NCBI GenBank assembly: GCA_035532035.1
Contig: DATKRS010000033.1
Location: forward strand, 1-64,000
DNA length: 64,000 nucleotides
Direction: 5' to 3'
DNA from: Candidatus Dormiibacterota bacterium
GTDB taxonomy: Bacteria; Vulcanimicrobiota; Vulcanimicrobiia; Vulcanimicrobiales; Vulcanimicrobiaceae
Shown here: positions 1-64,000 of the stretch, one piece after another
How the letters are laid out: each line of letters begins with the position of its first letter
How positions within the stretch are numbered: the stretch's first letter is position 1
Notes under the pieces: generated by a model
What the model was told of the DNA's origin: nothing
The model's database searches: none
The model's input: the letters and a program-made list of their open reading frames with translations, nothing else
Program-made: the position numbers and the translations under genes

Positions 1-1
1 G

Positions 2-949
2 CAGATCGTCGGCAGCGGCGATGCGCCGACGCTGAACGCCCTCGCCCGCGAATACGGCAACGCAACGCAGTTTTACGCCGAGACGCATCCGAGCGAGCCA
101 AACTACGTCGCGATGATCGGAGGCTACACCTACGGTATACGCGACGATGACGCGTACTTCTGCACGCCGCGCGACCGCAATCCATCGTGCCCGCACAGTA
201 ACGAGCGGGGATACGTCAACCACACGATCGATGCGCCGAACCTTGCAACGCAACTCCAGTCCGCGGGCCTCACGTGGAAGAACTACGATGAGTCGCTCCC
301 GGCTCCAGGGTCGCTCGCCGTCGTGGCGGCCGATCGTCACGCTCGCAACGTCCCGCCGGCGCTCGTGGTCTATGCATCGAAGCACTCGGGCTTCATCAAC
401 TTCCTCTCCGTCCAGGCAGATCCGCATCGAGCGCAGCACATCGTCGGCTTCGATCGGCTCTACGCGGATCTGCGCAGCGGGACGGTGCCGAACTTTTCGT
501 TGGTCATCCCGAACATTTGTGACGAGATGCACGGCGCGGGCACGTCCCAGACGCCGCAGGACTGCAACTACAATCGTCTCGGCCGGCTTATCCATCGCGG
601 CGACGAGACCGCCGGCGACTTGGTCCACCGGATCATGGCGTCGCCCATCTGGCGCGCGAAGGAGAATGCGGCGATCGTGATCACGTTCGACGAGAACGAC
701 GACTGGTCGTTCGTCGGCTGTTGCGGAAACGATCCGCGCGATCCGGCGAATAGGGGCGGCGGTCACATTCCGACGATCGTGGTGACGAATCACGGTCCTC
801 GTCATGCGATCGACCCGACGCCGTACAGCCACTACTCGTTGCTGCGCACGATCGAAGATGCCTTCGGCATCCACGCGTACTTGCGCCGGGCTGCGGCGCC
901 GGGCGTTCGCCCGATGCTGCCGCTCTTTCGCTCCGCCGCTGGGTACTGA
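2..949 (+). CDS. Phosphoesterase family protein (PLC/acid-phosphatase type), 3' part only
   Basis: The reading frame is open at the left edge, so the N-terminus lies outside the window. The visible 315 codons carry hallmarks of the PF04185 phosphoesterase family: HPSEPNYVAMIGG near the start, a metal-site-like stretch ITFDENDDW in the middle, then GGGHIPTIVV and YSHYSLLRTIEDAFG near the end. Members hydrolyse phosphoesters such as phosphatidylinositol or phosphatidylcholine and are usually exported, but the signal peptide region is not visible here. Substrate cannot be told from sequence. The gene ends 40 bases before the STAS gene on the same strand. Confidence 0.85.
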   Translation, partial: QIVGSGDAPTLNALAREYGNATQFYAETHPSEPNYVAMIGGYTYGIRDDDAYFCTPRDRNPSCPHSNERGYVNHTIDAPNLATQLQSAGLTWKNYDESLPAPGSLAVVAADRHARNVPPALVVYASKHSGFINFLSVQADPHRAQHIVGFDRLYADLRSGTVPNFSLVIPNICDEMHGAGTSQTPQDCNYNRLGRLIHRGDETAGDLVHRIMASPIWRAKENAAIVITFDENDDWSFVGCCGNDPRDPANRGGGHIPTIVVTNHGPRHAIDPTPYSHYSLLRTIEDAFGIHAYLRRAAAPGVRPMLPLFRSAAGY

Positions 950-955
950 AGCAGG

Positions 956-968
956 AAGGTAGTACCTT
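956..968. repeat. Small perfect inverted repeat between phosphoesterase and STAS genes
   Basis: AAGGTA, one base, TACCTT lies seven bases after the phosphoesterase stop codon and about 20 bases before the STAS start. It could be an operator or a weak mRNA hairpin. No T-run follows, so it is not a convincing intrinsic terminator. Confidence 0.3.
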
Positions 969-989
969 TCGCGTAACGCACGAGGTATT

Positions 990-1355
990 GTGCCGACCGA
1001 GGATCTTCGTATTGAAACCAGCGCCGAGAACGGCGGGGAGACGCTGCTCTTTCGCCTCTCCGGTAGCCTCGACGTGGCAACGTCCGCCCAAATGAAACAA
1101 GCGCTAGCTCAAGCGGCGACCGAAGGCCATGGCGACGTCGTCGTCGATCTCACGCGCGTCGAGTTCCTCGACTCGACGGGCCTCGGCGCGCTCATCGGAG
1201 CCCACCGGCGCGCGCTAGAAGCAGGGGGGCGCGTCGGGCTCATCGTCAAGGAGGGTCCGATCTCGCGTCTCCTCGCGATCACCGGTCTGTCGCGCGTCTT
1301 TACGCTCTACTCGTCACTGGGTGACGCGCTCGGTCACATAGCCGCCGTCGAGTAA
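990..1355 (+). CDS. STAS-domain anti-sigma factor antagonist
   Basis: 121 residues, the usual size of a single STAS domain (SpoIIAA/RsbV type). The signature FLDSTGLGALIGAH is present; the serine in DSTG is the residue phosphorylated by anti-sigma kinases in this family. GTG start chosen at 990 with a short GAGG upstream (983-986). Such proteins bind a HATPase_c anti-sigma kinase and free a sigma factor, but no anti-sigma kinase or sigma gene is visible nearby, so its partner is unknown. The last 42 bases overlap the end of the convergent glcF gene. Confidence 0.85.
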   Translation: MPTEDLRIETSAENGGETLLFRLSGSLDVATSAQMKQALAQAATEGHGDVVVDLTRVEFLDSTGLGALIGAHRRALEAGGRVGLIVKEGPISRLLAITGLSRVFTLYSSLGDALGHIAAVE

Positions 1356-2609
1356 CTCGACGACGTGGCGGACCTGCACCGCAGAGCCCGTCGCGCGCAG
1401 GCCCGCGCCAACCTGCATCGCACATCCAGGATTCGCCGTCGCGACGATGCTCGCTCCGGTTTGGACGATCGCGTCGATCTTGCGCCGTTGCAGGCGGCGC
1501 GCCATCGCCGGCTGCGTAAGATTGTAGATGCCGGCACTGCCGCAGCAGATTGCGCTTTCACGCATCTCCACGAGGCGAAGACCGGGAACCATAGCGAGCA
1601 GCCTGCGCGGTGCGGCCGTGATGCGTTGGGCGTGTGCGAGGTGGCACGGCTCCTGATAGGTGACGGCCGCATCGAGCACGAGCGTGGGAGCAGGTAGCTC
1701 CACTGCGTCGAGGACTTCGACGGCGTCACGAACGCGGGATGAGAAACGCTCCGCCCGCGCGTGCCACGAGTCGTCGCGCGAGAACCATGCCGGATACTCC
1801 TTGAGCGCCGAGCCGCAACCCGCCGCATTCACCACGTAGACGTCTGCGCCGGAGCGCTCGAATGCGGCGATGTTTTTGCGCGCCATCTCGCGTCCCAAGT
1901 CGGGCTCACCGGCGTGCACCGCGATCGCGCCGCAGCATCCTTGATCGCTCGGCACGACGACGTTCAAACCTCCCCGGCCGAGCATACGAACCGTGGCCTC
2001 GTGCACGGACGGAAAGGCGACGTGCATCACGCAGCCGGTGTGAAGAAACGCCGTGCCTTGCGCGTGCGACACGTCGAAGCGTTGGCCGCGCGCAACGAAT
2101 GCGCGCGCAGGTATACGCGGCGCGAGGGCTGCGAGATCGCGCATGCCCAGGGCGGAGGCGAGCGCCCCAAGCCCGGTCGCCTGCGCAACGCGCAGCATCG
2201 CAGCGACGGCGCGCATCGTGCCGAGGCGCGTAAAGAGCAGACGCAACGCGAGGCTCCGAACGGCCTTCGCCGCGAGTCCGTCGGTCGCAGCCTGCGCGCG
2301 GCGGATCTGCGCGCGTGCCGGCTCGATCAATCGTCCGTATTGGACGCCCGACGGACAGACGGCCTCACACGCGCGACAGTCGAGGCACTCGGACATCTGT
2401 TCGACGAATCCGGGGCTGAGAAGATCGAGCTGGCCCTCGCCCACAGCGCGAATCAGGCTGATGCGGCCGCGCGGGCCAGAAGTCTCTGTGGAGGTTTCGA
2501 GATAGGTAGGGCAGCTCTGCAGACAGAGGCCGCACCGGATGCACGTATCGTACGCGGCCGCGTCCGGAGCGTCGCTTCCGGTAAAACCCCGTACGACCGC
2601 CTCAGCCAT
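1314..2609 (-). CDS. glcF: Glycolate oxidase iron-sulfur subunit (GlcF)
   Basis: 431 residues with two 4Fe-4S ferredoxin motifs near the N-terminus (CIRCGLCLQSCP and CLDCRACEAVCP). Two CCG-type cysteine domains follow, including DQGCCGAI and ESAICCGSAGIYN. This is the full GlcF architecture. GlcF carries electrons from the flavin subunits GlcD/GlcE of membrane-associated glycolate oxidase (glycolate to glyoxylate). GlcD and GlcE are not adjacent here: the gene stands alone, with citrate synthase upstream on the same strand across a 202-base gap. A lactate-utilisation (LutA/LldE-like) role is possible but the length and paired ferredoxin motifs fit GlcF better. Confidence 0.85.
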   Translation of the reverse strand: MAEAVVRGFTGSDAPDAAAYDTCIRCGLCLQSCPTYLETSTETSGPRGRISLIRAVGEGQLDLLSPGFVEQMSECLDCRACEAVCPSGVQYGRLIEPARAQIRRAQAATDGLAAKAVRSLALRLLFTRLGTMRAVAAMLRVAQATGLGALASALGMRDLAALAPRIPARAFVARGQRFDVSHAQGTAFLHTGCVMHVAFPSVHEATVRMLGRGGLNVVVPSDQGCCGAIAVHAGEPDLGREMARKNIAAFERSGADVYVVNAAGCGSALKEYPAWFSRDDSWHARAERFSSRVRDAVEVLDAVELPAPTLVLDAAVTYQEPCHLAHAQRITAAPRRLLAMVPGLRLVEMRESAICCGSAGIYNLTQPAMARRLQRRKIDAIVQTGASIVATANPGCAMQVGAGLRATGSAVQVRHVVELLDGGYVTERVTQ

Positions 2610-2718
2610 CGCCTCTCTCTTCTACGCGCCGCTCGCCGCGCCCGCAGAGGAGAAGGTGCGTTTCGAGGCTCCGACGTTTTCGAAAAAGCCACGGATGGCG
2701 TACTTCCTTTGAAGTTTC

Positions 2719-2758
2719 GAAAAAAAGCGGCACCGCAGGAGCAATCATGGACGATTGC
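2719..2758 (-). terminator. Possible intrinsic terminator downstream of citrate synthase
   Basis: On the minus strand, after the citrate synthase stop, a hairpin GCAATC-six bases-GATTGC (2741-2758) is followed by a compact GC-rich inverted repeat (2727-2736) and a run of seven T (A-tract 2720-2726 on the plus strand). The layout is terminator-like, but the stem next to the T-run is very short. Confidence 0.4.
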
Positions 2759-2811
2759 GCCGAGCGTCTCGAGCGCGGATGAGGTCGGCTTTTCGAAGCA
2801 GGGTTAGGGAG

Positions 2812-3981
2812 CTAGAGTTTCACGTCCTCGCGGCGCTCGGCGAGCGGGACGTACTTCACCCCTCGCGCCCCGACGTAGTTCGCGCGCGGCCGCATGAGCT
2901 TGTTGTCCGCGTACTGCTCCATGACGTGCGCGCACCAGCCGGCGACGCGGCTGATCGCGAAGACGGGCGTGAAGTACGCCGTGGGAATCCCGAGCGTGTA
3001 GTACACCGACGCGGAGTAGAGATCGACGTTCGGATAGAGCTGCTTGGCATTCCAGACCGCCTGTTCCATGCGCTCGGTCATCTCGACCCACGTGGTCGTC
3101 CCAGCGGCGGCACCGACTTCTTTGGCGATGCGCTTGAGTTCGGTGGCGCGGGGATCGTACGCCTTGTAGACGGCATGGCCGAAGCCCATGATCTTCTCGT
3201 GCGCGGCGAGCTTGCGGTTCACCCAGTCGTCGACCTTCGCCATCTCGCCGATCTCCAAGAGATTATGAATGACGCCCTCGTTGGCTCCGCCGTGAAGCGG
3301 ACCCTTGAGCGCGCCGATCGCCGACGTGACGGCGGAGTACATGTCCGAGAGCGTCGACGCCGTCACGATTGCCGCAAAGGTCGACGCGTTCATGCCGTGA
3401 TCGGCGTGCAGGATCAGCGAGACATCGAGGACGCGCGCAGCCTGCGCGTCGGGCATCGTTCCCGTGAACGTATAGAGGAAGTTCGCGGCGGTATCGGCGG
3501 CAGGGTCGGGAGCGACGGGCTCGAGCCCTTGCGAGATCCTGTAGTAGGCGGCGAGGATCGAGGGGAAAAGCGCCGTCAGCGTCAGCGCCTTTTCGATTTG
3601 TGCCTCGCGGGACATGTCGTTGACGTTTGGGTCAAAGAGCCCAAGCGCCGAGACGGCCGTGCGCAGGGCGTCCATGGGCGTGCCGTCATGCGGTAGCTCG
3701 CGAAGAACGGCGACGAGCTTCTGCGGGAGCGCCCGGCGTTTGCTCAGATTGGCGCGGAACGCATCCAGGGTTGCCTTCGACGGCAGGCTGTCGAACCACA
3801 GCAGGTACGCAACCTCCTCGAAGGTCGACCAGCGGGCGAGATCGTGGATATCGATCCCGCGATAGATCAGTTCGCCCTTCTCGCCGTTGATCGACGAGAG
3901 GCGCGTGTCGCCGACGACGGCGTCGCGCAGGCCGGTCTGTCCCATGGGTTGTGGGGCGCTCACCACGTCGTTCATATTCAT
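2812..3981 (-). CDS. gltA: Citrate synthase
   Basis: About 389 residues, normal for the short bacterial/archaeal (CitZ-like) citrate synthases. It condenses oxaloacetate and acetyl-CoA in the TCA cycle. Conserved blocks include INGEKGELIYRGIDIHDLA, the histidine segments GGANEGVIH and MGFGHAVYK, and PVFAISRVAGW. The open frame runs 117 codons further upstream, but that part lies over the malate dehydrogenase gene and has no family similarity. ATG 3981 or the in-frame ATG 3975 is the start; a run of six G at 3983-3988 (minus-strand sense) is better spaced from 3975. It is divergent from malate dehydrogenase across about 160 bases, which presumably hold both promoters. Confidence 0.95.
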   Translation of the reverse strand: MNMNDVVSAPQPMGQTGLRDAVVGDTRLSSINGEKGELIYRGIDIHDLARWSTFEEVAYLLWFDSLPSKATLDAFRANLSKRRALPQKLVAVLRELPHDGTPMDALRTAVSALGLFDPNVNDMSREAQIEKALTLTALFPSILAAYYRISQGLEPVAPDPAADTAANFLYTFTGTMPDAQAARVLDVSLILHADHGMNASTFAAIVTASTLSDMYSAVTSAIGALKGPLHGGANEGVIHNLLEIGEMAKVDDWVNRKLAAHEKIMGFGHAVYKAYDPRATELKRIAKEVGAAAGTTTWVEMTERMEQAVWNAKQLYPNVDLYSASVYYTLGIPTAYFTPVFAISRVAGWCAHVMEQYADNKLMRPRANYVGARGVKYVPLAERREDVKL

Positions 3982-4144
3982 TCCCCCCGCGTGCTGTGCA
4001 TGCCGGGGTCTCCTATCGCTCCTAAGAGTGGCCGCTCGGCGTCCGGCCGCGCCATGACTTTTCACGCCCACGAGTTCGTTCCCATGCAGGAGAGCCTTGC
4101 CTCGGAGGACGGCCGAAGCGCGGCGCAGTAATGCGCCGCTCGAC

Positions 4145-5068
4145 ATGAGGAAAAAAGTAACGATCGTAGGCGCCGGTAACGTCGGCGCCACCACAGCGCA
4201 CTGGCTCGCGGCAAAAGAGCTGGCGGACGTCGTTCTCGTCGACGTCATCGAGGGCGTTCCCCAGGGGAAGGCGCTCGATCTGCTCGAGGCGATGCCCGTC
4301 GAGAGGAGCGACGTTTCGGTCGTCGGCAGCAACGATTACGGACCGACGGACGGCTCCGATATCGTCGTCATCACGGCCGGATTTCCACGCAAGCCGGGCA
4401 TGAGCCGCGACGATCTCGTCCGCGCGAACGCGGAGATCGTCGGAGCCGCCACAAAGGAGGCTGTCAAGCGCTCGCCGGGGTGCATCTTGATCGTCGTCAC
4501 CAACCCGCTCGACGCCATGTGCGAGGTCGTGCGGCGCGTCAGCAGGTTTCCACGCGAGCGCATACTCGGGATGGCGGGCGTGCTCGACTCCGCTCGATTC
4601 TCTACGTTCGTCGCGATGGAGCTGGGAGTGAGCGTCGATAACGTCCAGACGTTCGTTCTCGGCGGCCACGGCGACCAGATGGTGCCGTTGCCGCGCTATT
4701 CGACGGTGGCCGGAGTGCCGATCATCGAGCTGCTCGATGCAGCGACGATCGCGCGCCTCGTGGAACGCACGGCGAAAGGCGGCGGCGAGATCGTCAATCT
4801 CCTCAAGGCGGGGAGTGCCTACTACGCACCCGGGCGTTCGATCGCTGAGATGGTCGACGCAATCCTGAAGGACAAACACAAGATTCTGCCGTGCGCCGCC
4901 TACCTGCAGGGCGAGTACGGAATCCACGACCTCTTCATCGGCGTTCCATGTCGCCTCGGATCGGTCGGCTTGGAGAAGGTTCTCGAGATCCGCCTCACGA
5001 GCGAAGAGAGCGCTGCGCTGCACGCCAGTGCCGAAGCGGTAAAATCGCTCGTGAAGGCGCTGCCGTAG
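4145..5068 (+). CDS. mdh: Malate dehydrogenase, NAD-dependent (LDH-like type)
   Basis: 307 residues. The N-terminal Rossmann loop is [10 protein letters not shown]; the substrate loop [14 protein letters not shown] has the arginine pattern typical of malate rather than lactate dehydrogenases; VTNPLDAM and the catalytic-histidine motif [12 protein letters not shown] are intact. It oxidises malate to oxaloacetate in the TCA cycle. The ATG at 4145 gives the canonical beginning [11 protein letters not shown]; the 16 upstream codons in the open frame show no homology. Divergent from citrate synthase, so two TCA-cycle genes share one intergenic region. Confidence 0.95.
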
Positions 5069-5088
5069 CATCTTCGAATACAGGTGGT

Positions 5089-5550
5089 ATGAGCATGGCA
5101 CCCGGCGGCGAGTTTTTGCCGAGCATCCATGTGAATGTGGCCTCGGTTGCCGGCGGCTATACCGTCGGAAATGCGGCGTTCTTTCACTACATCGTGCGTT
5201 TGGCAGAGTTCGACATGCCGCTTTCCGGCGACGACCGTGAAGCGCTCGACGTGCTTGCAGCGATCCCGCACGCGCTCGATCGCGACGAAGACGCTGCGCG
5301 GCTCTCTGGGCGCGGTTGGCGCATCGTCCCGGCGCGCGACGATCTCGACTGGGCCGTGCTCGAGGCGACGCCGCAACGCTTGCGCAGCGCACTGGCCCGC
5401 GCGCGCAAGATTCTCTGGATGCGCGCGGCCGAGTTCCGCGTCAGCGCGCAGCAGATCGCCTCGATCGAGGACGAGCTCGATGCCGTCGACGGCGTCATCT
5501 TGCGAGCAGAGGCTGCCGGCGTCCCGATCAGCGTCTCATACATAGCGTAG
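5089..5550 (+). CDS. Hypothetical protein (153 aa)
   Basis: Not recognised. It is soluble-looking, with no signal peptide or membrane helix, begins MSMAPGGEF and ends VPISVSYIA. The second half (about residues 85-140) is rich in Arg, Ala and Glu and looks alpha-helical. Two in-frame ATGs (5089 and 5095) follow an AGGTGG at 5082-5087; the second is better spaced. It lies 20 bases after malate dehydrogenase and may be co-transcribed with it, but nothing in the sequence ties it to the TCA cycle. Coding status is supported by the ribosome-binding site and by its codon-position GC pattern. Confidence 0.6.
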   Translation: MSMAPGGEFLPSIHVNVASVAGGYTVGNAAFFHYIVRLAEFDMPLSGDDREALDVLAAIPHALDRDEDAARLSGRGWRIVPARDDLDWAVLEATPQRLRSALARARKILWMRAAEFRVSAQQIASIEDELDAVDGVILRAEAAGVPISVSYIA

Positions 5551-5669
5551 ACTCCTAGCAGGACCCAGGCCGAAGAGTCGCACGACCCCTTCGCGTAGGC
5601 CGTTATGCCCGCGGTCATCGTGCGCTTGGCTTCCAGACGCGCTTTTTACGCACCGCCTACAATCGACGT

Positions 5670-6638
5670 GTGGCTACTTCCGTGCGAAGGATCGAGTCCT
5701 TCACCGTCGTCGTTCCTTCGTATAACGAAGCAGCGACGCTCCGCACGAACACCGAGGCGATTCGGGCCTATCTCGACGCGAGAACCCCCGCCCATGACGC
5801 GCTCTGGACGATCCTGATCGTCGATGACGCGAGCAGCGACGAGACGCCCGAGATCGCCGCGGAGCTGGCTCGCGAGGACCGGCGAATCCGTGTGATTCGC
5901 CGGACCGCGAACGGAGGAGTCGACGCTGCGATTCGCAGCGGAATCGAGGCCGTGCAGAGCGACGCCGTCGTCGTACTCGATGCGGACCTCAGCTACCGAG
6001 CGCCGATCGTAGGCGCGCTTCTCGAGGCCCTGAGCGCAGAAGAGGCGGAGGTCGTCGTGGCCTCCGCCTACGCTCCGGGCGGCGAGGTGCGCAACGTACC
6101 GCGCCGGCGCGTCGTACTCTCCCGCTGGGCCAACCGGTTTCTCGCGTACGCCGCGCGCGAGCGCGTTCATACCCTGACGTGCATCGTTCGAGCCTATCGC
6201 ACCGACGCATTGCGCAGCTTGCTCGCGTATCGTCCCGACGGCGACGCGGCCCACGTCATGCTGCTGGACGCCTTGCGTCTGGGCATGCGCGTCCACGAGA
6301 TCCCGGCGCGTTTGGAGTGGGCGCCGGAACGCCGCTCTCGGATGAGTCTCTCCGCCGTGCTCCGCCGCACGGCCAGCGTCATGGGCGCGGCGCTGCGCGA
6401 GCGCCCGTCCCTGGCACTGACGATTCCGGGGTTCGTTCCCGGCGTCTTGCCACTTGCGGTAGCGCTCTGTCTTCTGGTGCACGCGACGCCGCGTCAAGTC
6501 GGCATCGTCGCATCGGCGACCTTCGCGGTGCAGACCGCGAGCCTCTTCGTCTTTGGATTTCACTCGGGAAACTTCGCACTTCGCACACTTTTGACGCGCC
6601 GGTCAGCGAGCCGCGGCGTCGTGAGGGAGAACACGTGA
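5670..6638 (+). CDS. Glycosyltransferase family 2 with C-terminal membrane anchor
   Basis: 322 residues, GTG start. The N-terminal GT-A domain begins FTVVVPSYNEAATL and has the nucleotide-sugar DxD-like stretch VVVLDADLSYRAP and a dpm1/DPMS-like layout. The last about 60 residues contain two hydrophobic segments (around PGVLPLAVALCLLV and ATFAVQTASLFVFG). It probably transfers a sugar to a polyprenyl-phosphate or to the growing surface polysaccharide at the inner membrane. First gene of the polysaccharide run: its TGA overlaps the next gene's GTG start. A -10-like TACAAT lies only seven bases before the start codon. Confidence 0.8.
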   Translation: MATSVRRIESFTVVVPSYNEAATLRTNTEAIRAYLDARTPAHDALWTILIVDDASSDETPEIAAELAREDRRIRVIRRTANGGVDAAIRSGIEAVQSDAVVVLDADLSYRAPIVGALLEALSAEEAEVVVASAYAPGGEVRNVPRRRVVLSRWANRFLAYAARERVHTLTCIVRAYRTDALRSLLAYRPDGDAAHVMLLDALRLGMRVHEIPARLEWAPERRSRMSLSAVLRRTASVMGAALRERPSLALTIPGFVPGVLPLAVALCLLVHATPRQVGIVASATFAVQTASLFVFGFHSGNFALRTLLTRRSASRGVVRENT

Positions 6639-7867
6639 ACTTGGAAACCGCCCTGCCGCCGCGCGCATTGCCCTCCGACCAGGAGGCTTCGGGCCGAAAC
6701 TTCGGAGAGCGCGAAATTGCGCACGTCACCGAGGCGCTGGCCAGCGGGACATTGACGAGCACGAAAGGGCGGTTCGTTAGAGCGCTCGAGCGTACGTTCG
6801 CCGACATGCTCGGAGCGAAACACGCATACGCGTGCAGCTCGGGATCCGCCGCAGTGCACTGCGCGCTGGCCGCGCTCGACCTCGAGCCAGGCGACGAAGT
6901 CGTGACCTCTCCCATCACCGACATGGGAGCGCTCGCGCCGATCCTCTATCAGGGCGCCATCCCGGTTTTCGCCGACGTCGATCCGCGCACGCTCAACGTC
7001 ACCGCGGCGACGATCGAAGCGGCCTTGAGCGAGCGCACGCGGGCCGTCGTGGTGACGCATCTCTTCGGCGCGCCGTGTGACATGCACCCGATCGAAGCGC
7101 TGGCGAAAGAGAAGAGCCTGCCGATCGTCGAGGACTGCGCCCAGGCGTTTCTCGCGACGCATCGCGATCGCTACGTGGGCACCATCGGTCGCATCGGAAC
7201 CTTCAGCTTGCAACAAGGCAAGCACATCACCACGGGTGAGGGGGGCCTCGTCGTGACGAACGACGACGAGCTCGCGCGGCGGATCTTCCTGTTCATCAAC
7301 AAAGCGTGGGGATACGGCGACGAGAATCCCGATCACTACTTCTTAGCGCTCAACTACCGGCTCAGCGAGCTCCAGGGCGCCGTCGGGCTCGCGCAGTTGG
7401 AGAAGCTCGAGCGCGCCGTCGAGCGGCGGGTGCTCCTTGCGAGCATCCTCACGAAATGGCTCGAGGGCGTACCGGGCGTCGGCGTTCCCCAGCAGCCGCT
7501 GGACGCGCGCGGCGTCTTCTGGCGGTACGCGATCCGTCTCGACCCGGCGATATTCCCAGGCGGTCCGCAAGCCTTCGCGGCAAAGTTGAAAGACCGCTCG
7601 ATCCTCACCGCTCCGCGATACATTCAAAAGCCCGCGTTCGAATGCGCGGTGATTCGCGACCAGCGCACGTTTGGGACGAGCCGCTGGCCGTTCACGCTCG
7701 CGCGACCCGAGGCGGTTCGCTACGAGCGCGAGCGCTATCCGGGCGTCTACGGTGGCCTCGATGCCGTGCTCGTCATACCGTGGAACGATCGACTCTCGAT
7801 CGGCGACGTCGAGTACATCGCCCGCTCGATCATCTCGACGGCGCGAGATCTGCGGAGGGTTGCATGA
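6635..7867 (+). CDS. DegT/DnrJ/EryC1/StrS aminotransferase (WbpE/WlbC-like)
   Basis: 410 residues, GTG start with GAGGGAGA upstream (6623-6630). PLP-dependent sugar aminotransferase fold: the substrate-pocket region is ACSSGSAAVHCALAAL, the PLP-stacking VEDCAQA lies near residue 165, and the Schiff-base lysine is K196 in SLQQGKHITTGEGG. These enzymes aminate keto sugar nucleotides. The next two genes encode an Idh-type dehydrogenase and an N-acetyltransferase, which together with this one form the 3-acetamido cassette of UDP-2,3-diacetamido uronic acid synthesis. The substrate is inferred from that context. It overlaps both neighbours by four bases. Confidence 0.88.
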   Translation: MNLETALPPRALPSDQEASGRNFGEREIAHVTEALASGTLTSTKGRFVRALERTFADMLGAKHAYACSSGSAAVHCALAALDLEPGDEVVTSPITDMGALAPILYQGAIPVFADVDPRTLNVTAATIEAALSERTRAVVVTHLFGAPCDMHPIEALAKEKSLPIVEDCAQAFLATHRDRYVGTIGRIGTFSLQQGKHITTGEGGLVVTNDDELARRIFLFINKAWGYGDENPDHYFLALNYRLSELQGAVGLAQLEKLERAVERRVLLASILTKWLEGVPGVGVPQQPLDARGVFWRYAIRLDPAIFPGGPQAFAAKLKDRSILTAPRYIQKPAFECAVIRDQRTFGTSRWPFTLARPEAVRYERERYPGVYGGLDAVLVIPWNDRLSIGDVEYIARSIISTARDLRRVA

Positions 7868-8865
7868 AGCCGTACGCGCTGGGCATCGTCGGCACCGGTG
7901 CGATCGGAGCGATGCACGTCCAAACCGCTCTCGGCGCGCCGGACGTGCGCCTCGCTGCCGTCTGCGACGAACGTCCGGACGTCCTCGAGCCGATGGCTGC
8001 TCGTTCGGGTGCACGCGGCTATCTGCGATACGAAGAGCTCGCCTACGAAGAACGGCTCGACGGCGTCATCATCTGTACGCCGCCGGTGACGCATCGCGAG
8101 CTCGTGAACTTCTACTTGGAGCGCGGCGTCGACGTCTTGTGCGAAAAACCTCTCGCGATGAACGGCCTCGAGGCGCGCGAGATGTACGCCTGCGCGCGGC
8201 GGAACGGGCGCCTGCTGATGCTCGCTTCGAAGTTTAGGTACGTCGCCGACCTCGCTGCGGCGCGCCAGCTTCTGCGCGAAGGCGCGCTCGGTACGATACG
8301 GCACGCGGAGATCACCTTCACCTCGAACGTCGACATGCGCTCGCGCTGGAACGCGAATCCGGCGGTGAGCGGCGGTGGCGTCGTCATCGACAATGGAAGC
8401 CATGCCGCGGACATCTGCCGCTATCTCTTCGGTCCGGTCGTGTCAGTGGCCGCCGTCGGTTACGTACGCGCCGAAGGGCTCGCGGTCGAAGACAGCGCCT
8501 ATCTCTATCTCGGAACGGCTACCGGCAGCGGGGTAACCGTCGATCTGAGCTGGAGCCTGGAACGGCATCTCCCGTACTACGTGCGCATCTTCGGCGAGCA
8601 CGGGCGACTCTCCATCGGTTGGAAGGAGTCGACGCTCTCGCGTGGTCCGTCGGGGCACGCGACGACGATTGGATTGGGCTATTCGAAAGCCGAGGCATTT
8701 GTTGCGCTGCACCGCGATTTCGTCGAGGCCTCGAGCGCCGGCGGCCGGCCACGCATGGATGACGCTGCTGCACTGGCGGCCGTCGACGTCGTGGAGGCTG
8801 CGTACGCGTCGATTCGGCACGGCGGGCGGACGGCAGTCGAAGCAGAGGAGGGCATCGCGGTATGA
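7864..8865 (+). CDS. Gfo/Idh/MocA family sugar dehydrogenase (WbpB/WlbA-like)
   Basis: 333 residues. N-terminal NAD(P) fold with GIVGTGAIGAMH (residues 7-18), the family's CEKPLAMN motif with catalytic lysine K95, and NGSHAADICRY with the expected conserved histidine in the C-terminal domain. Likely the C3 dehydrogenase that makes the 3-keto UDP-GlcNAcA substrate for the adjacent aminotransferase. The assignment to this exact reaction rests on the neighbours; the family as a whole oxidises many sugars. ATGA overlaps on both sides imply translational coupling. Confidence 0.88.
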   Translation: MKPYALGIVGTGAIGAMHVQTALGAPDVRLAAVCDERPDVLEPMAARSGARGYLRYEELAYEERLDGVIICTPPVTHRELVNFYLERGVDVLCEKPLAMNGLEAREMYACARRNGRLLMLASKFRYVADLAAARQLLREGALGTIRHAEITFTSNVDMRSRWNANPAVSGGGVVIDNGSHAADICRYLFGPVVSVAAVGYVRAEGLAVEDSAYLYLGTATGSGVTVDLSWSLERHLPYYVRIFGEHGRLSIGWKESTLSRGPSGHATTIGLGYSKAEAFVALHRDFVEASSAGGRPRMDDAAALAAVDVVEAAYASIRHGGRTAVEAEEGIAV

Positions 8866-9491
8866 GCGCGGCGCTCGCCGAGATTTTCGTCCATCCCTCG
8901 GCGATCGTCGAGGATGGCGTTCGCATCGGAGCTGGGTCGCGCATCTGGGACAACGTACACGTCCGTCACTCGACGCGAATCGGCGACGAGTGCATCGTCG
9001 GTGAGAAGAGCTACATCGCCTACGGCGTCGCGGTCGGCAACCGCGTCAAGATCAATGCGTTCGTTTATATCTGTGCCGGCGTGACGATCGAGGACGGCGT
9101 GATGATCAGCGCCGGCGCGGTCTTCACGAACGATCGCTTTCCTCGAGCGGCTACGCCCGATCTCTCTACGTTACGCTCGTCCGATCCCGACGAGGAGACG
9201 CTTCCGACGCTCGTTCGTGAAGGAGCAAGCATCGGGGCGCACGCGACGATCGGATGCGGCCTCGAGATCGGCCGCTTCGCGATGGTGGGCATGGGAGCGG
9301 TCGTAACGCGCTCGATACCCAACTTTCATCTCGCGATCGGTGCGCCGGCACACTCGGTAGGCATCGTCTGCCGCTGCGGAAAGCCGATCCTGCGATTCGA
9401 TGACGGAGGGTCTTCGGTCACGCGCGATGTCGTCTGCGCTCCGTGCGGCCGCGCTTACAGCATACGCGCCGGAATGGTGAGCGAGTCGTGA
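8862..9491 (+). CDS. Left-handed beta-helix N-acetyltransferase (WbpD/WlbB-like) with C-terminal zinc ribbon
   Basis: 209 residues. Repeated hexapeptides (IVEDGV, IGAGSR, IGDECI, IEDGVM, IGAHAT, IGCGLE and so on) build a LbH acyltransferase domain from about residue 10 to 165. The tail has two Cys pairs, CRC and CAPC, 26 residues apart, resembling the small zinc ribbon common in this subfamily. It probably acetylates the 3-amino group made by the aminotransferase two genes upstream, using acetyl-CoA. ATG 8862 overlaps the preceding TGA; the next gene's GTG overlaps its stop. Confidence 0.85.
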   Translation: MSAALAEIFVHPSAIVEDGVRIGAGSRIWDNVHVRHSTRIGDECIVGEKSYIAYGVAVGNRVKINAFVYICAGVTIEDGVMISAGAVFTNDRFPRAATPDLSTLRSSDPDEETLPTLVREGASIGAHATIGCGLEIGRFAMVGMGAVVTRSIPNFHLAIGAPAHSVGIVCRCGKPILRFDDGGSSVTRDVVCAPCGRAYSIRAGMVSES

Positions 9492-10837
9492 GCGCGCGAA
9501 CGCTCGTCGTCGGCGGCGGCATCGCCGGGCTCGTCACGGCGCTGCGCCTCGCGACGCGCGGCGAACAGGTCAGCATCGTCGACGGCGAGACGGCCGTGGG
9601 AGGCCTGACGCGCCCCTGGGACATCGGCGGAGTCACCTGGGATCGCTTCTATCACGTCATCCTCGCGTCTGACGTGGAAACGCGTGCCCTGCTCGACGAG
9701 ATCGGCCTCGGCGAGCGGCTCGTCTTCTCGCCGGTGAAGACGGCGCTCTACGTCGAGGGCAAGCTCTATCCGTTCTCAGGGGCATTGGATTTTCTCACGT
9801 TCCCAGAGCTCGGGATCGTCGACAAGCTTCGCTTGCTGGCAACGATCGCGCACGCGCGCTACTCCGGCAACGACGCCGCCTACGACTGGGAGAGCGTGGT
9901 CGAATACTTGACGCGCTGGTCCGGCGAAGCGACGGTCGAGCGCATCTGGCGTCCATTATTGCGCGCGAAGCTCGGCGACCACTACGCGACCGCTTCGGCG
10001 GCATTCATCCGAGCCACGATCAAGCGCCTGCAGGGCGCACGACGGCGCGGCATCGGGGGCGAGCAGTATGGGTACGTGCGCGGCGGGTACGCGGCCATCT
10101 TGGCGGCGCTCGAAACGCGACTGCGCCGGCTCGGCGTCGATTTCATTCTGGGCAGTCGCGTTCGTGAGGTCACGCTGCACGACGGCTACGTCCGCGTTGC
10201 GCTGGAATCCGGCGAAATCTCCGGTGACCGTGCCATTCTCACGGTACCGTCACCGGTCTGTGCGGCGCTCTGCCCGCAGCTGACCGCGGCCGAGCGCCGC
10301 ACCTTCGCACAGGACCGCTACTTCGGCGTCGTGTGCGTCTCGCTGCTGGTGAACCGGAGGCTGGGGAATGCGTACGTCACGAACGTCGCCGATGCAGGCT
10401 TCCCGTTCACGGGCGTCATCAACATGAGCGCGCTCGTCGATCGAGCGCAGCTGGGCGGCTACGATCTCGTCTACGTGCCGAAGTACGGCCCTGCCGACGA
10501 GCGTGCGTTCACGCTCTCCGACGAGGTCCTGATCGCGCAGGCAACGCGTGGCCTCTCCCGCGTCTTTGCGGGATTCACCGCTTGCGATGTCGTCGCGGCG
10601 CGCGTCGCGCGCGCAGCGCACGTGTTTCCGTTCCCGCGCATCGGGCGCGCTCAAAGCCTGCCTCCGGCGCGCACGTCGTTGCGACGGATCGCCGTCGTGA
10701 ACAACGGCCGTTTGCGCTATGCAACCCTGAATGTCAGCGACACGATCGGCGTCGTCGACGCGGCCTTGGCGGAGCTCGACAACGATCCCATCTGGAGGTA
10801 CGCGCATGAAAGCCGCGCTCTCGCTGGATCTCGATAA
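9488..10837 (+). CDS. FAD-dependent amine oxidase/protoporphyrinogen-oxidase-like protein
   Basis: 449 residues. The N-terminus is a clear dinucleotide-binding site (LVVGGGIAGLVTALRLA), followed by GGLTRPWDIGG and DRFYHVI, typical of NAD(P)-binding Rossmann/amine-oxidase proteins found in polysaccharide clusters. Related proteins include UDP-galactopyranose mutase-like and oxidoreductase members, so the reaction cannot be stated. GTG start overlaps the stop of the acetyltransferase; the end overlaps the deacetylase start by 32 bases. Position in the run argues for sugar or lipid-linked sugar modification. Confidence 0.7.
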   Translation: MSARTLVVGGGIAGLVTALRLATRGEQVSIVDGETAVGGLTRPWDIGGVTWDRFYHVILASDVETRALLDEIGLGERLVFSPVKTALYVEGKLYPFSGALDFLTFPELGIVDKLRLLATIAHARYSGNDAAYDWESVVEYLTRWSGEATVERIWRPLLRAKLGDHYATASAAFIRATIKRLQGARRRGIGGEQYGYVRGGYAAILAALETRLRRLGVDFILGSRVREVTLHDGYVRVALESGEISGDRAILTVPSPVCAALCPQLTAAERRTFAQDRYFGVVCVSLLVNRRLGNAYVTNVADAGFPFTGVINMSALVDRAQLGGYDLVYVPKYGPADERAFTLSDEVLIAQATRGLSRVFAGFTACDVVAARVARAAHVFPFPRIGRAQSLPPARTSLRRIAVVNNGRLRYATLNVSDTIGVVDAALAELDNDPIWRYAHESRALAGSR

Positions 10838-11750
10838 TCTCTGGTCGTACCTCAAAATACGCGGCGACGAGCGGTGGCGGGAGTATCCTTCCTATCTTTC
10901 TTCGCTCGTACCGCTCGTGCTCGACCGCCTCGCTTCGGCTGGCGCGCGCATCACGTTTTTCGTGGTTGGCGCGGATGCCGAACGAGCGGAGAACCGGGAT
11001 GCTTTGCGTGCGATCGTGCGGGCCGGGCACGACGTTGGAAACCATTCGCATCGCCACGAATCGTGGATGAACCGCTACACGGCGCAAGAGGTGCACGCCG
11101 AGCTCGAGCGATCGGAACGCGCGATCGCTGCTGCGACCGGCGTTCGCGTGAGCGGCTTTCGCGCCCCGGGATTCGCAGTGTCGCCCGCGGTGGTCTACGC
11201 GCTTGCGGAGCGTGGCTACCGGTACGACGCATCGACCCTGCCGACGTTTGTTGGACCGCTCGCGCGCGCGTACTACTTTCGAAATGCTCGCCTCGACGCG
11301 ACTGCGCGCGAGGAGCGCGCGACGCTCTTCGGGCAGTGGAGCGACGGCCTTCGACCGAACCGGCCGCACCGCATAGCGAACGCCGATCTTCTCGAGCTTC
11401 CGGTAACCGTGACCCCCGGAGTACGCACGCCCTTTCACGTGAGCTACTTGTTGTACGTCGCGAGCTACTCGCGCACAGCGGCGCTGGCATACTTCCGTAG
11501 CGCGCTCGCCGCGTGCGCGTGGACCAAGACAATGCCGTCGCTGCTGCTCCACCCGCTCGATTTCTTGGGCGCCGGTGACGCGCCGGGGTTGGAGTTCTTC
11601 CCCGGGATGACGATGCGCGGCGAGAAGAAGCGTGCCTTCGTCGACGCGGTGCTGCGAGAATACGCTCGGCGCTTCGAGGTCGTCGCAATGGACGACGCCG
11701 CAGCGCACGTGGAACGGGAACTCGCATGCAGGCGGGAGGCGGTAGCATGA
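10806..11750 (+). CDS. Polysaccharide deacetylase (NodB/CE4 family)
   Basis: 314 residues. NodB motif 1 is SLDLDN (Asp8, Asp10), motif 2 is NHSHRH (zinc ligands His80 and His84) and motif 3 is RAPGFAVS. These enzymes remove N-acetyl groups from GlcNAc-type polymers or lipid-linked sugars. There is no signal peptide, so it may act on cytoplasmic or membrane-linked intermediates. The open frame extends 25 codons upstream inside the preceding gene, but ATG 10806 gives the expected N-terminal beta-strand. The 32-base overlap with the previous gene is longer than elsewhere in this run. Confidence 0.85.
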   Translation: MKAALSLDLDNLWSYLKIRGDERWREYPSYLSSLVPLVLDRLASAGARITFFVVGADAERAENRDALRAIVRAGHDVGNHSHRHESWMNRYTAQEVHAELERSERAIAAATGVRVSGFRAPGFAVSPAVVYALAERGYRYDASTLPTFVGPLARAYYFRNARLDATAREERATLFGQWSDGLRPNRPHRIANADLLELPVTVTPGVRTPFHVSYLLYVASYSRTAALAYFRSALAACAWTKTMPSLLLHPLDFLGAGDAPGLEFFPGMTMRGEKKRAFVDAVLREYARRFEVVAMDDAAAHVERELACRREAVA

Positions 11751-12928
11751 AACTGCGCGTCGTTGGCGCGGTCGCCTTGGCCGTCGTCGTCGCAGGGCTG
11801 CTCGCAGCATTCGGTCCGCGGCCCCAGTTCACGGCCGACGGTTACGACTACGCGATCGTCATGCTCATGGACCGTGGTATGCCGTACGCCCAATCGCAGG
11901 CACAAGCGGCACGCTTTTACGCACGTACGCCGATCGCGCGCAATCCGCTCGTACACCCGTGGCTGACCGGCAAGCCGGAATACTGGGAGCTCTTCTCGGT
12001 ACGCTCCGTGTACCCGTGGCTGGCCTCGCGCTTGTACCCGTACCGCGGCTTTCGTGCGCTCGTGGACGTGTCACGTCTTTCCTACGTGGCCGTAGCAATG
12101 CTCGTCGTGCTCTTGGGCATGCGCTTCGCTCCGCTTCGATACGCAGTGCTGCTCTCGATCGGCGTTTCGCTCTTTCCACCGTGGCGCGATCTCGCGCGCG
12201 ACGCCCTCACGGACCCACTCGCGGTGGTCTTTGCCGCGGGAGCGCTCCTCGCGGCAGCCGCGTGCATGACGAAGCTCACGCCATGGCGGCTAATTCTGTT
12301 TGCCGCGCTGTGCGGGCTGCTCACCTTCACTCGTCCGATTCCCTACATCGTACTGGGCGCGGGGATCGTCGCCGGGTTCGCGGCCCCACGCCGCGGCGAT
12401 CGCACGGGAATAGCAGCGGCTGCTTGGATCACGGGCATTGCGGCTCTCTGGGCGGTCGCCATCGAGATCGCGCTCACGCACGCGCATACCCCGAGCTTCC
12501 GATGGATTGTCGCGGATACGTACCAGCACTTCGTCGCGCGGGGATACGCGCCGGCGGGGGAGACGCTGCGGGCGTTCTTCGTGCACGAGGAGCTAACCAT
12601 TGCCGGGCATGCGTTGCTCAAGGGCCTCATGAGCGTCGTTCCCGTGCTAGCAATCGCCGGCATGGTGCTGCGACGTGCCGATCCGGCAACGCCGTTGCTC
12701 GCAGGGGCGTGTGCGGCCACCTGGTTCGGCGCACTCGTCGACCCGGATCGGTTCGACGTCGTGCGTTGCGTGGTGATGCCGGTGGCTCCCGTTCTTGCCG
12801 CCTTCGCCGCTGCTACCCTTGCCGCCGCGGCGCAACGCGTCCCGCGCGCACTAGGTCTACCGGCCCTATCCATGCGGTACTTCATCTCTCGACGGGCGCT
12901 CGTTCGTAACAGTACGGTAAAGGAGTAA
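11747..12928 (+). CDS. Polytopic membrane protein, GT-C-like, function unknown
   Basis: 393 residues with about eight to nine hydrophobic segments. The first (residues 5-23) is followed by an exposed loop beginning RPQFTADGYDYAIVM, which resembles the first extracytoplasmic loop of GT-C-fold mannosyl/arabinosyl transferases. I do not recognise the family with certainty. ATG 11747 overlaps the deacetylase stop and has GGGAGG upstream; an in-frame ATG at 11726 is less likely. It could be a polyprenyl-phosphate-dependent glycosyltransferase of the polysaccharide pathway. Confidence 0.6.
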   Translation: MKLRVVGAVALAVVVAGLLAAFGPRPQFTADGYDYAIVMLMDRGMPYAQSQAQAARFYARTPIARNPLVHPWLTGKPEYWELFSVRSVYPWLASRLYPYRGFRALVDVSRLSYVAVAMLVVLLGMRFAPLRYAVLLSIGVSLFPPWRDLARDALTDPLAVVFAAGALLAAAACMTKLTPWRLILFAALCGLLTFTRPIPYIVLGAGIVAGFAAPRRGDRTGIAAAAWITGIAALWAVAIEIALTHAHTPSFRWIVADTYQHFVARGYAPAGETLRAFFVHEELTIAGHALLKGLMSVVPVLAIAGMVLRRADPATPLLAGACAATWFGALVDPDRFDVVRCVVMPVAPVLAAFAAATLAAAAQRVPRALGLPALSMRYFISRRALVRNSTVKE

Positions 12929-12930
12929 TC

Positions 12931-13737
12931 ATGGCACTGTTTTCTGGTTATCTGTCTCGGGCACTGCGGGCATTTCTCGCCTTCAGCTATCTCGTCGTCT
13001 TCGTAGGTGGAGCAGCACAGGCGCAGCACGTTCTTCCCGTCTTGGGAACGGCTCCGCTTTTGGGAGCGATGAGCTCGACTGCGGATCTCCAGGAGCGCGT
13101 ACGGGAACGGCACGCGATGTTCGAGACCGCGGCGCAGGACCTCGGCCTGACCGACGCCGAGACGCAAGAGCTCGTGAGCCACATCATGTCCGGTCAGGTG
13201 CGGTGGGGAGTCGTTCCCCAGCATCTCGACGCGATGACGTGGGCATGGGATGGTAGCGTCTACATGTACCGCGACGTCGTCATCCCCGCGGGGGAATACG
13301 GATGGGAGACCGACATTCGCGTCGGGCCGAACGTTCATGCGCTCTTTATTCCGGCAGCGTGCGGTAATCTGTCGCTCGTAGAGCGCAGCGAGCCGGTCGC
13401 CTACGTTCCGCCGCCCCCGCCGCCTCCGCCGCCGCCGTCCTGCCCGAACGGGCTCCTGGGAAATCCGCCCGACTGCTACCAGCCTCAGTGTCCGAACGGG
13501 ATGATGGGAGCGCCTCCGAACTGCTACCAGCCTGCGTGCCAGGCCGGCTGCCAGACGCCGCCGCCTGCGCTCACGCAGGTCGTCGTGAGGACGACGGTGC
13601 GGCAAGACGTATCGTGGTGGTTGATCCCGCTGACGCTCATCGGATTTTTCTTCGGCGGTCACTACCACAATCAGCCGCCGCCGTATGGGCCCCCGCCCGG
13701 TCCGCCGCCGGTGAAATGTCCACCGGTCGATCCCTAG
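12931..13737 (+). CDS. Secreted Cys/Pro-repeat protein of unknown function
   Basis: 268 residues. AAGGAG directly upstream and a signal peptide with a hydrophobic core at about residues 12-28, cleavage probably after AAQA. A folded N-terminal region (30-155) is followed by a ten-proline run, then two copies of a 16-17-residue repeat of pattern CPNG-x-x-G-x-PP-x-CYQP-x, a third partial Cys segment, a hydrophobic segment (around SWWLIPLTLIGFFFGG) and a Pro/Gly tail. It looks anchored at the envelope with a flexible Cys-bearing stalk. Two bases after the preceding gene, so it belongs to the polysaccharide run. Confidence 0.65.
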   Translation: MALFSGYLSRALRAFLAFSYLVVFVGGAAQAQHVLPVLGTAPLLGAMSSTADLQERVRERHAMFETAAQDLGLTDAETQELVSHIMSGQVRWGVVPQHLDAMTWAWDGSVYMYRDVVIPAGEYGWETDIRVGPNVHALFIPAACGNLSLVERSEPVAYVPPPPPPPPPPSCPNGLLGNPPDCYQPQCPNGMMGAPPNCYQPACQAGCQTPPPALTQVVVRTTVRQDVSWWLIPLTLIGFFFGGHYHNQPPPYGPPPGPPPVKCPPVDP

Positions 13738-13744
13738 GACTTCG

Positions 13745-14239
13745 CTAGCTTCCTGCCAGCAAGCTCGTTGCGGGGTGTACGTCGGCGCATCCCACGAGCT
13801 CGCCGCCGCAGATCGAACAGCTGCGCACCAGTTTCATGGCGACGAGCTGCAATCCGACGTGGGCGCGGCAGCTGCCGTGCTCGCTGGGACAGACGAACGC
13901 GGCGCGCCGGCGACACGGATGTAATGCATCGTACGCAGCCGCGCACTCTCCCGGGCGTCCCGGCGTGGACTGCGCATGCGCGGAAAAGGTCCGGCGCAGA
14001 TCGCGAAGGCTCACGACGTCGTTGACGCGTCCTTCCTTCATGCAGACGCGGCACCGGCGATCGGTTCGCCGTCTCCCCGTCGTCTTGACCGCGTGATTGG
14101 GGCAGAGCGCGTGCAGCTCGCTGCAGGCATAGTTTGCCGGCTGGCCGCAGGTCTCGCCGCGGGCATTGAGCGCACCGCAGGTAGGAGCGTCGATCGAATT
14201 ATCCGGCACGAATCCTATTGTAGTCTTCGCGTGCGACAT
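13745..14239 (-). CDS. Tandem Cys/His-module (putative zinc-binding) protein
   Basis: 164 residues, not recognised as a named family. It contains two copies of one exact spacing, C-x9-C-x7-C-x3-H-x2-C-x2-H-x13-C-x2-C: residues 21-66 and 93-138 (counting from ATG 14239). That gives eight candidate ligands per copy, enough for two zinc ions in a cross-brace arrangement. The 26-residue linker is rich in Arg. No signal peptide. It is on the opposite strand to the surrounding polysaccharide genes, convergent with the secreted Cys/Pro protein (seven bases between stops). ATG 14239 has GAGTGAG upstream; a GTG at 14257 is an alternative. Confidence 0.65.
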   Translation of the reverse strand: MSHAKTTIGFVPDNSIDAPTCGALNARGETCGQPANYACSELHALCPNHAVKTTGRRRTDRRCRVCMKEGRVNDVVSLRDLRRTFSAHAQSTPGRPGECAAAYDALHPCRRRAAFVCPSEHGSCRAHVGLQLVAMKLVRSCSICGGELVGCADVHPATSLLAGS

Positions 14240-14343
14240 TTTCTCACTCGGCGGCACGAGTTAACAGACTCTTGACGGCGCTAATGAGCCATTAGTTCTT
14301 CCGGCGACGCCTGCGGGACCGATGGTCCCGGTTGCGATGGGGT

Positions 14344-14410
14344 AGACTCGTCCGCTCGCATGAGTCTGCGCGACTCTCGGGAGCGCCGACGTGCTCCAAT
14401 ACCATTGGAG
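14344..14410 (+). promoter_or_regulatory. Structured 5' leader with mutually exclusive helices covering the Shine-Dalgarno
   Basis: Four perfect inverted repeats compete here. AGACTC (14344-14349) can pair with GAGTCT (14362-14367). GAGTC (14362-14366) can instead pair with GACTC (14372-14376). GGAGC (14380-14384) pairs with GCTCC (14393-14397). CTCCAAT (14394-14400) pairs with ATTGGAG (14404-14410). The last hairpin contains the GGAG Shine-Dalgarno (14407-14410) of the sugar transferase starting at 14416, and it shares bases with the previous stem. This pattern suggests a cis-regulatory RNA switch or thermometer. No known riboswitch class is recognised. Confidence 0.45.
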
Positions 14411-14415
14411 TAGGC

Positions 14416-15741
14416 ATGAACGCATCGCTCGCGCGCAAGCAGATTTTGATCGCCGGGGCGGCTGCCGTCGCTCCGGCGGTACCCGCGCCTGCGCCGCGCG
14501 TCTACAACCCGGCGTGGCGCGGTATCGTGGCGCTGGGCGACGTCGCCGCCCTGGCCGCAGCATTCCTCATCTCGGCGACCATCGTTCGGGACGTGTGGGG
14601 CGAGCGGCCGAGTCTGGGCGCATGCGTCGTCGCTGCACTCGTGTTGCTCCTTGCGCTGGCAGCACGCGGCCTGCACGAGAAGACTTACGCGATCGCTCGG
14701 CGCGACGAAATCTACTACGCCCTTGCAGTTACCGTACTCAGCGGCATCATCATCGTGGCGGGATTTCTTCTCGTCGGCACGTCGTGGCCGACACGCCTCG
14801 CGGTCACCTTAGGCGTCCTTCTTTCAGGCGTTGCGCTTGGCACGGTGCGCTACGTCGTGCGGCGCGTCGCGGGTGAGGAGAGGCTCTTCGTCGAGCCCCG
14901 CATCGTCTCGGTAGCGAGCGAGAGCGAAGCCGAGCGCCGTCTCTCGGATCCGAGCAGCGAAAATCTGCCGACGCACGTCGTCATCGAGAAGCCGGTTACC
15001 GGCGGCAGGATCAACGAGCTCGCGCGCACGGCGGCGCGGCGCGGCATCGTTCTCGTGCTCGCCTCGGAAGGCTGCGCACCGGTCCTTGCCGTGCGCGGGC
15101 TCTGTCTCGACGGCTCGACCGTCTTGGAGGTTGGCGTTCCGGCCGTCGACGCGCGCTGGTCGCGCGCCGCCAAGCGTGCATTCGATCTCCTCGTAGCCTC
15201 TGCGGCACTCGTTCTCGTAGCTCCGATCCTTGCCGTCGCCGCACTTGCAATATGGCTCGAGAGCGGCGGGCCTGTGTTCTACCATCAACCGCGCGTCGGC
15301 CGGGACGGTGCGACGTTTTCGATACTGAAGCTGCGCTCGATGCGGCGCGACGCGGAATCCGCAACCGGCGCCGTCTGGGCCGTTGACGGCGACCCGCGCG
15401 TCACGCGCGTGGGCCGCATCCTGCGGCGCACGTCCATCGACGAGCTGCCGCAGCTCGTGAACGTGCTTCGCGGTGAAATGTCCGTCGTCGGCCCGCGCCC
15501 CGAGCGCCCGGTTTTCGTGGAACGCTTCTCGCGGGAGCATCCACGGTACCGCGAGCGGCTTCTCGTCGCTCCCGGCTTGACGGCGTGCTCGCACCTCTAC
15601 ATGCCGAGGACCATGGGCAGCGACGCTGTCGGCGGGCGCCTCGATTACGATCTGTTCTACATTCGGAATTGGTCGCTCGCGATGGACGTCGCCTTGATCC
15701 TGAAGACGGCAGCCGAAGTCGTTTTTCACAGGGCCGCATGA
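14416..15741 (+). CDS. Polyprenyl-phosphate sugar-1-phosphate transferase (initiating exopolysaccharide transferase)
   Basis: 441 residues. The N-terminal half has four or five membrane segments, then a nucleotide-fold-like soluble region, then the bacterial sugar transferase (PF02397) domain from about residue 255: AKRAFDLLVASAALV membrane segment, FSILKLRSM, RTSIDELPQLVNVLRGEM and VGPRPERP. This WbaP/ExoY/CapM-type enzyme loads the first sugar-1-phosphate on undecaprenyl phosphate. The open frame reaches 28 codons further upstream, but ATG 14416 follows GGAG at a five-base spacing and gives normal length. Its leader carries the competing hairpins described separately. Stop overlaps the next GT start. 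Confidence 0.9.
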   Translation: MNASLARKQILIAGAAAVAPAVPAPAPRVYNPAWRGIVALGDVAALAAAFLISATIVRDVWGERPSLGACVVAALVLLLALAARGLHEKTYAIARRDEIYYALAVTVLSGIIIVAGFLLVGTSWPTRLAVTLGVLLSGVALGTVRYVVRRVAGEERLFVEPRIVSVASESEAERRLSDPSSENLPTHVVIEKPVTGGRINELARTAARRGIVLVLASEGCAPVLAVRGLCLDGSTVLEVGVPAVDARWSRAAKRAFDLLVASAALVLVAPILAVAALAIWLESGGPVFYHQPRVGRDGATFSILKLRSMRRDAESATGAVWAVDGDPRVTRVGRILRRTSIDELPQLVNVLRGEMSVVGPRPERPVFVERFSREHPRYRERLLVAPGLTACSHLYMPRTMGSDAVGGRLDYDLFYIRNWSLAMDVALILKTAAEVVFHRAA

Positions 15742-16931
15742 GGCTCGCGGTGATTTCGTCGCGTTTCCCGTGTGCGAACACGGAACCGTTTCTCGGCGTC
15801 GAGCTGGCCGCACTTCGGCCGCTCGTCGAGCGGCTCGTGGTCGCACCGCTTCGTCCAGATACCGGGATGCAGCACGGCACCGGCGGTGCCGCCGCGATCC
15901 TCGTGTCTGCGTGGTCAGCGAGAGCGCTTCTCGAAGCGTGTGCGACGTTCGCTCGCGCACCCGGCCGAAGCCTTCGCGCGCTCGCCGCAATCCTATGCGG
16001 ATCGGGCGGCCTCGTCGTGAAGCTCAAGAACCTCGCCGTCTTTCCGCGCGCGCTCGCGCTCGCCGGGCGATTGCGGCGAGAACGCATCGATCACGTTCAC
16101 GCATATTGGCTCTCAACACCCGCGACGGCGGCGTTCGTCATCGCGCGGGTCAACGCAATTGGGTGGAGTTGTACGGCGCACCGCTGGGACATCTTCGAAG
16201 AGAACATGATCGTCGAGAAGGCTCGCTCCGCTGCGTTCGTGCGAACGATCTCCGAGCGCGGCAAGGGTGAGCTCGTACGCCGAGTGCCGGAGGTTGCCGG
16301 GAAGGTGAACGTTGTCCGCCTCGGCACCGGGCTCTTCGGCGCGAGCGCCGGAACGCGCCCCGGCAACGGCCTTCGTCTGATCTGCGCCGCGGCGTACGTC
16401 GCGCCGAAGGGTCATGCGGACCTCTTGGAAGCCTTTGCCATCGCGTACGACGAGAATCCCGGGCTGCACCTGACGCTCTGCGGCGAAGGCCCGTTGCGCG
16501 AATACGTGCGCGAGCGCGCGAGCGCGTTGCCGTGCCGTAATGCCGTCGTCGTTCGCGGATACCTCGATCGCCGTCGCCTGCTAACCGAGCTCGGCGCTGG
16601 GCGATACGACGCTGTGATTCTGGCGAGTCGCGACGACGGCGTGCGCATGATGGAGGGGATACCCTCCATTCTCATCGAGGCGGCGAGCCTGGGGGTCACG
16701 TGCATCGCCACGCGTTCCGGAGGCATCGGCGAGCTTCTCGACGAGGAGAGCGCCTTTCTCGCGCCGCCGCAGCGTCCGAAAGACCTTGCTCGCGCAATCC
16801 TGGATGCGACCGACCCTTCGGAGCGCAGCCGCCGCGCGGCCCGAGCCTTGGAACGTGCGCGCCGCATGCACGATCCGCAACGCACTGCGGCACAGCTACG
16901 AGCACTATTGGGAGGCGCACGAGCGTCATGA
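15738..16931 (+). CDS. Glycosyltransferase family 4 (GT-B fold)
   Basis: 397 residues. The C-terminal GT4 domain has RLICAAAYVAPKGHADLLEA, LCGEGPLREYV, and the nucleotide-sugar-binding segment EGIPSILIEAASLGVTCIAT followed by GGIGELL. The typical acceptor-domain histidine lies in DHVHAYWLS. It likely adds a sugar to the lipid-linked repeat unit on the cytoplasmic face. Overlaps the initiating transferase and the UDP-sugar dehydrogenase by four bases each, so the three are translationally coupled. Donor and acceptor cannot be read from sequence. Confidence 0.88.
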   Translation: MRLAVISSRFPCANTEPFLGVELAALRPLVERLVVAPLRPDTGMQHGTGGAAAILVSAWSARALLEACATFARAPGRSLRALAAILCGSGGLVVKLKNLAVFPRALALAGRLRRERIDHVHAYWLSTPATAAFVIARVNAIGWSCTAHRWDIFEENMIVEKARSAAFVRTISERGKGELVRRVPEVAGKVNVVRLGTGLFGASAGTRPGNGLRLICAAAYVAPKGHADLLEAFAIAYDENPGLHLTLCGEGPLREYVRERASALPCRNAVVVRGYLDRRRLLTELGAGRYDAVILASRDDGVRMMEGIPSILIEAASLGVTCIATRSGGIGELLDEESAFLAPPQRPKDLARAILDATDPSERSRRAARALERARRMHDPQRTAAQLRALLGGARAS

Positions 16932-18211
16932 AAATCACCGTCGCCGGTCTCGGATACATCGGACTCCCCACCGCAGCGATGCTGGCGGAGAGCGGCCACG
17001 AAGTCCTCGGCTACGATACGGACAAGAAAGTCATCGCCGGCCTTGCGGCCGGACGCGTTGAGCTCGCCGAGCGCGGCGTCCGCGACTTGGTGCGCCGCGC
17101 TCTCGAAAGCGGACGTCTGCACCCGTCGTTGATGCCATTCCCTGCGGACGCGTTCGTCATCTGCGTTCCGACGCCGACGGTCGATCATCGTCCCGACCTG
17201 CGCGCTGTGGAGGCGGCCTTCGGTACGATCGTGCCGCTCGTGCGAGACGGCAACCTGATCATGCTCGAATCGACGGTGCCGCCCGGAACGACTCTTGCGG
17301 TCGCCGAGCGAACGTTTCGCGCCCTCGGGCGCGATCTCGATGCGATTCACCTCGCCCACTGTCCGGAGCGCGTGCTTCCCGGAAAGATCGTCGACGAGTT
17401 GCTCTGGAACGATCGCATCGTCGGAGGACGCCGCCCGGTCGACGCGGAGATGGCGCGCGCCGTCTATGCAACCTTTGCGCGCGGCGAGATTCACGTCACG
17501 GACCTCACGACGGCCGAAACCGTCAAAATTGTCGAGAACGCTTATCGCGACGTGAATATCGCCTTCGCCAACGAGCTCGCGATTCTCGCCGAGGCACTCG
17601 GCATCGACGCGTGGGAGACGATTCGGCTCGCGAACTGCCATCCGCGCGTCGACATTCTCTCCCCAGGACCCGGTGTGGGAGGGCACTGCATTCCCGTCGA
17701 CCCGCAGTTCCTGGCCAACGCCAATCCGTTTGCGAGCGAACTCATTCAAACGGCGCGTCGCGTGAACGAGCGCATGCCGCACGTCGTCACGCGCATCGTT
17801 CGCAGCGTCGCGCCGATCGAAACCGCGGATCACAAGATCGCCCTGCTGGGCGCGGCGTATAAGCCGGACATCGACGACGCCCGCGAGACGCCGACGCTCG
17901 CGATCGAGCACTTGCTCGCGGACGCCGGCTACACGGTCAGCGTTTATGACCCGATCGTAACGCAGTATCCAGGGACGGTCATCGCCGATTTCGAAGCCGC
18001 GGCGCGCGACGCGGACGTGCTGGTGATCGTCACGGATCACAGCCAGATCCGCGAGCTCGACCCGCAGGCCGTTGCGGCCGTGGTTCGCTCGAGAATATTG
18101 GTGGATTGTCGTAACGCGGTCGATGTCGATCGCTGGAACGCCGCCGGCTTCGACGTGCACGTTATCGGGCGCGGGACATTCCGTTCGACCGCGTTGGTCG
18201 CTGCGGCATGA
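16928..18211 (+). CDS. UDP-N-acetylhexosamine 6-dehydrogenase (WbpA/WecC type)
   Basis: 427 residues, the full three-part UDP-glucose/GDP-mannose dehydrogenase architecture. It has the N-terminal NAD site VAGLGYIGLPTA, ESTVPPGTT, the central helix motif TAETVKIVENAYRDVN (Lys200), the catalytic cysteine Cys254 in GPGVGGHCIPVDP, and a C-terminal domain with LLGAAYKPDIDDARE. It oxidises UDP-GlcNAc or UDP-ManNAc to the uronic acid. With the aminotransferase/dehydrogenase/acetyltransferase cassette at 6.6-9.5 kb it would supply UDP-GlcNAcA for the diacetamido pathway. The choice between the WbpA and WecC reaction is inference. Confidence 0.9.
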   Translation: MKITVAGLGYIGLPTAAMLAESGHEVLGYDTDKKVIAGLAAGRVELAERGVRDLVRRALESGRLHPSLMPFPADAFVICVPTPTVDHRPDLRAVEAAFGTIVPLVRDGNLIMLESTVPPGTTLAVAERTFRALGRDLDAIHLAHCPERVLPGKIVDELLWNDRIVGGRRPVDAEMARAVYATFARGEIHVTDLTTAETVKIVENAYRDVNIAFANELAILAEALGIDAWETIRLANCHPRVDILSPGPGVGGHCIPVDPQFLANANPFASELIQTARRVNERMPHVVTRIVRSVAPIETADHKIALLGAAYKPDIDDARETPTLAIEHLLADAGYTVSVYDPIVTQYPGTVIADFEAAARDADVLVIVTDHSQIRELDPQAVAAVVRSRILVDCRNAVDVDRWNAAGFDVHVIGRGTFRSTALVAAA

Positions 18212-19593
18212 ACCCGTCGCTCGTCGTTCTCGTTACGCGTCGGCCGAAGCGCTGGAAGCGGCAGATGATTGCGGCGTTGCGAAGCCGCGGCGTCGATGTG
18301 GTGGTGGTGACGCGTATCGAGGAATGCTCGCCGGGGGAACGCGTGCTGGATCTGCGGGCGGCCGCCACGCGCGCAAAGGCGCGATTGCCGCTCGCTCGAT
18401 CCTGGAGCGTCGAGATCGGGGAGGAGTACGGCGACATGCCGGCGTTCGGCGAGGCGCTTCGCGGAAGCGAGAGCGTGGAGGCGGCCTTGGTCGAGCGCGC
18501 ACCGGACGCGCGCGTGCTGAGGCAAGGGTGCTTTCCGTACGCGTCGCGCCACGCGCGAACGCTGGAGCGCGTCGTCCAGCAATCGGCAGCGTGGATCTGT
18601 GAAGAACTGGAGTCGCCGGCACGGCGAAGCGCGCCGGAGCAGTGGAAAGATGCCGCGCCGGCCGAGCGCATCGGGCTCGTCGACGCGGTTCGGTTCGCGT
18701 TTCGCGAGCTCGTGCGATTCGCCGGGCACGCCCTGCGCGCCGTGTTCGAAGACGTTCGTTGGGACGTTGCCGTGACGAACGGCTCGCTTGAGCGCTTCAT
18801 CGAGAATCCTCGTAATGCATGGCTGCACTGGGTCGCGCGCGACGAGCGGGAGTTCCTCGCGGATCCCTTCGTAATGCGCGGAGAGTCGGGCGGCCCGCGA
18901 CTACTCTGCGAAACGATGAACGGATCGACGCCGAGCATCGTCTCTATCGACCTCGACGATCGCTACGGCGAGCGCCGACCCGTCCTCGACGGTCTCGACG
19001 CCGCGTCGTATCCGTACGTGTTTGAGGTGGACCAAGAGCTATGGCTGACGCCCGAACAACACGCGCGCGGAAGCCTCGGAGCGTATCGGATGTCCGGTCT
19101 GGAGGCCGAGCCCGTCACGGCAATTCTCGAAGGCGTTGCAGCGGTCGACCCGACGATCATCCGTCACGACGGCCGGTGGTGGCTCTTCTGTACGCTTGCC
19201 GATGACGGCCCGAACTACGCGCTACGCATCTACTGGTCGGAGCATCCGGGCGGCCCGTGGCATGCTCACAAGCGCAATCCGGCAAAGGTCGACGTCAGGG
19301 GCGCGCGACCTGCCGGAAACTTCTTTCTGCGCGGCGGCGTTCTCCATCGTCCGGCCCAGGATTGCAGCGGACGATACGGCCGCGCGATCGCGATCCAGCG
19401 CGTCGATGTGCTCACCCCGGAAGACTTCGAAGAAGCGTGCGTCGCACGCATCGACGTCTCCATGATCGCGCGCCGGGACGCTATCGGCGTACACACCCTC
19501 TCGCACGGTCACGGTTGGGTCGCACTCGACGCACAGTTCGCGCGCTGGTCCCTGCGCAAACCCCTGCGCATGCTGCAGGCGCGGTTCACGTGA
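18208..19593 (+). CDS. Beta-propeller protein related to the GINT1 N-terminal (GH43-like) domain
   Basis: 461 residues. The first about 190 residues hold a region resembling the formyltransferase-like/acceptor part of this family (VLRQGCFPYASRH, then RTLERVVQQSAAW). The second part has propeller-blade phrases: LADPFVMRG, SYPYVFEVDQELWLTPE, VDPTIIRHDGRWWLFCT and NPAKVDVRGARPAG. These match the pattern of bacterial proteins annotated as glucosamine inositolphosphorylceramide transferase 1 N-terminal-domain proteins, which occur in polysaccharide clusters. Biochemical role in bacteria is uncertain. It overlaps both neighbours, so it belongs to the operon. Confidence 0.6.
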   Translation: MNPSLVVLVTRRPKRWKRQMIAALRSRGVDVVVVTRIEECSPGERVLDLRAAATRAKARLPLARSWSVEIGEEYGDMPAFGEALRGSESVEAALVERAPDARVLRQGCFPYASRHARTLERVVQQSAAWICEELESPARRSAPEQWKDAAPAERIGLVDAVRFAFRELVRFAGHALRAVFEDVRWDVAVTNGSLERFIENPRNAWLHWVARDEREFLADPFVMRGESGGPRLLCETMNGSTPSIVSIDLDDRYGERRPVLDGLDAASYPYVFEVDQELWLTPEQHARGSLGAYRMSGLEAEPVTAILEGVAAVDPTIIRHDGRWWLFCTLADDGPNYALRIYWSEHPGGPWHAHKRNPAKVDVRGARPAGNFFLRGGVLHRPAQDCSGRYGRAIAIQRVDVLTPEDFEEACVARIDVSMIARRDAIGVHTLSHGHGWVALDAQFARWSLRKPLRMLQARFT

Positions 19594-20957
19594 TGCGCGT
19601 CACGGCGCGGCGCGCAGAGCCGGGAGTTGCCGCAATCGCGGCGGTCCTGCTCATGGCCGGAGCGACGGTCGTTTGGGCTTCTCGTACCGTCGCGCAGCGC
19701 GGAACTTCTGGACTGATCGAGGTGCTCGCCGCCGCCGCCGTGCCACTCGCGGCGTGGTTTGCCTGGACGAGGCCGCTGATCGTGCCCTACGGACTCTATG
19801 CCGTCGCTGCGCCTCTCGACGTCTTCACCCTGTTGAGCCGGCACGAAGGAACGATCGCCCGTCTCTTGGGATTACTCTCGGCCGTAGCGTTGATTCTCTA
19901 TGCCGTGCGTACGCAGAGCGTGCGCACGCCGCCGCGCGCGGTCGTATGGCTTGCGTTGCTCTGTGGGTGGATGGCGCTCTCGACCCTCTGGTCGATCGGC
20001 GAGGACCCCGGCCGGGAGGCGCTCACCTTGCTGCAGCTCGCAGGTTTGTACCTTGCCGTCGCGTGCTTTCCCATCCGGCGCCGCGATCTGGTCCCACTGC
20101 TCGGTTTCATCCTGGCGAGTGGCGTCGTCGCGGCAGCGATCGGCATCTACGAGTTCAGATCCGAAGGTTTCCAACAAGCGCAGTTTCTGCAAGCGTACAA
20201 CCGCATCAACATCACCTTCGGTCAAGCTGCACTCGACCCGAACCTCTACGGTGACGGGCTGCTGCTTCCGTTCGCAGTTGCACTGACGTGGTTCGTACGG
20301 GCTCGGGTGCTCGTTGCGCGTGCGCTCGCAGCCGGTGCGATGCTTGCCATCCTGACGGCACTCGCGCTTGCCGCATCGCGCGAAGCCGCGATCGGTCTCG
20401 CTATCGAGATCTTCGTCCTCCTGACCGCGCTGCGCGCGTGGAGGCGCGCGATTCTACCGCTCTCGGCCATCGTGGGCGGGACGCTCGTGGCGTTTCCGAA
20501 CGTCATCATCCGCGCGCTCGCGGACTCCGGGAACGGTGGAAGCGGCCGGACGTCGATCTGGCACGTGGGCGTGGCGGCATTCCTGCAGCATCCGCTCGCC
20601 GGTGCCGGATCCGGCAGCTTTGCAACGGTCTACGACCGTTGGTACTTGAAGATCTCTCAGACGTACGACGACGGCTGGCACCGTGCGTCCCACGATCTAA
20701 TCGTTCACTACGGCGTCGAGTTGGGGCTGATCGGGCTCGTGCTTCTGGCCGGCTGGTGCGTCTCTCAATGGCTGATGGCCCGCGCGCTCCCGCGCGTGGG
20801 GCTGCTCGGCGATGTTCGCGCGATCTGTCTCGCGGCGTTCGCAGCGCTCGCGTTCGTATCGTTCTTCGTGGACCTCTTCGATGCGAAGTTCGTCTGGCTC
20901 GCATTCGGGCTCGTCGCTCAGGCGCGCACGCTGGCCGTGTACGGAGATCGCGCGTGA
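19593..20957 (+). CDS. O-antigen polymerase/ligase-like membrane protein (Wzy/WaaL family)
   Basis: 454 residues with about eleven hydrophobic segments. A large extracytoplasmic loop before the last helices carries SGRTSIWHVGVAAFLQHPL, GAGSGSFATVYDRW and HRASHDLIVHYGVELGLIG, the signature of PF04932 O-antigen ligase/polymerase proteins (the conserved histidine is in ASHD). An earlier ALDPNLYGDGLLLPF motif also fits. In this context a Wzy role, polymerising undecaprenyl-linked repeat units, is more likely than LPS ligation. ATG 19593 overlaps the upstream TGA by one base; the longer open frame upstream is antisense-like shadow. Confidence 0.85.
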   Translation: MRVTARRAEPGVAAIAAVLLMAGATVVWASRTVAQRGTSGLIEVLAAAAVPLAAWFAWTRPLIVPYGLYAVAAPLDVFTLLSRHEGTIARLLGLLSAVALILYAVRTQSVRTPPRAVVWLALLCGWMALSTLWSIGEDPGREALTLLQLAGLYLAVACFPIRRRDLVPLLGFILASGVVAAAIGIYEFRSEGFQQAQFLQAYNRINITFGQAALDPNLYGDGLLLPFAVALTWFVRARVLVARALAAGAMLAILTALALAASREAAIGLAIEIFVLLTALRAWRRAILPLSAIVGGTLVAFPNVIIRALADSGNGGSGRTSIWHVGVAAFLQHPLAGAGSGSFATVYDRWYLKISQTYDDGWHRASHDLIVHYGVELGLIGLVLLAGWCVSQWLMARALPRVGLLGDVRAICLAAFAALAFVSFFVDLFDAKFVWLAFGLVAQARTLAVYGDRA

Positions 20958-22021
20958 CGGTCGAGCGGATCGCGACGCTCGAGGAGTTCGAGCGAATACG
21001 TGGCCCCTATGAAGGGCTCTACCGAAAGGACCCCAGCCGCGGCGTCTTCGTCTCGTGGGAGTGGCTGCGCTCGTACTTTGCTGCGATGCGCGGCCGGTGG
21101 ACGGTTCTTGCGGTCGCGCGCGACGCGCGGTACGTCGGTTTCTGCGTGCTCGTCGAGAGCGGTCTTGCAGTCGGACCGCTTCGCCTGTATCGCGAGCTCG
21201 CGCTCGGCGCCTACCCAACTGCCGACTACGGCGCGCTGATTGCAGAAGAGGGAGAGGACATCCTCGAGGAGATCGCGTGCGCGATCGACGCGATGCCGTG
21301 GGACCTGTTCCGGGCGTGCAACGTTCGCGATCCGCGCGTCGGGCACGTCGTCGCGCATCTTCGTTCGTTAGGGAATGGCATCAGTGAAGAGCCGCGCAAT
21401 AGCTGCCGCTTCGTTCCGCTGCCCGCGTCGTGGGAGGAGTATGCAGCCCGCAATCGCAGCGGCGACAAACGCTACGTCAACCGCCGCCGTAATCTGTGGC
21501 GCGAGGCGAGCCTCGTCGAGGCCGACGCAACGACCGTGGACGAGTATATCGACACGCTCCTGCGCATGCACCACCGTCGCTGGCGCTCGAACCTGCACAA
21601 AGCACGCCGCACGTACGGCAAGCTCTTTCGCGAGGCGTACGAGCGAGGCTGCTGCCGGATTGCCGTGCTCTGGAGTGCCGATCGCCGTCCACTTGCCGCA
21701 CAAGCGGCATTCGTGGACGCAGAACGGCGCTCGTGGGGCGTCTACATGCTCGCATACGATCGCCTCGCCGGCAAGGGCTCGCCGGGGATAGGCATGCTCG
21801 CCAAAGGGCTCGAGCGCGCGATCGATCAAGGGTTCGCAGAATACGACTTCTTGCGCGGAGACGAGCCCTACAAGGCCCGCTTCGGAACGCAGGTGCGCTT
21901 GCTCGAGAACTACGTCGCTCGCCGCACGTCCGCGCGCAGCGCAGCGAAAGAGCGCGCGTGGAGAGCGGCGTTGCACGTGAAATCCATTCTGCGGCGCGTG
22001 CTCTTCGGGAGAACCCTCTGA
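20954..22021 (+). CDS. GNAT/FemAB-like acyltransferase (CelD/BcsL type)
   Basis: 355 residues, GTG start overlapping the polymerase stop. Features of the PF13480 GNAT family seen in cellulose/exopolysaccharide loci: the N-terminal SWEWLRSYFAAM, the central RRRNLWREASL, MHHRRW, and the C-terminal WGVYMLAYDRLAGKGSPGIGM followed by YDFLRGDEPYKARFG. Such enzymes transfer acyl or aminoacyl groups to sugars or lipid-linked intermediates. Likely decorates the repeat unit; the substrate is unknown. Confidence 0.8.
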   Translation: MTVERIATLEEFERIRGPYEGLYRKDPSRGVFVSWEWLRSYFAAMRGRWTVLAVARDARYVGFCVLVESGLAVGPLRLYRELALGAYPTADYGALIAEEGEDILEEIACAIDAMPWDLFRACNVRDPRVGHVVAHLRSLGNGISEEPRNSCRFVPLPASWEEYAARNRSGDKRYVNRRRNLWREASLVEADATTVDEYIDTLLRMHHRRWRSNLHKARRTYGKLFREAYERGCCRIAVLWSADRRPLAAQAAFVDAERRSWGVYMLAYDRLAGKGSPGIGMLAKGLERAIDQGFAEYDFLRGDEPYKARFGTQVRLLENYVARRTSARSAAKERAWRAALHVKSILRRVLFGRTL

Positions 22022-23223
22022 TGGCTCGGGCGCTCATCATCACCCAGTACTACGCTCCCGAGCCCTGTGCGGCGGCACACCGCATGTCGGCACTCGCGCG
22101 AGCGATGCGCGCGCGCGGCATGGACGTCACGGTGCTCGCGCCGATGCCCTCGTTCCCCTCGGGGCGTGTGGATCCAGCGTACCGTGGAAGGAGATTCGTA
22201 CGCGAGTTGGTCGACGGAATCGACGTCGTCCGCCTTCCACACATCGCAACGGCGCGGCGGCACGGCCGCTTCTTGGCGTGGCTGAGCTTTGCCGTGTCGG
22301 CGTCGGTATACGCGTTATGCTTCGCGAAGCGCGCCGACGTGGTCGTCGTAAGCTCGCCGCCGATCACGCTCGCGCTTCCGGCACTCGCGGTACGGCTCGT
22401 GCGTGGTTCGCGCCTCGTCGTAGACGTGCGAGACGTCTTTCCCGACCTGCCCGTCCAGATGGGCGTCTGGCGCGAGAATGCTCTCGTAACCCGCGCCGTT
22501 GGGGCCGTAGTCGATCGCCTCTACTCACTCGCGTCGTTGATCGTTGCGGTCACGCCGACGGCGGTTGTGCATGTGCGGCGGCGCGCGCTGCGCACGGCGA
22601 TTCTGCTCGCCCCCAACGGATGCGACCGCGTCGATCCCGAGCGGGGCGTCATCAAGCGGCGTAACGGCGAGTTCGTCGCCACCTTCACGGGAAACATGGG
22701 ATTGGCCAACGGCATGGACCTTATTCTGGATGCCGCAAAACTCGTTGCGAATGACGACATTCGCGTCGCATTGATCGGCGGCGGCGCCGATTACGAGCAC
22801 GTCCTGGCCCGGATCGGCGAGGAGAGCATCGAAAACGTAGATGTCTACGGCGTGCTGCCGCGCGAGCGGGCGGTCGGAGCGCTCGCGGAATCGGACGCGG
22901 CGCTCGTCGTGCTACGCGAAGGAATCGGCGAGAGCGTTCCCACGAAGCTCTTCGACGCCTTCGCCGTCGAATGTCCGGTCGTGCTGTGCGCTGCAGGGGA
23001 GGCGCGCCGGGTGGTCGCCGAGTCCGTCGGCGGAATCTGCAGCGCCCCAGGCGACCCGGAATCCCTCGCGGATGCGCTTCGTCGGTTGGCCGGTGACCGG
23101 CAGCTCGCGGCCGCCTTCGGCCGCGCAGGATCGCGCTATGCGACCGGCTTCGACCGGGGAGTGATTATGGAGCTTCTCGCTGCACGTATTGGAGAAATCA
23201 AGGAGGAAGTATGGGCGGTATAA
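22021..23223 (+). CDS. Glycosyltransferase family 4 (WbuB-like)
   Basis: 400 residues. The N-terminal domain opens ALIITQYYAPEPCAAAHRM, characteristic of WbuB/fucosaminyltransferase-like GT4 enzymes, and contains DVRDVFPDLPVQMG. The C-terminal domain has ATFTGNMGLANGMDLILDA and ESVPTKLFDAFAVECPVVL. It probably adds an acetamido sugar to the lipid-linked repeat unit. ATG 22021 shares one base with the previous stop. The last 13 bases overlap the start of the secreted protein gene downstream. Confidence 0.87.
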   Translation: MARALIITQYYAPEPCAAAHRMSALARAMRARGMDVTVLAPMPSFPSGRVDPAYRGRRFVRELVDGIDVVRLPHIATARRHGRFLAWLSFAVSASVYALCFAKRADVVVVSSPPITLALPALAVRLVRGSRLVVDVRDVFPDLPVQMGVWRENALVTRAVGAVVDRLYSLASLIVAVTPTAVVHVRRRALRTAILLAPNGCDRVDPERGVIKRRNGEFVATFTGNMGLANGMDLILDAAKLVANDDIRVALIGGGADYEHVLARIGEESIENVDVYGVLPRERAVGALAESDAALVVLREGIGESVPTKLFDAFAVECPVVLCAAGEARRVVAESVGGICSAPGDPESLADALRRLAGDRQLAAAFGRAGSRYATGFDRGVIMELLAARIGEIKEEVWAV

Positions 23224-24698
23224 CTTTGTACGCCGTGCGATTGCTGCGCGGCGCGGCCGTTGGAGCGGCGTTTCTCGCAAGCGCATGCGGCGCACAGGGG
23301 GGGCATGCGATCGCTGCCGTTCAGGTTCCGCAGGGATGGCCGAGCGCGTCGCCGAGCGTACCGACCCACGTGCAAAACTGGATGTACGCGTGTGCGAGTG
23401 CAGCGCAAACGTGCGTGGAGCTCGATAACGTCGGAATCCCAGCTGCATGGATGGCGACGCACGTCGACTGGAACGAAGTCTACTACCGGGACGCCGACGA
23501 CGCGACGTCCTCGCAGCTCGCCGCAGCCGGCGCGCGGCACATCGTGGTCTACACGGACCCGAACATCTCGTCGTACTGTCCTATTCCGCCCGGGTACTCT
23601 CTTGCCTCATCCGACTTCCCCGAGAACGGTGATAATTGCGCGGGGCAGGTCGCGCGCTATCTCCACGCGGAGAACGGCGGCTATGCACACGCATACGAGC
23701 ACCAGGGTAACGGCAACCGGCTCGTCGATCATGCGGACGGCCTCTTCGACGGTCAGGCCAGCGAGCCGTTTGCGATCGGCGATCCCGATCTGCAGGGGGC
23801 GTTCCATACCGTCACCCTTCAGAACCGCTACGCCAGCGACGTGTTCGAAGACGACGGCGGCGGATCGTACAATTGCGTCGTCGACAGCAACGGCACGTGC
23901 ACCGGAACCTTCGGACCGGCCGCGTACGCACCGCCAGGATGCGACGACAGCGGGGGGTACTGGTGTTACAAGTACGGCGAGACCGCGTACGAATGGGATC
24001 GAGCTGCCAATCCGCAGGAAGCCTACGCGAACGATGCGATCGCGCTGGTCAACGCCTCGGCGCACGCCGTTATCGGCAACGACGGGCTCGGAACGGATGC
24101 GTACGACGTCCAGTGGCTGAGCGCGTCGCGCGTGGAGGGTGCGATGGCCGAGAACGCGTGGACGCAGCGCGCGGATCCGTCGGCATGGATGGATCGCGCG
24201 GACGCCATCCTTCTCTATCACAGTCGTGGAAAGTTCGTCGTCGAAGAGGATGCCGACGCATCGGGCTTGATGTTTCAGATCGCGAGCCACTGGATCGTCT
24301 ACGACCCGGTCTACTCGATCGAGTTCTTGGCGGAGGCCAACGTGGCGCCGCGTAGCGTGGGCACGAACGATATGACGTTTCCTGAGGAATCGATCGTTCC
24401 GACCGATCCGCGCAGCGCTACTCCGCTCTCGAACGACGTCACCGCGTTTGAAAGCGCGCCCGGGCTTTTCGTCCGCGAGTACGCGAGCTGCTACGAGAAC
24501 GGCGTCTCGATCGGCTATTGCGCCGCGGTCGTGAATGCTACCGGGTCACCACTCGAGCTCGCGGGCCTGACCCAGCACTACTCGCGCGTCCTCGTGCGCA
24601 ACACGAGCGCAACGTGGGCTGCCGGCGGCACCCCGGTGTGGTCGAACGCCGCGCCGTCGACGATCGGCGCGAATGCGGGCCTCATCCTCGCGCAGTAG
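23211..24698 (+). CDS. Secreted/lipoprotein of unknown function (495 aa)
   Basis: Strong AAGGAGGAAGT just before ATG 23211. The N-terminus MGGITLYAVRLLRG is followed by a hydrophobic core ending LASACG, a near-lipobox (alanine at -3 rather than leucine), so it is either a lipoprotein or cleaved nearby. The mature part is acidic and Tyr/Trp/Cys-rich (eight or more Cys), with motifs HIVVYTDPNISSYCP, GNDGLGTDAYDVQWLSA and a C-terminal beta-rich stretch. The strand/helix pattern suggests a TIM-barrel-like glycosidase, but I recognise no catalytic signature. Last gene of the plus-strand run; its 3' end overlaps a convergent GT by 17 bases. Confidence 0.65.
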   Translation: MGGITLYAVRLLRGAAVGAAFLASACGAQGGHAIAAVQVPQGWPSASPSVPTHVQNWMYACASAAQTCVELDNVGIPAAWMATHVDWNEVYYRDADDATSSQLAAAGARHIVVYTDPNISSYCPIPPGYSLASSDFPENGDNCAGQVARYLHAENGGYAHAYEHQGNGNRLVDHADGLFDGQASEPFAIGDPDLQGAFHTVTLQNRYASDVFEDDGGGSYNCVVDSNGTCTGTFGPAAYAPPGCDDSGGYWCYKYGETAYEWDRAANPQEAYANDAIALVNASAHAVIGNDGLGTDAYDVQWLSASRVEGAMAENAWTQRADPSAWMDRADAILLYHSRGKFVVEEDADASGLMFQIASHWIVYDPVYSIEFLAEANVAPRSVGTNDMTFPEESIVPTDPRSATPLSNDVTAFESAPGLFVREYASCYENGVSIGYCAAVVNATGSPLELAGLTQHYSRVLVRNTSATWAAGGTPVWSNAAPSTIGANAGLILAQ

Positions 24699-25779
24699 CG
24701 TAAGAGCCGGCAAGCTTCTCGTAGAGCCGAGCATAGGTTGCCGCGGTGCGCTCGATCGAGAAGCGCGTTCGGAGCAGGGAAAGGTCGTCGGACCCCTGGT
24801 GCGCGCGGCGAAGGGCCGTTTCGAGGCTCCTCGCAATCGACGCCGGCTGAAAGTCATCGCTGACCGCCGCATCGCAGAGAACCTCGCGCGCGCCGGGCCA
24901 CGGTGTAGAAACGATGGGTACGCCGGCGCACAGCGCCTCGATCAGCGATAGCGGCATGGCCTCGCTCTGCGACGTGTTGAGCACGGCATCGGCTGCATGG
25001 AGAAGAATACCCGCGTCGGTGCGATAGCCCAGAAGGTGCACGCGCGTTGCGATTCCCTCCGCGTTCGCCGCGATCGCAATCTCATCGCGCAGCGGGCCTT
25101 CGCCGGCGAAATAGACGTGCGCGTTCAACTCCGCGGGAAGCAACCCACACGCCGCAAGCGCGCGAAGCGGTTGCTTCACGGAATCCAGGCGCCCAAGGAA
25201 GAGGATGACGCGCGCGCCCGCGGGCGCGCCGAGTGCGCGGCGCGCCCGCTCGCGACTGCATGTACCGATGGCCTCGAGCGCGATGCCGTTTGGAACGACG
25301 GCGATGCGACCGGCGGGGACGCGCTCGAAGGCGGAGATGCGTTCTGCATGGGCGTGCGTCAATGCGACGATGCCGGCGGTTTGCCGGTGGAGCAGGCGCG
25401 TCAGCGCGCGGCGCAGGAGGGAGGTAGAAAAGTCGTTGCCGTGCTCGGTGTGCACGATGCATCGCGCTCCAGCCGCGAGCGCCGCGAGGCGCCCCCAATG
25501 CTTCCCATGTGCGAGATGCGTGTGAACGATGTCCGGGCGAAGCCGCCGGATATGCGACGTCAAACGAAAGAAAAAGCTTATTCCACCGCCTCGAGCACCA
25601 GTGCCGTGACGCCCTGCGGAATAGACGGTAACCCCTTGCGGCGGCGTCGCCGCCGGGGAATCGTAGATCGTAACGATCGATGCGTCTATTCCAGCGGAAC
25701 GCTGTGCCGCGGCAAGCGCCGCGACGAGGCGCTCCCCGCCATAGGTCCCAAGCTGCGTCACGACGTGAACGACGCGCAT
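24682..25779 (-). CDS. Glycosyltransferase family 4
   Basis: 365 residues. Starts MRVVHVVTQLGTYGGERLV (the glycine-rich acceptor loop), with HTHLAHGKHWGR and HTEHGND, then the GT4 donor domain VILFLGRLDSVKQPLRAL, FAGEGPLRDEI and SEAMPLSLIEALCAGVPIVS. ATG 25779 shares one base with the stop of the upstream GT gene. The open frame extends about 100 codons further, but that part is out-of-frame shadow of the neighbour. Together with the next gene it forms a two-gene minus-strand glycosyltransferase unit within the polysaccharide locus. Confidence 0.88.
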   Translation of the reverse strand: MRVVHVVTQLGTYGGERLVAALAAAQRSAGIDASIVTIYDSPAATPPQGVTVYSAGRHGTGARGGGISFFFRLTSHIRRLRPDIVHTHLAHGKHWGRLAALAAGARCIVHTEHGNDFSTSLLRRALTRLLHRQTAGIVALTHAHAERISAFERVPAGRIAVVPNGIALEAIGTCSRERARRALGAPAGARVILFLGRLDSVKQPLRALAACGLLPAELNAHVYFAGEGPLRDEIAIAANAEGIATRVHLLGYRTDAGILLHAADAVLNTSQSEAMPLSLIEALCAGVPIVSTPWPGAREVLCDAAVSDDFQPASIARSLETALRRAHQGSDDLSLLRTRFSIERTAATYARLYEKLAGSYATARG

Positions 25780-26831
25780 CACGCCGCCAAATCCGTCACG
25801 TACCACGCAGCGAGCTCCTCTACCCAGTGATCGAGAGAGATTGCGGCGGCGGTCGCGGGAAGAAGGGGAACCGGGCCAAGTGCGAGCGCGCAATCGAGGG
25901 CGTGCGCGAGCGCGGCTGCATCGCCGGAGTCGACCGCGAGCGTCGCCGGGTCGCTGCCCAGAGCGCGGAGCACGCCGGGAAGAGCGCTCGCCACTGCCGG
26001 CAGCCCGCACGCGCGTGCCTCGAGCAGCGAATAGGCTATGCCTTCCCCGCGGCTCGGGAGCGCGAGTGCGTCTGCGGCCCAAAGAGCGTCGCGGACGTCA
26101 GACAGCGTACCGGTTGAGATAATGCGTTCGTCGCCGAGCGCCTGCAGTGACGCAGGCGACGCAGCGATCGCGAGGATTTGCGGTTTCTCATGCGTCAGCC
26201 GCAGCGCGCTTGCGAGCAGGTCCGCGCCCTTGACGACCGCGTCGCGACCGAAGAATGCTATGGCGCGGTCGTGCGGCGCCAAGTGGAAGAGACGCCGAGC
26301 AGCGGCTCGCTCCACCAGCGTGGGCGAGCGAAAGTGTTCGAGATCCACGCCGTTTGGGAGCTCGACGATCGCATCGGGGCGCACTCGGTGCTGCCGCAGG
26401 TATTCGACGATGTCCGGGGCGACGCAGAAGAAGCGCTCGACGAGACGCTTGGCGCTCGCGTACTTCAGACGCCGGGCGAGGCTGCGCGCGCCGCGGCTCG
26501 GCGTGACGGCGGAATGCAGATGCCACGCAGTCCGCGCGTGCGCGGCGGTCGCCCCGAGCGTCGCCGGCAGCATCCAGTCGACGAAATGCGCGTGCACGAC
26601 GTCGGGCCCGCTACGGGCTACCGCAGCTGCCACGTCGAGTGCCGTACTCGCGTGAATGACGTCGACGCCGGACGCTCGCAACGCATGCGTCCAAGCGTAC
26701 GACTCGCTCGCGCGCGGGCAGAGCAGCGCGGTACGAAACTCGCTGCGTTTCGCCAAGCTCTGCAGCGCGCTGACGAACCCGCCACCGGCAGGGTTTGAGA
26801 ACGCGGCGACGTGGAGAACGAGCGGTTTCAC
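25779..26831 (-). CDS. Glycosyltransferase family 4
   Basis: 350 residues. The N-terminal domain begins LVLHVAAFSNPAGGGFVSAL, contains DVVHAHFVDWMLP and WHLHSA. The donor domain has AIAFFGRDAVVKGADLLA, ALALPSRGEGIAYSLLEARACGLPAVAS. Likely a cytoplasmic polysaccharide glycosyltransferase. It is coupled to the downstream GT gene (TGATG) and faces a divergent plus-strand gene only 44 bases away, so both promoters must share a very short interval or lie inside coding sequence. Confidence 0.87.
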   Translation of the reverse strand: MKPLVLHVAAFSNPAGGGFVSALQSLAKRSEFRTALLCPRASESYAWTHALRASGVDVIHASTALDVAAAVARSGPDVVHAHFVDWMLPATLGATAAHARTAWHLHSAVTPSRGARSLARRLKYASAKRLVERFFCVAPDIVEYLRQHRVRPDAIVELPNGVDLEHFRSPTLVERAAARRLFHLAPHDRAIAFFGRDAVVKGADLLASALRLTHEKPQILAIAASPASLQALGDERIISTGTLSDVRDALWAADALALPSRGEGIAYSLLEARACGLPAVASALPGVLRALGSDPATLAVDSGDAAALAHALDCALALGPVPLLPATAAAISLDHWVEELAAWYVTDLAA

Positions 26832-26875
26832 GACGCATCCCGGGGATTGCGCGTGCCGAGCGCGAAGGCGCGTGT

Positions 26876-27775
26876 GTGGATTCCCTCGCCATCGTATTGC
26901 CGGCGCATGAATCGCGTTTTGACGGCGTGCGTCGCGATGCGATTCTTACTGCCCACGCGACGCAGCTCGCTCGCGCGTGCTCCTCGTCGTCCACGCGCGT
27001 GAAGGTTTTTGCTGCAAACTCCATGCCGCTGCACGAGCTGCTCGAACGGATCGCGGCACACCGTCCTGCACGTATTCTCATAGAGCATGCGCCGCTTGCG
27101 TACGAGCGCTCGGCGGTCCCTGTGGCCGTTGCGTCCTGGGGAAAAGCGCACGTCGTGCCCGTTCTGCTCCTCGCGCATCGCGAGTACGGCCACGCATGCG
27201 ATCCGCCCGGCACCGCGGTGGCCAAAGCGCTGCTCGCCGCGGCCCCGCTCTTCGCGTCGGCAACGCGCGTACTGTGTCACGAAAGCGTTTGGGCGCGCGT
27301 CGTGGGCGGTGCAATGCCGAGCGTCGTCGAACGGCTGGAGCTTCTCGACGATTGGATCGTCGTGGAGCCGAAGGCCGTGGTTCCGGTCGACGCGGCGGCT
27401 CCCGTCCTCGTCTTGGCGGACGCGGTTCCTCCGACTGCACTCGAGCGGGTGCTGCACGCGCTCAGACGCGACCGCGTTGCATTTCGCTGCTTGACGGTGC
27501 AGACCGTAGAGGAGCTGCCGCCCGCGTTGTGCGCGGCCTCCGCGGTCCTCGTCCCCGCGTCGCGTCGAGAAGGCGAAGAGATGCTCTGGGCGCGCACGGC
27601 CGCCGCATTCGGCCGCAGCGTGTTGCGGATTGCGCGTGACGGCTCTCACGAGCGCGTCAATCGCGCCGAGCACTCGAACTGGACGGCGATCGCTCATTGC
27701 ATCCTCTCCGACGAGGCTGACGCTTCAGCGACTTCCTTTGAAGAACACGTCGAGAAGCCGTCGGTCGGCATCTGA
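26876..27775 (+). CDS. Hypothetical protein, possibly glycosyltransferase-like (299 aa)
   Basis: Not recognised. Alternating strands and helices and phrases such as ILIEHAPLAYERSAVP, HVVPVLLLAHREYGH and AVLVPASRREGEEMLWART suggest a GT-B-like alpha/beta protein, but no family signature is complete. The GTG at 26876 with GAAGG upstream (26863-26867) is the likely start; the open frame reaches to 26795, which would overlap the divergent GT gene. The 3' 51 bases overlap the convergent GGDEF gene. Codon-position composition resembles the neighbours, so I take it as real. Confidence 0.55.
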   Translation: MDSLAIVLPAHESRFDGVRRDAILTAHATQLARACSSSSTRVKVFAANSMPLHELLERIAAHRPARILIEHAPLAYERSAVPVAVASWGKAHVVPVLLLAHREYGHACDPPGTAVAKALLAAAPLFASATRVLCHESVWARVVGGAMPSVVERLELLDDWIVVEPKAVVPVDAAAPVLVLADAVPPTALERVLHALRRDRVAFRCLTVQTVEELPPALCAASAVLVPASRREGEEMLWARTAAAFGRSVLRIARDGSHERVNRAEHSNWTAIAHCILSDEADASATSFEEHVEKPSVGI

Positions 27776-29509
27776 GAGGCGCGAGAGCCGCGAGACGATG
27801 TCGATGAGATCCTCACTCGGCTGCGAGGGCGACGGCTGCGGCTGAGCCTCCGGCTGCGGCTGAGCCTCCGGCTGCGGCCGAGCCTCCGGCTGGGCTGGCT
27901 CGGGTTGGGGAACCGGCGGTTCAGAGGGCGGCTCCGCCACGATCGGCGCGGGAGCCGGCTGCGCGGCCTGCGGAGGCGTGGGGGGCGGCATATACGTTGG
28001 AATCTCCGCTTCGCCCGGAACGATGAGCGGTCGCGTGGCCGTCGGCGGCGCCTGAGGAGCTGCGAAGATCGGCGTCGGAGGCGGCGTCGGAGGCGGAGGC
28101 GGCGCGGGAGCCGGAGCCGCCTTCTGAAGTCCACTGACGAGCGCCGGCAGCACCCTTTCGAGGATCTGCGTCACGACGGACGTCTCGACGGCGACCGGCG
28201 GCGGTGCGGCTTGCGGCTGCGTCGCAGCGGGCGCGCGCTGCGGCAGAGATGGGGGTGCCGTTTGTTCCGGCGGTGACGGCGGGGGAGGCGCAACAGGGGT
28301 CGCTGGAGGCGCAGCAGCGGCCGCCGGAGGAGAAGGTTGCGCGACGTTTTCGTCGGTCGCACGTTGGCCGCGGCGCGGATTCCCGCGCTTGCGGTGATAC
28401 ATCGCTCCGTCGGCCTGCCGCCACGCCTCGAAGAGGTCTCCGGCCTCCGAGCGCACGGAAAAACCAACCGTCGCAGACGCGTTCGCGCGCAGCAGAGTCG
28501 ACTCGATGTGCTCGCGAATGCGCGCTGCGGCATTCGCGTCGCATTTCACCGCGAGAATGGAAAACTCATCACCGCCGACGCGTGCGACGACGTCGGTTCG
28601 CCGGACGCATCGTTCGAGTGCCGTTGCGGCGTTTTTGATCAGCTCGTCACCCTTTTCGTGTCCGAAGCGGTCGTTGACCGCTTTGAGGCCATCCAGGTCG
28701 ATGACGAATACGACGGCATCGTATCCGTGACGGTTGCAGCGCTGGTCCTCGGTTGCGAGTAGCTGGTCCCAGGCACGGCGGTTGTGCAGCCCAGTGAGCG
28801 GATCGACAAGCGCGTCGGCCTGAGCGCGCTCGGTGCGGCGCGTTGCTTCCTCGAGCGTGAGCTCGGTGCGAACTACCGCGCCCAGCATCGATACTGCATA
28901 GTCGAGGAGCCCACGCGCGTTCGCGACGCGTTCGACCGCGTTGCGCTCGCCGAAGGCGCAGAGAACGCCGAAGAGATTACCGTCGATGTCGACGAGCGGA
29001 ACGCCGAAGGGCGCCACGGTTGCGGGGTCGATGCCCCCTTGCCGACGGTCGATGCCGCCATTGGCGCTCATCGGCGGAGCCGCTCCGAGAAGATTCACGG
29101 TCGGAAGGTCGGAGAGCCGTCCGACCGAGAGCTCGTGCACCGGCAGATAGCGCTGGTACTCACCGATGCCGGTGACCACGCTCAGCGTGCCGCTCGCATT
29201 CTTGAAGAGCACCCACGACGGAAGATGCAACGCGCCTGCGAGAAACTGCATCGTGCTCTGCGCAGCCTGCGTGTAATTGGACGGCAGCATCGCAGGCTGT
29301 ACCGGCTGAGCCTGCACGGGCTGCTGCTGTACGGGTTGCGCAAACTCCGGCTGCACCGCCGGCGCAATGGATTGCTCTGGCGGCTGCGGAGGAGTCGGTG
29401 CGGTGACGGGCGGGGGTGCGGAAGCGGGCGCCGCTGCCGGCACGAAGACCGGGGTCGCGGCCGGTTCGGCAGCGTCGGTGCGCTGCGTCTGGAACTTCCA
29501 AAACATCAT
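27725..29509 (-). CDS. GAF-GGDEF diguanylate cyclase with proline-rich flanks
   Basis: 594 residues. The N-terminus (10-75) is Pro/Gln/Ala-rich and disordered; about 80-215 looks like a GAF-type sensor (FGVPLVDIDGNLFGVLCAFG). The GGDEF domain spans about 230-375 with DPLTGLHNRRAWD, the active-site loop VGGDEFSIL (312-316) and an intact RxxD inhibitory site RRTD (303-306) exactly five residues before it. It therefore should make cyclic-di-GMP with product inhibition. The remaining about 215 residues are a Pro/Ala tail with an 18-bp-unit repeat and short helical patches. Located in the exopolysaccharide locus, where c-di-GMP control would be expected. Confidence 0.88.
   Translation of the reverse strand: MMFWKFQTQRTDAAEPAATPVFVPAAAPASAPPPVTAPTPPQPPEQSIAPAVQPEFAQPVQQQPVQAQPVQPAMLPSNYTQAAQSTMQFLAGALHLPSWVLFKNASGTLSVVTGIGEYQRYLPVHELSVGRLSDLPTVNLLGAAPPMSANGGIDRRQGGIDPATVAPFGVPLVDIDGNLFGVLCAFGERNAVERVANARGLLDYAVSMLGAVVRTELTLEEATRRTERAQADALVDPLTGLHNRRAWDQLLATEDQRCNRHGYDAVVFVIDLDGLKAVNDRFGHEKGDELIKNAATALERCVRRTDVVARVGGDEFSILAVKCDANAAARIREHIESTLLRANASATVGFSVRSEAGDLFEAWRQADGAMYHRKRGNPRRGQRATDENVAQPSPPAAAAAPPATPVAPPPPSPPEQTAPPSLPQRAPAATQPQAAPPPVAVETSVVTQILERVLPALVSGLQKAAPAPAPPPPPTPPPTPIFAAPQAPPTATRPLIVPGEAEIPTYMPPPTPPQAAQPAPAPIVAEPPSEPPVPQPEPAQPEARPQPEAQPQPEAQPQPSPSQPSEDLIDIVSRLSRLSDADRRLLDVFFKGSR
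27834..27887 (-). repeat. 18-bp minisatellite, three units, inside the GGDEF gene tail
   Basis: Three head-to-tail copies of an 18-base unit (27834-27851, 27852-27869, 27870-27887; the third has one T-to-C change) followed by a degenerate fourth. Each unit encodes six residues of the Q-P-E-A-Q-P type, so gain or loss of units keeps the reading frame. No spacers, so it is not a CRISPR. Confidence 0.8.
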
Positions 29510-29572
29510 CTGGCGTGTCGTCCCGGGGTGAAGAAGTGCGAATGCTCTCGCGCGCGAGCGCGCGCGGCATCG

Positions 29573-29923
29573 TCAGACGTTGACGGTGAAGCGGGCGAGA
29601 GCGCCCAAGAGCGTTTCATGCGAAGCCGACTTCTCCAAGTAGAGAAGTCTCCTCGGCGCTTGCGTCTGCAACTCGCCGGGCGGCGTTCGCGAGTAGAAGC
29701 ACAGATCGAGCGCCGGCATCGAGTCCACCACGAACTGAAGGTCGCGCATCGTTGCGTCGTCCGCAATGTCGCAGTCGAAGAAGAGCATCTGCGGACGCGT
29801 GCGCATGACGTCGAGCGGAACCAGCGCGTCCTGCACGCGCACGATCGAGCAGCCCGACTCCTGCAAGAGCTGCAGGAGGCTCGGCACGAAGATCTGCTGC
29901 GGCTCGACGACGTAGGTGCGCAC
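29573..29923 (-). CDS. Stand-alone receiver-like protein (degenerate response regulator)
   Basis: 116 residues, GTG start. It has a CheY-like alternation, starting TYVVEPQQIFVPSLLQLLQ, with a candidate phosphoacceptor in LFFDCDI and a lysine-containing LYLEKSASHETLL in the position of the conserved beta5 lysine. The N-terminal acidic pair of true receivers is replaced by VEPQ, so phosphorylation is doubtful. It lies between the GGDEF gene and a LuxR-type response regulator on the same strand and may act with one of them. Confidence 0.6.
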   Translation of the reverse strand: MRTYVVEPQQIFVPSLLQLLQESGCSIVRVQDALVPLDVMRTRPQMLFFDCDIADDATMRDLQFVVDSMPALDLCFYSRTPPGELQTQAPRRLLYLEKSASHETLLGALARFTVNV

Positions 29924-30037
29924 CGAGCCTTAGACTCCGGGAAGATGGGCGATCATGTTCCTTATGAGCGTACGGTGCGCCAGGCCACGGCCACAGTGGC
30001 TTAGGGCCCTGCGCGAGGGTCCTGAAGGTCATCTCCA

Positions 30038-30685
30038 TCAGACGAGTCCCATGCGAATAGCATACACGACGGCCTGAGCCCTGGCGGAGATGTTCAGCTT
30101 TGACAGGATCCTGCTGACGTGGTTCTTGACGGTCTTCTCAGAGAGGCAGAGGCGAACCCCGATCTCTTTGTTGGAGAGACCCTGAGCGATTAAGCGAACG
30201 ACCTCGCCTTCGCGCTCGGAGAGCTCGTCGCTGGACATGCGCCCGTCCGAGAGGAGGCGCTTGCGCAGGAGGGAGCCGGCAATGCGGGGGTCGACGTAGC
30301 TCTCGCCGCCTGCCACGGTCTTGACGGCGCGAATGAGCTCGCTGGGCGAAACGTCCTTTGCTAAGTACGCGTCGGCCCCCGCGGCGACGCAGCGCTGCAT
30401 GATTTCCGGCCGCAGCTGCGTCGAGAGTACGCAGACGCGCGCCTTCCCGAAGGCTTGACGGCAGCGGGCGATCTCGTCCGCATAATCGATGGAGGGGCCG
30501 TTGAGGTCGAGAACGACGAGATCCGCCGAGACGCGAGGCGGAGCCGCGGGATCGACGCGCGGCAGGTCGCCGAGCACTTCGAACGTCGGCTCCGCGGCCA
30601 AGAGCTGGCAGAGCGCCTTACCGAAAAGCGCCTGCTCCTCGATGATGAAGATCCGAGTCTTGTTGGAGGTCGAGGTCAATGGCAT
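30038..30685 (-). CDS. NarL/FixJ-type response regulator (receiver + LuxR HTH)
   Basis: 215 residues. The receiver domain (about 10-125) has IFIIEEQALFGKAL, a phosphoacceptor region LVVLDLNGPS and a lysine in AYLAKDVSP. The C-terminal LuxR HTH (about 150-215) reads LSEREGEVVRLIAQGLSNKEI and LSEKTVKNHVSRILSKL, a complete DNA-binding signature. The start at 30685 has GGAGAG eight bases upstream; the open frame extends 14 codons further without support. No histidine kinase gene is adjacent. A small inverted repeat (30699-30712, AGGCC-four bases-GGCCT) sits in its leader. Confidence 0.9.
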   Translation of the reverse strand: MPLTSTSNKTRIFIIEEQALFGKALCQLLAAEPTFEVLGDLPRVDPAAPPRVSADLVVLDLNGPSIDYADEIARCRQAFGKARVCVLSTQLRPEIMQRCVAAGADAYLAKDVSPSELIRAVKTVAGGESYVDPRIAGSLLRKRLLSDGRMSSDELSEREGEVVRLIAQGLSNKEIGVRLCLSEKTVKNHVSRILSKLNISARAQAVVYAIRMGLV

Positions 30686-30939
30686 TCGATTTCTCTCCAG
30701 GCCTTCCGGCCTAACTCCCAAAGGCAAGTTGCACTAGGATTGAGCGAGCCGATTGGGTACGGTTGCCCTCTGTTGCGTTTATAGCAAGCGCGCGACCGCA
30801 CTTATACTCCCACGCCTGAGGGAAAACGCGCACGGTCTACGTTTTCAACGGGACCATCGGGCCCTCGACAAGAGCAATCTTTACGAACTCTTTCCCGGCC
30901 GGCGTTAGGCCGACCAGGACCGCAGCACGGGCATTCGCT

Positions 30940-31977
30940 ATGATGATGATCGATGGGTGCGCCAGCATGAGTCGCAGCAACGCCGCACGCGAGATGATCG
31001 CATCGCTGCGATCGGTCGCGATTCACTTTCCGCAGGGTCGTCGGCTGCAGGCGGTGATCGACGCCTACGCGACGCTGGTTCCCGCCGACGCATGGGCGTT
31101 CTCGTATCGCCGTCACGAGTCGGTGATCGGAGAGTATCTCTCGGGAGATCCGCGCGTCGTACCGGAGCGACTGGGCATGGTACGAGCGGAGATCGCTGCA
31201 CGGCGGAGCATCAACCCGCCATCTGCAATCGGCATGCCCTCGACGCGGACCGAGCCATATCGCCACGGGTTGACGGTCCATCTCGAAGACAAGCGCGGGG
31301 GCCTGGGTGCACTGTTGCTGCTGCGCGATGCGCACAGCGGCGAGTTTCTCCTGGACGACTGCTCGGTGCTCACGGAGGCGCGTGCCGAGGTCTTGCACGC
31401 GCTCGACACCCACGCGCAGTTCGAAGGCGAGCTCACCGATCTGGAACGCGCGCGCTCGCGCAGCGCGCCGGCGCTCATCTTGCTCAACGAGAATCTCGCG
31501 GTCGAGTACGCAAGCAGGCCGCGACGCTTGCGGCGCGTCGATCGCTGGAGTCTGCCCGGTGGACGCCTCCCGCCGGCGATCGAGCGTACCGTGCGAGAGA
31601 TCACGAGCGCTTGGCGCGATCCGACCCAACGCGTGGAGCAGGCGTTCATGCCCTCCGCCGAAACCATCGTTCGCGTCGTGCCGCTCGAGCACGGGCGCCG
31701 CTACGGCGTGGCGCTGGTGCTGGAGCCGTACGAGAGCCGTTCGCTGCTGGCGGACGCCGTTCGGCGTTTCCGCTTGACGAATCGAGAGCTCGAGGTGATC
31801 GCGCTGCTCTTCTCCGGGCTGGGTACGCCGGCGATGGCAAAGCGGCTCTCGATCAGCGACACGACGGTCAACGATCACGTCAAACGCCTTCTCTCGAAGA
31901 CGAACTGCGCAAATCGCACGGAGATGGCTGCGACGCTCCTCGGCTGGCGGGGCGCAACCCGTCTCGAGGACGGTTAG
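30940..31977 (+). CDS. LuxR-family transcriptional regulator with novel N-terminal sensor region
   Basis: 345 residues from ATG 30940; an in-frame ATG at 30967 is an alternative, and a -10-like TATGAT overlaps the first start codon. The C-terminal about 65 residues are a LuxR HTH (LTNRELEVIALLFSGLG, ISDTTVNDHVKRLLSKT). The N-terminal 260 residues have GAF/PAS-like character (FSYRRHESVIGEYL, GGLGALLLLRDAHSGEF) but no family I can name. Stop overlaps the end of the convergent Wzc gene by four bases. Its position beside wzc/wza suggests control of polysaccharide export, as inference. Confidence 0.8.
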   Translation: MMMIDGCASMSRSNAAREMIASLRSVAIHFPQGRRLQAVIDAYATLVPADAWAFSYRRHESVIGEYLSGDPRVVPERLGMVRAEIAARRSINPPSAIGMPSTRTEPYRHGLTVHLEDKRGGLGALLLLRDAHSGEFLLDDCSVLTEARAEVLHALDTHAQFEGELTDLERARSRSAPALILLNENLAVEYASRPRRLRRVDRWSLPGGRLPPAIERTVREITSAWRDPTQRVEQAFMPSAETIVRVVPLEHGRRYGVALVLEPYESRSLLADAVRRFRLTNRELEVIALLFSGLGTPAMAKRLSISDTTVNDHVKRLLSKTNCANRTEMAATLLGWRGATRLEDG

Positions 31978-34103
31978 CGCAGCTTTCCGGAACGCGCATA
32001 GTAGGCGAGACGCTCGTTCGTCGTCTTCGCGCGGTTTAGCACATATCCGACGAGGCTGCCGATGCCTGCGCGCGCGAGACGATCGAGCGCGCGAGTGAGT
32101 TGCTTTACGCGCGTGCGGCCCGCCGAGATCACGACCAGCGACGCGTCGACGCTACGGGCGACCTCGAGCGCATCATGAACGGGTCCAAGGGCGGATGTGT
32201 CGACGATGATGCTCGCGTAGTGCTGGCCTGCGCTCGCGAGAAGCCGGCGGAGGCGTCCGGACTCGAGTGCGACGACGGGATCGCGTACGGCGGAGCCGCC
32301 GGCGAGGACGTCGATCTGCTGATGTGCGGTTCGCTGCGTCGCCTGTTCGATCGGCAGCCCGCGTTCGAGCACGTCTCCAAGGCCGGGCATCTCCGCGACG
32401 CGCAGAAGACGGTGCACCGAAGGCCTGCGCAAGTCCGCGTCCACGACGAGTACGGGACCGTGGCGTTCAGCGAGAGCGAGCGCGAGGTTCACGGCGACCG
32501 TTGATTTGCCATCGCCTTGCGACGGGCTGAGCACGGCGATCGTGCGCGGTGCCGACGTACCGCTGAAACGCATGGCGTCGAGGACCTCGTCGTATGCGGC
32601 CTCCATGCGCAGGCGTCTGCGCGACTCGTCGCCGTTCGCAACCGAGCCGCTCACGTCGTCAACGCGCCCGAGTGCCGGCAGGTCGGAGAGTTGCTCGACG
32701 TCGCGCTCGTCACCGACGCGGCTGTCGAAGAGATCGAGGACGAGCACGACCCCGAACGCGACGCCCAGCGCGAGCAGCGCCACGGCGATGAGGCCCATCT
32801 TCAGACTCGGCGTCGGGATCGCGTTCTGCGCTGCGGCCGGCTGCGTGACCGTGAGATCGCTGAGCGCGGTCGATTTCGCAACCGTCAACTCGTCATACTT
32901 TTGGAGCATTGCGTAGTACGCATCTTGTGCGAGCTTTGCGCGACGCTGCAGCACGGAGAGCGTGGCGGTCGTACCGGGGAGCTCCTGGATCGACGGGAGC
33001 ATGGCGTGCCGCTGCGCGTCCATCGCCGCGACGGCTGCGGCGTCGGCCTGGACTTGCGCCTCGAGCTGCGCGGCTTGCTGCCGCAGCTGCACGGCGACCG
33101 CGTTCGACTCCGCCGTGTTCGATTGTGCGATCGTGGCCGGAATCGCCGCGATGCGCGCCTCGAGGTCCGCGATCTTCCTGCGGAGCTGCACCATGACGGG
33201 GTGCTTGTTGGTGAAGCGTTGGGCGTTATCAGCGAGCTGCACTTGTGCGTCGCTTAGCTGCTGGCGCAGTTGGAGGATGACCGGGTTGGGAGCCGTTACG
33301 GCCTGGCCGGGAATCATGCTCGGCGTCTGACCGATCTCACCTTGAATTGCTGCGAGCTGCGCTTGCGCTTGCCGCCGGTCTACCTGCGTCTGCGCGATCT
33401 TTTGATCGAGCGCGTCGAGGGTGGTGGCCGCTTGCGTCGCCTGCGTCGTCGCGTCGGTGAGGCGGTGCGCCGCCATGAAGCTCGCGGCGGCGAAGTTCGT
33501 TTGGCGCACCTGCGCCTCGGCGAGCGGAAGCTGCGAAGCGATGAACGCGATACCGGCATCGGCCTGCTGCGCGACGAGATCGCGCTCGCGCTGAACGAAT
33601 GCCGACGCCATGTCGTTGGCAATCGTGGCCGCGGTCTGCGGATCGCCCCACGATGCCCGCAGACTGAGCATGGGCGTGTCGTTGATCGGGGCAACCCGAA
33701 TGCGGCCGAGCAGCGCCTCCGCGCCGATCGGAAGGTGAAGATCGTCCACGACGCGCTGCGCGACCGGCGTCTCTTGAATGAGCTCCGCGTACGTTTGGGT
33801 CGACTGCAAGCCCGTCGCGATGACCAAGGCGTTGAGGATCGGCAAGTCGGTCTGCTGCTGCGACCCGGCATTGCCGGTAATGTCGGTTGCGTCGCGGTTC
33901 GGGTTGCCGGCGATGAGGCGGACCTCCGCCGTGTAGCTGCGCGGCAGGATCAAGATCGCGAGCGTGCCGAGCACCGCAAGGACCACCGCGATCGTCACGA
34001 AGAGCTTGCCGTACCTGCGGAAAGGCCGCGCGAAACGGCCGACGTGGATATCACCCGAGGTCAGGTCGGCGGGGGGGCGTTCGGCAAGCGTTAGCGTACT
34101 CAT
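31974..34103 (-). CDS. Wzc-type polysaccharide co-polymerase / bacterial tyrosine kinase
   Basis: 709 residues. A Wzz domain with a first membrane helix (about 33-53) is followed by a long coiled-coil periplasmic region (about 150-430) and a second helix (about 437-460). The cytoplasmic kinase has Walker A PSQGDGKSTVAVNLALA and Walker A' LVVDADLRRPSVH; the B motif reads IIVDTSALGP rather than the usual DTPP. Only two tyrosines (LAYYARSG) remain in the C-terminal tail, fewer than in typical BY-kinases. It sets polymer chain length and couples polymerisation to export through the Wza channel encoded directly upstream. Confidence 0.9.
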   Translation of the reverse strand: MSTLTLAERPPADLTSGDIHVGRFARPFRRYGKLFVTIAVVLAVLGTLAILILPRSYTAEVRLIAGNPNRDATDITGNAGSQQQTDLPILNALVIATGLQSTQTYAELIQETPVAQRVVDDLHLPIGAEALLGRIRVAPINDTPMLSLRASWGDPQTAATIANDMASAFVQRERDLVAQQADAGIAFIASQLPLAEAQVRQTNFAAASFMAAHRLTDATTQATQAATTLDALDQKIAQTQVDRRQAQAQLAAIQGEIGQTPSMIPGQAVTAPNPVILQLRQQLSDAQVQLADNAQRFTNKHPVMVQLRRKIADLEARIAAIPATIAQSNTAESNAVAVQLRQQAAQLEAQVQADAAAVAAMDAQRHAMLPSIQELPGTTATLSVLQRRAKLAQDAYYAMLQKYDELTVAKSTALSDLTVTQPAAAQNAIPTPSLKMGLIAVALLALGVAFGVVLVLDLFDSRVGDERDVEQLSDLPALGRVDDVSGSVANGDESRRRLRMEAAYDEVLDAMRFSGTSAPRTIAVLSPSQGDGKSTVAVNLALALAERHGPVLVVDADLRRPSVHRLLRVAEMPGLGDVLERGLPIEQATQRTAHQQIDVLAGGSAVRDPVVALESGRLRRLLASAGQHYASIIVDTSALGPVHDALEVARSVDASLVVISAGRTRVKQLTRALDRLARAGIGSLVGYVLNRAKTTNERLAYYARSGKLR

Positions 34104-34112
34104 GGTTGCTTT

Positions 34113-35063
34113 CTAGAAGTGCAGCAGCGTTCCGAGCAGGTAGAGGAAGCCGGAGAAGAAGCCCTCACCGATCATGCGGCCGTTGGCCTCCGGTACGAAG
34201 ATCTCGTCGCCGGGCTTCAGGACGACGTCGTAGCGCTCGTCGCCGCGCAGGAGCGCGGGGTAGAGATTGATTTGGTACGTTCCGACGGTTCCGTTGGGGA
34301 AGTGTCGCGTGAGCGCGATGCGGTTGAGATCGGAGTTCGCCTGCCGAGTGTCGCCTGCGGCGGCGATCGCGATGGAGAGACGATCTCCTTCGTGCACGAC
34401 GATCGCGCCTGGCTTGTCGACCGCGCCCAAAACGTGAACAGTGAACGTCATCGGACCCGGCACATACACGATCGCTCCCTGCTGCAATGGAACGTCGAGC
34501 GACGTGTCACCGCGCTGGAGCAAATTTTCGAGCGAGATCGTTGCGACGTCGCCACCGCCCGGCGTTGCGATGCGGGCGACGGGATAGACTCCCGTCTCGA
34601 CGTCCACGACGCCGCCTGCGGCAGCGATCGCGTCGAGAAGGCGTCCCTGAGAGCGCAGCTGGTATTTCCCCGGTGTCTTGACGTCGCCGAGTACCGTCAC
34701 CTCGAGGAGGCCCTCTTTGACGACCGATACGACGACTTGCGGCCGGCGCATGTACACGGCGAGGCGCCGCGCGATCGCGTGCGCCGCGCCCTGTGGCGAC
34801 ATGCCGCCGATCGCGAGCGTCCCGATCAGGGGAAGATCGATCGTTCCGTCGTCGAGCACGGTTACGTTTTGCGCGAGCGTGGGATCGTCGTCGATCGCAA
34901 TGGCGATCTGATCGCCGCCCTGGATGTGGTACGCGTTGGTCATCTCGAAGGGAGACGCGGCCTCACTGCCTTGATCCACCTGCGCGCACGCGCTCGCGGC
35001 GAACCCGAGCACGAACGACGGCAGAAGAAGCATGGCGATCGCAAACGTCCTCACGCGTTCCAT
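34113..35063 (-). CDS. Outer-membrane polysaccharide export protein (Wza family)
   Basis: 316 residues. The N-terminal signal segment ends FAASACAQ. The Poly_export domain follows from about residue 45 (YHIQGGDQIAIAIDDDP, DDGTIDLPLIGTLAIGG), then two SLBB-like repeats (VTVLGDVKTPGKYQL and VHVLGAVDKPGAIVV) and a C-terminal segment that could form the membrane-spanning helix of the channel. The cysteine at about 26 may be lipidated although the lipobox is imperfect. It sits nine bases upstream of the Wzc gene, forming the export pair. Its presence implies an outer membrane. Confidence 0.9.
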   Translation of the reverse strand: MERVRTFAIAMLLLPSFVLGFAASACAQVDQGSEAASPFEMTNAYHIQGGDQIAIAIDDDPTLAQNVTVLDDGTIDLPLIGTLAIGGMSPQGAAHAIARRLAVYMRRPQVVVSVVKEGLLEVTVLGDVKTPGKYQLRSQGRLLDAIAAAGGVVDVETGVYPVARIATPGGGDVATISLENLLQRGDTSLDVPLQQGAIVYVPGPMTFTVHVLGAVDKPGAIVVHEGDRLSIAIAAAGDTRQANSDLNRIALTRHFPNGTVGTYQINLYPALLRGDERYDVVLKPGDEIFVPEANGRMIGEGFFSGFLYLLGTLLHF

Positions 35064-35133
35064 GTTTCGACTCTAACCTCCGTACGTGCGCGTTGCAGAG
35101 TTCGCGTCTGCCCTATGGGACCGGGTCGAGCGG

Positions 35134-36615
35134 CTACCCTGAGAGATGAATTCGTGGCCGTGAGTCCCAAGCGGGTTGAGTCCTCGGACCCAGGCGGGTC
35201 ACGCCCATGCCGAGAGCGCTCACCAAGAGTGCCGCAAGTCCTAGCCAGGCAGGGAGTTTCGACGCCTCGGCATCGAGCCGCGGCGTCGCGTACCGTGGAT
35301 CGGAGCGCAGATACGCGCCCCAGTTCTCGCCGGCGAGGTTCGTCGCGGGAGCGCTCGTCTGCGACACGTGCGACGGCGCAGGCGGCACGAGCACCTGTTG
35401 CGCGGCGAGGGGGAGCGCAACGCAGATTGCGGCGAGCAAGAAGCCTCCGAGCGCATGCGTGAAATCGATAGTTTCGCCGAAAGGAACCGCGTCCACGAGC
35501 GCTCCTGTCGCACAGAGAAGCGCGAGGACGTCGAGAACCGGACGATGGCTCATCGCGAGAGTGAACGGCACGGCCGCGACGGCGGCGATGAGAAAGCGCC
35601 CCGCCCACGAGGCGAGCGGCGCCGCGCGTCCCACGAAGAGAAAGGCTGCGGGCAGGGCTGCGACGAGCTGAATTTCGTGGAGAAAGGCGCCGCCGAAGAG
35701 CGCTACTGCAGGCGGCACGTAGGCGATCGCCGCAGCGTCCAAGCGGCGAGCGCTGGCGTTTGCAGCGAAGATTCCGAACACCAGCATGAGGAGATACGAG
35801 AGCGTTCCGCCCAAAAGCGCGATTGAAGATGGAACGTGCACGAACGCCAGCAGGTGTGCAAGCGAGAACTGATCGCTGCTGATCAGCTCAGCGCGCGCTT
35901 GTGCCGGCAACGCCGTCGTAAGATAGGCGAGCGTACCGTGTGGCGAGAGCGCCAAAACGCTCAGCGCGGCGCAGGCCAAGCCGATTCCGGCAAGCCAGGC
36001 GCGCGTTCCCGGGCGCAGGATGAAGAGCGCGAGGGCGACGGGAAGCCCGAGGTGCGGCTCTATGGTCGCGGCAGCGGCGCAGACCGCGGCGAGCGAGTCG
36101 TCTCCGCGAAGGAGTGCCGCTCCGCACAATGCGATGAAGAGCGTCGCAAGCGGCGGGATCTGGCCGAAAACCACCGATCCCAGCACGGCGGAGATCAGGA
36201 GGGCCGAGGCGACCGCACCGCTCGGTAGCTGGGAGACGCGCCCCACGGTGATCGCTAACCACGCGCACGCTGCGAGGAGAACGCCGAACCAGAGCCAGGC
36301 CGCGATCCGGTACGGCAGCTCCGCGAGCAGCGCGAAGAGATCGAGGACGTAGGGCGGCAATGGCGCCGGCGTGACGTACTGCGCGGGGAGATCCGAGCCG
36401 TGCGGCAGCGCGTGCTCGCACGAGCGAAGCGGCTCGACGGCATATGGGTCCGCGTGCTGCAACAGCGCGCTCCCGGCGCAGTAGAAGGCGGGAAAGTCAT
36501 TGCCGGCGATCGGAACGCCGTTCGTTCGAACGATTCCGGCAGCGTGCCCACTGACGATGAAGATGCACGCAGCCCAAAGGATCGCCGACAGAATCGCGCG
36601 CCCGTTTCCGGTCAT
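35134..36615 (-). CDS. GT87/DUF2029-like polytopic membrane protein
   Basis: 493 residues with about ten to twelve membrane segments. The first extracytoplasmic loop contains GNDFPAFYCAGSALLQHADPY, the pattern seen in GT87 (DUF2029) polyprenyl-phosphate-mannose-dependent mannosyltransferases: an acidic residue after the first helix, then a D-Y/D-P motif. The last part (390-493) has a Pro/Ala linker and one more helix (LPAWLGLAALLVSALG). Likely adds a sugar to the polysaccharide or a lipid outside the inner membrane. Same strand as wza and wzc, 70 bases upstream. Confidence 0.7.
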   Translation of the reverse strand: MTGNGRAILSAILWAACIFIVSGHAAGIVRTNGVPIAGNDFPAFYCAGSALLQHADPYAVEPLRSCEHALPHGSDLPAQYVTPAPLPPYVLDLFALLAELPYRIAAWLWFGVLLAACAWLAITVGRVSQLPSGAVASALLISAVLGSVVFGQIPPLATLFIALCGAALLRGDDSLAAVCAAAATIEPHLGLPVALALFILRPGTRAWLAGIGLACAALSVLALSPHGTLAYLTTALPAQARAELISSDQFSLAHLLAFVHVPSSIALLGGTLSYLLMLVFGIFAANASARRLDAAAIAYVPPAVALFGGAFLHEIQLVAALPAAFLFVGRAAPLASWAGRFLIAAVAAVPFTLAMSHRPVLDVLALLCATGALVDAVPFGETIDFTHALGGFLLAAICVALPLAAQQVLVPPAPSHVSQTSAPATNLAGENWGAYLRSDPRYATPRLDAEASKLPAWLGLAALLVSALGMGVTRLGPRTQPAWDSRPRIHLSG

Positions 36616-36733
36616 GCAGGCATTGTAATCGGGGGCGTCCCGGCACCGCCACCGACCATTGACGGGCTGGAAACGGCCCCGAAGACCCTACCTCATGGAG
36701 GCTTCGGTCACGGTCGGCACGGACAGAGGACCG

Positions 36734-38377
36734 ATGTTCTTTGCGTCGCTGCGCGGGTATCGCGTTCCCTGGATACCAGGCGACCTGATCGCCGGGCTCT
36801 TACTGGCCGCAATCGCCATCCCCGAACAGATCGCGACGGCCCGGCTCGCGGGCATGCCTCCGGCGACGGGACTCTACGCGTTCGCGGCAGGCACCATAGC
36901 CTTCGTGATCTTCGGGAGGAACCGGTACTTGTCGGTCGGAGCCGACTCGACGATCGCGACGATCTTCGCCGTCACACTCGCGGCCATCGTCGCTCCCGGC
37001 TCACCGGAGTACGCGCTTCTGCTCGGGCTCATGGCCTTGCTCGTCGGCGGCATGCTCGTCGCGGTGGGCATCGCTCGAGCGGAGTGGATCTCGGATCTGC
37101 TCTCGATCCCGGTAACGGTCGGCTTTCTCGCGGGAATCGCCGTGCAGATCGTCGTCTCCCAGCTGCCCTCATTGCTCGGCGTCTCCGTCTCGCAGACCTC
37201 CGCACTGCCGCGCATCGCCGAGATTATCCGCGCGTTGCCACATACGAATCTCGATACGCTTGCGCTGGGAGCGCTCGTTCTTGCGATCATCTTCGGATCG
37301 AAGATCGCCAGCCGGAAGCTCCCCGGCGCTCTCTTCGCACTCGCCGCGTCGGCGGCGGCGGTAGCGCTGCTGCATTTGCAAGACCGGGTTGCAGTGGTCG
37401 GTGCGCTGCATGTGGGCCTGCCGCAGCTGCGCCTGCCGTTTCCGCACGACGTGCACGCCGAGTCGATCCTTCCGGTGGCGGCGGTCGTCGCCGTCGTGTG
37501 CGTGCTGCAAACCGTCACGACGCTTCGCACGTTCCGCTCGCACAAGGGGATCGTTGACGTGAGCTCCGACGTCGCGGCTACGGGCGTCGGCTCGCTCCTC
37601 GCCGGGATCGTCGGAGCCTTTCCGGTCGACGCGAGCCCGCCCAGAACGGCGATCGTGGCCTCGGCCGGGGCTCGTTCTCAGCTCGCGGGCATCATTGCGT
37701 TGCTTGGGGTTGCGCTCTTCGCGTTGCTCGGCGGGGGCGTCGCCGGTTTCGTCCCGCAGGCAGCGCTCGCCGGAACGCTCATCTACATCGCGTGGGAGAT
37801 CTTTCGCGTCGACGAGATGCGACGGATCGCGCGCGAGAGCCACCTCGAGATCGTGCTCGTCGTGCTGAGCGCCGTGCTCGTCGTCGCTCTGCGCATCAAT
37901 GTCGGAATGATGCTCAGCATCTTGCTCTCGCTGTTCTACGGCGTCTACGTCATGCTGCGTCCACCCTGCGTCGAACTCGTGCACGTGCCGGGCACGACCA
38001 TCTGGTGGCCGCCCAAGGAGGCAGAAGCGGGAAGGCGCGAGCGCGGGATCGTCGTCTTCTCACCTGCGGCGCCGCTCTACTTTATGAACGTTCGCTACGT
38101 CTGCCAGCGTCTCGTCGCTGCGGTCTCGGGCGCCTCCGAGGCCGTCGACGTCGTGATCGTCGAAGGGAGCGGCGTGAGCGATATCGACTACACTGGCGCG
38201 CACGTCTTCAGGTCGGCGTTGCGAAGGCTGCAGGAGCGCGGCATGCGCGTCGCATTTGCGCGCTTCTCCGACGAGCGGGCCGTCGCCGCTGCGCGCCGGG
38301 CCGGCATCGTCGCGCTCATCGGCGAGGATCGCATCTTCAAGTCGGTGCAAGAGGCCGTCGAAGCACTCGTTCCATGA
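36734..38377 (+). CDS. SulP family anion transporter with C-terminal STAS domain
   Basis: 547 residues from ATG 36734, which has a good AGAGGA just upstream; an ATG at 36695 is possible. Ten to twelve membrane helices (for example LIAGLLLAAIAIPEQIATA with the SulP consensus, then GFLAGIAVQIVVSQLPSLLG) followed by a cytoplasmic STAS domain (about 430-545: VDVVIVEGSGVSDIDYTGAHV). It moves sulfate, bicarbonate or another anion; substrate unknown. Coupled by ATGA to the transporter gene that follows. Confidence 0.88.
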   Translation: MFFASLRGYRVPWIPGDLIAGLLLAAIAIPEQIATARLAGMPPATGLYAFAAGTIAFVIFGRNRYLSVGADSTIATIFAVTLAAIVAPGSPEYALLLGLMALLVGGMLVAVGIARAEWISDLLSIPVTVGFLAGIAVQIVVSQLPSLLGVSVSQTSALPRIAEIIRALPHTNLDTLALGALVLAIIFGSKIASRKLPGALFALAASAAAVALLHLQDRVAVVGALHVGLPQLRLPFPHDVHAESILPVAAVVAVVCVLQTVTTLRTFRSHKGIVDVSSDVAATGVGSLLAGIVGAFPVDASPPRTAIVASAGARSQLAGIIALLGVALFALLGGGVAGFVPQAALAGTLIYIAWEIFRVDEMRRIARESHLEIVLVVLSAVLVVALRINVGMMLSILLSLFYGVYVMLRPPCVELVHVPGTTIWWPPKEAEAGRRERGIVVFSPAAPLYFMNVRYVCQRLVAAVSGASEAVDVVIVEGSGVSDIDYTGAHVFRSALRRLQERGMRVAFARFSDERAVAAARRAGIVALIGEDRIFKSVQEAVEALVP

Positions 38378-39582
38378 TCGTCGCGATCGTCGCCGTTCTG
38401 GCGATGCTCTTGGCAGGTCTACGTCCCAGGGGCACGCGCGAGTGGATGTGGGCTGCATTGGGTGCCGCAATGCTCCTGATTGCGGGCCGCGAGCCGGTCG
38501 TGGCGGCAGCGCGCGCCGTCGCCGAGCAATGGAACGTCTTGCTCTTCATTCTGGGTTTGATGGTGCTTTCGGCGGCTGCGGAGGAGAGCGGTGCCTTTGC
38601 GCTGGTCGCAGAGTACGCCGTGCAGCGAGCGGGCGGTTCGCAACGCCGGCTGTTCGTGTTGCTGTTTCTCGCTGGAGCGGCGCTGACGATGCTCCTCTCG
38701 AACGACGCAACCGCCATCGTCTTCACGCCGATCGTCTATCGCGCGGTGGCGAGTCGAGGAGCAGACGCCCTTGCATTTCTCTTCGGCTGCACGTTCGTGG
38801 CGGATACCGCGTCCTTCGGCCTGCCGTTTGCAAACCCGGCAAACGTCATCATCCTGCCGCGCCCGGACATCATCCAGTATCTCATCCATTTGGGACCTCC
38901 GGAGCTGTTCGCAGTTGCGATAAATCTCGCGCTGTTCGTCGCGCTCTTTCACCGTCGGCTCCGCGGGCGATACGACGTTGGGGTAGCGCCGCGGCCTGAA
39001 CCGGCGGCCGTGCGGACGCTCGTCGTGGCCTGCTGCATCGTCGCTGGTTACCTCGCAGCCCTGGCATTTGATGTGCCGCTCGGACCCGTCGCATTGCTCG
39101 GCGGACTCGTCGCGCTTGGCGCCGCACGAGTCCGGCCGTCCGTTGCGGCAAAGCACGTGAGCTGGAGCACGTTCGTGTTGTTAGCTGCACTCTTCGTGTT
39201 GCTCGACGCGCTCGACCGCGCCGGTTTCACGGCATTGGCTCTACACGCGCTGGACGCCGTCACGCGATACGGCACGCTTGCATCCACGGCCGCTGCCGCC
39301 GTGGGAGCCGCGCTGCTCGCAAACGTCGTCAACAATCTGCCCGTCGCCGTCGCATCCGCACATATGACGGCCCAGGCTCCCCATCTCGCGTATCCATTGA
39401 TCGCCGGAACCGATCTGGGACCGAACCTCACGACGACCGGCTCTCTCGCGACCATTCTGTGGATGGCGGCGTTGAGGAAACGGGGCGTCTGCGTCAGCCC
39501 GCTCGAATACTTGCGCTTAGGTGCGATCGTCGTGCCGCCGATGCTGGCAGTGACGATTCTCTGGCTTTGGCTTGCCCGATGA
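38374..39582 (+). CDS. ArsB/NhaD-like (ion transporter superfamily) membrane protein
   Basis: 402 residues and about ten membrane helices. It contains LSNDATAIVFTPIVYRA and GTDLGPNLTTTGSLATILW, the paired signature of the ArsB/NhaD/Na+-dicarboxylate ion-transporter superfamily. It may export arsenite or exchange sodium/protons. There is no ArsA, ArsR or ArsC nearby, so an arsenic role is not supported by context. The start overlaps the SulP stop by four bases; the two transporters are likely co-produced. Confidence 0.8.
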   Translation: MIVAIVAVLAMLLAGLRPRGTREWMWAALGAAMLLIAGREPVVAAARAVAEQWNVLLFILGLMVLSAAAEESGAFALVAEYAVQRAGGSQRRLFVLLFLAGAALTMLLSNDATAIVFTPIVYRAVASRGADALAFLFGCTFVADTASFGLPFANPANVIILPRPDIIQYLIHLGPPELFAVAINLALFVALFHRRLRGRYDVGVAPRPEPAAVRTLVVACCIVAGYLAALAFDVPLGPVALLGGLVALGAARVRPSVAAKHVSWSTFVLLAALFVLLDALDRAGFTALALHALDAVTRYGTLASTAAAAVGAALLANVVNNLPVAVASAHMTAQAPHLAYPLIAGTDLGPNLTTTGSLATILWMAALRKRGVCVSPLEYLRLGAIVVPPMLAVTILWLWLAR

Positions 39583-39601
39583 AAGAAGAAGAGGTGCAGC
39601 T

Positions 39602-40060
39602 TTGAAGGCAGCGGTTTGCTTCGACGGGATTGACGATGCCGCTCTGGCGGAAGCCGTCTCCCCGGCCGTACGCGCCTTCGACAACGTCGAAGCGTGGTGC
39701 GCGTACGCGGATGCGGCGCAGCAGCTGCTCGACCGCATCGTCGAACGCCACCACGGTCCGCCGCAGCCGCCTCATCGGCGCCATGGACCGAGCCTAGACG
39801 AGGAGCAGGCGCAGGGCGTAGCCGCCCGCGCGATCGCCCTGCTGGCTCGTCACGGTATCTCTGCGGCGGCACGAATCATCAAGGGCGAGAACCCGGAACG
39901 TGCGTTAGCCGAGGCGAGCGCGCAGGATGTCGTTCTCGTTTTGGCCGCGGGACACCGTGGCGGCATCGGACCGCGATCCGTCGGTCACGTCGCGCGCTTC
40001 GTCGTGGATCACGCACGCGGCCCGGTGCTGGTCATGCGTCTCTACGAGCCTGCAGGCTAG
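39602..40060 (+). CDS. Universal stress protein (UspA-like), divergent
   Basis: 152 residues, TTG start at 39602 preceded by GAGGTG. The C-terminal half has the Usp pattern DVVLVLAAGHRGGIGPRSVGHVARFVVDHARGPVLVM (read as two parts: G-H-R-G-G near residue 122 and S-V-G-H-V-A-R-F-V near 131), close to the ATP-binding G-2x-G-9x-G(S/T) form. The N-terminal strand is AAVCFDG. It lies 19 bases after the transporter gene and may be a stress or nucleotide sensor linked to it. Confidence 0.7.
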   Translation: MKAAVCFDGIDDAALAEAVSPAVRAFDNVEAWCAYADAAQQLLDRIVERHHGPPQPPHRRHGPSLDEEQAQGVAARAIALLARHGISAAARIIKGENPERALAEASAQDVVLVLAAGHRGGIGPRSVGHVARFVVDHARGPVLVMRLYEPAG

Positions 40061-40087
40061 CGGAGCCGAGAGGAAGACGCGCCAGCC

Positions 40088-40117
40088 TTGCCTCCTGGCG
40101 CTCTTCAGCTGTATAAT
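40088..40117 (+). promoter_or_regulatory. Sigma-70-type promoter for the recombinase gene
   Basis: TTGCCT (40088-40093), an 18-base spacer and a consensus TATAAT (40112-40117), about 40 bases before the TTG start at 40155. The -35 sits inside an inverted repeat, CGCCAG-nine bases-CTGGCG (40080-40100), that could end transcription from the stress-protein gene or bind a regulator. It is the best canonical promoter I see in the window. Confidence 0.6.
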
Positions 40118-40154
40118 CACAAACAGTTATTTGCGATAATACAAGGAGAAGGCT

Positions 40155-41093
40155 TTGCCACGATCGCAAGCGGCCCGACGCCACGATGCCACCGTCCTGA
40201 CGGGCTTTCGCGAGTACCTGCTCCTCGAGAAGCGCCGCGCGGAGCGCACCGTGCGCGAGTACGAATCGGATCTGGATCTGTTCGCGCGGTTCGTCGCGCC
40301 TCGGACGCCCGTCGAGCAGACCTTGGTGGCCGCCACGGTCTCGAACGTGCGCCAGTTCCTCATGGACATGACGCGGCGCGGCCTGAGCGCCGCCGCCGTG
40401 CGGCGACGGATTGCGGCGCTCGGCGCGTTCTTTCGGTATGCGAAGCGCGAAGGATTGCGGCAGGACAATCCGGCGGCGGACGTGGGCAACATCAAGCTGC
40501 CGCGTCGCCTTCCCAAGGCCATCTCAGTCAAGGACGCCGAACGCCTCCTGGCCACCAAGCCAGCGGCGGGAACCTCGGAGTTCCAGCGGCTGCGAGACGG
40601 CGCCATACTCGAGCTTTTCTACGCTTCAGGTATCCGCCGGGCGGAGCTGGTCGGCATCGATCTGGCCGACGTCGACTTCGATCGGCGAACGATCCGCGTC
40701 GTCGGCAAGGGAAACAAGGAGCGCTATGTGTTTTTCAACGACGCGGCTGCAGATGCGCTAAGACGTTACCTGGCGGTGCGACCGCCTGGAGGCGACGGCG
40801 CGCTCTTCGTCAGCCGCCGGCGAAGCCGCCTCAGCTACCCGCAGGTCGGAAACGTCTTTCGTCTCTTCGTGCGATTGAGCGGCTTGGAAGGGAAAATCAC
40901 GCCTCACACGCTACGGCATTCCTTTGCGACGCATCTGCATCAGCGTGGCGTCGACATCATGACGATCAAGGAACTTCTGGGACACGACAGCGTGGCGACG
41001 ACGCAGATCTATGCGAAGGTTACCCTCGAGCACATGCGTCAGGCGTACGAGGAGGCCCATCCCCGCAGCAGGCCAAAGCGTTCGCCGCGATGA
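40155..41093 (+). CDS. Tyrosine recombinase, XerC/XerD type
   Basis: 312 residues, TTG start with AAGGAGAAGG upstream. The N-terminal SAM-like core-binding domain (about 15-105) precedes the catalytic domain with all active residues: Arg161 (GIRRAEL), Lys185 (GKGNKER), His251 and Arg254 (HTLRHS), His277 (LGHDSV) and Tyr286 (TTQIYAKV). Length and order fit the chromosomal XerC/XerD resolvases that act at dif. No integron, phage or transposon genes surround it, so a housekeeping role is likely. Its stop overlaps the downstream lipoprotein start by four bases. Confidence 0.9.
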   Translation: MPRSQAARRHDATVLTGFREYLLLEKRRAERTVREYESDLDLFARFVAPRTPVEQTLVAATVSNVRQFLMDMTRRGLSAAAVRRRIAALGAFFRYAKREGLRQDNPAADVGNIKLPRRLPKAISVKDAERLLATKPAAGTSEFQRLRDGAILELFYASGIRRAELVGIDLADVDFDRRTIRVVGKGNKERYVFFNDAAADALRRYLAVRPPGGDGALFVSRRRSRLSYPQVGNVFRLFVRLSGLEGKITPHTLRHSFATHLHQRGVDIMTIKELLGHDSVATTQIYAKVTLEHMRQAYEEAHPRSRPKRSPR

Positions 41094-41812
41094 CGCCGCG
41101 CCTTCTTCTTCCGCTCGCGCTTTTCGCGGCGCTTACGGCGGGTTGCGCCTCGCAACGTGCCTACGCGACGAGCCTCGGCAGTTTAAAACCGCACAAGCGT
41201 ATGATCGTGCGCATCGCGCGCGGCACCGTCAGTGCGTACGCTCCGCGCATCGGCGAGCCGAGCGATCGATTCACGGTGGAGGCGTTTGCGCGCGGATCTT
41301 CGATGCCGGCGGCACCGGAGATCCGTCCCATCGCCAACGGCATCGAAGTCCTCGCACCCGCACTTGGATCGCTGATCGTGCGCGTGCCCAAAGGCGTCGA
41401 CCTCGAGGTCGTCTCGGGCGGCGGCGACGTGAACGTCACAGACATCTCGGGCAGCGCTCGAGTCTCGCTCGTCTCCGGCACGGCGACGATGATGCTTCCC
41501 GCTTACGGAGAAGCCTCCGTGGCCCGCGCCGGAAGCGTCGACGTGAAGATCGGGGCGCAGTCCTGGCCGGGGACGCTGCGTTTCGTCAATGCCGGCGGCG
41601 ACATCGATCTCTCGATCGAGGAGAATGCTGCATTTCGGGTCCATCTCCACACCGACGACGGGACCATCTTCACGGACTTCAATTTGCGCGGCACCTCGAG
41701 CGGGCGGAGCGAGACGATCGACGGCTCGGTCAACGGCGGTGCGGCGAGCGGAATCGACGTCGAATGCCGGCGCGGCGCAATTCGGCTCTTGCGCCTAGCA
41801 CCGCAGATCTAG
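41090..41812 (+). CDS. Lipoprotein with DUF4097-like beta-solenoid
   Basis: 240 residues. The signal peptide RLLLPLALFAALTAGC has a perfect lipobox (LTAGC). The rest is beta-rich with repeated short strands (GLSIVRVPKG-like, VVSGGGDVNVTDISGSARV, VNAGGDIDLSIEENAAF, VDVECRRGAIRL), the layout of putative-adhesin DUF4097 proteins. Function unknown. The TAG stop lies in the left CTAG copy flanking the 276-bp element. The ATG overlaps the recombinase stop, which is an odd pairing of gene functions. Confidence 0.75.
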   Translation: MTPRLLLPLALFAALTAGCASQRAYATSLGSLKPHKRMIVRIARGTVSAYAPRIGEPSDRFTVEAFARGSSMPAAPEIRPIANGIEVLAPALGSLIVRVPKGVDLEVVSGGGDVNVTDISGSARVSLVSGTATMMLPAYGEASVARAGSVDVKIGAQSWPGTLRFVNAGGDIDLSIEENAAFRVHLHTDDGTIFTDFNLRGTSSGRSETIDGSVNGGAASGIDVECRRGAIRLLRLAPQI

Positions 41813-42088
41813 GGAGCCTCTGATTAATGCGCTGCACCGAGCGCAACGAGCATTTTCGTCGCAGGTCGAGAAGCGAGGAGGGAGCATACTGCACGGCGTC
41901 TGTGACCGACGCAGCGACGACGAGATGCGGCGAAAATGCCGTTGCCCTGCGGGTTTGCGCTCCGAGGGCTCGTCTGCGTTGTCGCCTGCGCGGTCACAGA
42001 GCACCCTGGGTATGCTCCCTTGCAGTCTCCTCGCATCCAAACCCTCGGAGCGTCAAACGATCGGTGCATGGGATTAATCGGAGGCTCC
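41813..42088. mobile_element. 276-bp MITE-like element with terminal inverted repeats and CTAG target duplication
   Basis: The left end GGAGCCTCTGATTAAT (from 41813) mirrors the right end (to 42088) as GGAGCCTCCGATTAAT on the other strand. Matching continues imperfectly inwards (GCACCG at both sides, then GGGAGCATAC and CTGTGACCG with their complements), so the whole element could fold into one long hairpin. CTAG directly flanks both ends (41809-41812 and 42089-42092). There is no transposase; open frames inside are short and have no homology I recognise. It sits exactly between two convergent stop codons and may act as a bidirectional terminator. Confidence 0.75.
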
Positions 42089-43003
42089 CTAGGTCGCGAG
42101 CAATGCCTGCTTCGCCTTCACGAGCCGCACCATGGCGTCGTTATATGGCGTCGGCACGCCGACGCGCCGCCCAAAGGCGACCACCGCGCCGTTGATGTGA
42201 TCGATCTCGCTTGGGTGTCCGGAGGCGAGGTCGAAGGCCATCGAGCTGCGCGCGTCTGCGCCCACTGCGATGACGTCCGTGACGTATTGCCAAGGGTTGA
42301 CGAACGGAAGGTTGATCTTCAGCGCCGTCGCCACGGCTGCGGCCTCTTCCGCAAGCGCCTCCGCGAGACGAGCGGCATTCGCATCCTTGGGGATCACGCC
42401 CGCGTCGCAATCGAGGATCGCCGAGAGCGCGTTGATCGCACAGTTCGCGACGAGCTTTCCCCACAGATGCGGACGAATGTCGTACACGACGGCCGCCTGC
42501 AATCCGCTCGCGGTCAACACGTGAGCGACCGTGCGCGACGCCGACGGCGACGCCGATCCGACGATCGTGTTGCCGCGCCCGGAAGTGTGCACGCGCCCGG
42601 GTGCGGTCGTCACAGCCGACTCGGTCGTGATGCCGAGAATCACCGGTACCGCGCCGCCGAGCGCGGTGCGGATTGCGTCCTCGTTGCCGACGCCGTTCTG
42701 CAGGGAGACGATCGGCGTTACGGGGTCGAGCTCTCCGGCGAAGGGCCGCAGGGCGCGTAGCGTGTCGACGGCCTTCACGAAGAGGAACAATATCTGCGAC
42801 CCGTAGAGTTCTGCGGCGCGCCGGGCGACGCTCACGCGGCGCGACGCCTGGTCGTTGACCGCGAGCCCCTTCTGCTCGATCGTCGCGATCGTTACGCCGT
42901 TCGCATCGAGCATCGTGACGTCGCATGTCTGCGCTAGGTGAAAGCCGAAAAGCGTGCCCATCGCACCCGCGCCGACGATCCCGACCTTGGGGCGCTGCTG
43001 CAT
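42089..43003 (-). CDS. panE: 2-dehydropantoate 2-reductase (ketopantoate reductase)
   Basis: 304 residues. N-terminal NADPH site VGIVGAGAMGTLFGFHLA, then LFLFVKAVDT and VSLQNGVGNEDA, and the C-terminal catalytic region with a lysine in HLWGKLVANCAINALSAI and a glutamate in HPSEIDHINGAVV. It reduces ketopantoate to pantoate for coenzyme A. Last gene of the glmS-mla run, 16 bases after the MCE gene. Its TAG stop lies in the right CTAG of the mobile element. Paralogues act on other 2-keto acids, so the exact substrate is slightly open. Confidence 0.88.
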   Translation of the reverse strand: MQQRPKVGIVGAGAMGTLFGFHLAQTCDVTMLDANGVTIATIEQKGLAVNDQASRRVSVARRAAELYGSQILFLFVKAVDTLRALRPFAGELDPVTPIVSLQNGVGNEDAIRTALGGAVPVILGITTESAVTTAPGRVHTSGRGNTIVGSASPSASRTVAHVLTASGLQAAVVYDIRPHLWGKLVANCAINALSAILDCDAGVIPKDANAARLAEALAEEAAAVATALKINLPFVNPWQYVTDVIAVGADARSSMAFDLASGHPSEIDHINGAVVAFGRRVGVPTPYNDAMVRLVKAKQALLAT

Positions 43004-43019
43004 CTTCTTCTACTACCGA

Positions 43020-44501
43020 TTAGTAGCTGAACTGAATGCCGTAGTCGGTCCGCCGCTCCGGCTGATTGATCGCGCGTTCGCCGACGAAGAGCTGCGCCCA
43101 CGGCGTGAGGTGCACGTCGCCGTAGAGATCGAGCGTGGGCCGGCGAGGATCGTAGAACCTCGCCTCGATGCCGGTTCCAGTTCCATGCACGTCGTATTGC
43201 CCGAGGACGCCGAGGCGCGAGTAGAGCAATCCGCCGCCGACGCGCACGTCGGGTGCGACGCGGTGCAACGCGGCCAAGTTCCAGGTCGTCGCATGGCCGA
43301 CGTCGTTTGCTCCGATCATCACGCTCGTGCTCGCGTTGGGGAGCAGGATCGCGTTGAGGTCGACTTGCGGGCCGCGATCGGCGGAGAAGAGCGCAGATGG
43401 ACAGCAGACGTGCTGTGCATCGAGCTCGCCGACGCGCAGCTGCAAGGCGATCAGTTGTCGCGCAAGGCCGGAGAGCGCGCCACCCATAGCAAGCCGCTCC
43501 GAGCGCTCGAGTGGATGTGGCGAGGACTGCGGCTGGGGCGTACTCGCAGGCGGCGGCGTCGCGCCTCGATCAACGCCGTAGACGTGGCTGCGCCCGCCGA
43601 GACGCCCAAGCAGGAACGCGGCGCGCTGTAGCGTCGCGTCGAGATGGGCTATCGTGTCTCGCATCTGTTCCTGCGTCTGCGGGTTCGCCGTGACGGATTG
43701 CAGGTCCGACGTGATCTCCGCGAGGGCGCGGGTCGTCTGGGCGATGTTCTCGGTGGTCGCGATGACGTTGCCGCGCAGCCGCGGATCGGTCGCGAATCCC
43801 TCGATCGCCGTCATTGAGCGATGGAGCTCGACCGACGCAGCGGAGACTTGCTCCAGCATGCGATCGAGCTTCGGCGCGTCGAGTGATGCGGTCGAGTTCA
43901 GCGTTGCCGCCATCGCGGCGATGTTCTCGCCCGCACTCGACAGTGACGCGTTGAGCGTGCGCGTCATCTCGCTGGCATCGGTGAGCGTCCTCTGCAGCGT
44001 CGCGAGCATACGCGGCTCGCGCCGCTGGAGTTCTGCGAGAATGATGTCGAGGCGCCGGATCTCGCCCTGCCCCTGCTGCAGTAGGTCCTGAACGGTGGCG
44101 ACGTTCTGGCCCTTCGGCTGATCGGCAATGGGAGCAATGCCGGGAGCAAACGTCGGATAGGGAAGCGGCCCGCCGCGCGGCGGGACGATGACGAGGCTAG
44201 AAGCACCGGTCAGCGGCGCCTGGATGAGAAAACGCGAGTTGCGCGGGATGCCGATGTTGTGGCGGATCGATACCACGACGTCGACGGTGTCATCCGGAAG
44301 CAAAATGATGTGGTCTACCGTCCCGACTGCCAGGCCGCTGAAGAACACGCCGTAACCGCTCTGGAGACCGGCGGCGGAGTCGAAATGAATCGCGAGCTGG
44401 TAGCCGGCGCGGGCGCCGAGATTCTGCAGAATGTAGAAAATGATGAACAGCAGCGCGATCGCCACGATCGCAAAGAGGCCCACTACCGCTTGCTTAGTCA
44501 C
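43020..44501 (-). CDS. MCE (MlaD-family) protein with C-terminal outer-membrane beta-barrel domain
   Basis: 493 residues. The membrane anchor (about 5-27) is followed by one MCE domain (about 32-112: FDSAAGLQSGYGVFFSGLAV, IPRNSRFLIQAPLTGASSLV). A long helical region (about 130-300) contains heptad-like Thr/Ala/Leu repeats. After a Pro-rich linker (about 310-335), amphipathic strands (about 375-493) end in the aromatic-terminated YGIQFSY. This matches the MlaD-barrel fusion reported for Veillonella parvula and other diderm Terrabacteria, proposed to bridge inner and outer membranes for phospholipid transfer. The MlaF and MlaE genes lie directly upstream. Confidence 0.85.
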   Translation of the reverse strand: MTKQAVVGLFAIVAIALLFIIFYILQNLGARAGYQLAIHFDSAAGLQSGYGVFFSGLAVGTVDHIILLPDDTVDVVVSIRHNIGIPRNSRFLIQAPLTGASSLVIVPPRGGPLPYPTFAPGIAPIADQPKGQNVATVQDLLQQGQGEIRRLDIILAELQRREPRMLATLQRTLTDASEMTRTLNASLSSAGENIAAMAATLNSTASLDAPKLDRMLEQVSAASVELHRSMTAIEGFATDPRLRGNVIATTENIAQTTRALAEITSDLQSVTANPQTQEQMRDTIAHLDATLQRAAFLLGRLGGRSHVYGVDRGATPPPASTPQPQSSPHPLERSERLAMGGALSGLARQLIALQLRVGELDAQHVCCPSALFSADRGPQVDLNAILLPNASTSVMIGANDVGHATTWNLAALHRVAPDVRVGGGLLYSRLGVLGQYDVHGTGTGIEARFYDPRRPTLDLYGDVHLTPWAQLFVGERAINQPERRTDYGIQFSY

Positions 44502-44595
44502 GTTTTGTTACTACCATAGCTCCCGCCAGGATTCCCCTCGATAGGAAGACCGTTACAGCGTGCAGCAGCACGGGTGCACCCATACCGCGTGTCCG

Positions 44596-45354
44596 TCATA
44601 CGGGAATCGGCCCCGTGTCGGAGCCCGCGAGAAACTGCTGCACGATGGGATTGAGCGACTTGCGCACCTCCGCACACGGGCCGTACGCGATGATTGCGCC
44701 TTCGAAGAGCATGGCTATGTAGTCGGCCATCATGTAGATAGACGGAAGGTCGTGCGACGTGACGACCGCGGTGCCGTTCGACCGCTCGCGCAGGCGCATG
44801 ATCATCTGCGTGATCAAGTGCACCGAGATCGGGTCTAGGCCCGTCGTCGGCTCGTCGTAGAGGACGAGGTCCGGCCGGGTTACGATGGCGCGCGCGAATC
44901 CGGCACGTTTGAGCATTCCGCCGGAGAGCTCGCCCGGGAGATTGTCGTACGACGTCGACAAGCCGACCGCATCGAGCGCGTCGGTCACGGTCTTGCGGAT
45001 ATCCTCTTCCGGCATGCTCGTGTTCTCGCGCAGCGGGAGCGAGACGTTGTCGCCGAGCGTCAGGCTGTCGAGCAGCGCCGCAAATTGGAACGAGAGACTG
45101 ATCGAGCGGCGTACTTTGTTGAGCTCGGTCTCGTGCATGTGGCAGATGTCCTGATCCCGCACGTAGACGTGTCCGCCGTCGGGTATTGCGAGACCGTCGA
45201 GCAGGCGCAGGATCGTCGACTTCCCTGCCCCCGAGAGGCCGACGATGCACGTGATGGCGCCCTCGGCGATCGGGAGCGTACAGTTGCGCAGCACGATGCG
45301 GTCGCCGAACGCGAGGGATACCCCGTCGAGACGAGCGATGATGCCGTCACGCAT
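44596..45354 (-). CDS. mlaF: ABC transporter ATP-binding protein, MlaF family
   Basis: 252 residues. Walker A GLSGAGKST, ABC signature LSGGMLKRAG, Walker B LVLYDEPTTGLDP and H-loop SHDLPS are all intact. The LSGGMLKR variant with M-K-R is characteristic of MlaF/MCE ATPases. It drives lipid transport through the MlaE permease and MCE protein. It overlaps the mlaE gene by eight bases; a 94-base gap without a gene separates it from the MCE gene. Confidence 0.93.
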   Translation of the reverse strand: MRDGIIARLDGVSLAFGDRIVLRNCTLPIAEGAITCIVGLSGAGKSTILRLLDGLAIPDGGHVYVRDQDICHMHETELNKVRRSISLSFQFAALLDSLTLGDNVSLPLRENTSMPEEDIRKTVTDALDAVGLSTSYDNLPGELSGGMLKRAGFARAIVTRPDLVLYDEPTTGLDPISVHLITQMIMRLRERSNGTAVVTSHDLPSIYMMADYIAMLFEGAIIAYGPCAEVRKSLNPIVQQFLAGSDTGPIPV

Positions 45355-46126
45355 TCGAGCCGTATAGGAGCAGCGACAGGGTGAAGTTCGCGATGAATAT
45401 CAAGATCATGGAGACCACGACCGCGCCCGTCGTCGACTTCCCCACGCCCGCCGCACCCCCGCGCGTGCGCAGGCCCTGATAGGAGCCGACGAGCGCAATG
45501 ATCGCCGCGAAAACGATGGTCTTCAGCAAGCCCTTGTCGACGTCGGCCATCGTAATGGTCGTACGAGCGGACTGGATGAAGTCGCCGTAGCTGATGTGCG
45601 CGTACGCTTTTGCAACCCACATTCCGCCGACGAGCGACACGACGTCGGCGAAGATCGTCAGCAGCGGAAGCATCACGAGCAGCGCCAGAAGGCGCGGTAC
45701 GACCAGATAGCGCGCAGGCTCGATGCCCATCGAACGCAACGCCTCGATCTGCTCGGTTACGACCATGGAGCCGATCTCCGCCGCGATCGCCGATCCGGCT
45801 CGCCCGGCAACGACGATTCCCGTGAGCATCGGTCCGAGCTCGCGGGCCGACGCATAGGCAACCGCACCGCCCACGATGTTTCCGAAGCCGTACTGCACGG
45901 CTTGGACCGCCGACTCGAGCGAGATCACCATGCCCGTGAAGAGCGAGGTGAGCGTCACGATGATCAGCGATTGGTAACCCAAGAGATACGCTTGCGAGAT
46001 CGTCTCGCCGAAGCGTATCTGGAGCCGCGCGAGAAAGCCCAGGGAACTGCCGCCGAGCAGCGTCAATCCACCGGCGTACGAGAAGAACGCGTTCGTTCGC
46101 TCGCCGACGCGCTCGAGCAGGTTCAC
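45347..46126 (-). CDS. mlaE: ABC transporter permease, MlaE family
   Basis: 259 residues. Hydrophobic, with the MlaE consensus: ISQAYLLGYQSLIIVTLTSL, GMVISLESAVQAVQYG, ELGPMLTGIVVAGRAGSAIAAEIGSM and EQIEALRSMGIEPARYLVVPR. It forms the inner-membrane part of the MCE lipid transporter with the neighbouring ATPase. ATG 46126 overlaps the stop of the small upstream gene by four bases, and its end overlaps mlaF. Confidence 0.93.
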   Translation of the reverse strand: MNLLERVGERTNAFFSYAGGLTLLGGSSLGFLARLQIRFGETISQAYLLGYQSLIIVTLTSLFTGMVISLESAVQAVQYGFGNIVGGAVAYASARELGPMLTGIVVAGRAGSAIAAEIGSMVVTEQIEALRSMGIEPARYLVVPRLLALLVMLPLLTIFADVVSLVGGMWVAKAYAHISYGDFIQSARTTITMADVDKGLLKTIVFAAIIALVGSYQGLRTRGGAAGVGKSTTGAVVVSMILIFIANFTLSLLLYGSNA

Positions 46127-46464
46127 TGGGGCAGGCGCTCCTCGATCGCATCGAGCTGCGCCAGAACGGCCTTCGTGGCTTCGATGCGTTTGGTCGCGAC
46201 CCCGCGCTCCGCGCCGAGATTGAAGAGCACCTGATTCGCGTGCTCCATCCGCCGGTCGACGTCGCGTAGATGCGTGCGCGCTTCGCGCTCGAACGCGCCA
46301 AAGTAGCGCCTCACGGCATCGAGATACGCAACCCGCAACGACTCGTCGAGACTCCCCGAGTGCAGCGCTTGAGCCGCCGCATCTTGCACGTGGCGCATGT
46401 CGCGGTCGGTTATGTGAAAGGCGCCGACACGCGCGACGAGCACCGCGAAGCGATCGTCAGGCAT
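46123..46464 (-). CDS. Hypothetical helical protein (113 aa) between rph and mlaE
   Basis: Not recognised. Predominantly alpha-helical and charged ([20 protein letters not shown], then [14 protein letters not shown]), likely coiled-coil in residues 50-110. No signal peptide or membrane segment. It overlaps rph by eight bases and mlaE by four, so it is surely translated with them; a cytoplasmic accessory to the MCE ATPase is possible but there is no direct evidence. Confidence 0.65.
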
Positions 46465-47202
46465 GCGCGGTTACCGGAAAGCCCGCGGCTTCGAGGGCGG
46501 AGCGCTGGGCGGCGAAGAGCGCGCGCAAGCCCGTCTCTGCTAGAGCCAACAGCGTATCGAGATCGCGCCGGTCGAACGGCTTTGCCTCGGCGGTCCCTTG
46601 CAACTCGACGAAACGACCGGCGTCGGTAGCGAAGACGTTCATGTCGACGTGCGCGCGGCTGTCCTCTTCGTAGGCGAGGTCCAGCATCGCGCTGCCGTCG
46701 ACGATGCCGACGCTTGCTGCAGCGACGGCCGCGTCGAGCGGCCACTGCGCGAGCAGCTTGGGATCGAAAAGACGCCGCAGCGCGAGTGCGAGCGCGACGT
46801 AGGCTCCGGTGACGGCCGCCGTTCGTGTCCCTCCGTCCGCTTGCAAGACGTCACAGTCTATCCAGATGCAACGCTCCCCGAGCTTCGCGGTATCGGTGAC
46901 GGCGCGCAGCGCGCGCCCGACGATACGCTGGATTTCGTGCGTGCGTCCGCCGATCCGGCCGCGCGCGGATTCGCGCTGCGTCCGCTCCTGCGTCGCTCGC
47001 GGCAGCATCGCATACTCCGCGGTGATCCAGCCGACGCCTTGTCCGCGCATCCACTGCGGTACGCGCTCCTCGATGGTCGCCGCGCACAGCACGCGCGTGT
47101 CGCCGAGCGTGATGAGCGCACTGCCTTCGGCGAACTTCATGACCTCTGGCTCGATCGTCAGCGGCCGCAGCTCGTCCGCCTGCCGCCCGTCGCTGCGCGT
47201 CA

Positions 47203-47203
<1 letters not shown>
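46457..47203 (-). CDS. rph: Ribonuclease PH
   Basis: 248 residues. Starts [18 protein letters not shown], a textbook RNase PH beginning, with [36 protein letters not shown] (phosphate/tRNA-binding arginines) and [18 protein letters not shown]. This phosphorolytic 3'-5' exoribonuclease trims tRNA 3' ends. Two adjacent ATGs (47206 and 47203) follow GGTGGA; 47203 overlaps the glmS stop by one base. The open frame beyond is shadow of glmS. Confidence 0.95.
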
Positions 47204-49044
<1,841 letters not shown>

Positions 49045-49102
49045 GGCTACTCACTTCTGTCCCGTTTCATTCGCTTCGGAGACGCCCGCCGCGAGAGGGA
49101 CG

Positions 49103-49375
49103 TCACTTGATCCCTTCTTTGGTGCGGTGGTATTCGATCTTGCCTTCCGCGATCTCGTCGAGCGCGATCGATACCGGCTTGTTGGGATTGACCGCGTCTT
49201 GCTCGATCAGCGGCTCGCTCGCGTAGTACTCGCGCCGTTCCATCGGCGGTAACTGTTGCACGCGAATCCAGTTGTTGAGCTGGCGCGCCCGTTTGGTGAC
49301 GATGTTGACGAGGCTGAACTTCGAGTCCGCGTGCTTCAGCAGCGCGTCGAGGTCGCCGAAAACCGTTTTGCTCAT
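49103..49375 (-). CDS. rpoZ: RNA polymerase omega subunit
   Basis: 90 residues. It contains ADSKFSLVNIVTKRARQLNN, the omega-subunit core that folds beside the RNA polymerase beta' subunit, and ends with KPVSIALDEIAEGKIEYHRTKEG split over the typical 'ALEEIAEGKI' consensus. It lies 27 bases after gmk, the usual gmk-rpoZ order. The C-terminal extension found in proteobacterial omega is absent, as in Terrabacteria. Confidence 0.92.
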   Translation of the reverse strand: MSKTVFGDLDALLKHADSKFSLVNIVTKRARQLNNWIRVQQLPPMERREYYASEPLIEQDAVNPNKPVSIALDEIAEGKIEYHRTKEGIK

Positions 49376-49402
49376 ATTCCTTCTTCTTGTGGTACGTTTG
49401 TG

Positions 49403-50023
49403 TTACGTGTGTTCGACGCTGCGCAGCCGCTCTTCGCCCCAGCGATGAATCCTGAAACGCTCCGCCTGGAGCACCGCAGCAAGATCGTCCACCGCTTCCT
49501 CGGCCCGGTGCTGTTCGTTGACGACGATGTAGTCGAAGCTGCGGATGAACTGCATCTCCTGATGCGCGATCTCGAGACGCTGCGCGATCTCTTCGTTCGT
49601 CTCCGTCCTACGCGTCAAGAGACGCTCGCGCAAGTACGAGAACCGGTCCGGAACCAGGAAGATCAGGACCGCCGCCGGGTATGCCGCCTGCACGGCGAGC
49701 GCCCCGTTGACCTCGGGCTTCATGATGACGTCGTATCCCTCCGCGATCGTCCGCTCGACGTAATCGCGCGGAGTACCGTAGAGGTTGCCATTGTAGATGC
49801 GCCATTCGAGGAACTCCTCGGCATCGCGGCGCCGCTCGAACTCTTCTTCCGTTAAGAAGAAGTAATGCTGCCCCTCGATCTCACCCTCCCGGGGACTCCG
49901 AGTCGTGGCCGAAACGGAGTATCGCAGGCGTGACGTGCGCGCCAACAGTGCGTCCACCAGGGTGTCCTTGCCGGCTCCCGACGGTCCCGAAACGACGAAG
50001 AGAAGCCCTGGTCCACGTTTCAC
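49403..50023 (-). CDS. gmk: Guanylate kinase
   Basis: 206 residues. P-loop VVSGPSGAGKDTLV (Asp replaces the usual Ser/Thr-flanking residue but the Lys-Asp-Thr is common in some phyla), SATTRSPREGE for GMP binding, NLYGTPRDYV and RTETNEEIAQRL in the lid. It phosphorylates GMP to GDP. GTG start overlaps the upstream lipoprotein stop by four bases; rpoZ follows. Confidence 0.95.
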   Translation of the reverse strand: MKRGPGLLFVVSGPSGAGKDTLVDALLARTSRLRYSVSATTRSPREGEIEGQHYFFLTEEEFERRRDAEEFLEWRIYNGNLYGTPRDYVERTIAEGYDVIMKPEVNGALAVQAAYPAAVLIFLVPDRFSYLRERLLTRRTETNEEIAQRLEIAHQEMQFIRSFDYIVVNEQHRAEEAVDDLAAVLQAERFRIHRWGEERLRSVEHT

Positions 50024-50463
50024 AGGGCGAAGCAGACGGCCTGCCGGAGCGCCGTCATCGCCGCGGCCGACTCGCCGATCGACGCCGGGCGCTCGTACTG
50101 CGCGACGATCGTCCTGCCGTTGTTCACACTGAAGGCCACCTGAAGCAACTCGTCGTGAGCAAGCCGATACTCTGCCAGGCCGGCCTCACCCGGGCAGGCC
50201 GGGAACGGCCTGCTTCGCTCGAGTTTCGACCCGGGATGGCGCTGGACCGTATCCACGGCTTGGGCGGAGGCGAGGTCGGAGAGCGAGCCTTGCGACGGCT
50301 CCTGCGCATACGTATAGCGCTCGATCCCGGCGCCGCTCATCGTCGTCCACGCGCCGCTCGCGCTTTGCGTCCAGCCTTGCGGGTGTGGCGGACCCGGGGC
50401 GCATGCGCACAGGAGCCCGAGGGCAAGCACGCCGGCGGCAGAACGATAACGCTCGATGCGCAC
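50020..50463 (-). CDS. Small lipoprotein of unknown function
   Basis: 147 residues from GTG 50463. N-terminus MRIERYRSAAGVLALGLL followed by CAC, giving a lipobox LCAC with Cys21 as the likely lipidated residue. The mature part has a periplasmic alpha/beta look (ELLQVAFSVNNGRTIVAQYE) and a second Cys pair (CPG and QAVCFAL), but I recognise no family. It is coupled to gmk (GTGA). Its 5' end overlaps the divergent rqcH start by eight bases. The longer open frame upstream is shadow of rqcH. Confidence 0.65.
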   Translation of the reverse strand: MRIERYRSAAGVLALGLLCACAPGPPHPQGWTQSASGAWTTMSGAGIERYTYAQEPSQGSLSDLASAQAVDTVQRHPGSKLERSRPFPACPGEAGLAEYRLAHDELLQVAFSVNNGRTIVAQYERPASIGESAAAMTALRQAVCFAL

Positions 50464-51967
50464 CGACTGGGCGCTCGTGCGCCGTCTCGGCGCCGAGCTG
50501 GAAACCGCGCTGCGCGGTGCGCGCCTCCAAGACGCGGGCGTGGTCGGCGACGGCAGGCCTGCGCTCGTCTTCTGGTCGCGGGGCTCGATGCGGCTGCTCT
50601 GCATTGACCTGTTCTCGTCGCCACCCGCACTGACGCTCGAGTCGGGCGAGCTCTCGACGACGCGCGACGAGCCGGGCTTCACGCGAGCGCTAGCGCGAAC
50701 GCTCCACGGCATGGTACTGGCGGCGATCGAAGCCAGGGAGCACGACCGCCTGCTGCGGCTGAGGTTTCGCACGCGCTCGCGCTTCGGCGTAGGTGATGAA
50801 GTAGACCTTTACATAGAGCTCGTACCGCGCTTCGGCAATGCGCTGCTGGTCAAGGCCGGCATGGTGATCAGCGCACGCAAAGAGTTCCCCGGCGCGCACG
50901 GCTCGCGCGAGGTGCGCGCCGGAATGCCGTACGTCTTGCCCCCTCTTCCGCAAAAGGTTCTACCGCGGGCGGTCGAGGAGGGCGGTGCCGAGCCGCGCGC
51001 GGCCCTGGCATATCTCGAGGCCGACGCAGCGTTGCGGGAGCCGCTCTACGTCTACCGCAGGCACGGCCGTCTCATCCAGGCCCACCTCGTCGAGCTGCCG
51101 GCGTTGCACGGCGAGCTCTCGCGCGAACCGTCCTTGCTCGATCTGCTCGCAGAAGAGCGCGACGCACGCCTGCGTGCCGATGCACAAGCGCAAAGTGGAA
51201 GCCGCCGCGCGACACTCCTGCGCAGCATCGCACATCGCGCCCGCTCCCTCGACGAAGCTCGAGCCGCGCTCGCGTCGCAGCGTGCCGCCGCGGCGCAGCG
51301 CGAACGCCTGCGCCGCGAAGGCGAGGCGATCTACGCGACCCTGCACGAGCTCGCACCAGACGCGCGCGCGCAAGCCAAGGCGCAGGCCGCAAAGCTCTTC
51401 GCGCAGTATCGCAAGCTCGGCGCAGCACTCCCACACATCGAGAAGCGCGAGCGCGCGCTCGCGATGCAGAAAGAGGCGCTGGAGACGCTCCTGTGGGAAA
51501 CGCAGCGGGTCGGCGACGACGACCTCCCCGACATCGAGAGCACGCTCGCACTTCTCGATCCGCGCTCCCGCAAGAAGCGCGCGCCGCCGCCGCGTCGGCC
51601 GACCCGGCGCCGCAAGCCGCTGGAGACGCGGACCGCGCTCGGCTCGCGCATCCTGGTCGGGCGCTCGCCGGTCGAGAACGCGGAGCTGACGTTTCGCGTC
51701 GCGCGGCCGAACGATCTCTGGTTTCATGCGCGCGGCGTGCCCGGAGCGCACGTCATTCTCGCGCGCGACGACCGCTCCGAGCCGCCCGCCGAGGATCTCG
51801 AGCTCGCGGCGGCGTTAGCCGCGGCGCATTCCAAGGCACGCGAGAGCGTCGCGGTGACCGTCGACTACACGCAACGCAAGCACGTGCGCAAGCAGCCGAA
51901 CGCGCCACCCGGCTTGGTGTTCTACACGGAGGCGACGTCCATCGTCGTGGCACCGCGCGCCTCCTAG
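50456..51967 (+). CDS. rqcH: NFACT-family ribosome quality control protein (RqcH/Rqc2 homologue)
   Basis: 503 residues. NFACT-N begins MRTDWALVRRLGAELETAL and runs to about 180. Middle region (about 250-350) is Arg/Ala-rich coiled coil. NFACT-R (DUF814) has GSRILVGRSPVENAELTF, PNDLWFHARGVPGAHVIL and VTVDYTQRKHVRKQPN. RqcH recruits tRNA-Ala to obstructed 50S subunits and adds C-terminal alanine tails. Shorter than the well-studied Bacillus protein, mainly in the middle. Head-to-head with the lipoprotein gene. Confidence 0.9.
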   Translation: MRTDWALVRRLGAELETALRGARLQDAGVVGDGRPALVFWSRGSMRLLCIDLFSSPPALTLESGELSTTRDEPGFTRALARTLHGMVLAAIEAREHDRLLRLRFRTRSRFGVGDEVDLYIELVPRFGNALLVKAGMVISARKEFPGAHGSREVRAGMPYVLPPLPQKVLPRAVEEGGAEPRAALAYLEADAALREPLYVYRRHGRLIQAHLVELPALHGELSREPSLLDLLAEERDARLRADAQAQSGSRRATLLRSIAHRARSLDEARAALASQRAAAAQRERLRREGEAIYATLHELAPDARAQAKAQAAKLFAQYRKLGAALPHIEKRERALAMQKEALETLLWETQRVGDDDLPDIESTLALLDPRSRKKRAPPPRRPTRRRKPLETRTALGSRILVGRSPVENAELTFRVARPNDLWFHARGVPGAHVILARDDRSEPPAEDLELAAALAAAHSKARESVAVTVDYTQRKHVRKQPNAPPGLVFYTEATSIVVAPRAS

Positions 51968-51986
51968 CGGTATAAATACAGCGCTA
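51965..51986. repeat. AT-rich palindrome spanning two convergent stop codons
   Basis: TAGCG-GTAT-AA-ATAC-AG-CGCTA: nearly perfect dyad that starts with the rqcH TAG and ends with the TAG (as CTA) of the convergent gene. It could serve as a compact bidirectional end signal, or it may be selected as stop-codon context; no T-run is present. Confidence 0.4.
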
Positions 51987-52895
51987 TGGGGGCTCCTGCA
52001 TCGTGTGCATCTCCGGCGAAATGTAGAGCGGATGCTGCACGGGCACGGAAACCGCGCGAAGGTTTTCGAAGGCGACGGTCACCTGCGAGTACGTCTCGCC
52101 TCTATACCGCACCATCGCGTCAGCGCGCTCGGTCGTTATATACTGCACGCCAGCGACGCGGCCGAAGTCGACCGTCCATGGGACCGTCGTGCCGGGGCCA
52201 TCGACGAAGTTCAACGCCTCCCGCAGCCGCCACGTCGCACCGGTTCGCTCGTCGATCCAAAGATCGCGCAGCCGATAACGCCCCGGATCGCGCAGCGGCT
52301 GAAGCGAGAGATGATAGCACGCATGTCCGTCGACGCTCTCCTGCCCGACGAGCGTGATCGTGTAGACGCGGCGCGTGGCGACGGCGTGCGCGATCTCTCG
52401 CAGCGGCTCTCTGCCCGTGCGGCGCGGCGGCGTGCGGCCCGGTGGATACGGATCGTGAAACGCGCGCCGCACCTCCGCGACGATCGCCATCGCGTCGCGC
52501 TGCGACGACGGAGGCGCCGCCGGCACGAACGGCGCCATTCCGAACGAATACGTCGGCGCGAGGATCGGAACGCCCAAGAAATCGACCGGCGCTTCGGGCT
52601 TCCCGATGGGGACGCCGATGAACCACAAGCTGAGTGAGAAGTTTATCCCGTGCGGGACGTGCGGATGGGCCAGCTCGTAATCGCTGACGGGATCGACCCA
52701 TACGCTTCCCGTCGTCGCGTCGAACGAGCTCTGGTACCGCTGCGTGCGCATGCTGCCTCCCCGTTCGACGCGCACGGCAACGTCGTAGGCAAGGTAGCGC
52801 GGGTACTGCTGGTTCAGCCAGAATGCTTCCGCACGCTCGTAAAGAGCGTAGGGATCCGTCGCCGCGCGGACGCTCGGCGCGAACCCCAGCGCCAC
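51984..52895 (-). CDS. Secreted protein of unknown function (about 303 aa)
   Basis: Mature sequence is beta-rich (VDPVSDYELAHPHVPHG, YTITLVGQESVDGHACYH, RYRLRDLWIDERTGATWRL), resembling periplasmic lipoprotein-carrier-like (LolA/LolB-type) folds, but not assigned. GTG 52895 leaves only a short hydrophobic start (MALGFAPSVRAA). Upstream in frame are codons that would add S-I-R-S-L-A-L-A-L-V, a normal signal peptide, but the only start-like codons there are ATT (52925) or ATA, before an in-frame TAG. The start is therefore uncertain. Convergent with rqcH, divergent from the PuuD unit. Confidence 0.65.
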   Translation of the reverse strand: MALGFAPSVRAATDPYALYERAEAFWLNQQYPRYLAYDVAVRVERGGSMRTQRYQSSFDATTGSVWVDPVSDYELAHPHVPHGINFSLSLWFIGVPIGKPEAPVDFLGVPILAPTYSFGMAPFVPAAPPSSQRDAMAIVAEVRRAFHDPYPPGRTPPRRTGREPLREIAHAVATRRVYTITLVGQESVDGHACYHLSLQPLRDPGRYRLRDLWIDERTGATWRLREALNFVDGPGTTVPWTVDFGRVAGVQYITTERADAMVRYRGETYSQVTVAFENLRAVSVPVQHPLYISPEMHTMQEPP

Positions 52896-53078
52896 CAGAG
52901 CGAGTGCTAGGGAGCGTATCGAAATATGTCTCTACGGTGGCATCGGAAATTCCGGTGCGACCGCTCAAGTCCCACGCCTTGGGCGAACAGCTTTTCATCG
53001 TCGTGTGCTCGCGCGCGGCGCTCGACGAAGGGGTCGCGCGACTCAACGGAGGACTCTGCGAGCAATGGAGGTGCACTC

Positions 53079-53186
53079 GTGAAGAACCCATTGGACTCGC
53101 TCTGGGGAACCGTCGTTACCGGCGTCGTCCTCACCATCATACTCTACTTCGTGGCCCGGGCGATCATGCCCGTAGGAGTCTCGTGA
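53079..53186 (+). CDS. 35-residue single-helix membrane protein, coupled to PuuD-like gene
   Basis: GTG 53079 follows a strong GGAGGTG (53067-53073). The product starts MKNPLDSLWG, then a 17-20-residue hydrophobic helix (TVVTGVVLTIILYFVARAI) and ends PVGVS. The TGA stop overlaps the ATG of the next gene (TGATG), so the two are translationally coupled. The longer open frame upstream (to 52926) has no ribosome-binding site and is Ser/Arg-rich, unlike the neighbours. It looks like a small subunit or assembly factor of the membrane protein that follows. Confidence 0.65.
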   Translation: MKNPLDSLWGTVVTGVVLTIILYFVARAIMPVGVS

Positions 53187-53725
53187 TGTGGCTCGAGCCG
53201 ATTCTGCGCTGGATCCATCTCCTCGCAGGAGTCATGTGGATCGGTCTGCTCTACTACTTCAACTTCGTCAACGTCGACGCCGTGAAAGAGGCGACGGCGG
53301 CGGGTGAAGCCGCACCGATCGGAAAGTACGTCATGCCGCGTGCTCTCTGGTGGTTCCGCTGGTCCGCGCTCGTCACATGGATCGCCGGCTGCGGCCTGCT
53401 CAGTACCGTCAACGCGCAAGGCGTTAACGGCTTCACCGGTGCGTTCGCCTTCTGGCAATGGGGGCAGCATGGTGCCTTCACGGCAATCGGCATCGGCGCG
53501 TGGCTGGGGACCATCATGTTCCTGAACGTATGGGCCGTCATCTGGCCGAACCAAAAAAAGATCCTGGGCATCGTTCCCGCGACCGACGCCGAGAAGGCCA
53601 AGGCGCGCCGTACCGCTTTTCTCGCCTCTCGCGTGAACACGGTGCTTTCGATCCCGATGCTCTTCTTCATGGCAACTGGCCCGCACGCGCTCTTCCAAGA
53701 TCCGTCGGCTACGATCTACCACTAG
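53186..53725 (+). CDS. PuuD/urate-oxidase N-terminal-like membrane protein
   Basis: 179 residues with four to five membrane helices. It opens MWLEPILRWIHLLAGVMWIG (His and Trp conserved in helix 1 of PF06181/COG3748 proteins) and includes ALWWFRWSALVTWIAG and AIGIGAWLGTIMFLNVW, then a basic loop and a last helix. Full PuuD adds a cytochrome-c domain; this one ends before it. Histidines in helices could bind haem. Urate hydroxylase activity is not established for such short versions. AGGAG lies 8 bases before ATG 53186. Confidence 0.75.
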   Translation: MWLEPILRWIHLLAGVMWIGLLYYFNFVNVDAVKEATAAGEAAPIGKYVMPRALWWFRWSALVTWIAGCGLLSTVNAQGVNGFTGAFAFWQWGQHGAFTAIGIGAWLGTIMFLNVWAVIWPNQKKILGIVPATDAEKAKARRTAFLASRVNTVLSIPMLFFMATGPHALFQDPSATIYH

Positions 53726-53731
53726 AGGCTC

Positions 53732-54712
53732 CTAGGGAACGAGTACGATCTTCCCGACGTGCGCGGAGGCCTCCATCCGTTGGTGGGCCTCCGCCGCTTC
53801 CTCGAACGTGTAGACGCGGTCCACGAGCGGCCGAATCACGTCGCGCGCGGGAAGCAGCGGCCAGATGCGCTCGTGCAGCCCGTCGGCGATTGCCTTCTTC
53901 TCCTGCAGCGTTCGCGGACGCAACGACGTACCGAAGATCGTGCCGCGCTTGCGCATGAGCGCCGCCACGTCGAGCTCGGCCGTGGCTCCGCCTTGCGTTG
54001 CGATGCACGCGATGCGCCCGTCGAGTGCGAGCGCCGCGATATCACGTGGAACGTACGGGCCGCAAACGATGTCGACGACGACGTTCACGCCGACCCCATC
54101 CGTCAGCGCAAGAGCCTCCGTCACGAAGTCCTGCGTTCGGTAGTCGATTGCGGCGACGGCGCCGATCCGCGTGCAGGCCTCGCACTTCTGCGCGCCTCCC
54201 GCGGTGGCGATCGCGCCCGCGCCGAGCGCCCGCGCAAACATGATCGCCGTCGATCCGATTCCGCTCGTGCCGCCGTGAACCAGTACGGTCTCGCCCGCCT
54301 GGAGGCGCGCGCGCGAGACCATGTTGTCGAAAACGGTGAAACCGTTCTCCGGAAGGGTCGCGGCCTCGATCGCGTTCCAGCGATCGGGAACCGGCAAGAC
54401 CTGACCTGCGGGCGTGCAGACGTACTCCGCGTAACCGCCCCCGCTTACCAACGCGCAGACACGAGCCCCGACGCTCCATGAGGTCACGCCCGCGCCCAGC
54501 GCAGCGATGTTCCCGGCAACGTCGAGGCCGAGAATGTGCGACGCACCGGCGGGCGGCGGATAGAGCCCCTTGCGCTGCAGGACATCCGCGCGCGAGACCC
54601 CCGCCGCTTCGACCGCGATCTGCACCTCGCCCTCGCGCGGCTGCGGCGCATCCGTCTGCGCGACATGGAGCACGTCCGGGCCACCATTTGCATCGTAGGC
54701 AACGTATCTCAT
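53732..54712 (-). CDS. NAD(P)H:quinone oxidoreductase-like zinc-free MDR protein
   Basis: 326 residues of the medium-chain dehydrogenase/reductase fold: VEAAGVSRADVLQRKG, ILGLDVAGNIAALGAGV, then the Rossmann site VLVHGGTSGIGSTAI and GTSLRPRTLQEKKAIADGL. The sequence matches the QOR/TP53I3-PIG3 group, which reduces quinones with NADPH. Zinc-ligand cysteines of alcohol dehydrogenases are missing. It overlaps queA by four bases and is the last gene of the carB-to-qor run. The exact substrate is not certain. Confidence 0.85.
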   Translation of the reverse strand: MRYVAYDANGGPDVLHVAQTDAPQPREGEVQIAVEAAGVSRADVLQRKGLYPPPAGASHILGLDVAGNIAALGAGVTSWSVGARVCALVSGGGYAEYVCTPAGQVLPVPDRWNAIEAATLPENGFTVFDNMVSRARLQAGETVLVHGGTSGIGSTAIMFARALGAGAIATAGGAQKCEACTRIGAVAAIDYRTQDFVTEALALTDGVGVNVVVDIVCGPYVPRDIAALALDGRIACIATQGGATAELDVAALMRKRGTIFGTSLRPRTLQEKKAIADGLHERIWPLLPARDVIRPLVDRVYTFEEAAEAHQRMEASAHVGKIVLVP

Positions 54713-55791
54713 CGTGCGCTCCTTTCGCGCTCGAGTAGCATCGCATCTCCAAACGAAAAGAACCGGTAGCCGCGCTCGATTGCAGCGCGATAGGCGCGCA
54801 GAATGCGCTCTCTACCGGCAAACGCGCTCACCATCACGAGCAACGTCGAGCGCGGCAGATGAAAGTTGGTCATCATCGCGTCCACGACGCGAAAGCGAAA
54901 GCCGGGCGTGATAAAGAGCGCCGTCTCGAACTCGCCGGCGCACAGAGCGCCGTGCTCGCCGACGTTCCCTTCCAGTGCGCGCACGACGGTCGTTCCGATC
55001 GCAACGACCCGCCGGCCGGTCGAACGCGCGCGTTCGATCGCTTGCACGCTCTGCGGCGAAATCGCGTATCGCTCGGCGTGCATGACGTGCTCGTCGATGC
55101 GCTGCGTCTGCATCGGACGAAACGTCCCTAAACCGACGTCCAGCGCAAGCTTTACGATCTCGACGCCGTGTGCCGCGAGCGCGGCGAGGAGCCGGTCGGT
55201 GACGTGTAACGACGCCGTCGGCGCCGCCACGCTTCCCGGAACGCGCGCGAAAACGGTTTGGTACCGCTCTTGCGCGTCGTCGGATTCATTATGAATGTAC
55301 GGAGGCAGCGCCAACCGGCCCACGCGCCCGAGCATCTCCTCGAAGGGCATGTCGAGCTCGAAGCGCAGCTCGCGCGCACCATGCTCCAGAGCGGCAACGA
55401 CCACTGCCGCCCCAGCGCCGTCGCCTCCACGAGACACGAGCTCGAGCCGCTCGCCTTCGCCAACGCGCTTCGCCGGCCGGAGCAACGCGATCCATGACGC
55501 CGCATTCGGATCGTATCGCATGCTGCCGCCGGCGGGATGCAGGAGCAGAATCTCGACGCGCCCGCCGCTCCGGCGCCGCGCGTACAGACGCGCCGCGAGC
55601 ACGCGTGTCTCGTTGAGGACGACCAAATCGCCAGGACGCAAGAGCCTGGGAAGCTCTGCTACCGTACGGTCCTCTAACGCATCGTCGCGTACGACCAGCA
55701 GACGGGCGTCCTCGCGCCGCGCCGCCGGCTCTTGCGCGATCAGTGCCGGAGGGAGGTCGTACGCGTAGCAGGCGGCGAGACGTTCGTCCAT
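54709..55791 (-). CDS. queA: S-adenosylmethionine:tRNA ribosyltransferase-isomerase
   Basis: 360 residues. Starts YAYDLPPALIAQEP after a short leader, with VLNETRVLAARLYARR, LPPYIHNESDDAQERYQTVFA, SVAAPTASLHVTDRLL and FHLPRSTLLVMVSAFAG, all QueA hallmarks. It transfers the ribosyl group of S-adenosylmethionine to preQ1 in tRNA, giving epoxyqueuosine. ATG 55791 is chosen; 30 codons upstream are shadow of the SpoIID gene, which overlaps by 52 bases. Confidence 0.95.
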   Translation of the reverse strand: MDERLAACYAYDLPPALIAQEPAARREDARLLVVRDDALEDRTVAELPRLLRPGDLVVLNETRVLAARLYARRRSGGRVEILLLHPAGGSMRYDPNAASWIALLRPAKRVGEGERLELVSRGGDGAGAAVVVAALEHGARELRFELDMPFEEMLGRVGRLALPPYIHNESDDAQERYQTVFARVPGSVAAPTASLHVTDRLLAALAAHGVEIVKLALDVGLGTFRPMQTQRIDEHVMHAERYAISPQSVQAIERARSTGRRVVAIGTTVVRALEGNVGEHGALCAGEFETALFITPGFRFRVVDAMMTNFHLPRSTLLVMVSAFAGRERILRAYRAAIERGYRFFSFGDAMLLERERSAR

Positions 55792-56771
55792 GTGTCGGGC
55801 GTGGTGCCTGGAAAGTAGAAGCCGGCGATGGTCGCGGCCGTCGCGTTCCTGAGCGCCATTCCGCGCGCGCCCCATTGGCACAGCCCGACGCCGTGGCCGT
55901 TGCCTGCCCCCTCGAGGTGCAGTAGCGGCCCGGTGAGCGCTCCTTCAGCCGCCTGCACGGAAAGCGTGAGGATCAGCAGGCTTGGCATGACCCGCGGTCC
56001 CACGGTCAGCCGAAAATCGCTCCCCTGCACGGCCGCAGTCGCACGGTTGGTAATCAACTCGATGTAGCGCGCGCGACCGCTTGCATCGCGCGTGCCGAGG
56101 CGCACGTCGCGCAACTGCCCCATTCCGCTCAACTGCCGCGCCGTCGCGCGCGCGATCGCGGCGAAGGCGATGTCCCGCGACCAGCGGTAGTCGGGAGAGG
56201 CCATGCAGTACGGGCATACGACGCCCGCGAGATACGGCACGGGCGCGCCCCCCCAGGCATCGGAAGCCGACTCCGTGTGCCCGCCGCAGCACGATGAATA
56301 GGCAATGTCGGCGTAGACGTTGCCGTAACGAAGAATCGTTCCGGTCGTTGCGTCCACCGCTTGCCGGCCCGCCGGCGACTCCGTAGCCGTTCCCTCGTAG
56401 ACTTGATCCAGGTCCGACGGCACGACGTCGAACGGACGCTGCGGGTGTGCATGCCGCAAGACGAACGTTCGCGCGCAAATCGCCTGGATCTGCAGTGCGG
56501 CAACGGGCCACGACGAGGGCATTTCACGCGGAACCACACTGTAGAGATACTCCTCGAGCGCAACGAGATTGATGACGCGACCGTCGGGTGCGCGGGAAAA
56601 ACTGCCGCGATACAGCCGGCCTCCGAACTCGAAGCCCCCGCTCGGAACCGGCCGAGGCGAACCTTCGCCCAGCAGCACCCGCAGCGATGGCGGTTGGCCG
56701 CTTACGGCGCCGAGCAGCGGGGCGCACGCTACGGCCGCAGCCGACGCCGCGACAAAGCTCCGGCGCTTCAC
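55740..56771 (-). CDS. SpoIID/LytB-domain protein
   Basis: 343 residues, GTG start with a Tat/Sec-like leader (KRRSFVAASAAAVACAPLLG; twin-arginine-adjacent KRR). The SpoIID domain begins after 60: NLVALEEYLYSVVPREMPSS, LQIQAICARTFVLR, DQVYEGTATES, SSCCGGHTES, and a C-terminal GNGHGVGLCQWGARGMAL, all family consensus. SpoIID is a peptidoglycan lytic transglycosylase acting on stemless glycan; LytB proteins modify amidase activity. It lies between ruvB and queA and overlaps both. No sporulation genes are visible. Confidence 0.9.
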   Translation of the reverse strand: MKRRSFVAASAAAVACAPLLGAVSGQPPSLRVLLGEGSPRPVPSGGFEFGGRLYRGSFSRAPDGRVINLVALEEYLYSVVPREMPSSWPVAALQIQAICARTFVLRHAHPQRPFDVVPSDLDQVYEGTATESPAGRQAVDATTGTILRYGNVYADIAYSSCCGGHTESASDAWGGAPVPYLAGVVCPYCMASPDYRWSRDIAFAAIARATARQLSGMGQLRDVRLGTRDASGRARYIELITNRATAAVQGSDFRLTVGPRVMPSLLILTLSVQAAEGALTGPLLHLEGAGNGHGVGLCQWGARGMALRNATAATIAGFYFPGTTPDTWTNVSPPATRTTSLRH

Positions 56772-57826
56772 GTGAAGAGCTCGGCCTGTGCCGAGCGTGG
56801 CGGCTCGACGCCGAGATGGCGATACGCCTGCGCCGTGGCCTTTCGGCCGCTCGCCGTCCGGCGAACGTAGTGCTCCTTCAGGAGATACGGTTCGACGACG
56901 TCCTCGAGCGTCTCCGCGTCCTCGCTTAGCGTTGCGGCAATCGATGCGATCCCGACAGGCCCGCCTTGATACTGTTCGACGATCGTGCGCAAGAACGCGC
57001 GGTCGAGGCGATCCAGGCCGGCTTCGTCGACGCCCTCACGCTCGAGCGCCTCGGTCGCGACCGTACGCGTGATCGCGCCTTGCGCCTTGACCTCAGCGTA
57101 GTCGCGCACGCGCCGCAAGAGCCGATTCGCGATACGCGGCGTGCCGCGGCTGCGCGATGCGATTGCAAGCGCGCCGGCGTCGTCGATCGGGACGCCGAGC
57201 ATCCCCGCCGAGCGTTTGACGATGCGCTCCAGTGCGTCGACTGCGTAGTAATCCAGATGCTGCACGATCCCGAAGCGCTCGCGCAACGGCGCAGAGAGCA
57301 TGCCCGCGCGCGTGGTCGCGCCGACGAGCGTGAAGCGCTTCAGCGGCAGCTTCAACGTCTTCGCGTACGCGCCACGGTCGACGAGAAAGTCGATCTGAAA
57401 CTCTTCCATCGCCGGATAGAGAAACTCTTCGACTACGCTGCCCAGACGGTGTACCTCGTCGATGAAGAGCACGTCGCCTTCCTCGAGCGACGTCAGGATA
57501 CCGACGAGATCCTTCGGTTTCTCGAGCGTCGGGCCGCTGGTCGGGCGAAAGTTTGCGCCCATCTCGCGCGCGATGAGTCCCGCGAGCGTCGTCTTGCCCA
57601 GACCGGGGGGGCCGTAGAAGAGTACGTGCTCGAGCGGCTCGTTTCGCCGCTGCGCGGCGTGGATAGCGATGTGCAGGTTCTCGACCACCTGATCCTGGCC
57701 GACGTACTCCGCGAACGTTCGCGGTCGGAGGCTCGCCGTATACAGCTCCTCCTCGAGCGTCTCGTGCGCGTCGACTGCGCGATCGTCGCCGTGCGGCCCC
57801 AAGAGACGTTTGCGCGGGTCGCTCAT
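56768..57826 (-). CDS. ruvB: Holliday junction branch migration helicase subunit RuvB
   Basis: 352 residues. Walker A FYGPPGLGKTTLAG, Walker B VLFIDEVHRL, sensor VGATTRAGMLSAPLRERFG and RNRLLRRVRDYAEVK, with the winged-helix end DRLDRAFLRTI and EPYLLKEHYVRRTASGR. Hexameric AAA+ motor that drives branch migration with RuvA. ATGA overlap with ruvA and GTGA overlap with spoIID. Confidence 0.97.
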   Translation of the reverse strand: MSDPRKRLLGPHGDDRAVDAHETLEEELYTASLRPRTFAEYVGQDQVVENLHIAIHAAQRRNEPLEHVLFYGPPGLGKTTLAGLIAREMGANFRPTSGPTLEKPKDLVGILTSLEEGDVLFIDEVHRLGSVVEEFLYPAMEEFQIDFLVDRGAYAKTLKLPLKRFTLVGATTRAGMLSAPLRERFGIVQHLDYYAVDALERIVKRSAGMLGVPIDDAGALAIASRSRGTPRIANRLLRRVRDYAEVKAQGAITRTVATEALEREGVDEAGLDRLDRAFLRTIVEQYQGGPVGIASIAATLSEDAETLEDVVEPYLLKEHYVRRTASGRKATAQAYRHLGVEPPRSAQAELFT

Positions 57827-58470
57827 GCGGGCACGTTCTTGAGCGCGCGGCTCGTGCGCCGGCGATAGATCTCCGCGAGCAGTGCCTCGGCGTCTCCCAC
57901 GCCGGGAACCGCCGCGAGCGTCTCGCGAATCATCGTTTCGGCCTCGAGACGGCGATACTCGAGTTGCAGCAGCACCGCGAGTGCTTCTTGCGCGAACTCC
58001 GGCAGCCCGCGTTCGATCTCCCGTGCGGGCGCGGGCGCGTCCTGAATGAGGAGAAAACGTGCGACCTTTCCTTGCAGTTTTGCGACGATGTCGCGGGCTT
58101 TCTGCTGGCCGATTCCCGGCAAAGACTTCAAGAATGCGTGATCGCCGCGATCGATCGCGCGCGCGATCGCCGACATCGGCTGCGAGAACGCGCGCGCCGC
58201 CGAGCGCGGCCCAATCGACGCCACGCTCAAGAGCGCCTCGAAGAACGCACGCTCGACGACGTTGTGAAAGCCATAATACGTGAAGCGCCCGCTATTGCCG
58301 TCGATGTTCAGCACCGCGTAGATCTCGAGTGCGACCGGCTCTCCGGGAGTCGACGGGACCTTCTCCGCGACGCAGGGCGGCAAGAGGATCTCGTACCCGA
58401 GTCCCGACACGTCGACCACGGCAGATTCCGGCCGCCGCTCGACGAGTACGCCTTCGATGCGCGAGAACAC
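57823..58470 (-). CDS. ruvA: Holliday junction DNA helicase subunit RuvA
   Basis: 215 residues, GTG start. Domain I (RIEGVLVERRPESAVVDVSG, YGFHNVVERAFFEALLSVASIG), tandem helix-hairpin-helix (LPGIGQQKARDIVAKLQGKV) and the C-terminal RuvB-binding domain (ALAVLLQLEYRRLEAETMI). It binds four-way junctions. Seven bases separate it from ruvC, and the order ruvC-ruvA-ruvB is conserved in many bacteria. Confidence 0.95.
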   Translation of the reverse strand: MFSRIEGVLVERRPESAVVDVSGLGYEILLPPCVAEKVPSTPGEPVALEIYAVLNIDGNSGRFTYYGFHNVVERAFFEALLSVASIGPRSAARAFSQPMSAIARAIDRGDHAFLKSLPGIGQQKARDIVAKLQGKVARFLLIQDAPAPAREIERGLPEFAQEALAVLLQLEYRRLEAETMIRETLAAVPGVGDAEALLAEIYRRRTSRALKNVPA

Positions 58471-58476
58471 GCTTGC

Positions 58477-58977
58477 CTAGGCCTTCGCCGCCCGCGCTGG
58501 GACGACTCGGCCGGCTCGGTGGTGAAACGCCAATGCGAGCGCCAAGGCGTCAGAGACGTCGTGCGGGCTCGGAGCGCTGCGCAGACCGAGCATACGCGCC
58601 ACCATTGCGCCGACTTGTTCCTTTCGCGCACTTCCCGAACCCACGAGCGCTCGTTTCACGTGTGCGTGACCGATCGTGTGCACGGGAATGCCGGCTTGAG
58701 CGCTTGCAAGCGCGAGGACGCCGCGCGCGTGACCCATGAGAATCGCCGTTCCGGGACTCTTGTACGTCGTGTAGAGCTCCTCGATGACCACGACGTTCGG
58801 ACGCGTCTGACTGATGATCTCGACCATTGCAGCGTACAGCTGCTGCAGCCGAAGCTCGAGCGCGCCGATTTTGGGCGAGACGACACCCGCTTCGATCAGC
58901 CGTACGCGCGTGCCGTTGCCGTCGATCACGCCGTACCCCGTAACCCGCAACGCCGGATCGATGCCCAATATCCTCAT
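58477..58977 (-). CDS. ruvC: Crossover junction endodeoxyribonuclease RuvC
   Basis: 166 residues. The four acidic active-site residues are present: Asp in RILGIDPALRVTGYGVID, Glu in VVVIEELYTTYKSPG, and the pair in PHDVSDALALAL. It cuts Holliday junctions symmetrically. The ATG overlaps the stop of the PASTA kinase gene, so the DNA repair cassette is coupled to cell-wall signalling genes here. Confidence 0.95.
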   Translation of the reverse strand: MRILGIDPALRVTGYGVIDGNGTRVRLIEAGVVSPKIGALELRLQQLYAAMVEIISQTRPNVVVIEELYTTYKSPGTAILMGHARGVLALASAQAGIPVHTIGHAHVKRALVGSGSARKEQVGAMVARMLGLRSAPSPHDVSDALALALAFHHRAGRVVPARAAKA

Positions 58978-61034
58978 GAGCTGTTGACGACGAGCACCAC
59001 GCTCGACCCAGGAGAGAGCGTCGTTCCGGCGATCGGGTCCGTGCCGATGACGCGTCCGCCAGCACCTTCGTCTGCCGTGTAGCGCAGCGACGAGACCGAA
59101 TAGCCGGCTGCCTCGAGCGCGGCGCGCGCCTGCTGGATCGACAATCCGTCGGTATCGGGCACCTCGCCGGGAACCGAGAGGGTGATCGCGACGCGCGAGC
59201 CGGACGGCGTCTGCGCGCCTCCCTCCGGCTGCTCGCCGATGACCATGCCGTTGCCCGTCGGTTGGACCGAAAACTGCACGGATACCGCGAAGCCGGCTTG
59301 CTGGAGCTCTGCGATCGCGTCCGCGTAGTCTTTCCCGACAACGGGCGGCACGACGGTCTCTCCTGCGCCCTGCTGGGGCGCGCTCAGCGAGAACATGTTC
59401 ACCGCAACGTGAACGACGGCGCCGCGGGCGATCTGCTGACCGGGTGCCGGATCCTGTGACACAACGGTGTTGGGCTGTTCGCCCGGGATCGCAACCTGCT
59501 GGCCGGCATCCAAGGTCACCCCCATGTGCTCGGCGACGGCCTCCGCGCGATCGAGGGGCATCCCCACGAAGTTCGGGATGAGCATCGGCTGAGGACCCTG
59601 CGAAACGATGAGCGTAATCGTGCTGCCTTCCCGCACGCGCGCCCCGGGAGCCGGACGCTCGTCGACGACGCTGTCCTTCGTGGAGTTATCGTAGCGCTGC
59701 ACGATCCGTACGCGGAACTTGTCGTCCTGCAGGATGCGTTGGGCGTCTCGTGACGAGAATCCGCGAACGTCGCGCAGCCCGAGCGTCGGTAAGCCGTTGC
59801 TAATGAATAGCTCGATCGTCGAGTTTCTCGCGACCTTCGTCCCCGGGACGGGATTCTGCCTGATGACGTGCGCGAGCGGAACCGTATTGCTGCTGCTATG
59901 GAAGAGTTTCGTCGAAAGATGGGCGTTCGCGATGTCCTGCACGGCCTGCGCGTCCGTCTCTCCAACGTAGCTCCCAACGCTGATCGTCGCCCCAAAATCC
60001 GGGAGCGGCCGGCCGAAGATCCAAAACCCTATCGCCGTCGCCGCGGCGAGCGCGACGACGAGGATCGCAGCATTCGCACCCGTCGACCGGCGGCGCTCCT
60101 CCTCATAGGCGAACGAGCGGTCGGGCATCTTCGAGCGCCGCGGCGGCAGATCGAGCCCCGACCCGCGCCCCGGCGCGTCGTCCTCGATGCGGTACGCAGC
60201 GATGCTTGGCCGTTCGCGCGCTTCGCGCAGGGCAGATGCGACCTCGCTCGCGGATCCGAAGCGGTGCTGTGGGGCCTTTTGCAGCAGCCTGTTGACGATC
60301 GCGGCGAGGGCCGGGCTCACACCGTGCTTCTCCGCATCGATCGTCGGAACGGGATCCGAGATGTGTTTCAAGGCGACCGCCACCGGTGAATCACCCGTGT
60401 ACGGTAGCGATCCCGTCACCATTTGATAGAGCACCACGCCAACGCTATAAAGATCGGATCCCGCGCCGAGCTCGTGCCCCTGCGCCTGTTCGGGCGAAAC
60501 ATAGAAGATGCTGCCCATGACGAGGCCGGGCGTCGTCAACGCCATCGTATGCTGCGAGATCGCGCGCGCGATGCCGAAGTCGGAGAGCTTGACGACATCG
60601 TCTTTCGTTACGAGGATGTTCGCTGGCTTGATGTCGCGGTGGAGCAGTCCCTGGCGATGGGCGTAGGCGAGACCGGTGCAGATTTGTACGGTATAGTCGA
60701 TCGCCACCGGCTCGGGAAGCTTCCCGTCGGCGGCCAATATCTCGGCCAGCGACGCGCCGTCGACCAGCTCCATGACGATGTAATAGAGATCGCCCTCTCG
60801 CCCGACGTCGTACGTGTTGACGATGTTCGGGTGCGAAAGCTTCGCGGCAGACTCGGCCTCCTGATAGAATCTCCGGACGAACTCCGCGTCGGCCGCGTAC
60901 TGCTCCCGCAGGACCTTGATCGCTACGCGACGGCGCAGCAGCGTGTCGATCCCAAGATAGACGCGCGCCATTCCCCCTTCGCCTAAGGCATGGTCGAGGC
61001 GGTACCGATTGTTGAAGGTACGTTGCTCGATCAC
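58974..61034 (-). CDS. pknB: PASTA-domain Ser/Thr protein kinase (PknB/PrkC type)
   Basis: 686 residues, GTG start overlapping the pbpA stop (GTGA). Kinase domain about 10-275: glycine loop LGEGGMARVY, Lys40, HRD 132-134, DFG 152-154, activation loop with Thr residues and SPE. A basic juxtamembrane region precedes one helix (322-341), then about five PASTA repeats (345-686; the conserved form is P-D-V/F-x-G, A-x-x-x-L). It senses muropeptides or lipid II outside and phosphorylates division and wall proteins. Unusual to find it in a cell with an outer membrane. Confidence 0.95.
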   Translation of the reverse strand: MIEQRTFNNRYRLDHALGEGGMARVYLGIDTLLRRRVAIKVLREQYAADAEFVRRFYQEAESAAKLSHPNIVNTYDVGREGDLYYIVMELVDGASLAEILAADGKLPEPVAIDYTVQICTGLAYAHRQGLLHRDIKPANILVTKDDVVKLSDFGIARAISQHTMALTTPGLVMGSIFYVSPEQAQGHELGAGSDLYSVGVVLYQMVTGSLPYTGDSPVAVALKHISDPVPTIDAEKHGVSPALAAIVNRLLQKAPQHRFGSASEVASALREARERPSIAAYRIEDDAPGRGSGLDLPPRRSKMPDRSFAYEEERRRSTGANAAILVVALAAATAIGFWIFGRPLPDFGATISVGSYVGETDAQAVQDIANAHLSTKLFHSSSNTVPLAHVIRQNPVPGTKVARNSTIELFISNGLPTLGLRDVRGFSSRDAQRILQDDKFRVRIVQRYDNSTKDSVVDERPAPGARVREGSTITLIVSQGPQPMLIPNFVGMPLDRAEAVAEHMGVTLDAGQQVAIPGEQPNTVVSQDPAPGQQIARGAVVHVAVNMFSLSAPQQGAGETVVPPVVGKDYADAIAELQQAGFAVSVQFSVQPTGNGMVIGEQPEGGAQTPSGSRVAITLSVPGEVPDTDGLSIQQARAALEAAGYSVSSLRYTADEGAGGRVIGTDPIAGTTLSPGSSVVLVVNSS

Positions 61035-62446
61035 GTTCCCGCCGCCGAGGTGTTCTCTAATGCCGTCTCGAGCACGTCGCGAGCGATCGGCGCTGCCACC
61101 GTCGCACCGTAGCCGGCGTTCTCCACGAGAATCGCAACGACCGCGCGCGGAGCGTCGGCCGGAGCGAAGCACACGAACCATGAATGCGCGACCCCGTGCG
61201 GATTGGTTGCCGTTCCGGTCTTGCCAGCAACGACGACGTTGGGAAGACTCGCGACGGTGCCCGTTCCACGCTCGACCACGGCAACCATCATCTTCGTCAC
61301 TTCGGATGCTGTTTCCGCCGAGATCGGCGAGGCAAGCGTTCCGCTCGGAATGACGCTGACCACGCTGTCGCCGCGCCGAATCTGCCGCACGATGAACGGC
61401 CGCGGCTCGTCTCCGTTATTTGCGATGGTTGCGGCGATGAGCGCTATTTGCAAGGGCGTCACGAGCAGTGCACCCTGACCGAATCCCATCTGCGCGAGCT
61501 CCCCGGCGCTCACCTCGTTTTTTGGAGGCACGCTGCTGGGCAACGCGGAGAGTTGAAAGTCGAGCGAACTCCCGATGCCGAAGCGATCCAAATACTCGTA
61601 GAAGGTATCGAGGCCCACCTTTAGCGTGATCTGCGCGAAGTCGACGTTGCTCGAGAGCGCAAAGGCCGTCGTCACGTCTTGGTTCCCGGTGGCCTCGCCC
61701 TCGTTGTCGTGAAGGGTTGCGTTCCCGATCACAAGGTATCCGGGATCCTCGAAGCGCGTATCCGGAGTGACCGTCCCGCTATCGAGCGCAGCCGATGCAG
61801 TAAACAACTTGAACGTCGATCCGGGCGGGTAGAGCCCCTGCGTCGCGCGGTCGAGCAGCGGACTCGACGGATCGGTGGAGAGGTGCGAGAAGGCTGCGTC
61901 GATCGCCGCGGGATCGAAGCTTGGAACGGAAGCGATCGCGAGTACGGCGCCCGAACGAGGATCGAGCACCACGCCCGCGGCGCGCGGGTAGCGCGAGAGC
62001 CGTGCGAAAAGCTCTTGTTGGATCGACGGCACGATCGTCGTAACGATGTCGTCGCCTTGCGGCGTGACGGAACGGCCCTGCATCGCCGCGCGAATCTCTT
62101 CGATTTGGCCGACCGGATCGCCGGAGACGTCGGGAGGGCTCAGTGCCGCGTCGTAGGCTTGCTCGATGCCGCTCGTCCCGTAGCGAGCCGACACGTACCC
62201 GATCGACTGTGCGAGCGACGCCCCGAACGGGTAGCTCCGCCGGTCGCCTTGCGAGTACGCGAGAACCGTCCCATTCGTCGCCAGGACGCGGCCGCGCCCG
62301 GCTTGCAACGCCCCGTGCCGCGGATTCGACGGGTGCGACGAGATCGCAGGTCCTTGGTCGATCTGTACGTACCACAAGCGCGCAGCGAGGACGACGAAGA
62401 GCACGCCCATGAGCAGGACAAGCCGGCGGATGGTGCCGTTGATCAC
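61031..62446 (-). CDS. pbpA: Penicillin-binding protein 2-type transpeptidase (PbpA-like, class B)
   Basis: 471 residues, GTG start. One N-terminal helix (RRLVLLMGVLFVVLAARLWYV), a short dimerisation region, then the transpeptidase domain with SxxK (Ser in GSTFKLFTA), SxN (SSNVDF) and KTG (AGKTGTATN). Length and order fit the actinobacterial PbpA/FtsI-like group, where pbpA also neighbours pknA/pknB. It cross-links peptidoglycan in the periplasm. It overlaps the preceding small gene and pknB, giving a coupled wall synthesis/sensing pair. Confidence 0.93.
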   Translation of the reverse strand: MINGTIRRLVLLMGVLFVVLAARLWYVQIDQGPAISSHPSNPRHGALQAGRGRVLATNGTVLAYSQGDRRSYPFGASLAQSIGYVSARYGTSGIEQAYDAALSPPDVSGDPVGQIEEIRAAMQGRSVTPQGDDIVTTIVPSIQQELFARLSRYPRAAGVVLDPRSGAVLAIASVPSFDPAAIDAAFSHLSTDPSSPLLDRATQGLYPPGSTFKLFTASAALDSGTVTPDTRFEDPGYLVIGNATLHDNEGEATGNQDVTTAFALSSNVDFAQITLKVGLDTFYEYLDRFGIGSSLDFQLSALPSSVPPKNEVSAGELAQMGFGQGALLVTPLQIALIAATIANNGDEPRPFIVRQIRRGDSVVSVIPSGTLASPISAETASEVTKMMVAVVERGTGTVASLPNVVVAGKTGTATNPHGVAHSWFVCFAPADAPRAVVAILVENAGYGATVAAPIARDVLETALENTSAAGT

Positions 62447-63117
62447 TGCGCGGGCTCTCCGATCTCCCGAAGAACGCGCAGCCCTTCTGCTTCCGTGCGC
62501 ACCGCAAGGTGCGCACGCGCGCCGTCGTGCTCCATCAAAAGAGTCACGAGCTGCCGCGACGTCCCTTCGTCCGTGCCGTCGAGCGCGAGGACGACCTCAA
62601 CGCCGAGCTCGGCAAGCAGCTGCGGTGCGACGTACGCGCATCGAGCAAGCGTCTCGAAATGGTGCGGCTCGTACGGGCCTTGTCGCCATGGCCCCCGCTT
62701 ACCGAAGACCTGCGTGTGATAGTCCCAGGCGCACAGGTGCCGCTCTTTCCAGATGAAGTCGTCACGAACGCAGAGCCGGCGACACGCCGCGCATTGCACG
62801 ATTGCGGCCGAGGGATGCGCGAGGCCCTCGGCCACCTCGTCGGGGAGATCCTCGATGTTCAAGACGGCGTCTTCGTCGAGGCGCTCTGGAGGCGGCGCAG
62901 ACCATTCGACGCGTGCGAGCAGCTCGATGTCGCGCACGGGAGCGATGAAGGCGCGCTCGTCCTCGGGCGCAAACGTGCGGTCCGCCCAATCGATGACCCC
63001 GGCCAGCGCGATGCCGACGTTCTGCCAGGCATCGCCGACGACGACGCCCGCCGGAGTCCAGGCAACCGGCACGAGCCGCGCGGTGATCGCACCGCCCTCG
63101 GGCCGAAAGCTGTTCAC
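62443..63117 (-). CDS. Hypothetical protein with Cys-rich patch (224 aa)
   Basis: Not recognised. GTG 63117 overlaps the carB stop (GTGA), and the beginning is MNSFRPEGGAITARLVPVAW. A central Cys/His patch (CAACRRLC, then HLCAWDYH about 15 residues later) looks like a zinc-binding site. No signal peptide or membrane helix. The open frame extends about 100 codons upstream inside carB but without any start that fits. It is coupled to pbpA downstream. Confidence 0.65.
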   Translation of the reverse strand: MNSFRPEGGAITARLVPVAWTPAGVVVGDAWQNVGIALAGVIDWADRTFAPEDERAFIAPVRDIELLARVEWSAPPPERLDEDAVLNIEDLPDEVAEGLAHPSAAIVQCAACRRLCVRDDFIWKERHLCAWDYHTQVFGKRGPWRQGPYEPHHFETLARCAYVAPQLLAELGVEVVLALDGTDEGTSRQLVTLLMEHDGARAHLAVRTEAEGLRVLREIGEPAQ

Positions 63118-64000
63118 GAAGGCGAGCGTGCTGCTGTTCCCACCGAGAACGAAGACCGCCGGCTCGCCGCGCGGTACTCTTGGAGACTCTGCGGCGGCCC
63201 CGGCGTGCCGTTCAGCGCCTCCACGAGGGCGCGCGCCGTGTCCAGACTGCTCAAACACGCGATACTCGCTTCGACTGCAGCCCGGCGAATCTTGTAGTCG
63301 TCCGAGATCTCTCGTGGGCCCTTCGCGTCGTTGATGACCAAATCGACTTCGCGCGCCGCAAGAACGTCGAGGACGTGCGGCGACCCGTCGGCGATCTTGT
63401 TGGTCCGCTCGCACGCAATACCGGCGCCTTCGAGCACGTCGGCAGTGCCCTGCGTCGCAACGAGACGGTGCCCGAGCTGTGCGTAACGCCGCAGCACCGA
63501 AACGGCCGCTTGCTTCTCTTCGTCGGAGATCGAAACGAGAATTCGTCCGCCTTCGCTCGGGAGCCGGATTCCGGCCGCAACGAACCCTTTGCGTAACGCA
63601 CCGGCGAACGTTGCGTCGATGCCGAGGACCTCGCCGGTCGACTTCATCTCCGGCCCGAGCATCGTCTCGACGCCGCGCATCTTTGAAAACGAAAAGACCG
63701 GTACCTTCACCACCACGTACGGCGGCGCCGGCGTGAGGCCGGTTCCGTACGGCATGTCCCGCAACCGCTCGCCGAGCGCGACGCGCGTAGCCGCCGCGAC
63801 GATGTTGACGCCCGTCGCCTTCTGGATGATCGGTACCGTGCGGCTCGCCCGTGGGTTCGCTTCGATGATAAAGAGCTCGTCCTCGTGCAAGACAAACTGG
63901 ATGTTGATGAGCCCTTCGGTACGCAGCTCGCGGGCGATCGCCGCAGTCACCTCCACGACGCGCGCTTGCTGCGCCGCGTCGAGGCGCTGCGGCGGGTAGA
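63114..64000 (-). CDS. carB: Carbamoyl-phosphate synthase large subunit, C-terminal part (partial)
   Basis: The frame runs off the right edge; the visible part is the end of the second ATP-grasp half (INIQFVLHEDELFIIEANPRASRTVP, KMRGVETMLGPEMKSTGEVLG) and the MGS-like allosteric domain (GRILVSISDEEKQAAVSVL, ATQGTADVLEGAGI, INDAKGPREISDDYKIRRAAVE). It joins bicarbonate, ammonia and ATP into carbamoyl phosphate for pyrimidines and arginine. The protein ends with about 20 residues that go beyond the usual end and overlap the next gene by four bases. Confidence 0.95.
   Translation of the reverse strand, partial: YPPQRLDAAQQARVVEVTAAIARELRTEGLINIQFVLHEDELFIIEANPRASRTVPIIQKATGVNIVAAATRVALGERLRDMPYGTGLTPAPPYVVVKVPVFSFSKMRGVETMLGPEMKSTGEVLGIDATFAGALRKGFVAAGIRLPSEGGRILVSISDEEKQAAVSVLRRYAQLGHRLVATQGTADVLEGAGIACERTNKIADGSPHVLDVLAAREVDLVINDAKGPREISDDYKIRRAAVEASIACLSSLDTARALVEALNGTPGPPQSLQEYRAASRRSSFSVGTAARSPS

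Follow-up and report, generated by a model that had tools for sequence, protein, structure and literature searches.

A repeated element with IS5-type ends and a two-arm fold beside panE in an uncultured Eremiobacterota bacterium

The element between a DUF4097 gene and panE

Within the window (the whole 64,000-nucleotide stretch of DNA analysed here), a plus-strand gene at 41090-41812 matches DUF4097 (toastrack; its start is uncertain, and the domain search took 41024-41809) and is a predicted lipoprotein gene according to the preliminary description of this DNA. It faces panE, encoding 2-dehydropantoate 2-reductase, on the minus strand at 42089-43003 (TIGR00745, 237 bits, cut-off 141). The interval 41809-42092, where the two meet, consists of CTAG (41809-41812), 276 bp (41813-42088) and a second CTAG (42089-42092), as had been described. 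The stop codons had also been placed correctly: the upstream gene takes its stop from the left CTAG (as TAG), and panE, on the minus strand, from the right one (as CTA). A CTAG reads TAG on either strand, which leaves each neighbouring gene with a stop codon, and an insertion at such a target would therefore be tolerated. The claim that both proteins stayed intact after insertion at a CTAG (YTAR) target is supported.

The 276-bp element has a GC content of 62% and is bounded by terminal inverted repeats that extend over 38 nt at 84% complementarity. The 18-nt repeats lie at 41813-41830 on the plus strand (GGAGCCTCTGATTAATGC) and at 42071-42088 on the minus strand, and match each other at 16 of 18 positions. 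As a single strand, the whole element has a predicted fold of -168.5 kcal/mol, against a mean of -110.1 for 200 shuffled sequences (z = -10.7).

Copies, empty sites and target sequences

The preliminary description had proposed searching for copies elsewhere in the genome as a check on its reading of the element as a MITE. The window's genome proved to contain a second full-length copy (82% identity). Matches were also obtained in 4 of 8 genus members (E up to 1e-6) and in 22 of 99 genomes of the family (E up to 1e-5); since copies occur elsewhere, chance is excluded as the origin of the element. A scan for the end sequence across 84,980 species genomes returned 37 stretches, mostly from Candidatus Eremiobacterota and some from other phyla. 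A plasmid search with the whole element gave no match, and the end alone gave weak matches (E about 2) in one enterobacterial plasmid region, without a transposase. As copy lengths (269-278 bp) vary by single bases, no reading frame is kept across copies, including those that overlap the window element.

In several genera, the DUF4097 gene and panE keep the same order, and either a short gap separates them or they overlap. In all six other members of the genus with a readable panE flank, the element is absent beside panE, and in four of these six the DUF4097 gene still adjoins panE. The closest empty relative (G004, panE 96% identical) reads GCAGATATAGGTGCTGTAGGCCTAGCC, with two separate stops 11 bp apart. 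The preliminary description had supposed an insertion into one CTAG that held both stops. Excising the element together with one CTAG does leave a single CTAG with two overlapping stops (the sequence then reads GCAGATCTAGGTCGCGAG), which makes this history possible; however, comparison with relatives, suggested at the time, revealed empty sites but, in the closest of them, no single shared CTAG. Such a CTAG may therefore be one possibility only for the state before insertion, and a small deletion beside the element would give the same arrangement of stops.

Among 29 full-length copies, the terminal inverted repeats match at 16-18 of 18 positions. YTAR is found in the left flank of 17 of these copies, in the right flank of 15 and on both sides in 10, while identical 4-bp flanks occur in 5 of 29, against 2.4 expected from flanks swapped among copies. 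In the ten copies with YTAR on both sides, the last base is G in every left flank and G or A in the right ones, for which reason the duplication may span 4 bp, 3 bp or just TA; judged by its flanks, the window copy would fit all three equally. The second copy in the window's genome, on contig 11, lies at the stop codon of a gene that its sequence suggests to be beta-lactamase-like. In G004, the orthologous gene has at its stop a distinct element of 172 bp, also with IS5-type ends, which supports the target preference. This 172-bp element (L298, 2383-2554) is CTAG-flanked, its right end resembles that of a 1,295-bp IS5-family element (L202), and it is probably an internal-deletion derivative.

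By counts that rest on a simple codon-based gene caller, a neighbour's stop lies exactly in a flank in 9 of 29 copies (31%), which equals the background of 29% at non-genic YTAR sites, and this one-sided coincidence was rejected as a special feature. With the same caller, the stops of both neighbours lie exactly in the flanks in 4 of 29 copies, against 9 of 471 non-genic YTAR sites (p = 0.0046, or 0.025 when the window copy is left out); the numbers are small and the independent cases few, since the window's genome and G008 each contribute two of the four copies. Survival of harmless insertions suffices to explain this excess, and no targeting of stops is needed. At L034, L041, L045, L056 and L129, the called frame of a neighbour enters the element by 11-15 bases and stops within the terminal repeat.

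A two-arm fold kept by compensatory changes

The consensus structure obtained from 26 aligned full-length copies consists of an outer stem and two arms. The outer stem pairs 41813-41842 with 42059-42088 (alignment columns 1-30 with 251-280), and encloses the hairpins of arm A at 41843-41945 (GCAACGAGCATTTTCG...CGAAAATGCCGTTGC; columns 31-136) and arm B at 41953-42058 (GTTTGCGCTCCGAGGG...CCCTCGGAGCGTCAAAC; columns 144-250). At the arm tips, the conserved motifs GGAGGGAGCATA (41877-41888) and TCTGTGACCGAC (41899-41910) of arm A are complementary to TATGCTCCCTTG (42011-42022) and CGCGGTCACAGA (41989-42000) of arm B, respectively. The element had been described earlier as a single hairpin over its whole length; it does fold strongly, but the fold that the family conserves is the outer stem with its two arms.

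This two-arm fold is well supported. Paired cells amount to 95.3%. Column shuffles reach 81.5%, and slid partners 41.5% at most; sliding gives an advantage to a structure that was itself obtained from these data, and shuffling takes no account of relatedness, but the effect is large in both. Changes on both sides were observed in 56 of the 85 pairs of the consensus fold, and in 17 of 26 pairs of the outer stem. Across related species, the family keeps the outer stem and two arms via compensatory changes, while the sequence itself has diverged. The arm tips, complementary across arms, are conserved in sequence and show hardly any covariation.

A very stable fold with strong covariation, located at gene ends, is also what one would expect of an element conserved for an RNA function, as a structured RNA gene or an RNA regulator such as a terminator common to both genes, and the preliminary description had indeed proposed that a hairpin terminates both transcripts. 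That proposal is not supported: no terminator-like site (a GC-rich stem followed by a T run) was found in 41600-42300. Neither a promoter-like site nor an Rfam match at gathering score was found. Moreover, the numbers of GU cells (51) and AC cells (46) do not differ (p = 0.68), although the prediction rules favour GU; the fold, which prefers no strand, is therefore not tied to one RNA strand. The element is absent from the panE locus in congeners, and its inverted-repeat ends and YTAR flanks indicate transposition. We consider conservation for an RNA function improbable; transcripts from either strand may possibly have a function.

Pairing could also persist without selection, through arm-to-arm copying (template switching) within the palindrome. 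The element and each of its arms are inverted repeats, and the equality of GU and AC fits a process at the DNA level, but frequent copying predicts two-sided changes from the start, whereas copies less than 5% apart (a small set, mostly from one genome) show 44 one-sided changed pairs and 1 two-sided. We regard arm-to-arm copying, if slow, as possible but somewhat doubtful. Among copies 25-30% apart, the balance is 922 one-sided to 2374 two-sided changed pairs (72% two-sided). One-sided changes in young copies and two-sided changes in old ones fit a free decay of single copies together with selection on the lineages that spread. Because recent copies gather one-sided changes and long-lived lineages keep pairing, the fold may help the element to propagate. 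A more specific proposal, that outer stem and arms form a DNA structure needed for propagation, that the conserved, mutually inverted arm tips bind a protein, and that lineages losing the fold stop spreading, is speculative and strikes us as rather unlikely.

Copies with other arm contents were also seen. Shorter members that share these ends, 80 to 196 bp long and in many cases CTAG-flanked, occur at L133, L224, L060, L052, L055, L061, L240 and other loci; where the length is about 160-196 bp, they match chiefly the half of the 276-bp element that contains arm A. Palindromes of ~26-34 bp, comprising little beyond the two ends and having YTAR-like flanks, lie at L015/L113 (G000:C11:14428), L103 (G002:C52:5891) and L106 (G012:C190:37258), and are possibly copies that lost both arms. 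In other phyla, palindromic elements with almost identical ends and a YTAR in one flank or both were found in Thiobacillus (L243, 7442-7675), Solimonas (L233, 6656-6785) and Acidobacteriaceae (L241, 5013-5141). G008 (loci L174-L187) holds more than 30 end sequences, and many of its contigs end inside a copy, where the repeat breaks the assembly; an autonomous element hidden at these contig ends was considered and rejected, as the contigs break inside copies of the 276-bp type.

Relation to IS5-family elements and to other MITEs

A candidate source of transposase is found in the genus. G004 harbours a 1,247-bp IS5-family element with ends GGGAAGCTCTGAAGTAG and GGGAAGCTCTGATTTAG and CTAG flanks, and G002 a similar element of 1,238 bp; the first 12 end bases of the IS5-family element are the same as those of the 276-bp element. 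The G004 element contains a 316-aa open frame for an IS5-family transposase (NF033581, 315.8 bits, cut-off 140), 45% identical to InsH of Escherichia coli IS5. In copies of the 276-bp type, the ends are like GGAAGCTCTGAAGAAGTC or GGAGCCTCTGATTAAT, and either form closely resembles the ends of the IS5-family elements found in the genus; the inner parts are unlike. The end sequence is common to the window element, the genus insertion sequences L195, L199 and L202, and E. coli IS5; L195 and L199 are flanked by CTAG as the window element is, and IS5 and the genus elements have their transposase family in common. Whereas IS5, L195, L199 and L202 carry a transposase gene, the 276-bp element shares only the ends.

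The preliminary description had suggested looking for a transposase gene with the same ends. Such IS5-family elements exist in congeners, but the window's own genome, a draft, yielded no intact transposase of the IS5 group and only a 51-aa piece, and no PF01609 match was found in the draft assemblies of the carrier genomes richest in copies. L196, a PF01609 match in the window's genome, was rejected as a helper, having no matching ends. A duplication of TA is one reading of several flanks, and G008 encodes two DDE_3 (IS630-type) proteins, which could suggest movement by an IS630-type transposase targeting TA, or else by a REP-type tyrosine transposase. However, a DDE_3 match is absent in 7 of 8 genomes tested, including the window's, both G008 proteins lie away from the end sequences listed there, and the DDE_3 search of the eight genomes found no IS630-type element with these ends, which match IS5-family elements of the genus. 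An origin of this kind appears very improbable.

The element occurs in repeated copies, many of which have YTAR flanks; it has inverted repeats at its ends and is missing from the panE locus of relatives. The dispersed copies, the empty sites and the congener IS5-family element with matching ends and CTAG flanks support its earlier designation as a MITE, and we conclude that 41813-42088 is very probably a non-autonomous transposable element of the IS5 group inserted at CTAG. An IS5-family transposase would recognise its ends and move it in trans, and would duplicate the target on insertion, perhaps by 4 bp, as published for MITEPsy1.

MITEPsy1 of Pseudomonas syringae pv. phaseolicola has ends GGAAGGTCTGAAAAAGCC, duplicates CTAG or YTAA and has been observed to transpose; it is 100 nt long, confined to Pseudomonas and probably moved by ISPsy2, of the IS5 family (PMC3189936). 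The 276-bp family resembles it in its 18-nt ends (GGAAGGTCTGAAAAAGCC there, GGAAGCTCTGAAGAAGTC here), the lack of a gene inside, a proposed IS5-family helper and its target (YTAR, CTAG among them, here). It differs in its 276-bp length, its two-arm covarying fold and its occurrence in several Eremiobacterota genera, and its mobility is read from copies and empty sites, whereas that of MITEPsy1 was observed. QMITE2 of Coxiella burnetii and other fold-stable bacterial MITEs are likewise small, non-autonomous elements with inverted repeats and a stable predicted fold, but have other ends and 7-9 bp direct repeats (PMC10969869). Bacterial MITEs are described as typically AT-rich (PMC10969869), unlike this GC-rich element. 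REP/REPIN palindromes are also intergenic palindromic repeats; REPs, however, measure 20-40 bp (PMC3733652), whereas the present elements are long, end in IS5-type sequences and have YTAR flanks.

A text search on Eremiobacterota and insertion sequences found no paper on the subject, and this IS5-type MITE family of the Eremiobacterota is new, although ordinary in kind. It provides this phylum with a family of MITEs and a transposase that is likely to act as their helper. Its palindromic target, with a stop on each strand, may allow harmless settling between convergent genes of a compact genome. With many copies, several arm numbers and both young and old lineages, the family offers a natural setting in which to ask whether selection acts on a bacterial MITE's fold as well as on its ends.
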